The notes under the pieces: model-generated
What the model was told of the DNA's origin: nothing
Seen by the model: the letters and a program-made list of their open reading frames with translations, nothing else
Databases searched by the model: none
Shown: positions 1 through 34,326 of the stretch, in pieces
How the letters are laid out: each line of letters begins with the position of its first letter
Position numbering within the stretch: the stretch's first letter is position 1
Assembly: GCA_021129655.1 (NCBI GenBank)
Contig: JAJOLC010000019.1
Coordinates: 1 to 34,326, forward strand
Length of the DNA stretch: 34,326 bases
Direction: 5' to 3'
Source: Minisyncoccota bacterium
GTDB taxonomy: Bacteria > Patescibacteriota > Minisyncoccia > Phycocordibacterales > UBA918
Made by a program: the position numbers and the translations under genes

Positions 1-407
1 GCACTTAGAACCGAATTTCGAATATCAATCATTCCATTATAAAGCTCCTGCATCACATCAAACTGAGCATCTTCAATTTCACTCTCACTAGGAATCAAAT
101 CGTACCGACAGTGATCAATTTCTCCCTTCAGCTGGTTTAGCTGTTGCCTGAATAATTCAAATACCTGCACTCCGTCAACAGCTCCAAACTGCAACTCTTT
201 GTAACTATCTTCTATAGCGATTGCTTCATAGTTAAGAATTTCAGTATACAAAGCCTCAGCATTTTCCTGGAAAGCTTCAAGATCTTCAATACTAGATAAA
301 TCTAACTCTCTCTGCTCTACCTCACTGGACTCCTCGTTCGACAAAACAGGCTCCTGCTCAGAAGTTGCTGATGGTTTTGTATTTTGCTGAAGTACTTCTA
401 AAGCCAT
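1..407 (-). CDS. Hypothetical acidic protein, partial (runs off left edge); start ATG at 407, begins MALEVLQQNTKPSATSEQEPVLSNEESSEVEQRELDLSS
   Basis: Open minus frame from ATG at 405-407 to window edge; 14 nt upstream of nothing else and directly downstream of the 422..3202 ATPase gene, same strand. Missing from ORF track because it has no stop in the window. Confidence 0.6.
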   Translation of the reverse strand, partial: MALEVLQQNTKPSATSEQEPVLSNEESSEVEQRELDLSSIEDLEAFQENAEALYTEILNYEAIAIEDSYKELQFGAVDGVQVFELFRQQLNQLKGEIDHCRYDLIPSESEIEDAQFDVMQELYNGMIDIRNSVLS

Positions 408-421
408 AAATAATATATATT

Positions 422-3202
422 CTACATCATCTTGGGAGCCGGTGGCACACGTGGCGCAGGCTTTTGGTAACGCAGTCTAATCTCTTCCTCTACTTCTGTT
501 CGTAAACGACCATGCTTAGCTAGACTTTTAGCGATAAGTTCCTCTACCCTGTTTCTATCCACCGGCGCTGGTGCATTGGTAGCGATACTAAATGGCGGCG
601 TCGGGGTACCGTCGGCCAACACTCGCAAAAAGGCGTTTCGGTTAGGAACATTCATTAAATCACTCTGATTAAAGACCGGGGAAAACTGCGACTCAAGGTA
701 CTGTGCATCTTCAGGACCCACTCTAAAGGCTGCCATTGAACCAACGTTTCCGAACACAGCATCTTTGATATCTGGCTGTAACTGAGCAATAAATTGATGA
801 GCAATAGTTAGGCCCAGCTTGTACTTCCGAGCCTCGGACAAGATAGCAGAAATGGAGTCAGTGGAGATATTCTGAAACTCATCCATATGCAAATAGAATG
901 GCGCGAAACTTTTACTCGGGTCATCAACTCGAGACAAGGCTGCCATAAGAATTTTACCCACCACAATCATTCCGATTAAATTGGAATTAATCTCTCCTAG
1001 CCTACCTTTAGCTAGGTTAACCAAAAGAATTTGCTTGTTGTCCATCACTTTTCGGAAATCGAATGATGAGTGTTGCTGGCCGATAATTGGTCTCATGTAG
1101 TCGTTGGCGGTGAAGACGTCGAACTTAGATACAATATAAGGAACAATATTTTCTAATGAAGCCTCTCCCCCGGCCTTTAGAGCAATCTCCCTCCAGAACT
1201 GAACTACTACCGGATTCTTCGCTCGTTCTAATTTGTATCTACGATACTTATCGTCAGTCATCACTCGACCAATATCCATTAGAGTATTTCCACTGTCGGG
1301 GTCTTCCATCACCAGCATGGTGGCATTTCTGAAGTACTGCTCGAACATTGGACCCATAGATTCTGGGTTAGCGCCGTACAACTTCTGGAAAATTGAGAAT
1401 AACTCATTCACCACGAAAGTCTTTTGTTCTGGCTTAGAGTAGTCATACTCCAGCATATTAAGACCGACTACTCGCTCCATGTTTGATGGATCAAAATAAA
1501 TCACATCGTCTTCCCTTTCTGATGGAATCGAAGCTAACACGTCTTCAATATCGGTACCGTGTGGGTCAATCATACAGACACCGTCTCCTCGCAAGATATC
1601 CTGCACAATCATGTTCTTCATCAACGTAGTCTTACCAGTACCGGTCTGGCCGATAATATAAAAGTGCCGCAGTCGGTCTTCGTCAGTAATGAATATGTCT
1701 CTCTCTACATTACGATGCTTATTGAGACCCAACAGTGTCCCTTCAGTCGGAAGATTCGTTGGGGCCGGGGCAGAATTAGCGTAGGACTGCTTGAATTGCG
1801 GAGCCGAGCTAACACCGTCGCCCGGAAAATGAACCAATGTGGCCAACTCGGTAGCTGAGAGAGGTAAAAGGGTTTTGGTAGATAATTTACGGAATGAAAA
1901 GGCCTCTTGTGCGTGACGGAGGTGCAATCCTTGCTGTAGTTTGAAGCCGACTTTATTTCCATCATTATTATCAAATTGATGAAAGGACGCCTCAATTTCA
2001 GACAAGACACTTTCTGCCTGACTCTGATCCTTTGCCGATACAACCAACCTAATATTTACCTCCAAGATATTAGACTCCAACTTTTTCTTAAATAACTCAA
2101 TCGCTTCATTATCAATTTCTTTTGATTCCTCCTCTTTATCAACGCTTTTTTTGGAACCCAACAAATCATTTTTAACAAAATCACCAACCGAAAAAAATAG
2201 GTCTCCCATTGTAGTACTGCGTTTGATTGCCTCTCTAGCAGACTGCCCGTCTTCGACAGCTTCAATAATATCTTGATAGTTCTTTCTGTAGTTCTTGTTG
2301 GGGTGACGAACTACAAATTGTAGTGCTGCCCCACTGTCAGCTCCGCCAATTTTAGAAAAAGCATTCAGCACTACCTCTAAGGGATCCGTAGCGAATTCCT
2401 CGTGTGTTCTTAGAGGGTAAATTGGATGCTTTTGTAGGACTAAATCTGCCACGAGTGTATGCCCACCATCTATATAGATATTATAGTCATGTGGTTGTTC
2501 TGTTAGAACGGCATGTGGAAATAATGATAAAGTCTGCTTCTCAAACAATGATTTAAAGTCGTCTGGGACAGCTACGTAAATAACAATATCGTGACTATTG
2601 TTCGCAACTGCAATTTCTATGACAAAGTGATTACCTTCGCGTGCCGAACCAATAGTTCGAAGGCCAGACAACAGTTGCTCCATAGTTCCAACCAATTCAC
2701 TCAACTGATATTCTTTCCTATCAGCGTCTTTGTTTGCAGGCAAAGTTACTTCATAGAGAGTCATATGTAATAGATGCCAGGGAGGAACTCCTTTCTTAAA
2801 GTCAGCCAACTCGGCTCCCTTATGGACATGCTCAACAATGCGCTTATGCACCTCGTCTATCACATAAGCATTGTTCACCTTATCAAGAACCGTTAGTGCG
2901 TTCTTAATACCCTTATCAAACACAATCTGCATCACTTCTTCGACCGGGTCATGGGAGAACTCTACTGACTTAGCTGAGTGCTTCAACTCGTTTCCATCTA
3001 GCTCATAGGCAGGTTCAAGAATAGTCTTTGGAGTGAAACTGACATATTCATTTATTTGTTGTCTAACAATTGTCTCAGCATCAGACTCATCAACTCCAGC
3101 TGAACGCCCGAGCACTTCTTGCTCCTTTTTAGCAATCTGTTGACGTAGAAAAGTAATTTCCTCCTCAGGCGAAGAGAATTTTTGTGGAACACCTTCATTC
3201 AT
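422..3202 (-). CDS. Type IV secretion / conjugative-transfer-type ATPase (VirB4/TraD/HerA-like)
   Basis: GQTGTGKTTLMKNM Walker A, VCMIDPHGTD, LHMDEFQNIST Walker B-like motif, AHQFIAQL. ORF track uses GTG at 3220; ATG at 3202 (MNEGVPQKF) looks the better start. Confidence 0.8.
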   Translation of the reverse strand: MNEGVPQKFSSPEEEITFLRQQIAKKEQEVLGRSAGVDESDAETIVRQQINEYVSFTPKTILEPAYELDGNELKHSAKSVEFSHDPVEEVMQIVFDKGIKNALTVLDKVNNAYVIDEVHKRIVEHVHKGAELADFKKGVPPWHLLHMTLYEVTLPANKDADRKEYQLSELVGTMEQLLSGLRTIGSAREGNHFVIEIAVANNSHDIVIYVAVPDDFKSLFEKQTLSLFPHAVLTEQPHDYNIYIDGGHTLVADLVLQKHPIYPLRTHEEFATDPLEVVLNAFSKIGGADSGAALQFVVRHPNKNYRKNYQDIIEAVEDGQSAREAIKRSTTMGDLFFSVGDFVKNDLLGSKKSVDKEEESKEIDNEAIELFKKKLESNILEVNIRLVVSAKDQSQAESVLSEIEASFHQFDNNDGNKVGFKLQQGLHLRHAQEAFSFRKLSTKTLLPLSATELATLVHFPGDGVSSAPQFKQSYANSAPAPTNLPTEGTLLGLNKHRNVERDIFITDEDRLRHFYIIGQTGTGKTTLMKNMIVQDILRGDGVCMIDPHGTDIEDVLASIPSEREDDVIYFDPSNMERVVGLNMLEYDYSKPEQKTFVVNELFSIFQKLYGANPESMGPMFEQYFRNATMLVMEDPDSGNTLMDIGRVMTDDKYRRYKLERAKNPVVVQFWREIALKAGGEASLENIVPYIVSKFDVFTANDYMRPIIGQQHSSFDFRKVMDNKQILLVNLAKGRLGEINSNLIGMIVVGKILMAALSRVDDPSKSFAPFYLHMDEFQNISTDSISAILSEARKYKLGLTIAHQFIAQLQPDIKDAVFGNVGSMAAFRVGPEDAQYLESQFSPVFNQSDLMNVPNRNAFLRVLADGTPTPPFSIATNAPAPVDRNRVEELIAKSLAKHGRLRTEVEEEIRLRYQKPAPRVPPAPKMM

Positions 3203-3270
3203 AGGATAATAATACCGCACGGAGTGGGATTTTATGGAGCTAATCCCCTGTTACAGAAATGAAGTCCTGA

Positions 3271-4284
3271 TTATTTTTTCGCTAGAACTGCTCGTTTGTA
3301 GGCACTAAGGTGTTCTAGTGCAATACCAGTTCCTTTTGCTACACAGAATAGAGCTTGATCGGCTACCGCTGCTTTTACTCCAGTTCGACGTCGGATTAGT
3401 TCCGGGAAGTTTCGTAGCTGTGAAGTTCCTCCAGTCATGATGATTCCTCCGTCAATTATGTCTGCTGCTAGTTCGGGTGGAGTTTCTTGAAACACATCTT
3501 TAATAGCCTTTACCATTTCCCTTAACTCTCTACCAACCGCCTTTACCATTTCATTACTTCTAATCTCTGTTGTTCTAGGTAAACCTGAAAGCATGTCGCG
3601 GCCCTTAATATCCATCACAAGCTCCTCCTCAAGTGGTAAAGCTGATCCGACTTTAATCTTAATCTCTTCAGCGGTCTTTTCTCCAATCGACAGGTTGCGG
3701 GTTTTCTTTACGTAGTCAATTATTGCCGCGTCGATTCTGTTGCCGGCACACTTCACTGAGTTAGAAGCCACAATACCTCCGAGCGAAATAACCGCCACAT
3801 CGATAGTTCCACCACCAATATCTACAATAATGTGTCCTTGCGGTTCATAAATCTTCACACCGGCGCCAATTGCAGCCAGGATGGGTTCTTTTACCACAAA
3901 GGCATTCTTAGCCCCAGCCTTCATAGTGGCTTCTACCACAGCCCGCCGCTCAGTCGAGGTCACACCAGCCGGCACAGACACCATCACATCTGGTCGGAAT
4001 AAGTGGTACTTACTCATTGATTTACGAAGAAAGTAACGAAGCATAGCTTCAGTCACTCGGTAGTCAGCAATCACACCATCTTTCATCGGACGATAAGCCC
4101 TAATGTTGTCAGGGGTTCGTCCAATCATAAGCTTAGCTTCCGAGCCAACAGCCAGAACTTTGTTGTCTTCAGACACCGCTACTACCGACGGCTCATTCAG
4201 AACTATCCCTTGTCCGGGTATAAAAACAAGAATATTAGTAGTACCTAAATCGATACCAACTTTTGGAGTCAAATTACCAAGCAT
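3271..4284 (-). CDS. mreB: Rod shape-determining protein MreB
   Basis: GIDLGTTNILVFIPGQGIVLNEPSVVA, VDIGGGTIDVAVISLGGIV, IIMTGGTSQLRNFPELI; full length 337 aa. Confidence 0.95.
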   Translation of the reverse strand: MLGNLTPKVGIDLGTTNILVFIPGQGIVLNEPSVVAVSEDNKVLAVGSEAKLMIGRTPDNIRAYRPMKDGVIADYRVTEAMLRYFLRKSMSKYHLFRPDVMVSVPAGVTSTERRAVVEATMKAGAKNAFVVKEPILAAIGAGVKIYEPQGHIIVDIGGGTIDVAVISLGGIVASNSVKCAGNRIDAAIIDYVKKTRNLSIGEKTAEEIKIKVGSALPLEEELVMDIKGRDMLSGLPRTTEIRSNEMVKAVGRELREMVKAIKDVFQETPPELAADIIDGGIIMTGGTSQLRNFPELIRRRTGVKAAVADQALFCVAKGTGIALEHLSAYKRAVLAKK

Positions 4285-4348
4285 ATATTAAGCCAATAGT
4301 ACCCGTTTTACACAATAGTACAACGTGCACTCTATATAGCATATATGC

Positions 4349-4354
4349 TATGCT
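4349..4354 (+). promoter_or_regulatory. Putative -10 box TGC-TATGCT, 8 nt before murA ATG
   Basis: Extended -10-like TGCTATGCT with ATG at 4363. Confidence 0.4.
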
Positions 4355-4362
4355 TTAGGTCT

Positions 4363-5862
4363 ATGCAACACATTGGAACTCGTATCACGGACGTTCGAGA
4401 AACGGCCGGAATGACTCAGGAAGCCTTAGCCAAGAAAATTGGCACTACTCAGAGCGCGATTGCTCGCATTGAATCTGGCAGGCAAAATGTCAGCGCTGAC
4501 ATGTTAAAGAAAATTGGTAAAGCTTTGGGCAAAAATCTTATCACCCTATCCCCCGGCACAGTCAATGTGTCTATCGAAGGCGGGAAGAAACTGTCTGGCG
4601 TAATCGAAACCAACACTTCTAAGAATGGTGCGGTTGGTCTACTGTGTGCTTCTTTGCTGAACAAGGGTAAAACCACTCTTCACAAAATGCCTCGTATCGA
4701 GGAGGTACACCGACTGGTTGAAGTATTGGAAAGTATTGATGTAAAAGTAGACTGGAAAGGTTCCACACTTACAATCACCCCTCCAAAGTCTTTTAGTCTA
4801 CAGAAAATAGATGTTGAAGCCGCTATGAAAACTCGCAGCATCGTGATGTTCATCGGACCTTTAATTCACCAGCTGAGATCATTCTCACTTCCTCAGTCTG
4901 GAGGATGTAAACTAGGCAGCCGCACTGTAAAGCCGCACTTTTATGCCCTTGAACATTTCGGAGTTGATATTCAAGCGACTGATGACGCCTTCGTTGTTAA
5001 AACTAGCATCAAACAACCCGAGGAAATCATTCTTTACGAATCAGGTGACACCGTGACTGAAAATGCTTTATTCGCAGCCGCTGGCAGCGCCGGAACAACT
5101 ATCATTAAATACGCTTCTTCAAACTACATGGTGCAGGAAGTTTGTACTTTCCTACAACTGTTTGGAGTAAAGATTGAAGGCTTTGGCACCACAACCTTAA
5201 CTGTAACCGGCGTTGGTTCAATTAACCAAGATATTGAATATACCTTGGCTGAGGACCCAACAGACACAATGTTCTTTCTAGCCGCTGCGGTTGTAACGAA
5301 TTCAAGTATCACTATTACTCGTTGTCCGATTGAATTCCTAGAACTAGAGCTACTAAAGCTTGAAAAAATGGGATTTAAGTACAAAAAATCAAAAGTTTAT
5401 TACGGTCATAACGGCGTAATTAAATTAGTAGACATCACCACCAGGCCGTCTAAGCTGGTTTCTCTGCATGAAAAAGTCTACGCTCGACCTTATCCAGGGC
5501 TAAATATAGATAACCTTCCTTTCTTCGCTGTTATAGCCACGCAAGCAGAAGGTCAGACTTTGATTCATGACTGGGTGTATGAAAAGCGAGCAATTTACTT
5601 TACAGAATTAGACAAATTAGGGGCCGAAACAGTACTAGCTGACCCGCACCGAATCTATATCAATGGTCCCACTAAACTTAAAGGCACTGAACTTATCTGC
5701 CCCCCAGCTCTCCGACCGGCCACTATTCTGCTCATTGCCATGCTTGGCGCATCTGGACACTCAGTTCTACGTAATATATACAGCATCAACCGTGGCTATG
5801 AAAAATTAGTAGAGCGACTGGAATCTTTGGGAGCTTCAATCTCATATATTGATGAATTCTAA
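4363..5862 (+). CDS. murA: UDP-N-acetylglucosamine 1-carboxyvinyltransferase with N-terminal XRE-type HTH domain
   Basis: N-term IGTRITDVRETAGMTQEALAKKIGTTQSAIARIESGRQNVSADMLKKIGKAL (XRE HTH) followed by EPSP-synthase-fold MurA (TSKNGAVGLL, LPQSGGCKLGSRTVKPH, LRPATILLIAML). Internal ATG at 4363 preferred over 4345. Confidence 0.9.
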   Translation: MQHIGTRITDVRETAGMTQEALAKKIGTTQSAIARIESGRQNVSADMLKKIGKALGKNLITLSPGTVNVSIEGGKKLSGVIETNTSKNGAVGLLCASLLNKGKTTLHKMPRIEEVHRLVEVLESIDVKVDWKGSTLTITPPKSFSLQKIDVEAAMKTRSIVMFIGPLIHQLRSFSLPQSGGCKLGSRTVKPHFYALEHFGVDIQATDDAFVVKTSIKQPEEIILYESGDTVTENALFAAAGSAGTTIIKYASSNYMVQEVCTFLQLFGVKIEGFGTTTLTVTGVGSINQDIEYTLAEDPTDTMFFLAAAVVTNSSITITRCPIEFLELELLKLEKMGFKYKKSKVYYGHNGVIKLVDITTRPSKLVSLHEKVYARPYPGLNIDNLPFFAVIATQAEGQTLIHDWVYEKRAIYFTELDKLGAETVLADPHRIYINGPTKLKGTELICPPALRPATILLIAMLGASGHSVLRNIYSINRGYEKLVERLESLGASISYIDEF

Positions 5863-5875
5863 CGATTAGCCACAA

Positions 5876-5914
5876 GGCCGCTCGATTGGCAATACAGCCA
5901 ATCGAGCGGCCTTT
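5876..5914 (+). terminator. Rho-independent terminator after murA
   Basis: Perfect 15-bp stem GGCCGCTCGATTGGC / GCCAATCGAGCGGCC, 6-nt loop, followed by TTT. Confidence 0.75.
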
Positions 5915-5916
5915 GC

Positions 5917-5922
5917 TATAAT
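5917..5922 (+). promoter_or_regulatory. Putative extended -10 TGC-TATAAT, 8 nt before priA ATG
   Basis: TTTGCTATAATgctctcacATG. Confidence 0.6.
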
Positions 5923-5930
5923 GCTCTCAC

Positions 5931-7826
5931 ATGTTCGTAACTCAAGTAACTCCTTTAATCCGTGGAACCAAACTTGAGTCTCTATCATACTTCTCAAGTA
6001 TAGAATATACCGTTGGTAGCTTTGTAGAAGTACCAATAAGAGGCAAAACCCAAACAGCAATCGTGACGGAGACCCGGTCTGTCAGCACCACCAAAACTGC
6101 CCTTAAAGCAGCTACCTTTTCTCTTCGCAAGCTACCAAACCAACCAGACCCGGTAGTTCTTCCTGAAACAATTCGTGACACAGCTTCTGAATTAGCAAAA
6201 ATCTACCCAGCTGCTATTGGCGGGATACTATTCGGCCTGCTTCCTCCTGATATACGAAATGGCTCAAGAGCCTACCCACGTCCAGACCTTGGTAACCACA
6301 ATGAAGAAACCATCCCTCAACTCCTGACTGCAAAAATTGACGAGCGGTACAGTGCTTACCAAAGCTTCATTAGAAGCACTTTTGCTCACCGCGGTTCAAT
6401 CATGTTTGTGGTGCCGACAGCAGTTGATATTCCCTATGCAGTAAAGCAGCTGGGTACCGGTATTGAAGACCGCTTAGTAGTATTTTCTCCAAGTCAGACT
6501 AAGCGTCAGCGAGATACTTCATACCGAAAATTGGTGGACACTACTACCGCTAAATTAATCATCACCACTCCTTCTTACGCCTATCTGGAGCGAGTGGACC
6601 TGATAGCCATAATCATTGAGCAATCATCAAGCGGACACTACGTAACAAAACAGCGACCTTACCTAGACCATCGAGACGCTCTTATTACTTACGCCCGAGT
6701 TTCTGGACGCTCTATATTGCTCGGTGACACTGTTCCGAGAACCGAAGACGAGGTAAGGAGGCGTGACGAACGCTACCTAACCTATGATGAGGAAGCTAAG
6801 CGAATTGCTTTCACTTCACCAGTTTCCATAGTCACTCAAAAAGACAAACCTAAGCCAGATTTAGCTTTTCAGTTATTTTCTAAGGAGTTAGTAACTAGTG
6901 TTGAGCGGGCCCTAGAAGCTAAGGGACACGTATTTTTCTACGCTGCCAGACGTGGACTAGCCCCAGTAGTAGCCTGCATAGACTGTGGGAATATTTTCCG
7001 CTGTCCAGACTCCAATACACCATACTCACTAATCCGAACCTTCAAAAACGGTGAAGAAAAGCGCTGGTTCGTATCCAGCACGTCAGGAAGGCGAGTACCT
7101 GCTTCTGATGTGTGTCCGCACTGTGGCTCTTGGCGGTTACGAGAAAGAGGGATTGGAATACAACAGGTATATGATGAGTGGAAAAATAAATTCCCTGACA
7201 CCGATGTAACTATCATGGATAGTACTACAGCCAGCACTCCCAAAAAAGCTGAGAAGCTGGCGGAAGAATTCTTTGCTAAAAAATCTGGAGTATTGATTGG
7301 AACTCAGATAGCTTTACCGTTCCTAAATCACGGGGTTGATGTGAGCGCCATCATCTCTCTTGATGCAGCTCGCTCAATTCCCACCTGGAGAGCGGACGAG
7401 TCATTATTTAGGCTAATATTAAGATTACGCGAATGCACTGTTAAAGAAGTGGTAATTCAGACACGAACCGAAACAGATAACCTGATGATTCACTCAACTC
7501 GAGGAGCCATCGAAAGATTTTATGATGATGAAATCGCTCTTCGGAAGATGCTTCAATACCCTCCTTTCAGCACCTTCATTCTTCTAACCTGGATTGGAAC
7601 CGTAAGTTCTGTATTAGAATTAGCAAAACCTATCATGACGATACTAGGAGACCATGAAGTCCAATACTACAACGACCCAAACTCAACTAAGGACAAAACT
7701 CAGCGACATGGGTTAATACGAATCCCCCAAGGAGAAGGAGCTGCTATTTATCCTGACCTACTGGCCAAGCTACGCAGCCTACCGCCTTATGTGAAGGTGG
7801 AAATAAATCCCGAAAGAATTGTCTAA
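5931..7826 (+). CDS. priA: PriA-like primosomal protein N' with degenerate helicase motifs
   Basis: N-terminal 3'BD-like region; order of PriA elements recognisable (VVPT; LLGDTVP in place of GSATP; CIDCGNIFRC and CPHCGSW Zn motifs; GTQIALPFLNHGVDV in place of GTQM.KG.dFp.V) but no GxGKT or DEEH. Confidence 0.75.
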   Translation: MFVTQVTPLIRGTKLESLSYFSSIEYTVGSFVEVPIRGKTQTAIVTETRSVSTTKTALKAATFSLRKLPNQPDPVVLPETIRDTASELAKIYPAAIGGILFGLLPPDIRNGSRAYPRPDLGNHNEETIPQLLTAKIDERYSAYQSFIRSTFAHRGSIMFVVPTAVDIPYAVKQLGTGIEDRLVVFSPSQTKRQRDTSYRKLVDTTTAKLIITTPSYAYLERVDLIAIIIEQSSSGHYVTKQRPYLDHRDALITYARVSGRSILLGDTVPRTEDEVRRRDERYLTYDEEAKRIAFTSPVSIVTQKDKPKPDLAFQLFSKELVTSVERALEAKGHVFFYAARRGLAPVVACIDCGNIFRCPDSNTPYSLIRTFKNGEEKRWFVSSTSGRRVPASDVCPHCGSWRLRERGIGIQQVYDEWKNKFPDTDVTIMDSTTASTPKKAEKLAEEFFAKKSGVLIGTQIALPFLNHGVDVSAIISLDAARSIPTWRADESLFRLILRLRECTVKEVVIQTRTETDNLMIHSTRGAIERFYDDEIALRKMLQYPPFSTFILLTWIGTVSSVLELAKPIMTILGDHEVQYYNDPNSTKDKTQRHGLIRIPQGEGAAIYPDLLAKLRSLPPYVKVEINPERIV

Positions 7827-7853
7827 ACCCTTCGCAAATGCACTCTTATTTGC

Positions 7854-7859
7854 TATAGT
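7854..7859 (+). promoter_or_regulatory. Putative extended -10 TGC-TATAGT, 9 nt before def ATG
   Basis: TTTGCTATAGTacgaaaactATG. Confidence 0.55.
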
Positions 7860-7868
7860 ACGAAAACT

Positions 7869-8390
7869 ATGGCCAAGCTAGTACCCGAAAACCACCCAGC
7901 ATTACACACTATCGCTGAAGAAATTACAGCTGAGGAATTTTCTGATGGAACAGTAGCAAAAATCGTTAAGGACCTTAGATCAGCTATCAAGACTTACGAT
8001 GTAGACGGTTATGCTGCCGTCGCTATTGCAGCTCCTCAAATTGGAGTATCAAAACGAATTTTTATTATCGAGGACCAAAGCGATCGAGACGACTCCTTAC
8101 CCACCATTGTGGCAGTAAACCCGTCTTTCATAAAGTTATCCAAGAAGATGCAGGAAATGGGCGAAGGTTGTCTGTCTATACCCGACACCTACGGCATAGT
8201 TCGTCGACACAAGAATGTAACTATCAAGGCTCTCGATGAAAATAACGAACAATTCTCTCGTGGAGCTGGAGGACTATTGTCTCAAATAATGCAACATGAG
8301 ACTGATCACCTGGACGGTATCTTATTCCCTGAGCGAGCTGAAAGAACATGGCAAAAGAGTGACGAGCCAGAAGACGAAGAGCCTGAATAA
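7869..8390 (+). CDS. def: Peptide deformylase
   Basis: AIAAPQIGVSKRIFI (motif 1), EMGEGCLSIP (motif 2), QHETDHLDGILF (HExxH motif). Confidence 0.95.
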   Translation: MAKLVPENHPALHTIAEEITAEEFSDGTVAKIVKDLRSAIKTYDVDGYAAVAIAAPQIGVSKRIFIIEDQSDRDDSLPTIVAVNPSFIKLSKKMQEMGEGCLSIPDTYGIVRRHKNVTIKALDENNEQFSRGAGGLLSQIMQHETDHLDGILFPERAERTWQKSDEPEDEEPE

Positions 8391-8391
8391 T

Positions 8392-9273
8392 ATGGAACCT
8401 TCATTTAAATTTGTATTCTTTGGTGGCGAGCCATTAGCAGTACCAGTATTAGAAAAACTTAAAGAGGAAGGGTTAATGCCAGATTTGATTATCTGCAACC
8501 CGGATCGACCGAGCGGTCGCGGGCAAGAACTCAGTGAACCGCCAGCTAAAGTTTGGGCTGAGGAGCAAGGAATCGAAGTATTTCAACCGAGCTCATACAA
8601 AGATGGTGTAGCTAAGGAGAAGCTGTCTCAAGGTAAATGGGATGTGTTCGTTGTGGTTGCTTACAACTTTATTCTGCCTAAATGGCTGTTAGATATTCCT
8701 GAACGTGGTGTTGTTAACGTGCACCCCTCTCTCCTGCCTAAACTCAGAGGCTCAAGTCCTATCCGCACTGCCATCAAAGACAATCTACCTGAAGATGTTG
8801 GAGTTACTATTATGCTACTTGATGAAAAAATGGACGAAGGCCCAACGCTGGAGCAAGAGGAGCTACCACTAACTAAAGCCAACTGGCCAATGAGTGGGCC
8901 CGAGCTAGACAAGACCCTAGCCGAACTCGGTGGTGAGTTGCTAGCCGAAATTTTACCAGCCTGGGTAGCAGATGAACTGTCCCCCCAAGAACAAGAGCAC
9001 AAAGCCGCCACTTACTGCGGAAAGCTTAGTAAGAGTGACAGTGAGCTAAGTATCGACCCCCAGCGCATGTTAGCCGGCCGAGAAGCAACGAAGGCTTGGC
9101 ATACTATAAATGCTTTTGTGGGTATCGGTGACACATTCTTCATGCACAATGGAAAGCGAGTAAAAATTAAGAAGGCGGAGCTTACTAACGGCGGCTCATT
9201 ACGTTTACTTAGAGTAATTCCAGAAGGTAAGAAAGAGATTGATTTTAACGACTATCTGAACCGGTTGACTTAA
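8392..9273 (+). CDS. fmt: Methionyl-tRNA formyltransferase
   Basis: FVFFGGEPLAVPVLEKL, NVHPSLLPKLRGSSPIRTAI, GVTIMLLDEKMDEGP. ORF track start at 8296 overlaps def; ATG at 8392, 1 nt after the def stop, fits better. Confidence 0.93.
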   Translation: MEPSFKFVFFGGEPLAVPVLEKLKEEGLMPDLIICNPDRPSGRGQELSEPPAKVWAEEQGIEVFQPSSYKDGVAKEKLSQGKWDVFVVVAYNFILPKWLLDIPERGVVNVHPSLLPKLRGSSPIRTAIKDNLPEDVGVTIMLLDEKMDEGPTLEQEELPLTKANWPMSGPELDKTLAELGGELLAEILPAWVADELSPQEQEHKAATYCGKLSKSDSELSIDPQRMLAGREATKAWHTINAFVGIGDTFFMHNGKRVKIKKAELTNGGSLRLLRVIPEGKKEIDFNDYLNRLT

Positions 9274-9322
9274 GTAACACAAAAGACCGGAAAGGCTTAG
9301 CTTTTCCGGTCTTTTGTGTTAC
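9274..9322. terminator. Bidirectional Rho-independent terminator between convergent fmt and hpf
   Basis: 20-bp perfect stem GTAACACAAAAGACCGGAAA / TTTCCGGTCTTTTGTGTTAC. Confidence 0.85.
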
Positions 9323-9331
9323 TTTCCTACC

Positions 9332-9700
9332 CTACTGATTATCTTCTAGCATCCGCTCCTTCGCCTCCCTTCCGGCGTTTTTATCTAAGGTAACTTGCTT
9401 CTCTTTAGCACGTCTCATTTCCTTGTCTAACTCACTCCTAACCTCATCTACAGCCTTCTCAAAGCTCTCCTCAGTAGCTTCAGCTCTATACGCATTACCA
9501 TTAACAGTCAAGTTAGCTGTTACCTGATGAATTTGACCATTATTATGCGGAGCAACCTTACTAAATTCAACCTCACAAGCAACTGATTCACCATCATGAA
9601 TGAATTTTTCTAAGGACTTCATCTTTTGGTCAACCAATTCTGCCAATATTTTTGCATCATCCACATCATTGTACTTGTACTTAATAACAGGAAATGTCAT
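9332..9700 (-). CDS. hpf: Ribosome hibernation promoting factor / RaiA-like (short form)
   Basis: CEVEFSKVAPHNNGQIHQVTANLTVNGNAYRAEATEESFEKAVDEVRSELDKEMRRAKEK pattern. Confidence 0.85.
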   Translation of the reverse strand: MTFPVIKYKYNDVDDAKILAELVDQKMKSLEKFIHDGESVACEVEFSKVAPHNNGQIHQVTANLTVNGNAYRAEATEESFEKAVDEVRSELDKEMRRAKEKQVTLDKNAGREAKERMLEDNQ

Positions 9701-9721
9701 ATCAATATAAAACTTAAACTA

Positions 9722-10036
9722 TTAACCTTCGCATGATTCGCAGGTTGAGCCACCAACATGAATTTTAGGTTTTGCAGACTCTGTATTGTCGTTATCTGTA
9801 GTCAAGCGATTCTCTCTTATGTACTCAATAATATCTCCAGATTCATACATAGAAACACCCTTTTCAGAATCAACCAAAAAAGGAACTTGCATCTTCCCAC
9901 CTTTTTCCATCAGTTCTGTATGAGCTGCCTCGTCCTCTGAAACATCCTTCATTTCAAGCTCAATCTTGAGGTTTTCAGCCATCTGAATAACTCTTTGGCA
10001 AAATGGGCAAGTTGGTTTGTAGTAAAGGGTAAGCAT
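9722..10036 (-). CDS. Glutaredoxin / GST N-terminal domain protein with C-terminal CESC tail
   Basis: LYYKPTCPFCQRVIQMAENL active site CPFC, QVPFLVDSEKGVSMYESGDIIEYI; tail GGSTCESCEG. Confidence 0.85.
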   Translation of the reverse strand: MLTLYYKPTCPFCQRVIQMAENLKIELEMKDVSEDEAAHTELMEKGGKMQVPFLVDSEKGVSMYESGDIIEYIRENRLTTDNDNTESAKPKIHVGGSTCESCEG

Positions 10037-10151
10037 GTTTTTCGTATTTATTATTAAATGGTAACTCTCCTACTATTATACTACGCGCGCAGTCTCAACA
10101 CCATTCAAGATTAATATGTAGTATTCAAGTACTGTTTAGATTTAAATAAAC

Positions 10152-10178
10152 AAAAAGCACCCCTAGGGGTGCTTTTTA
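10152..10178 (-). terminator. Terminator of cold-shock gene
   Basis: AAAAAGCACCCCTAGGGGTGCTTTTT perfect palindrome. Confidence 0.8.
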
Positions 10179-10195
10179 TTTATACGAGTCTGAAA

Positions 10196-10399
10196 TTATT
10201 CAGCTGCTCGACTAACGTTTACAGCGTTAGGTCCTTTTGGACCTTCACCTACTTCAAATGTAAGCGCGTCACCTTCTTGAAGGTCATCAAACGCTACATC
10301 GTTAAGTTCGTTAACGTGGAAGAAAAGATCTTTTTCTTCACCATCTCGTGCGATAAATCCGTACCCGTTGTTGAGTCGGACAACTTTTCCTTGTTGCAT
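10196..10399 (-). CDS. Cold-shock protein (CspA family)
   Basis: GKVVRLNNGYGFIARDGEEKDLFFHVNEL (RNP1/RNP2-like), VGEGPKGPNAVNVS. Confidence 0.93.
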   Translation of the reverse strand: MQQGKVVRLNNGYGFIARDGEEKDLFFHVNELNDVAFDDLQEGDALTFEVGEGPKGPNAVNVSRAAE

Positions 10400-10536
10400 A
10401 TTGTTCTAAACAAATTTTTTTAATAAATCTCAAACCTTTTGAGAAACGTATAAACATATTTGCTTAGTACAGTTCCGATTTGAGCCATAAGGATATAACT
10501 TTATAGCAATTTGTCAATGCTTTTTAACACAAAAAG

Positions 10537-10570
10537 AAGCCGTAACATGTATATACACAAGTTACGGCTT
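10537..10570 (-). terminator. Terminator of secreted small-protein gene
   Basis: AAGCCGTAAC / GTTACGGCTT stem, T-rich tail on minus strand. Confidence 0.65.
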
Positions 10571-10585
10571 ATATTAAAAACTGAC

Positions 10586-10906
10586 TTACCAGCAAGTAAA
10601 GGTACAAACACCCCATGGATTATTAGCTATACAGTTATTCATAGCTATGTCCCTAGCTTGCCACCAGACAGTACTTTGCCCATTACCCCAAGCTCCACTA
10701 GGACTCCTGGCATGACATCTCCATACGTACACATGCCCCCAAACATGATTAGCTTTCAGACTTTTACCAACAGATGAATCTGAAGAATATTGCAGAGTCT
10801 GGAAGAAAGCAGACTTATCTTGAGCCCTGTCTGCAGAGACCGCTACGGTTGCATAAGGTGAACACATCATAATGATGCATAACGGAAGAAATAGCTTGTA
10901 TTTCAT
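10586..10906 (-). CDS. Small secreted Cys/Trp-rich protein of unknown function
   Basis: Signal peptide MKYKLFLPLCIIMMCSPYATVAVSA; AGGAG-type SD upstream (CTCCTT on + at ~10914); own terminator. Confidence 0.65.
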   Translation of the reverse strand: MKYKLFLPLCIIMMCSPYATVAVSADRAQDKSAFFQTLQYSSDSSVGKSLKANHVWGHVYVWRCHARSPSGAWGNGQSTVWWQARDIAMNNCIANNPWGVCTFTCW

Positions 10907-11114
10907 TTTCCTTCTCCTTGTTTTCGATTACACGACATGAGCAATCTGCGAAACATTCTATATTTTAAGCACCATGTGTCAAGCCGGCACAGTAATACAC
11001 AATACAAGTGAATATCCGACCTTACATTTGACAACACTTCCTTGCAAAATCAATACACTAAGAGTACATTAACAAGTGAATACATTGTTCATTTACAACA
11101 CAAGGAGAATAAAA

Positions 11115-12707
11115 ATGGCAGAGCGAAGACATGGTCGAAGAAACCCTTCTAAGCGCAAACCGGCACGTGCACCAACTTCAAAAGTTCATACCTCACGCAA
11201 TAAACCAAAGAGTAAAAAGGGTGAAGAGAACAGTATCCCTGTCAAAAAAAGTATTCCTGATTCCTTTAGAGGCATCAGGAAGGAATGGGGCGGAATAATT
11301 TCATTTGTACTAGACACAAACGTAATAATGACAGCGTGGGATTCATTGTTTAAATTTGAAGAACATGACGTCTATATTGTTAGTCAGGTCCTCAAGGAAC
11401 TGGATAAGTACAAAAAGGGACATTCAGCTGAAGCTATGAACAGTCGCAAGGCAACTCGTATTTTAGACAAACTGTCTAAAGGCAAAACCCCAAACCAGTT
11501 AGCTGAAGGCTTGCCATTAATACCCCCAGCTGAACTCGAGAACGGAAAACCTCGTAATGGTAAACTTTTCTTCAATTTTTCTAATCCTATATTCATAAAA
11601 CATGATGACGTTGATCTAGACTCTAATGAGCCAGACGATAGAATAATATCTATCTGCCTATCTCTAAGACTCCAAGGTAAGCGTGTAGTCTTTATCTCAA
11701 ACGACGGTAATGCTAGAATCAAGGCTAGAGCATATGGAATAGAAGCAGAAGAGTATCTAAATGAAGCAGCAACAGAAATTGCTTCTTCTGGTGAGGAGGA
11801 TAGGCGCACAGGGTTCCATAAGGTTCCTGATAATATTTGGGATGAGTTGGATGACATAAAGATAGAAAATATGCACGGAGTAAGTCAGTACGAACTGTCA
11901 CATTCGTTTTTCAAAAGAGTTACTTGCAATGAATTCTTACTTTTTTCTAACGGGCCAAAAGGAAAACTATTAAAGCTACAAGTGATCACCAAGAAGAACC
12001 AGAGTCGTATCATAGCTAAAACTTTTTATCAGAGTGAGCAAGGAGTCTGGGGTGTAACGGGGAGAAATGTTGAGCAAGAGCTAGCCCTTCAGCTTCTAAT
12101 GGATGACAGCATTGTCTGTGTGTCACTAGCAGGATTAGCAGGTAGTGGTAAAACCTATTTAGCACTAGCAGCAGCCCTGCAACAAGCCTACTCCGATGAC
12201 ACAACCTACAAAAGGATTATTATTTCACGAGCAACTGTTGGATCGGATGAAGATATTGGTTTTCTACCGGGTGACGAAGAGGAAAAAATGAGTCCTTGGA
12301 TGGGTTCAATGCACGACAACCTGGAAGCCTTGACTGAAGATGAGTCTAATGACAGCTCGAAGTCACTTTCACGTCAGATGACACAAGCCTTCTTGAGAGA
12401 GAAAATAAAGATTAAATCACTAAACTTTATGAAAGGGCGGACTTTTCAAAACACCTTTCTGATTATTGATGAGGCTCAAGACTTGACTGTCAAAAAGCTG
12501 AAAATGATAACTACTAGAATTGGTGTGGGTTCAAAGATTATCCTATTGGGTAACGTTGCTCAAATAGATGACCCGTACATCAACGAACACACGTCAGGCA
12601 TATCCGTTATCATCAGAGCTTTCGCAGACTCAAAACTTGCAGGACATGTAACCCTGCAACAAGGTGAGCGTAGCGCATTTGCAACTGAGGCGGAGGAGCG
12701 CCTTTAA
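11115..12707 (+). CDS. PIN domain - PhoH family ATPase fusion
   Basis: PIN: FVLDTNVIMTAWDSL...DDRIISICLSL..VVFISNDGNARIKA; PhoH: SLAGLAGSGKTYLALAAAL, FLIIDEAQDLTVKKLKMITTRIG. SD AAGGAGAAT upstream of ATG 11115. Confidence 0.88.
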   Translation: MAERRHGRRNPSKRKPARAPTSKVHTSRNKPKSKKGEENSIPVKKSIPDSFRGIRKEWGGIISFVLDTNVIMTAWDSLFKFEEHDVYIVSQVLKELDKYKKGHSAEAMNSRKATRILDKLSKGKTPNQLAEGLPLIPPAELENGKPRNGKLFFNFSNPIFIKHDDVDLDSNEPDDRIISICLSLRLQGKRVVFISNDGNARIKARAYGIEAEEYLNEAATEIASSGEEDRRTGFHKVPDNIWDELDDIKIENMHGVSQYELSHSFFKRVTCNEFLLFSNGPKGKLLKLQVITKKNQSRIIAKTFYQSEQGVWGVTGRNVEQELALQLLMDDSIVCVSLAGLAGSGKTYLALAAALQQAYSDDTTYKRIIISRATVGSDEDIGFLPGDEEEKMSPWMGSMHDNLEALTEDESNDSSKSLSRQMTQAFLREKIKIKSLNFMKGRTFQNTFLIIDEAQDLTVKKLKMITTRIGVGSKIILLGNVAQIDDPYINEHTSGISVIIRAFADSKLAGHVTLQQGERSAFATEAEERL

Positions 12708-12736
12708 CTTAAACCTTGTACTGTTCTTTTAACCCC

Positions 12737-12766
12737 AAGGGGACTGTTTTACAACAGTCCCCTTTT
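12737..12766 (+). terminator. Terminator after PIN-PhoH gene
   Basis: AAGGGGACTGTT / AACAGTCCCCTT stem with TTTT. Confidence 0.8.
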
Positions 12767-12778
12767 CATTATAAAAAT

Positions 12779-12804
12779 AAACCCCACAAATTAATGTGGG
12801 GTTT
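12779..12804. terminator. Second hairpin terminator between convergent genes
   Basis: AAACCCCACA / TGTGGGGTTT stem. Confidence 0.7.
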
Positions 12805-12823
12805 TCTAATTCTTCTTAGATTA

Positions 12824-13432
12824 CTATACGCAAATTGCCGCATAAGTTGGTGTACATTTCTTGCACTCTTTCTTCTTTTCTTGCCAGGCTGCACTGCGAG
12901 ATATTGTTTCAGGCCTGATACCACTTAACGAAGCAACGTCATGTGTTCTTAGATTACACATATGCATGTTGGGTTTACTATTCAGAAATAATATTACTCG
13001 CTCTACTTTTATCTCTGCTAAACCAGATGACAATACTGATACTCTGTCACAATAATCCTTCGTTGTTGAATGCAATATTTCTAAGCCGTAGCTCAAAACT
13101 CTACTAGAGAGAGCTCTGACCTCACTTTTAGAAACTATCAAAACCTCTCCCTTTGAGGCAACTTGTAAAGCTATATCACTGCCCAATTCCCAGAATGGAA
13201 TTACTTGACCAGGACTATACACCTGAATAATTTTCTCAATGTCACCATTGATACTATGCTTTCGTAATATGAGCACCGCAGTAATAGGTATAACTAGACT
13301 ATCTTTACGAATAATCTGCTTTTCCTTCAGCGTTTCTGTACACCTACCTAACTGCGCCAACATAGCACCCGTGAGTACAGACAGTAAGCGATTTCTTGGC
13401 AAGATACTCAAAGTTGAGACCGAAACTTCCAT
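12824..13432 (-). CDS. Crp/Fnr-like transcriptional regulator with Cys-containing C-terminal tail
   Basis: cNMP-binding-like middle (IQVYSPGQVIPFWELG) plus HTH LRTHDVASLSGIRPETISRS; tail KKKECKKCTPTYAAICV. SD AGGAGAAT before ATG. Confidence 0.6.
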   Translation of the reverse strand: MEVSVSTLSILPRNRLLSVLTGAMLAQLGRCTETLKEKQIIRKDSLVIPITAVLILRKHSINGDIEKIIQVYSPGQVIPFWELGSDIALQVASKGEVLIVSKSEVRALSSRVLSYGLEILHSTTKDYCDRVSVLSSGLAEIKVERVILFLNSKPNMHMCNLRTHDVASLSGIRPETISRSAAWQEKKKECKKCTPTYAAICV

Positions 13433-13525
13433 TAGCTATTCTCCTATAAAAAGATAAAAATCAAACTAAACCAGCGCTACAATACATACAAAACTTGTAT
13501 CTGTAAATTACAAAATAAAGTTTTT

Positions 13526-13726
13526 CTATACAGCGTCAAATCTGACTCTATTGTCTGACATCCACTTATCCATCTCTTGCTTCTTATCCTCAGCTGACAT
13601 ACCCTCCTTTCCTTTCATCACGTCTGCATGAGCATCCATATAGTGAGGCAGTAGCGCCTGCATCCAATCTTCAAAGGCTTCTCCATCGGCAGTCACTTCA
13701 CACAAATCACATTTTATAGTTTTCAT
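13526..13726 (-). CDS. Small putative zinc-binding protein
   Basis: 66 aa, CDLC...H...H arrangement (IKCDLCEVTADGEAFEDWMQALLPHYMDAHADVMKG). Confidence 0.55.
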   Translation of the reverse strand: MKTIKCDLCEVTADGEAFEDWMQALLPHYMDAHADVMKGKEGMSAEDKKQEMDKWMSDNRVRFDAV

Positions 13727-13789
13727 AGCAAATGATTGTTCTTAGTTAGCAATAATAAAACATACCATAGCGAACTAGAGAGGTCTTGC

Positions 13790-13795
13790 TATAGT
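13790..13795 (+). promoter_or_regulatory. Putative extended -10 TGC-TATAGT, 7 nt before yaaA ATG
   Basis: CTTGCTATAGTaagacgtATG. Confidence 0.5.
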
Positions 13796-13802
13796 AAGAC
13801 GT

Positions 13803-14549
13803 ATGAAAATACTTTTATCACCATCTAAATCACAAGACTTTGATAGCAAAAGTAACCTAGTTAATAAGACCTCCCCAATTTTTAGCTCTGAAACTAATAA
13901 ACTGGTTTCCTATATGCATGCGTACACAAAGGATGACCTAATGAAAATGATGAATATTTCAGAGAGATTGGCCGAACTAAATGTTGACCGGTACACAAAT
14001 TGGGCTGCGGCTAAACAGAAACAAGCAATTTCAGCATTTACCGGGGACGTCTATAGTGTATTTCAAAACAACACTCTATCAAACAGCACTCTAACTTACC
14101 TCGAAGAACATATACGGATTATTTCTGGTTTATATGGCCTTCTCAGTCCCCTCACTCTAATTAAGCCCTACCGACTAGAAATGGGCAGAAGGGTCTTCAC
14201 TAGTGCAGATAAATCGAACAGTATTAGACTGTATGATTTTTGGGGAGACTTAGTCACAAGCTATCTTACTAATCATGATGTAATTATAAACTTAGCTTCA
14301 AATGAGTACTGCAAGGTTATAGACACTTCCCTTCTTAAGGGTAAATTCATCACCATTGTATTCAAAACTAGAAAAAATGGGGCAATGAAAATTATCCCTA
14401 TCTTTGCAAAAAGGGAGCGAGGTGCCATGGCACTCTGGATGGCTCAAAACAACATAAAGAACGTAGAGAAGATAAAAGAGTATAACAAGAATGGATATCA
14501 GTTCAGCAAAGCTGATTCGAGTGAGTTAGCCTGGATTTTTGTAAATTAA
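13803..14549 (+). CDS. yaaA: YaaA family protein (peroxide stress, DUF328/UPF0246)
   Basis: MKILLSPSKSQDF, AISAFTGDVYSVF, RIISGLYGLLSPLTLIKPYRLEMGRR, NLASNEYCKVID. Confidence 0.85.
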   Translation: MKILLSPSKSQDFDSKSNLVNKTSPIFSSETNKLVSYMHAYTKDDLMKMMNISERLAELNVDRYTNWAAAKQKQAISAFTGDVYSVFQNNTLSNSTLTYLEEHIRIISGLYGLLSPLTLIKPYRLEMGRRVFTSADKSNSIRLYDFWGDLVTSYLTNHDVIINLASNEYCKVIDTSLLKGKFITIVFKTRKNGAMKIIPIFAKRERGAMALWMAQNNIKNVEKIKEYNKNGYQFSKADSSELAWIFVN

Positions 14550-14571
14550 ACAAAATCGGCTGCACTCATAT

Positions 14572-14602
14572 AAAAAACACCCAAATGCTTTGGGTGTTTT
14601 TT
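14572..14602. terminator. Bidirectional terminator
   Basis: AAAAAACACCCAAA TGC TTTGGGTGTTTTTT. Confidence 0.8.
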
Positions 14603-14619
14603 ATTATCGAAAATTTAAC

Positions 14620-15033
14620 TTAAGCTGTTGCTGTTGCTGTTGCTCCAGCTTCTGCTACAGCATGGTCATTCTCAACAGTACTACCGCTTACCCCTATAGC
14701 ACCAATGATATTCCCTTCTACATCCTTCACTGGCACACCACCCGGAAAAGTGATCAGACCCTCGTTTGAATGCTCAATACCAAACAGTGCTCCTCCTGGC
14801 TGTGAAAGTGTGCCGATAATACCAGTGTCCATATCAAAGAATCTAGCTGTTTTAGCTTTCTTGATTGATATATCCAAAGAACCTAACCAGGCTCCGTCCA
14901 TACGACCGAACGCGACCAAATTAGCACCAGCATCAACCACTGCAATATTCATTTTTGTATCCAACTCTACTGATTTTGCTTTTGCAGCGACAATCATTTT
15001 TTCTGCTTGTTCTAGGGTAATAGTCATATCCAA
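14620..15033 (-). CDS. Heme-binding protein HbpS/GlcG-like (DUF336)
   Basis: [81 protein letters not shown]. Confidence 0.85.
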
Positions 15034-15055
15034 ACTTAATTATATAAACAAATTT

Positions 15056-15082
15056 AAATTCCACACCTAGGGTGTGAAATTT
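15056..15082 (-). terminator. Hairpin downstream of sulP, probable weak terminator
   Basis: AAATT-CACACC / GGTGTG-AAATT arms. Confidence 0.45.
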
Positions 15083-15128
15083 GAAAGATGATTATAACCT
15101 AACAACAATCAAAACTGAAATTTAGTAC

Positions 15129-16689
15129 TCATGAGTCCAGTTTGTCGTCAGCCACTTCATAAACTGGGTCTTCATCCAAGTTCACTTCAACAATCTTCTC
15201 GGCGTTCTTCAGCAAACGCCTACAGTCATGACTTAAGTGATATAAGTGAAGCTTCTTCCCTGCTTGCAGATATTTGTCAGTCAGTGAATTAACAGCTTCA
15301 ATACCTGAATGATCTAGTATGCGAGCATCATTAAAATCAATAAACACCTCCTCTGGGTCATTAGCTACATTAAAGATACTTGAAAAGCTATGTATGGAAG
15401 CAAAGTACAGAGGACCGCTCAATTCGTAATGTTTACCACCGGTTTTATCTAAAAAGGCTTTAGCTGAAATACCCTGCGATTTTTTCCAACTAAAGACTAG
15501 TGCCGAAACAACAATACCCGCAATCACAGCTACTGCTAAATCAAACATAACAATAGTAGCGGAAACCAGAATAAGCACAAAAGCATCTGACCGGGGAATC
15601 TTCCTAATAATTCTCAAACTAGACCAAGCAAAGGTGCCAATTACCACCCTGAACATCACCCCCACTAGGGCCGCTAGAGGTATTTTCTCAATCAACGAAC
15701 CTGCAAATAGAATAAAACCAAACAAGGTCAGTCCAGCCATTATTCCAGCCCACCGGCCACGACCACCGGAATCCATATTGATCATACTTTGGCCCACCAT
15801 CGCACAGCCACCCATTCCTCCGAAGAAACCTGTCACGACATTAGCTACACCTTGAGCAGAACACTCAACATTACTTTGACCTCTAGTGTCGGTTTTCTCA
15901 TCAATCAGTGACATTATCATCAAAGACTCGACCAGCCCAATAAAGGCCAGAATAATTGCAAAGGGAAAGATTATTTTTAAGGTCTCAAAACCAAAAGTAA
16001 TGTCCGGAATTGAAAATGTTGGAAAACCAGCACTGTCTGACCACCATTCAACATATCGTAGACAGTGGGAGTATTTAAATCAAAGAAAACCACCAAAAAT
16101 GTGACCCGAGAGATGGAGGCCAGTGAAGCCGGCGCAGCTTTAGTAAATCGTGGCAAGAAAGCAATAACTGCCATTGTGAGTGCTATTAACCCACCCATTA
16201 GCATCAACTCCCCTGGCGGCAGCCATTCGCCATAAAACCAGCCAAAGTGACCGGCTGGTGTGAATGTTTGCAATTGCGGTATTTGAGCCAAGAAAATAAC
16301 AATTGCCAAACCGTTCACAAAACCCAGCATTGCAGGATGCGGAATAATACGAGAAAATTTACCCAATCTAAAGAAAGCAACGGTCAGCTGAATCATCCCC
16401 ATAAGTATTACAGTGGCAAACAAGTATTCGACTCCATGAGTACGAACTAGCTCAATCATCACTACTGCCAAGGCACCCGTGGCACCGGAAATCATCCCGG
16501 GTCGACCGCTCAAAACAGCCGCTATAAAGCTAACTATTGCAGCCGCATACAAACCCACAATCGGGTCCACTCCGGCCACAAAGGCAAAAGCAATCGCCTC
16601 TGGCACAAGAGCTAGAGCGACAGTAATCCAGACAATGTGTCTAAACGCCAATTGTTGGGAGATAAATATGAAAGTACTTTTTGTTGCAT
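15129..16689 (-). pseudogene. SulP family anion transporter (STAS domain at C-terminus), disrupted by two frameshifts
   Basis: Pieces: MQQKVLSYLSPNNWRLDTLSGL (start 16689) / TVALALVPEAIAFAFVAGVDPIVGLYAA...VYDMLNGGQT / SAGFPTFSIPDITFGFETLKIIFPFAIILAFIGLVESLMIMSLIDEKTDTRGQ...STAS. Frame changes near 16620-16632 and 16027-16044. Confidence 0.8.
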
Positions 16690-16812
16690 CTGTAGTGTTT
16701 GTTATTGAACCGAGGGGCTACTAATCTAGTGCAACAGAATAGCATAATTCTTCCTCTCTGCCGGCAGATATATTATAAGAATATGTTACTAGAACACTCT
16801 AAATTACGACCA

Positions 16813-17403
16813 TTACACCACCAGCACTCCTTGCCTAATCACCTCAAACCCTGAATCAGAGCACTCAATGACAGTAGAAGCCTCGTTCTCCAGCTCACCA
16901 CCGTCAATAGCCAAATCGATACCTTGTAAATCTTTCAAGACTTGTCTGCAACTGTCGCCAGGTTCTTGGCCACTAATATTTGCACTGGTTGTTGTAATTG
17001 GACAATCTAACTCCTTAACGATATTTAAAATCCCACTCTTATCTGGAATTCTTATTCCAATCTTATCTTCATTGCCAATATTCTTAGCCAGGTATATATC
17101 CTTAGCTGGAAGTATCAGAGTAAGTGGACCTGGTAAATACTTATCCATTAAACCTCTGGTATAATCATTAAAATACACATATTTAGCAGCCATTTCTATA
17201 TCGGAAACAACAATCGAAACTGCTTTTTGACTACTCACTTCCTTTATACTGCTAATCTTTTCTATAGCTGTTTCAGATCTTGCCAGAACACCTAAAGCGT
17301 ACTGGGTGTCAGTCGGATACAAAACTACCCCTCCATTTTTGAAGGTTTTAATTATTTCGTTTACATGTTCATAAATTTCTGAAATATGGATAATTTTTGT
17401 CAT
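16813..17403 (-). CDS. tsaC: Threonylcarbamoyl-AMP synthase (Sua5/YrdC/TsaC)
   Basis: GGVVLYPTDTQYALGVLA, KAVSIVVSD, LPGPLTLILPAK, CPITTTSANISGQEPGDS. Confidence 0.9.
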   Translation of the reverse strand: MTKIIHISEIYEHVNEIIKTFKNGGVVLYPTDTQYALGVLARSETAIEKISSIKEVSSQKAVSIVVSDIEMAAKYVYFNDYTRGLMDKYLPGPLTLILPAKDIYLAKNIGNEDKIGIRIPDKSGILNIVKELDCPITTTSANISGQEPGDSCRQVLKDLQGIDLAIDGGELENEASTVIECSDSGFEVIRQGVLVV

Positions 17404-17457
17404 AATATTTAGCTTTACTTCTATATTCCACTAGTCAATATACCACTTAAACAATAT

Positions 17458-17494
17458 AAAAACCGTCTTCCCACCGAGATGAAAATTCGGTTTT
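17458..17494. terminator. Probable terminator hairpin
   Basis: AAAAACCG ... CGGTTTTTC flanking arms. Confidence 0.45.
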
Positions 17495-17502
17495 TCTCCT
17501 AA

Positions 17503-17898
17503 TTAAAGGTTGTGATAATTTGAACGAACAAGACCTAGTAATGCATCAAGACCCTTACAATAAGCGGGCTCATCCGGTTTATCTAATCTTATAATTATCC
17601 AGAAATAAAGATGGAATACCTTCTGTCCTGCCGGACGCCCACAGTTGGAAGAGATGTTGTACGACGCATTAGCAATATCCGGAATCTCCTGCAGCATATC
17701 ATTAAAAGACGGCTGCCATGCAAGCAGAAGTTCTACAGAACTTCGACAGTGTTTCTTCGGGATAATCAGATAACTATTTGGTATTACAACGCCATCTTTT
17801 ACAGGCTGAATCAGAAAGGCTTTACCATTCTGACTCAGAATTTGATCTTGTCTGACTATTTCGTTTTATAAGCAAAAAGAACAATCTTTTATTTTTAC
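17503..17898 (-). pseudogene. HIT-family (histidine triad-like) gene remnant
   Basis: Minus frame reads VKIKDCSFCL*NEIVRQDQILSQNGKAFLIQPVKDGVVIPNSYLIIPKKHCRSSVELLLAWQPSFNDMLQEIPDIANASYNISSNCGRPAGQKVFHLYFWIIIRLDKP...; in-frame TAA at 17866-17868, no ATG, triad HxHxH reads HLYFW; GGAGG at 17904-17908. Confidence 0.65.
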
Positions 17899-18007
17899 AA
17901 TAACCTCCGTTGAAGTGAGTCGCAGTAGCGCTTTAATTAAGCTATATCATTCATTGTTTTTGTCAAATATTCCAACAACTTGAGAGTTTTTATTAGATTG
18001 AAACGAC

Positions 18008-18175
18008 AAAATCCACCTAAAGGTGGATCTCTATCTCTGGCTCCGGCGGCAGGAGTCTCTCTTGCTACACAAGCAGTATACTTTTTGGACAGACAGGTTA
18101 GCCCTGCTCCCGATCTGACTCAAAAGCTTTTCGAGTCCTGACGAAAGTGACATTGAGTCACTTTCTCCGCCGCGG
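18008..18175 (-). ncRNA. Candidate structured non-coding RNA with tRNA-like 3' segment and terminator (novel, unassigned)
   Basis: Closing CGGCGG/CCGCCG (18167-18172 / 18044-18049), 9-bp hairpin 18143-18165, hairpin 18117-18137, small hairpins, 18-nt identity to tRNA-Asn 3' end at 18037-18054, terminator 18011-18028. Confidence 0.45.
18011..18028 (-). terminator. Terminator of the candidate ncRNA unit
   Basis: ATCCACCT AA AGGTGGAT, then TTTTGTCGTTT on minus strand. Confidence 0.65.
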
Positions 18176-18181
18176 CATAGA

Positions 18182-18203
18182 AAAATCCCCTTTCGGGGAT
18201 TTT
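18182..18203 (-). terminator. Terminator downstream of tRNA-Asn
   Basis: AAAATCCCC TTTC GGGGATTTT; on minus strand followed by TTTTTCT. Confidence 0.75.
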
Positions 18204-18251
18204 CCGATTCCTTCCGCCTACGGCGGACAAAAATTTGCGAGTTGTACTGAC

Positions 18252-18327
18252 TGGCTCCGGCGGCAGGACTCGAACCTGCGACAAATTGATTAACAGTCAA
18301 CTGCTCTACCAGCTGAGCTACGCCGGA
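18252..18327 (-). tRNA. tRNA-Asn (anticodon GTT), CCA encoded
   Basis: TCCGGCGTAGCTCAGCTGGTAGAGCAGTTGACTGTTAATCAATTTGTCGCAGGTTCGAGTCCTGCCGCCGGAGCCA folds as a canonical cloverleaf. Confidence 0.97.
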
Positions 18328-18497
18328 ATGAATAGGATAATAAAAGTTTATTTTTATTAGTTATCTGAATGAACGGCGAAAGATTTTTCTTACGCCGGAA
18401 TATTCTTCTTACCTACTTTCGTAAGTGCGACTATTGTACCTATTTTTATGATTATTTCAACATGCTAAATATCAATTAGTAATATAGACTTAACAAT

Positions 18498-19361
18498 ATG
18501 CCAGAACTTCCAGAAGTCGAAACTGTGCGAATGCAACTTCAAAGAAAGGTAGTTGGGAAAACCGTTGCTGACGTTGAAGTTTTTCATGCCAAATCAGTCG
18601 ATAACAACAGTAATATCGAGGACCAGTTGCGAGGTAAAACTATTTCTGATGTAGACAGGATAGGAAAACTGATGATTTTTTCATTTGTAGATGAGGATGA
18701 CTTATTCCTACTGGCTCATCTAAAGATGACTGGCCAGTTTTTCTATATAGACAAAACTGGAAAAACTATCGGAGGAGGTCACTCCGCGACAGCTGGCGAT
18801 ACCGAGCTACCAACGAAACATACGCGTGTTACCTTTCATTTTACTGACCGTACTTCCCTACACTTTAACGACATGAGAATATTTGGTTATGTAAAAGTTG
18901 CTACAGCTAACGAAGTAAGAACTGCACGTGCCCGATTTGGACCAGAGCCTATCAGCCCTGACTTCGACTGCTCATGGTTCCATAAAAAGCTAAACAAAAG
19001 GAAAACTCCCATTAAGGCCGCTCTACTGGACCAAACCTTCATTGCCGGACTTGGCAATATTTACGTAGACGAGGCGCTGTGGCGAGCAAAGGTAAGACCA
19101 ACCAGACGATCGGACAAGTTAACCAAGAAAGAAGCGGCGGCGCTTTGTGCTGCCGCTGGTGACGTCATGAATGAATCTATAGCGGTGGGAGGAACCACCT
19201 TTCAACACTTCGTTGACACAGGTGGAGCTAACGGTAATTTTTCAGACTACTTGAAGGTTTTCGGACAACAAGGCAAAGCCTGTGAGCGTTGTGGCAAAAT
19301 CATAAAGAAAATACGCTGCGCTGGCAGAGGCACTCACTACTGCACAGGTTGTCAGAAGTAA
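18498..19361 (+). CDS. mutM: Formamidopyrimidine-DNA glycosylase
   Basis: MPELPEVETVRMQL start, HLKMTGQF, FIAGLGNIYVDEALW, C-terminal zinc finger CERCGKIIKKIRCAGRGTHYCTGCQ. Confidence 0.96.
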   Translation: MPELPEVETVRMQLQRKVVGKTVADVEVFHAKSVDNNSNIEDQLRGKTISDVDRIGKLMIFSFVDEDDLFLLAHLKMTGQFFYIDKTGKTIGGGHSATAGDTELPTKHTRVTFHFTDRTSLHFNDMRIFGYVKVATANEVRTARARFGPEPISPDFDCSWFHKKLNKRKTPIKAALLDQTFIAGLGNIYVDEALWRAKVRPTRRSDKLTKKEAAALCAAAGDVMNESIAVGGTTFQHFVDTGGANGNFSDYLKVFGQQGKACERCGKIIKKIRCAGRGTHYCTGCQK

Positions 19362-19413
19362 CTAAATTGTAAGATATAATGAATATTATTTATTATTAAT
19401 AAACCACATACCT

Positions 19414-20619
19414 ATGTTCGTCTCAAGTGTTGGAATGTCTAGTGGTATAGATGGAAAAAATGCCACCAGTCTGGCAATTAAAATTGCCAAATCACAACTA
19501 CAAGCTGAATCCCCCAACGCAGCCATTGTCTTCGCCTCTTCTGAATTCAATCAACAGGAAGTGGTTGATACAGCTATGTCTCTTTTGCCTGAAGGAATTT
19601 CATTAATAGGAACCTCTACAGCTGGTGAAATATCTCAAAATGGACCAAGCGGTTCACCTTCAGTGTTAATAATGCTGCTAGCTTCAGACACGGTTGGATT
19701 CGTAGCAGCCTCAGTCAAAAATGCGGCAGGAAATGAGGAAGCGGCAGGGGCAGAGCTGGCCGAAAAACTGAAAACACAAACTGAGGAAGAGATTAAATTC
19801 ATCACCCTTCACAGCGATGGATTAACAGTTAATCCTAGTGCTATTTTAAGAAGTCTAGATGTTTCTTTCCCTGAACTGCCTATTACTGGAGGATCTAGCG
19901 GGGATGACGGTAATTTCAAACAAACCTATCAGTACCACAATGGCACTGTAATGAGTTCGGGGCTAACCGCTCTGGCCTTCACCGGTAATCTAAATCTAGC
20001 CATCAGTGTTCGTCACGGCTGGAGTCCAATTAGTGCTTTTAGGACCATCACCAAAACTGAAGGAAATGTTGTATATGAGATTGACGATAAACCAGCTATT
20101 GAACTTTATGAAGAATATATCGGTAAAGAAGAAGCCGCGAACCTTAAAAATGTCACCTTGGGTGAAGTTGCTTTGTCTTATCCATTGGGAGTTAAGGATA
20201 CCGAAAGTGGAGTTATGCTATTGAGGGCTCCCATAACTGTAGACAACAACGGTTACATAACTTTTGGTGGTGAAATGTCAGAAGGAGATCAAGTGCAGTT
20301 AATGATCGGAAGTAAAGAGCAAGCCGTCGAAGCAGCTAGGGATACGGCAGAATATGCTCTTAAAGAATTTGGAGAAAAACCGGGAGCTGCTTTGATATTT
20401 ACTTGCCATGTCAGAAACACATTATTTAAGTCACGAGATGAGTCTAAATTAGAAATTCAAGCTATTCAAAATATAATCGGAAAAGATGTGCCCTTAGCTG
20501 GATTCTACACCTACGCCGAACAAGCGCCAGTTGATGACACAAATTTAGACATAAAAACCTGTAACAGTAAAAGCCACAACGAAACCATTGTGACTGTATT
20601 ATTAGGAGAAACAAAATGA
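19414..20619 (+). CDS. FIST N/C domain sensory protein
   Basis: ISLIGTSTAGEIS, ITGGSSGDDGNF, NLAISVRHGWSPISAFRTITKTEGNVVYEIDDKPAIELYEEYIG, AALIFTCHVRN, AGFYTYAEQAP. Confidence 0.85.
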   Translation: MFVSSVGMSSGIDGKNATSLAIKIAKSQLQAESPNAAIVFASSEFNQQEVVDTAMSLLPEGISLIGTSTAGEISQNGPSGSPSVLIMLLASDTVGFVAASVKNAAGNEEAAGAELAEKLKTQTEEEIKFITLHSDGLTVNPSAILRSLDVSFPELPITGGSSGDDGNFKQTYQYHNGTVMSSGLTALAFTGNLNLAISVRHGWSPISAFRTITKTEGNVVYEIDDKPAIELYEEYIGKEEAANLKNVTLGEVALSYPLGVKDTESGVMLLRAPITVDNNGYITFGGEMSEGDQVQLMIGSKEQAVEAARDTAEYALKEFGEKPGAALIFTCHVRNTLFKSRDESKLEIQAIQNIIGKDVPLAGFYTYAEQAPVDDTNLDIKTCNSKSHNETIVTVLLGETK

Positions 20620-21443
20620 ATAAAGAAAAACCTACAATAGAATCACTACAAGCCGAGATTAATGAACTTAACATTATTATTGTTGGATTAGAAAACACAT
20701 CTAAAATGTTAGTTCGCAGGGACTTAGACCTGAAAAAAGCTCATAACAATCTAAAATCTTTAGATAAGGAAAAAACAGATTTTGTTGCTATTGCGGCACA
20801 TCAGCTACGCACACCTCTAACAACGACCATGTGGGCTCATAAAATGTTTCTGGAGGGTGACACAGGTAATTTAACAAGCAAACAGAAAGATTTGGCGGAA
20901 AGATCATTCGCCAGCGTCAAACACATGCATGCACTAGTAGAGGAGTTAATTCAAGTTGATAAACTAGAATACGGTAATACCGAACTAAAAATTCAAAGTG
21001 GCAACATACAAAAACTCATAGAAACTATACTGGCTGAACATACCTTAAAAATAGCGGAGGCTAACCTCACCATTAATAAAAATTATTCTTATGCGGAACC
21101 AATTAGTTTTGACCCGTACAAATTATCAGACGCCTTAGGTAATCTAATAAATAATGCGGTCAAGTACACACCAGATAATGGTAAAATATCCATTACTATC
21201 ATTAAGAAGGCTAGTAATGTTTATATAGAAATCACAGACAATGGAATAGGTGTCCCGATCGGTGAGGAGTCTAGATTATTTCATAAGTTCAGTAGAATAA
21301 AAAATGCTGAACAGGTTGACGCCGGCGGATCAGGACTAGGTCTCTATATTGCTAAAAAAATTATAGAAAAGCACAAAGGCACCTTAACCTTTTCACACAA
21401 TGATGGTCCAGGGTCAACCTTTACTGTAAAAATTCCGTGTTAG
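20616..21443 (+). CDS. Soluble sensor histidine kinase (HisKA + HATPase_c, no predicted TM segment)
   Basis: FVAIAAHQLRTPLTTT H-box, DALGNLINNAVKYTPDNG N-box, DNGIGVP, GSGLGLYIAKKII; ATGA overlap with FIST gene. Confidence 0.92.
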   Translation: MNKEKPTIESLQAEINELNIIIVGLENTSKMLVRRDLDLKKAHNNLKSLDKEKTDFVAIAAHQLRTPLTTTMWAHKMFLEGDTGNLTSKQKDLAERSFASVKHMHALVEELIQVDKLEYGNTELKIQSGNIQKLIETILAEHTLKIAEANLTINKNYSYAEPISFDPYKLSDALGNLINNAVKYTPDNGKISITIIKKASNVYIEITDNGIGVPIGEESRLFHKFSRIKNAEQVDAGGSGLGLYIAKKIIEKHKGTLTFSHNDGPGSTFTVKIPC

Positions 21444-21468
21444 TATAAATTTAATAAGACTATATATT

Positions 21469-21897
21469 ATGTCAGTATCAAAGAAAGTTGATTTTGCACT
21501 TGAATCTATGAAGCAAAAATCTTTGGGGTCAGTAAAGGTTCTTATGATTGAGGATGATTCTATGATTCAGGAGATGGTTATCATTAAATTGGTTTCTCAC
21601 GGCTGTATTCCCTATGCAACCAAAGACGGTTCAGAGGCTGTATCAATGGCTGAACAATATAAGCCGCATATTATAATTTTAGACCTAATGCTTCCTGGGA
21701 AAACTGGCGAAGAGGTTCTAAAAGAACTGAAAGAACACACTGATTTGTCAAACACTCCAATTATAGTATTCACCAATAAAAGTAGTCACGAAGATAAAGA
21801 AACCCTAATTAAATTAGGGGCAGACAAATACTTCGTAAAAGCTCAAACAGACCTAAATGATCTGGTCACAACCATAAAGGATCTGGTAAGTAAGTAG
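21469..21897 (+). CDS. Stand-alone response regulator receiver domain
   Basis: KVLMIEDDSMIQEMV, HIIILDLMLPGKTGEEVLKEL, IIVFTNKS, GADKYFVKAQTD; no output domain. Confidence 0.92.
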   Translation: MSVSKKVDFALESMKQKSLGSVKVLMIEDDSMIQEMVIIKLVSHGCIPYATKDGSEAVSMAEQYKPHIIILDLMLPGKTGEEVLKELKEHTDLSNTPIIVFTNKSSHEDKETLIKLGADKYFVKAQTDLNDLVTTIKDLVSK

Positions 21898-21900
21898 TTG

Positions 21901-22563
21901 ATGCAATCCCAATTACCTCCGTCTTGGAATATTTTTTTGAATGAGGAGTTTTCGAAACCATATTTTAATGAACTTAAATCTAAGGTTGAAGAAGTCTATA
22001 AAGAAGAGTCTGTCTTTCCTGCTCGTGAGAATATTCTTAACGCCTTCAGTTTATGTCCTCCAGACAAGATTAAGGTTGTGATACTAGGCCAAGACCCCTA
22101 CCACAGCGAAGGGCAGGCACACGGACTATCTTTCTCAGTACCGGAAGGGACAAAAATTCCACCTTCGCTGAGAAATATTTATAAAGAAATTAAATCAGAC
22201 TTAGGTCAGATGATTCCAGAATCTGGAAACTTAGAACGCTGGTCTAAGCAAGGTGTGCTACTACTTAACGCAACATTAACAGTTGAAAGTGGTCTGCCAG
22301 GATCACACCAAGGTATTGGCTGGGAAATATTTACAGACGAAGTAATAAGTAAGATTTCATCTAAAAAAGAATACGTAGTTTTTATACTGTGGGGTAAATT
22401 TGCAGAATCAAAATCAAATTTAATAGATAACAACAAGCATTTGATACTGACAACGTCTCATCCTTCTCCGTTTTCCGCACATAAGGGATTTCTTGGTTGT
22501 AAGCACTTTAGCAAAACTAACACCTACCTAACAAGTCACGGACTAAAGGAGATTGAGTGGTGA
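21901..22563 (+). CDS. ung: Uracil-DNA glycosylase (family 1)
   Basis: VVILGQDPYHSEGQAHGLSFSVP, LLLNATLTVE, VVFILWGKFAESK, LTTSHPSPFSAHKGFLGCKHFSKTN. Confidence 0.96.
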   Translation: MQSQLPPSWNIFLNEEFSKPYFNELKSKVEEVYKEESVFPARENILNAFSLCPPDKIKVVILGQDPYHSEGQAHGLSFSVPEGTKIPPSLRNIYKEIKSDLGQMIPESGNLERWSKQGVLLLNATLTVESGLPGSHQGIGWEIFTDEVISKISSKKEYVVFILWGKFAESKSNLIDNNKHLILTTSHPSPFSAHKGFLGCKHFSKTNTYLTSHGLKEIEW

Positions 22564-22570
22564 CAAAAAA

Positions 22571-22593
22571 GACCGGCGCCAAAGGCGCCGGTC
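22571..22593 (-). terminator. Terminator of V-ATPase operon (possibly bidirectional with ung)
   Basis: GACCGGCGCC AAA GGCGCCGGTC; minus strand followed by TTTTTTG. Confidence 0.8.
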
Positions 22594-22626
22594 TTGAAAC
22601 CTGAGAATTAGTATGGATTTGCTAAT

Positions 22627-23265
22627 TTAGGAAGACTCCACCTCTTTAGCCATAATCATGGCCTTTACTCTCATAGTAGAAACAACAGCATCACGTCCTC
22701 GCTCATCAAGTTGCATAGTAATAAACTTGATTGTCTCCTCAAGATTAGGGATTCTTACATTCTCCAAGGCTGACACACGACGACGAGTTTTTTCAATTTC
22801 TTCAGCCAGGTTTTCTGCTGTCTTTTCTAATCCAGCGAGGTGCAAAATATCAACAAAAACTTCGTCGAACTTGACCATCGCGTTGTCGAGATCACCAGTA
22901 GTTTCAAACATTCCGTATGAGAAAGCTGAGCCCTTTTTCTCGATTGAGAATTCAGGGATTTTAACAGACATAATACTGTTAACTTTTACTCCCAAATCAA
23001 TCTTGGCGTTAGGCACCATAAAGGCTGTCCCTAGCGCAGCCGCTGCTGTCATTCCACTAGCTCGTGAGTATGAATCAAAAGCTGAACCGAGACGACTTTC
23101 TACAGATTCACGCAGGTCTCTGGCTTCAAAAATAACCGCCATGAATTTCTTCACGAGCCCATCTCGCTTGTCTTTGAGTAGTTTATGCCCCTTCTTAGCA
23201 ACCTTGAGTTCTTTCTTAAGACGCAAGAGTGATACTCGGGTTGGGCTAACTTTTAATATGGCCAT
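22627..23265 (-). CDS. atpD: V/A-type ATPase subunit D
   Basis: VSPTRVSLLRLKKELKVAKKGHKLLKDKRDGLVKKF; position in operon. Confidence 0.93.
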   Translation of the reverse strand: MAILKVSPTRVSLLRLKKELKVAKKGHKLLKDKRDGLVKKFMAVIFEARDLRESVESRLGSAFDSYSRASGMTAAAALGTAFMVPNAKIDLGVKVNSIMSVKIPEFSIEKKGSAFSYGMFETTGDLDNAMVKFDEVFVDILHLAGLEKTAENLAEEIEKTRRRVSALENVRIPNLEETIKFITMQLDERGRDAVVSTMRVKAMIMAKEVESS

Positions 23266-23380
23266 AGATTTTAGTAATTAGTTTAGATTAGGTGTTCTAG
23301 CAATTTCCTCTAGGAGAGGAGAAAATTGAGAACTAAATTCGAAATAGTCGCTTTGCTCATTTTCTCATTCATTATACCAA

Positions 23381-24775
23381 TTAGGCTTCTTCTTCATTAG
23401 TTACGGCTGGCATATGCTTTTTAATCAAGTCTGCCTTTACTCGCTTAAGTGAGGCTCGTGGTAGTAGAGAAAGTAACTTCCATCCAATGTCTAAAGACTC
23501 GTCTACTGAACGGTTTTCGTATTCACCTTGTCCTACGAATTCAGCTTCGAAGGCTGTAGCGAACTTAAGGTGGGCTCGGTCTGTATCATCTAGTGAAGCT
23601 TCACCAAGAACTACAGCTAGCTCACGTACTTCTCGTCCAGTTGCATATGAAGCAAAGAGTTGATCCTTCAAAGAAGAGTGATCGGCTCGAGTCTTTCCTT
23701 CACCCACTCCAGCTGACCATAGTCGTGAAAGTGAACCTTGTACATCTACTGGTGGGAATACTCCCTTCTGGTATAGCTCACGAGAAACCACGAACTGACC
23801 TTCAGTAATGTATCCAGTAAGGTCTGGTACTGGGTGAGTTTTGTCGTCATCCGGCATTGTAAGAATTGGAATTTGAGTAATAGTTCCAGACTTACCCTTA
23901 ACTCGACCAGCTCGTTCGTAAAGAGTAGAAAGGTCAGTGTATAGATACCCTGGGTATCCTCGTCGTCCTGGTACTTCCTTTCGAGCGGCAGACACTTCTC
24001 GCAGAGCTTCACAGTAGTTGGTCATATCAGTAAGAATAACCAGTACGTGCATTCCCTTTTCAAAGGCTAGGTACTCAGCTGTTGTAAGTGCCATACGCGG
24101 TGTAGAAATACGTTCCACTACCGGGTCGGCCGCTGTGTTGATAAATAGAACTGAACGCTCTAGCGCTCCAGCTTCTTCGAATTCCCGACGGAAATATTCA
24201 GCTTCTTCAAAAGAAACACCAAGGGTGGCAAAAACAATAGCAAAGTCTCCCCCATCTTTCACTGATGCCTGACGAGCAATCTGTGCAGCTAGTCGTGCAT
24301 GAGGTAGTCCTGCTCCAGAGAAAATCGGAAGCTTCTGTCCTCGCACAAGAGTATTCATGACGTCGATAGAACTAATACCAGTCTGAATGAAGTCATCTGG
24401 AAATTCTCGTGAGTAAGGATTGATTGGTTCTCCAGAAATATCTAGACGTTGCTCTGGAACAAGTTCTGGTCCATTATCAGCTACTTCACCAGCTCCGTTG
24501 AACACTCGTCCGAGCATGTCTTCTGATACACCAAGCTTCAAAGTTTCACCCTTGAATCGAGCTCGAGTACCGGCTGCTGTCATACCACTTGTTGGTGCAA
24601 ACATCTGCACTACAGCTTTGTCCTTTGCAATATCAAGCACCTTACCAAAGCGTGGCGCTTTTTCTCCTGGCACATTAACTTCTACAAGCTCGTCGTATTT
24701 TACTCCTTCAACCCCCTCTACCACTAGTAGTGGTCCGGCGATTGATGAAATGTCTGTATATTCTTTTTGACTCAT
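23381..24775 (-). CDS. atpB: V/A-type ATPase subunit B
   Basis: [71 protein letters not shown]. Confidence 0.96.
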
Positions 24776-24789
24776 GATAAATAAATTAA

Positions 24790-26592
24790 TTATGCCAAGG
24801 CGCTGATATCAGTACTGATTCGTTCCTGATATGACTGATAATCTTCTGGTGTTGCTTTTAGGTTACCTTTAATTGCTTGGAATTCTGCAATAGTTGGGAT
24901 TTCTGCAAATGTCTTAAAGTCGAATTCTTCTTTCGTCACAACATCCTTACCTAGTTCGTAGAAAGTCACTAGTGACTTAAGTAGACTGTACTGATTAGCT
25001 AGCGGCGTGTAAGCATCGTCTGCATCAAACGCATTCTGGAAAAGAAAATCTTCTCGAATCATTCCTGCCACTTTCAACACAAGCTTGTCGCTGTTTGAAA
25101 GTGACTCCATACCTACCAGTCGCACAATTTCCAAAAGTGATGATTCTTTTTCTAGAAGAGTGAGAGCTATCTTTCTTACTTCGCTAAAATCTGGAGCAAT
25201 TTCTCGTGCCCAGAACTCTTCAAAGTTTGGAGCGTAAAGTGAGTATGATGTTAACCAGTTAATTGACGGGAAGTGCTTCTTGTAAGCAAGGTCTGAGTCT
25301 AGTGACCAGAAAGTCTTAGTTACTCGAAGAGTTGCCTGAGATACTGGCTCGGAAAGGTCTCCACCAGGAGGAGATACCGCACCAATCACTGTTAGTGAAC
25401 CGGTTCGTCCCTCGCTTCCTAGAGTCTTTACCATTCCTGCTCGTTCGTAGAATTCTGCAGTTCGTGATGATAGGTACGCTGGGTAACCTTCTTCACCCGG
25501 CATTTCTTCTAGACGCCCTGAAATCTCACGCATCGCCTCAGCCCACCTAGAAGTTGAGTCTGCCATAAGAGCTACGTTGTATCCCATGTCTCGGTAATAT
25601 TCAGCAATTGTGATTCCGGTATAAACAGAAGCTTCTCGCGCTGCCACCGGCATGTTTGAAGTGTTAGCAATAAGGATTGTTCGCTTCATAAGCGGCTCTC
25701 CTGTGTTTGGGTCGATAAGGTGTGGGAATTCTGACAATACTTCTGTCATTTCATTTCCTCGCTCACCACAACCAATGTATACGATAATCTCAGCATCACA
25801 GTACTTAGCAATTCCCTGCTGAGTCACTGTTTTACCTGCTCCGAATGGTCCAGGAATACATCCTGCTCCACCCTTAGCAATTGGGAAAAATGTGTCGATA
25901 GAACGTCCTCCAGTCCGTAGTGGTTCGTTAGGGAAAATCTTCTTAGCCTTTGGACGAGGTTGTCGAATTGGCCAGTACTGAAGCATTTCAACAGAAGCAA
26001 CGGTATCGTCTGCTCGCTTTAGAGTAGCGATTGTATCAGTCACTTTGAACTCACCACTCTCGATAGAAACTACTGTCCCACCTTCTGTAGGAGGAACCAT
26101 AATTTTGTGAACAATTACTGAAGTTTCTTGCACTTCACCAAGAACATCACCAGCCACAACAGTATCACCCACTTTCACAACTGGAGTAAATTTCCACATT
26201 TTCAACATGTCGATAGCTTCTGCTTCGATACCTCGCTTAATGAAACAGTTACCAGCAGCAGCTTCAATCTTGTGCAGCGGCCGTTGTACACCATCATAAA
26301 TAGACTCTAGAAGTCCGGGGGCAAGCGCTACAGACATAGTTCGTCCGGTTCGGTACACAACGTCACCAGGACCAATTCCAGCTGTCTCTTCGTACACCTG
26401 AATTGCGGCCACATCACCGTGCAGTTCGATGATTTCTCCGAGCAGTTTTTCCTCTGAAACTTTAACAACTTCGTAAAGCTTAGCTTCAGCCATTCCGCTA
26501 ACGCGAACTAGCGGTCCAGTTACACGCTCAATTACACCAGTTGCTACATCGGTGTTTGTTTGTGCTTGTGTTGTTTCTTGTGAATTAGTCAT
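24790..26592 (-). CDS. atpA: V/A-type ATPase catalytic subunit A
   Basis: [18 protein letters not shown]-loop, [53 protein letters not shown]. Confidence 0.97.
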
Positions 26593-26634
26593 GATGTTCT
26601 TGTAAGGTGGGTAAAGTAATAAAAGTTAAGTTCT

Positions 26635-26762
26635 TTATGAGGAACGTGGTCGAGGGAAGTTCAAGGAGTTCAACATTCTGTCGAGGAAGTCGGAGTCTGT
26701 GCTACGGCGACCGAGAGAGAATGTTTGACGACAATGAAATTCACCGACCACGTTCCTCATAA
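26635..26762 (-). other. Long-stem intercistronic RNA structure between atpF and atpA
   Basis: Perfect 18-bp inverted repeat TTATGAGGAACGTGGTCG (26635-26652) / CGACCACGTTCCTCATAA (26745-26762), inner AACATTCT (26672-26679) / AGAATGTT (26718-26725). Confidence 0.75.
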
Positions 26763-27113
26763 TTAAATAATGGCTGAGCCGACTGCCTGTTCTGCTAGTC
26801 GACGCAATCGGTCGAGAGCAAAACCTTGAGCTCCTTCTGGTCCAGGAAGGATTACCACTGCTGGTAACGGACCGGCCACAATCTTCGCGTATGCGTCATG
26901 GTCAACTGAAGCTACTAGATTTTCAATGACACAAACGATGGCGTATTTGGTATCGGAGTCTGGGTCTAGGGTTAGTCGCTTGATTTTATCTAGCTCTGCC
27001 AGTGCCTCATCTGATGTCTGAGCTGGGAAGGTTTCTACTCCCAAAGCCTTGAATCCAGACACTGTATCGGCTGGGCCGACAATGGCAATTTTGTATTCGT
27101 TATTCGTTAACAT
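26763..27113 (-). CDS. atpF: V/A-type ATPase subunit F
   Basis: KIAIVGPADTVSGFKALGVETFPAQT; operon position. Confidence 0.88.
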   Translation of the reverse strand: MLTNNEYKIAIVGPADTVSGFKALGVETFPAQTSDEALAELDKIKRLTLDPDSDTKYAIVCVIENLVASVDHDAYAKIVAGPLPAVVILPGPEGAQGFALDRLRRLAEQAVGSAII

Positions 27114-28086
27114 AAGCCATTTTTAGATTAGCGCGAATATCCTCTTCTTTCATACCACTGTTCTTCCCCACCACGATTGTCCTAACGTTAGCTGCCGACT
27201 GCTTGCACTGCAAGTAATAGAGAACTAACGATGCTGATGAGAACATGTCAAAACTTGCTTGCCTGGACAAAGTCAAAATATATTCAGCGGACCGTGCATC
27301 GATACGAGTAGTATTTCCAGTTTCCTCGTAATACTCGATTGCATCAGACCAGAAGTCTGCACCATCAAGTTTAGACAATGCTTGGAAAATTTGGTCTTTA
27401 GTTTCCATTTCTTCAGCCTGAAACGTTCCACCAGTTATGAAAGTAGGAGTGGTATCTGAGTGTTTATGTTCAATAGTTCGGAGACGACCCTTTACATTGA
27501 ACATATCAATTACAGCTTTGAAATACTTTTTAATAAAAGCATCGGAAGAAGCTGTAACAATGCGTTCTGAAGTAGCAAAATAAACAGCGTCAAATATACC
27601 GTCTACTTTGTTAATTTCTCCAGCCGCTACTACTCGTACTGCTTCATCGTAGGCAACCTGCCAGTCAGACTGTAGTCGATTCAAAGTACCTGCCTCAGCG
27701 TGTGAATGTAGGTACTCAGGATCATATGAACCTCGCTTAGAAACATAAGGCTTACAATCTTCCAATGAGTAACCCTTGGCTGTAGCTTTAGCAAACACTC
27801 GCAAGTTGTGAATGTCGTACTGAACCCACAACACTCGGAACATATCTCCAGCTGGGGCAATTCGATGAATCAGCTTTTTTGCATCTATCAAAGTGTGCTC
27901 GATACCATCAGCGATATCTTCTGAATCAACTCTAGCTACAAATGGAGCTAAGTATGTCTCCTTCAGAGCAGACTCAAGGTCATCGCCTGGTTCTGCTACC
28001 AGTAGACGCTCAATATCCGTCTTAGTCAGCAGGTACTGAGTCAAGGTATTTACACGACTTGTGCTGTAAATAAACGGAGTATGCAT
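27100..28086 (-). CDS. atpC: V/A-type ATPase subunit C
   Basis: V0 subunit C/d-like (FIYSTSRVNTLTQYLLTKTDIERLL, RTIEHKHSD); operon position. Confidence 0.85.
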   Translation of the reverse strand: MHTPFIYSTSRVNTLTQYLLTKTDIERLLVAEPGDDLESALKETYLAPFVARVDSEDIADGIEHTLIDAKKLIHRIAPAGDMFRVLWVQYDIHNLRVFAKATAKGYSLEDCKPYVSKRGSYDPEYLHSHAEAGTLNRLQSDWQVAYDEAVRVVAAGEINKVDGIFDAVYFATSERIVTASSDAFIKKYFKAVIDMFNVKGRLRTIEHKHSDTTPTFITGGTFQAEEMETKDQIFQALSKLDGADFWSDAIEYYEETGNTTRIDARSAEYILTLSRQASFDMFSSASLVLYYLQCKQSAANVRTIVVGKNSGMKEEDIRANLKMAYVNE

Positions 28087-28087
28087 T

Positions 28088-28657
28088 TTAGTTGAGTACC
28101 ATATTAACCACTTTCATCTCTATCTTGTCTCGCTTCTCATCGAATAGTCGATTTAATGTCACATCGTAAACACCGTCCTTGGCATGAGCGATAAAACCAG
28201 AAGTAATACCGGCCTGCACTTCCACCTTAGTGGTGATATTGAGAGTACTTAACAATGTTTCTGTTTCAGACACTCGAGCTTCGGGTGCATAAACTACTAT
28301 TAGTTCAGCTTCCTTTGGCATAATTTGAGAAGCTTGTTCACTGTAGAAAGCCACGTACTTTTCTGCCGACAGTCCGAGTAGTGATTCTTCAACCTCAGCA
28401 AATAGAACATCGATTTGTTCTCTTTTAGCTGTTTGCAAAGCAATCTTTCCAGCCTGCTTAGCTTGTGACACTGCCACTAGCTCTAGATGTGATTGTTGTT
28501 TTTTTACAGACACTTTGTGAGTCTGATTCAATTCAGCAACAGCTGCTTCAGTCTCACGCTGAATCTGCTCAACCTCAGCCTTAGCTTTAGTTGTTATTAC
28601 AAACACTTTCTCTGCAGTATCTTGTTCGATTTTTTCTATCAGCGTGTTTTGAGACAT
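28088..28657 (-). CDS. atpE: V/A-type ATPase subunit E
   Basis: Coiled-coil N-term, ITSGFIAHAKDGVYDVTLNRLFDEKRDKIEMKV. Confidence 0.85.
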   Translation of the reverse strand: MSQNTLIEKIEQDTAEKVFVITTKAKAEVEQIQRETEAAVAELNQTHKVSVKKQQSHLELVAVSQAKQAGKIALQTAKREQIDVLFAEVEESLLGLSAEKYVAFYSEQASQIMPKEAELIVVYAPEARVSETETLLSTLNITTKVEVQAGITSGFIAHAKDGVYDVTLNRLFDEKRDKIEMKVVNMVLN

Positions 28658-28667
28658 GAAAGTTTAA

Positions 28668-29150
28668 TTAACCTGCAATTGAAATAAGTAGGATGAAGCT
28701 GATTAGAACTCCGAAGATAGCCCATGTTTCCACCATTACGGACAGAACGATAGCCTTACCCATGTTGCTTTCGTCTTTTGCAATCATTGAGATACCTGCT
28801 GCTGCTACGATTCCCTGGAACATACCTGAGAAGTAACCAGCTACGCCGATAGGGATTCCAGCCATAAGATACTGAAGACCTGTTGCAGTATCAATCATTA
28901 CTACTCCATCTGCTCCTAGGACTCCTGAGAAATTAAGAATCAAGAAGGCTCCCACTAGACCATAAATACCCTGTGAACCTGGAAGTGCCTGCATAAGAAG
29001 CATCTTTCCGAAAAGCTGTGGCTTTTCACCAAGCACTCCGGCCGCTGCTTGTCCTGCGTGCCCCATTCCGATTGCTGAGCCACTGAATCCGAGAGCGGCT
29101 GCAATTGCTGCTCCTGCGAAAACCAACCCTACTCCAATTAATGTTTCCAT
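28668..29150 (-). CDS. atpK: V/A-type ATPase subunit K (rotor proteolipid, 4 TM)
   Basis: LPGSQGIYGLVGAFLIL and VMVETWAIFGVLISFILL hairpins, FSGMFQGIVAAAGI. Confidence 0.94.
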   Translation of the reverse strand: METLIGVGLVFAGAAIAAALGFSGSAIGMGHAGQAAAGVLGEKPQLFGKMLLMQALPGSQGIYGLVGAFLILNFSGVLGADGVVMIDTATGLQYLMAGIPIGVAGYFSGMFQGIVAAAGISMIAKDESNMGKAIVLSVMVETWAIFGVLISFILLISIAG

Positions 29151-29216
29151 AATACTTTTGTTATTTAATGTTTATTTGACTAATTATTTATAAATCTACC
29201 TCTCCCCTAACAACGG

Positions 29217-31175
29217 TCAATCGTCTCCGACCGTGACATATTTTTCTGTGCGGGAGAGTGGAGCAAACTGCTTGCCGGTACCGGCGATAAATTTACCAAA
29301 GAACTCTACGAACTGCAATCGAGCACTATGAATGAATGCTCCTAGAGTATTTACCATTAGAGTAAACAAGTGTCCAACTACCAATACCACAATCGATATA
29401 ACGGTCCCAACGTAAGGAATAGATTCGGCTACAATCTCTGCGATTAGATTAACGGCAAAGGCTAGAGCTGTTGTAGCTAGTCCTAGAGCCAACAGACGTG
29501 AGTAAGACAGGATATCTGAGAAGTACCCAATACTGTTATATAGACTCAAGGCTGCGCTTTGCACCTTCTGTAGAACAGTCTCACCCTTACGACCACTAGC
29601 CATAATAATTAAAGCAATACCTACGTATATAAGATTAGTGATGTTTGCTAATGGAAGAATGTCTACGTAACCAATGCTTGTCAAAAGATACAGAATACCA
29701 ATCATAAACATTAACAACCATGGACCTTGATCTAATATACCTTCCATTAGCTTGTCGTTCTTATAGTCGCTGTAAATCTTGATGACCATACCAGTCATAA
29801 CTTGTACTACACCAAGAGATAGAGCTAGGTAGAATACTGGCAAAGGGTCACCAATTGGGTCGAACAACTGAATCGCCAGTAAGAAATCTGGTAGAGCTTC
29901 TGGGGATATACCCAAATAACCACCAAACAGTAGCCCAACCAAAGCTGAACCAAGACCCATAAATAAGAGCAATTTTGCAAATACTCTTATCTCGTTCGAC
30001 ACCTTAAACATAGTCAAAACCATGATTGCTACCCCCATCAAGAAAACTCCGTATCCAACATCAGTTAGTGAAAGTCCGAAAAACAGAAAGAAAAAACCAG
30101 CCAAAAATACAGTTGGATCCAAGTCTCTATGCCCAGGCATACCATAAAGTCGAGTAATGGCTTCGAACGGTTGAATGAAAGCTGAGTTTTGGATTTCTAC
30201 AGGAGGCGCCTCGTCTTCTTCTGTCTCAATATCAAACATTGTCGCGGCAATGTCTCCAGACTTAAATTCAGACTCAATTTGATTTCGTTTATTCTTGTTT
30301 ATCCAACCGGTAAACAGAACGGATGATTTAGTTGCTACTGCCGATTCAACTACCGCAAACCGTTCTCTTTGCCAAGCTAATATTTCTGAAGCGATTCTTA
30401 ATGCTCGGACATGTGTAATTGAGAAATGCTCGGCCTGATCGTGCAGCAAAGCCAGTTCTCCCTTAGCAGTTGAAAGCGCTTGTTCAGCTGCTGTAATCTC
30501 AACTTCTGCTGTCTCTACTCCAGTGGGAGCTGCTGACTCTTCAGTTGTACTCGCGTTTAGTAGTTGTTGTAACTTAGACAAATCCTCAGACCGGACCGTC
30601 ACAGCTGCCAAGTTGTCTGACACAACTGTAAGCTGGTTCGGTAATTCTTCAGTAGTGAAAATTTCTGATAGATATCCAGCCAACGGTTCAGTTTCGGTAG
30701 CCTGTTCAGACTCAACTAAGACAGTATTTGTAAGCCCTGTTTTAAGTGCAGCGAGCTTGATTGGTAAGGCTTTCCACTTAACCAGTAGTTCACGCTGAAC
30801 TGTTAATGTTCGCAACTCCTCATTCTTATCAGCGAACTCAACTTGCAACCGCTCCAAGTCCTCTACGATTTCAGCAATAATTGCGGTGTCTGCCAGTTTT
30901 TCAGATACGTCGTCTTCGGTCATCTCAACTCGAGTACCTTCTCGCAGTGATTTCCACAATTTTACTTTAGGAGCATATGGCTCAAGAAAACCTAGCGCGT
31001 GCTGAACACGAGGCAATAACTGAGCATGAGGAAACTCCAATTGTGGGGCAGAAGTATTTTCCACTTCAACCTCTTTAAATTCGAAGGCTCCGGTCTTTTG
31101 AATACTATTCAGCGCAGCATCAACATCAGTCGCATGGACCAATAGACGCACCTTTTGCATGGGGACTATAGCCAT
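29217..31175 (-). CDS. atpI: V/A-type ATPase subunit I
   Basis: N-terminal soluble domain plus multi-TM C-terminus (FFFLFFGLSLTDVGYG, LSYSRLLALGLATTALA, GHLFTLMVNTLGAFIHSARLQFVEFFGKF). Confidence 0.94.
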   Translation of the reverse strand: MAIVPMQKVRLLVHATDVDAALNSIQKTGAFEFKEVEVENTSAPQLEFPHAQLLPRVQHALGFLEPYAPKVKLWKSLREGTRVEMTEDDVSEKLADTAIIAEIVEDLERLQVEFADKNEELRTLTVQRELLVKWKALPIKLAALKTGLTNTVLVESEQATETEPLAGYLSEIFTTEELPNQLTVVSDNLAAVTVRSEDLSKLQQLLNASTTEESAAPTGVETAEVEITAAEQALSTAKGELALLHDQAEHFSITHVRALRIASEILAWQRERFAVVESAVATKSSVLFTGWINKNKRNQIESEFKSGDIAATMFDIETEEDEAPPVEIQNSAFIQPFEAITRLYGMPGHRDLDPTVFLAGFFFLFFGLSLTDVGYGVFLMGVAIMVLTMFKVSNEIRVFAKLLLFMGLGSALVGLLFGGYLGISPEALPDFLLAIQLFDPIGDPLPVFYLALSLGVVQVMTGMVIKIYSDYKNDKLMEGILDQGPWLLMFMIGILYLLTSIGYVDILPLANITNLIYVGIALIIMASGRKGETVLQKVQSAALSLYNSIGYFSDILSYSRLLALGLATTALAFAVNLIAEIVAESIPYVGTVISIVVLVVGHLFTLMVNTLGAFIHSARLQFVEFFGKFIAGTGKQFAPLSRTEKYVTVGDD

Positions 31176-31181
31176 GACTTA

Positions 31182-31484
31182 TTATTTAAAGTTCTGCTTA
31201 ATTACTTTAAGTACTTCTTCTTTACTATCGGCAAACTTTTTTTTCACAGCAGTAACATTGTCTGTTGTTTCAACATCAATCTTACCTGTCATGTCAGCGA
31301 CATGCTTTTCATATTCTTTGAGAGCAGCTTTTCCGGCTTCATCTAACTTTTTTCCTTCAGACTCTAGCCGTAAAGATTTTTCTTCACGAGCTGCAGTTAC
31401 AGAAGCAGCTGCTTCTGCTTTAGCAGTTTCAATCCCTGTTTCAGCCTCTTGTTCAGCTTTCAGTACTTCATCTAGAGCAGTCAT
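31182..31484 (-). CDS. atpH: V/A-type ATPase subunit H/G (peripheral stalk coiled coil)
   Basis: 100 aa Ala/Glu/Lys coiled coil at first position of operon, as in archaeal aha operons. Confidence 0.7.
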   Translation of the reverse strand: MTALDEVLKAEQEAETGIETAKAEAAASVTAAREEKSLRLESEGKKLDEAGKAALKEYEKHVADMTGKIDVETTDNVTAVKKKFADSKEEVLKVIKQNFK

Positions 31485-31511
31485 AATAGACGTGGAAAAT
31501 TAAATAAATAT

Positions 31512-31585
31512 TGGCCACATAGCGAATAGCTATCTGTGGCATCTGCGCATAATTGAGAGTCGACAAAAGTCGATACACCTATGCG
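31512..31585 (-). promoter_or_regulatory. Structured 5' leader of V-ATPase operon (two hairpins)
   Basis: CGCATA..TCGAC AAAA GTCGA..TATGCG (31546-31585) and GCCACATAGC..GCTATCTGTGGC (~31514-31540). Confidence 0.5.
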
Positions 31586-31590
31586 ACTGC

Positions 31591-31618
31591 ATACTACTAC
31601 GTTCATATACATCGTCAA
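31591..31618 (-). promoter_or_regulatory. Putative sigma70-like promoter of V-ATPase operon
   Basis: Minus strand TTGACG (31613-31618), 16-nt spacer, TAGTAT (31591-31596). Confidence 0.55.
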
Positions 31619-31712
31619 GGGGAATATCTGGATAACACCCCAAAATTCTATTTAAGCAACATTTAGCTGCACCCGCCAAGCAACTTGGAGTGATTTTGCT
31701 ATACTATTAAAC

Positions 31713-31796
31713 ATGAAAGTGATAATACTAGCGCTAGGGGGGTTCATACTCCTGCTGATGATTAACTCATTTTTAGGAGGAAATCCTTTAGGATAA
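31713..31796 (+). CDS. Micro-ORF, 27-aa single-TM peptide MKVIILALGGFILLLMINSFLGGNPLG
   Basis: ATG 7 nt after TGCTATACT extended -10; stop 4 nt before truB ATG. Confidence 0.4.
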   Translation: MKVIILALGGFILLLMINSFLGGNPLG

Positions 31797-31800
31797 ACAC

Positions 31801-32610
31801 ATGACTGATAAATATTTATTATTGGACAAAAAGGTAGGAGAAACCCCCCTATCCTGCGCTGAAGACTGGAGAGCAGAACATCCTGAATTAAATGGTGTTT
31901 CTATGGCTTATGCTGGTCGATTAGACCCAATGGCCTCGGGTAAGCTTTTGATATTGCTTGGAGACGAGTGTAAGAAGCAAACTGACTATCACGGTTTAGA
32001 TAAGGCGTACAAATTTTCAGTCTTATTAGGAATTGAGTCTGATTCACTTGATGTATTAGGTAGACTGAAGACCTGCCCCACCTCTGATAAAGACGCTGCT
32101 AAAGAACTGAATGGAATTCTAAATTCCTTAACTGGAAAAATTGAACTTCCCTACCCACGCTTTTCTGCCAAAACAGTCCAAGGCAAACCTCTGCATACAT
32201 GGACCATGGAAAACCGACTAGACGAGATTGAAATACCAACCAAAGAATCAGAGATATATACACTTGAATTCGATAGAAAAGAAACCTTAACTAAAGAAGA
32301 CCTAGTCAAAAGTGCTCTAGAAAAAGTTAACTCAATACCGCCTGTTACAGAACTACGTAAAGCTCTTGGCAACGACTTTAGACGAGTTGATGTGCGTAAG
32401 GACTGGAACAATATCCTTAAGGATAATTCGCTTCCCGAAAATTTCGATATTGTTCACCTTAATTGCATCGCCTCATCTGGTACCTACATGAGGACCCTGG
32501 CGGGTATAATAGCCAAAAAACTAGGCACATGTGGCCTAGCCTGGAGTATTCATAGAGACACTATCGGAATCTACGATTCCCAAAATAGTAAGTGGATCAA
32601 AGAGTACTAG
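31801..32610 (+). CDS. truB: tRNA pseudouridine synthase B
   Basis: YAGRLDPMASGKLLILLGDECK catalytic motif, KAYKFSVLLGIESDSLDVLG, CIASSGTYMRTLAGIIAKKLGT. Confidence 0.9.
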   Translation: MTDKYLLLDKKVGETPLSCAEDWRAEHPELNGVSMAYAGRLDPMASGKLLILLGDECKKQTDYHGLDKAYKFSVLLGIESDSLDVLGRLKTCPTSDKDAAKELNGILNSLTGKIELPYPRFSAKTVQGKPLHTWTMENRLDEIEIPTKESEIYTLEFDRKETLTKEDLVKSALEKVNSIPPVTELRKALGNDFRRVDVRKDWNNILKDNSLPENFDIVHLNCIASSGTYMRTLAGIIAKKLGTCGLAWSIHRDTIGIYDSQNSKWIKEY

Positions 32611-34326
32611 CTTTTTAGTTCTTCTACTTTTTCTAAATAGGCTTGAACAGCCAAGACAAACTCGGCATGACTCCACACTAGTGGTGACGTAGAAAGTTGT
32701 TCACGTGTATTAGGGTGCATCTGTTCGGCTAGTAGACCGCCATTATTGGCATGAGACCCAGTCCATTCAAGTAATTCTAGCGGGCGTTTCAAATCCTTTA
32801 ATGATTTTGCTTTATCAATATAATAACGAGCAATCCATAACGTAGTGATAACCCATGGATTTGGAGAATCAGCATCCTGCATCCGATAGTAAGCATCTCC
32901 CTCATAACGAACAAAGCCTTTACTGTTCTCTTGTACCTGCAAATCCTTTTCAACAGCTTTTACCATTTGGGTTATTTTTTCGTCTTCTACATCATAGACT
33001 CGGAACAAAAGTAAGCCATACAAACTACTGATATCTAGAGTATTGTCATACTCAAGCTCGTCATCGTCAGTATGAAGAACGTGTTTTACAAAAATTCCCT
33101 TCTTGTCGTCGAATAAGACTTTACCAATAGCTGTTTGCATTCTTTGAGCTATTGCTTGGTAGGTGCGTGAGGGTTCGTCTTTACCTAGTAAATTTGCAAA
33201 CTTTGCTGCTGCCATTAACCCGCCATAAACTGAAGCGGTGGTATAGGTTGAAGTACCGTACTTTTCTTCCCACAAGTCAAACGATGCTTGCGGTAATCCG
33301 GTAGTTGGCTCTATGTACTCACACATAAATTCTGCGGCTGGCTCGATAAAAGTATTGTAGAGAGATTCTACAAACTCAATGTCATGGTATTTCTCATAGT
33401 GTTCCCATAACATGAAAATAACACTGGCTGTTTCGTCCTCTTGAATTGGCAGTCTGGCTTCGCCGTTAATTATCCAAGGATGCCATGAACTACCAAGCAC
33501 TCCATCAGCTCGGTACTTGTGCATCAAGTAACCACTAGGGTCTAGTCTATCAGCGATAAAATTAAAGAATCGAACTGCCACATCTCGGTACCCAGCCTTA
33601 TCAAAAGTATGAGCAACAATTGCTCCGTCACGCGGCCAAACATAACTATAAGTGTCTCTACCGTGATGAAGCATATCGGTATCGCTAGAAGCAATAATTC
33701 CTCCTTCGTTATCAGTATGTACACGCATTACTATCAAAGAGCGTCTATATAGAGTTTGTAACTGTTCTGAAAGAATTGACAGGTCAGTCCGCTCTTTGTC
33801 GAGCCAAGCGTGCCAGTACGCCTCGGTAGAAGCAATTAGTCTTTCAGCACCATCATTGATGACCAGCTCATCTAACATGTGAGCTTCAACTATAGAGGAG
33901 CCGCAGGTAATCCAGTAGTAGGCGTCGTTAGAAGAATGCGCTGCAATCGAAAAAGAAAGCCCTAACACAGAGTCAACTGAACCATGTTCAATTGGATTCT
34001 TTTCAAGCACACCGTCGTTAGCATCCATATATGTACCCTCTTTACCCTCAATTCCAAATAGACCAATGTTGTATTCTTGAAAGGTCTGCTTGCCACTCAT
34101 AGCATTAATTAAGAAAGTGGTGTCACCTTTGTAGTGAACCAATGCGTTTACTCGTGGATCAAAGAAACCAGTATCGCCCCGCCTGGATTCAAAAATGCTA
34201 AATTGTTGTGCTAAAAATAATTTAACCTCTCGGGTTTTATCGCTTAAGTTGTGGACCGTAAAGTGTCGTAAGAAAATATTTTCTTCATTATGAACAGCAT
34301 CCCGACTAGCAATAGTTATACCTAGA
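32607..34326 (-). CDS. Glycoside hydrolase family 15 (glucoamylase-like) protein, 5'-truncated by window edge
   Basis: YSYVWPRDGAIVAHTFDKAGY, GSSWHPWIINGEARLPIQEDETASVIFMLWEHY, NPWVITTLWIARYYI, LSTSPLVWSHAEFVLAVQAYL. Frame stays open past the TTG at 34142 to the edge (LGITIASRDAVHNEENIFLRHFTVHNLSDKTREVKLFLAQQFSIFESRRGDTGFFDPRVNAL). Confidence 0.88.
   Translation of the reverse strand, partial: LGITIASRDAVHNEENIFLRHFTVHNLSDKTREVKLFLAQQFSIFESRRGDTGFFDPRVNALVHYKGDTTFLINAMSGKQTFQEYNIGLFGIEGKEGTYMDANDGVLEKNPIEHGSVDSVLGLSFSIAAHSSNDAYYWITCGSSIVEAHMLDELVINDGAERLIASTEAYWHAWLDKERTDLSILSEQLQTLYRRSLIVMRVHTDNEGGIIASSDTDMLHHGRDTYSYVWPRDGAIVAHTFDKAGYRDVAVRFFNFIADRLDPSGYLMHKYRADGVLGSSWHPWIINGEARLPIQEDETASVIFMLWEHYEKYHDIEFVESLYNTFIEPAAEFMCEYIEPTTGLPQASFDLWEEKYGTSTYTTASVYGGLMAAAKFANLLGKDEPSRTYQAIAQRMQTAIGKVLFDDKKGIFVKHVLHTDDDELEYDNTLDISSLYGLLLFRVYDVEDEKITQMVKAVEKDLQVQENSKGFVRYEGDAYYRMQDADSPNPWVITTLWIARYYIDKAKSLKDLKRPLELLEWTGSHANNGGLLAEQMHPNTREQLSTSPLVWSHAEFVLAVQAYLEKVEELKS

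What the first reader, a model, noticed from the sequence alone, without database searches (positions are those of the whole stretch)
18008..18175. Candidate novel structured RNA downstream of tRNA-Asn, ending in a tRNA-like 3' segment
Seen directly on the minus strand, between the tRNA-Asn terminator (18182-18203) and a second terminator (18011-18028): a GC-rich closing pair CGGCGG/CCGCCG (18167-18172 with 18044-18049) enclosing a perfect 9-bp hairpin GAAAGTGAC-TCAAT-GTCACTTTC (18143-18165), a second hairpin GACTC..AAAAGCTTTT..GAGTC (18117-18137), CAGG-GCTAA-CCTG and TGCT-TGTGT-AGCA. The 3' segment TCCTGCCGCCGGAGCCAG is identical over 18 nt to the 3' end of the adjacent tRNA-Asn, including CCA. 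No SRP, tmRNA, RNase P or 6S signature is apparent. Inference: an independent small RNA, possibly derived from a tRNA duplication or mimicking a tRNA 3' end.
Basis: partly seen in the sequence, partly recalled or inferred. Interest (0 to 1): 0.72.

Follow-up and report, generated by a model that had tools for sequence, protein, structure and literature searches.

The report
Intron-like RNA element carrying tRNA ends
Behind the tRNA-Asn gene of this tiny-genome bacterium sits one copy of an apparently undescribed, multi-copy structured RNA element that pairs with and copies the end of whichever tRNA it follows, and whose short core also interrupts protein genes like a miniature intron.

Summary
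18037-18175(-) belongs to a multi-copy structured RNA family found in one order of Paceibacterota (small-genome Patescibacteria). It matches no Rfam family. A covariance model finds 11 copies in this genome (9 directly behind a tRNA gene) and copies in 109 of 197 genomes of the order. All three core helices covary strongly. Each tRNA-linked copy has (i) a guide complementary to the T-loop, T-stem and often the acceptor strand of its own upstream tRNA; (ii) a 3-way-junction core; (iii) a copy of that tRNA's 3' end, exact over 17 nt in 35 of 79 pairs. Where tRNA and copy differ, the guide matches the tRNA (68 positions against 4). A compact form (GUGAG-P2-GCAAGA-P4-UACAG-P5, about 90-100 nt) lies inside ileS, an AbrB-like gene and a kinase gene, and before msrA, GH1 and acylphosphatase genes with the 5' exon duplicated. 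No group I/II intron, RtcB or consistent reverse transcriptase explains it. Best reading: an intron-like mobile RNA that duplicates the terminal exon of its host gene. Splicing itself is inferred, not shown.

The parts
18252..18327 (-). tRNA-Asn(GTT), the host gene, intact
   Evidence: ARAGORN and Rfam
18251..18274 (-). target segment of the tRNA: T-loop TTC through acceptor 3' strand and CCA
   Evidence: guide complementarity
18181..18203 (-). P0: terminator-like hairpin AAAATCCCC-GAAA-GGGGATTTTT between tRNA and element
   Evidence: similar palindromes at the same place in most relatives
18167..18172 (-). acceptor part of the guide (CGGCGG, P1 5' strand), complementary to tRNA CCGCCG and to the 3' copy
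18143..18165 (-). P2 hairpin GAAAGTGAC-TCAAT-GTCACTTTC
   Evidence: same hairpin kind in relatives
18130..18140 (-). guide CAGGACTCGAA, exact reverse complement of tRNA-Asn TTCGAGTCCTG; P3 5' strand
   Evidence: duplex -18.2 kcal/mol; for the family
18080..18128 (-). P4 long hairpin
   Evidence: covariation
18061..18073 (-). P5 hairpin with GUA loop, preceded by conserved AUACUG (18079-18074)
   Evidence: covariation
18037..18054 (-). 3' copy of the tRNA-Asn end (18 nt identical); its first bases form the P3 3' strand
18008..18029 (-). distal terminator-like hairpin

Best explanation
The feature is one copy of a mobile, intron-like structured RNA family confined largely to one order of Paceibacterota. 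The basic unit is a 90-100 nt core: 5' GUGAG, hairpin P2, a short joining stretch (GCAAGA), P4, UACAG, and P5 at the 3' end. It occurs inside genes, or next to a gene end with the short terminal exon duplicated so that one intact gene copy always remains. In the tRNA 3'-type seen here the joining stretch is enlarged into a guide that base-pairs with the 3' exon copy directly after P5 and whose GAA can pair with TTC (54-56) of the intact tRNA. It would thus act as a splint that holds ...TTC and GANTCC... side by side at position 56|57. Shown: the family, its fold, the tRNA-specific guide and copy, the multi-copy spread and the interrupted genes. Inferred: that the RNA is excised or spliced (in cis or in trans), that the duplicated exon exists because the element inserts with terminal-exon duplication, and that it spreads to new genes. 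About 45% for the splicing-type mechanism; above 95% that it is a real conserved RNA family tied to tRNA ends.
For: Covariation: 20 of 25 pairs change on both sides, score 0.619 against 0.212 shuffled; 25 of 25 in 74 distinct sequences. Placement: 9 of 11 model hits in this genome lie within about 165 nt downstream of a tRNA on the same strand; about 30 isoacceptors are hit. Target-specific parts: the 12-nt guide matches its own tRNA at 10.9 against 8.4 for other tRNAs (0 of 2000 permutations); the 17-nt copy matches at 13.8 against 8.2, exact in 35 of 79; acceptor guide >=7/8 in 36 against 3.4 expected. Guide complementary to the tRNA rather than to its own copy at 68 against 4 diverged positions. 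Near-identical cores in one genome with guide and copy changed to fit different tRNAs: G002 Lys/Leu, G119 Arg/Ser. Intron-like placement: compact core within ileS, where the encoded 30 residues are absent from solved IleRS; within an AbrB-like gene with in-frame stops, exons joining in frame; within a kinase gene out of frame; inside a tRNA-Lys half copy exactly in the T-loop. Duplicated 5' exons diverge mostly synonymously: 14 against 5 codons, p = 5e-7.
Against: No transcript, spliced product or peptide has been seen. No known catalytic core is recognised, and RtcB, RNA_ligase and RVT_1 do not track the element, so the chemistry is unassigned. The ileS copy is in frame without a stop and could simply be translated. 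The kinase gene has a further stop and may be a pseudogene. Many compact copies lie between genes or nested in a larger scaffold. About a third of the 3' copies are degenerate, so splicing there could not give a good tRNA. Synonymous divergence of 5' copies could also arise if they came from another species. No clean empty site was found between close relatives.
Confidence: 0.45

Rival explanations
1. A DNA-level mobile repeat (like Rickettsia palindromic elements, MITEs or folded-strand integrating elements) that targets tRNA 3' ends and gene starts, duplicates the target and is tolerated, in proteins as a translated insert. The RNA itself does nothing.
For: Direct repeats of variable length (17 to 61 nt) flank units; perfect tandem units; the ileS insert is in frame and stop-free; very few G-U pairs in P4 and P5 (34 G-U against 1234 Watson-Crick); the T-loop-to-3'-end segment is a classic attachment site for integrases (own knowledge).
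Against: The AbrB-like insert has in-frame stops and the kinase insert shifts the frame. Guide complementarity follows the tRNA and not the element's own strand. Conserved loops and junctions (GUGAG, GCAAGA, GAA, UACUG, GUA) look like a functional RNA or a protein-binding site.
Confidence: 0.3
2. A cis-acting tRNA trailer or antisense RNA that regulates tRNA folding or maturation: the guide can pair with the tRNA 3' half through the P0 hairpin, and the 3' copy displaces it.
For: Guide tracks the tRNA; tRNA end, P0 hairpin and acceptor guide form one continuous hairpin in many loci; -28 kcal/mol duplex with the tRNA segment in the window.
Against: Does not explain compact copies in ileS, AbrB-like and kinase genes or before msrA and GH1 genes; present on only some tRNAs (9 of 29 here) and absent from 88 of 197 genomes of the order; acceptor guide and 3' copy often decayed.
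Confidence: 0.17
3. One reading: an independent small RNA derived from a tRNA duplication or mimicking a tRNA 3' end.
For: The acceptor/T-stem copy is exact in 35 of 79 cases including the discriminator base.
Against: The guide is the strict reverse complement running through the T-loop, not a tRNA 5' strand; many units lack an intact acceptor helix; the core recurs without any tRNA part.
Confidence: 0.05

Closest known systems
Group I introns in tRNA genes (Rfam RF00028)
   Same: Interrupt tRNAs; an internal guide pairs with the end of the 5' exon and the start of the 3' exon; patchy, mobile distribution; the same genomes do carry group I introns in tRNAs (L174 697-960).
   Different: No RF00028 hit on any element; about 90 nt instead of 200-500; T-loop and gene-end positions; terminal exon duplicated.
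Group II introns and the abbreviated group III introns of euglenid plastids
   Same: 5' GUGAG resembles the group II GUGYG start; size near that of group III introns (about 100 nt, own knowledge); a Clostridium tetani group II intron shows alternative splicing (PMC3919590).
   Different: No group II family reached its Rfam threshold in the loci scanned; no reverse transcriptase in this genome or in many rich genomes.
Rickettsia palindromic elements (PMC2635572 lists proteins with them)
   Same: About 100-nt structured repeats within protein genes of a reduced genome, one in frame here (ileS).
   Different: tRNA-specific guide and exon copy, strong covariation of a 3-way junction, insertions with stops or out of frame, location directly behind tRNAs.
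Integrative elements that use tRNA 3' ends as attachment sites
   Same: The intact tRNA stays upstream and a direct repeat of its 3' end marks the far border; tandem arrays.
   Different: Unit of about 150-200 nt without any gene; an inverted guide copy; mirror-type copies at 5' ends of genes.

Membership tests
Any Rfam 15 family | score at or above the gathering threshold | tested here: not met
   only tRNA and one separate group I intron
Group I intron | RF00028 core (P3-P8) | tested here: not met
   elements unmatched while a true group I intron in L174 was found in the same scan
Group II intron | domain V / group II Rfam models | tested here: not met
   no hit in the scanned loci
Group II intron | 5' end GUGYG | tested here: inconclusive
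   compact copies begin GUGAG, but this alone is weak
Protein-spliced tRNA intron (RtcB type) | host RtcB ligase | tested here: not met
   0 of 20 element-rich genomes
Self-splicing intron (any) | excised RNA and joined exons | not testable with these tools
   needs RNA; only exon continuity in ileS, AbrB-like and kinase genes seen
tRNA-integrating genetic element | direct repeat of tRNA 3' end at both borders | tested here: met
tRNA-integrating genetic element | carries or is near an integrase | not tested
   unit of about 150-200 nt cannot encode one; neighbouring integrases were not surveyed
Rickettsia-type palindromic element | in-frame, stop-free insertion in coding genes | tested here: inconclusive
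   true for ileS, not for the AbrB-like gene (stops) or the kinase gene (88 nt, out of frame)
tRNA-like mimic | intact acceptor/T minihelix in all members | tested here: not met
   acceptor guide >=7/8 in 36 of 79, 3' copy exact in 35 of 79

The most novel reading that the evidence does not exclude
A new class of very small (about 90-100 nt) introns or trans-splicing ribozymes in Paceibacterota. They carry a built-in guide to, and a spare copy of, the end of the gene they invade (tRNA 3' halves, tRNA 5' halves, first exons of protein genes), so the host gene is never lost.
Probability: 0.4. Interest if true: 0.93.

Novelty: categorically new. Interest (0 to 1): 0.8.

Why it matters
Reduced bacterial genomes are supposed to be poor in non-coding repeats, yet here up to 35-40 model hits of one structured RNA lie in a genome of about 1 Mb, most strikingly behind tRNA genes of nearly every kind with a tRNA-specific guide. 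If spliced, it would be the smallest known class of bacterial intron (to my knowledge) and a new way for a mobile element to spare its host. If not spliced, it is still a large undescribed RNA family addressed to tRNA ends. Either way it explains what may look like unusual tRNA neighbourhoods in Patescibacteria and gives concrete test genes (ileS, msrA, an AbrB-like gene).

Tried and rejected
Rfam at gathering and permissive thresholds: nothing. RtcB, reverse transcriptase and RNA_ligase as partners: absent or uncorrelated. Clean empty site in a close relative: the same-genus pair G041/G120 was too diverged. Viral contigs pattern scan failed on the server and was not repeated. Literature searches found no description, but the library lacks most subscription papers and preprints. 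A T-box, tmRNA or plain tRNA-duplication reading was dropped because the guide runs antisense through the T-loop. MITE-like spread and concerted gene conversion of cores remain possible contributors and are kept within the rivals.

Full report
What is there. On the minus strand tRNA-Asn (18327-18252) is followed by a hairpin/terminator (18203-18181) and then by a structured stretch that ends in an 18-nt exact copy of the tRNA's own 3' end, 18054-18037. The stretch folds far better than shuffled sequence, z = -4.5. Rfam knows only the tRNA.

A family, not a curiosity. A first DNA search gave partial matches elsewhere in the same genome and in relatives. Nearly all of them lay directly downstream of different tRNA genes. 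22 copies aligned into a 3-way junction (P3, P4, P5) with very strong covariation, confirmed on 74 distinct sequences where every one of the 25 pairs shows double changes. The covariance model R1 finds 11 copies in the own genome, 9 of them within about 165 nt behind a tRNA on the same strand, among 29 tRNAs. It finds copies in 109 of 197 genomes and 82 of 140 genera of the order. Of 288 genomes spread over the phylum 7 match: six of the same order and one outside it. Copy counts are lower bounds, because few candidates per genome were scored. Named genomes in an exact-pattern search are Paceibacterota: Kaiserbacteria, Nomurabacteria, Vogelbacteria and others.

It is addressed to its own tRNA. 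For 79 element/tRNA pairs covering about 30 isoacceptors, the 5' guide is the reverse complement of the tRNA's T-loop and T-stem (10.9 of 12 against 8.4 for other tRNAs; 0 of 2000 permutations). Upstream of hairpin P2 it is often also the complement of the acceptor strand (36 at >=7/8 against 3.4 expected). The 3' segment copies the tRNA from position 57 to the discriminator, exact over 17 nt in 35 pairs. Where tRNA and copy have diverged, the guide matches the tRNA at 68 positions and only its own copy at 4. So the guide is tied to the tRNA, not merely to internal pairing. The offset of the 3' copy was chosen by best overall fit, so the exact ratio is approximate. In single genomes nearly identical cores sit behind different tRNAs with guide and copy changed to fit: G002 Lys/Leu, G119 Arg/Ser. 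This fits transfer with retargeting, or gene conversion confined to the core. Perfect tandem units also occur.

Beyond tRNAs. A compact version lacking the guide (5' GUGAG-P2-GCAAGA-P4-UACAG-P5; model R2) has up to 40 copies per genome, a count that includes cross-matches to the tRNA-linked form. Several stand before genes with the gene's 5' end duplicated: msrA at the same codon in three genomes, a GH1 glycosidase in two, acylphosphatase, tRNA-fMet, tRNA-Arg and tRNA-Val. The duplicated 5' coding copies differ mostly at synonymous sites: 14 against 5 changed codons with a synonymous expectation of 20%, p = 5e-7. They therefore evolved as protein-coding sequence, here or in a donor. Others lie inside genes without duplication. 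In ileS of G015 there are 90 nt, in frame, at a point where solved IleRS homologues have no insert. In an AbrB-like gene of G013 there are 93 nt with stops, and the exons join in frame. In a kinase gene of G013 there are 88 nt, out of frame, though that gene has a further stop. One copy sits in the T-loop of a duplicated tRNA-Lys half. Other copies are nested in a larger, second scaffold with the same guide/exon logic.

How it may work. In the tRNA form the guide replaces the GCAAGA joint between P2 and P4. It pairs with the exon copy that starts directly after P5, and its invariant GAA is complementary to TTC 54-56 of the tRNA. It therefore looks like a splint across 56|57. A mirror case upstream of tRNA-Arg carries tRNA nt 1-33 and then, after the core, a guide spanning 33|34. 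I take this as an intron-like element that either splices or once did, and that inserts with duplication of the terminal exon. The splicing step is inference. No RtcB, RNA_ligase or consistent reverse transcriptase accompanies it. Rivals are a DNA palindromic repeat tolerated in genes, and a regulator of tRNA folding. Neither explains all the data, but neither is excluded.

Limits. Everything is sequence from environmental, largely metagenome-assembled genomes. The sampled loci are the best-scoring ones. There is no RNA evidence and no clean empty site. The literature search covered only open-access papers. Verdict: observation confirmed, interpretation partly right, an undescribed and probably new kind of element.

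Noticed in passing
L198 (G015:C5 about 28860-31950): The isoleucyl-tRNA synthetase that hosts a compact element also contains an inserted histidine-phosphatase (phosphoglycerate-mutase-like, PF00300) domain within its class I synthetase domain.
   Followed up: partly
L174 697-960; also L012 and L070 upstream of the element: tRNA genes in this order carry group I introns (RF00028, 62.8 bits in L174), sometimes with one of the new elements directly next to them; the L012 and L070 cases were judged by eye only.
   Followed up: partly
L261, L264, L269, L259, L018 start, L105 downstream: A second, larger RNA scaffold (guide-GAAC-..GCGAGCCG-..-UUGUGACC-exon) uses the same tRNA guide and 3' copy and often has the compact core nested inside; not modelled.
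   Followed up: partly
window 18213-18228 (-): Small hairpin GTCCGCCGTAGGCGGA between tRNA-Asn and the terminator resembles the tRNA acceptor complement; possibly a remnant of an older unit.
   Followed up: no
L026 (G015:C15) 1992-2859: In a relative the tRNA-Asn element lies about 870 nt behind the tRNA, with other sequence in between that may include a gene.
   Followed up: no
L057 (G170:C9) upstream of 1501 on the minus strand: A tRNA-Leu gene whose 3' half is replaced by the 3' half of an element (or an assembly chimera).
   Followed up: no
L104 / L105 (G129:C11): A unit duplicated about 7 kb away with flanking sequence in inverted arrangement, next to a second-scaffold unit with a 19-nt guide to tRNA-Ser.
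   Followed up: partly
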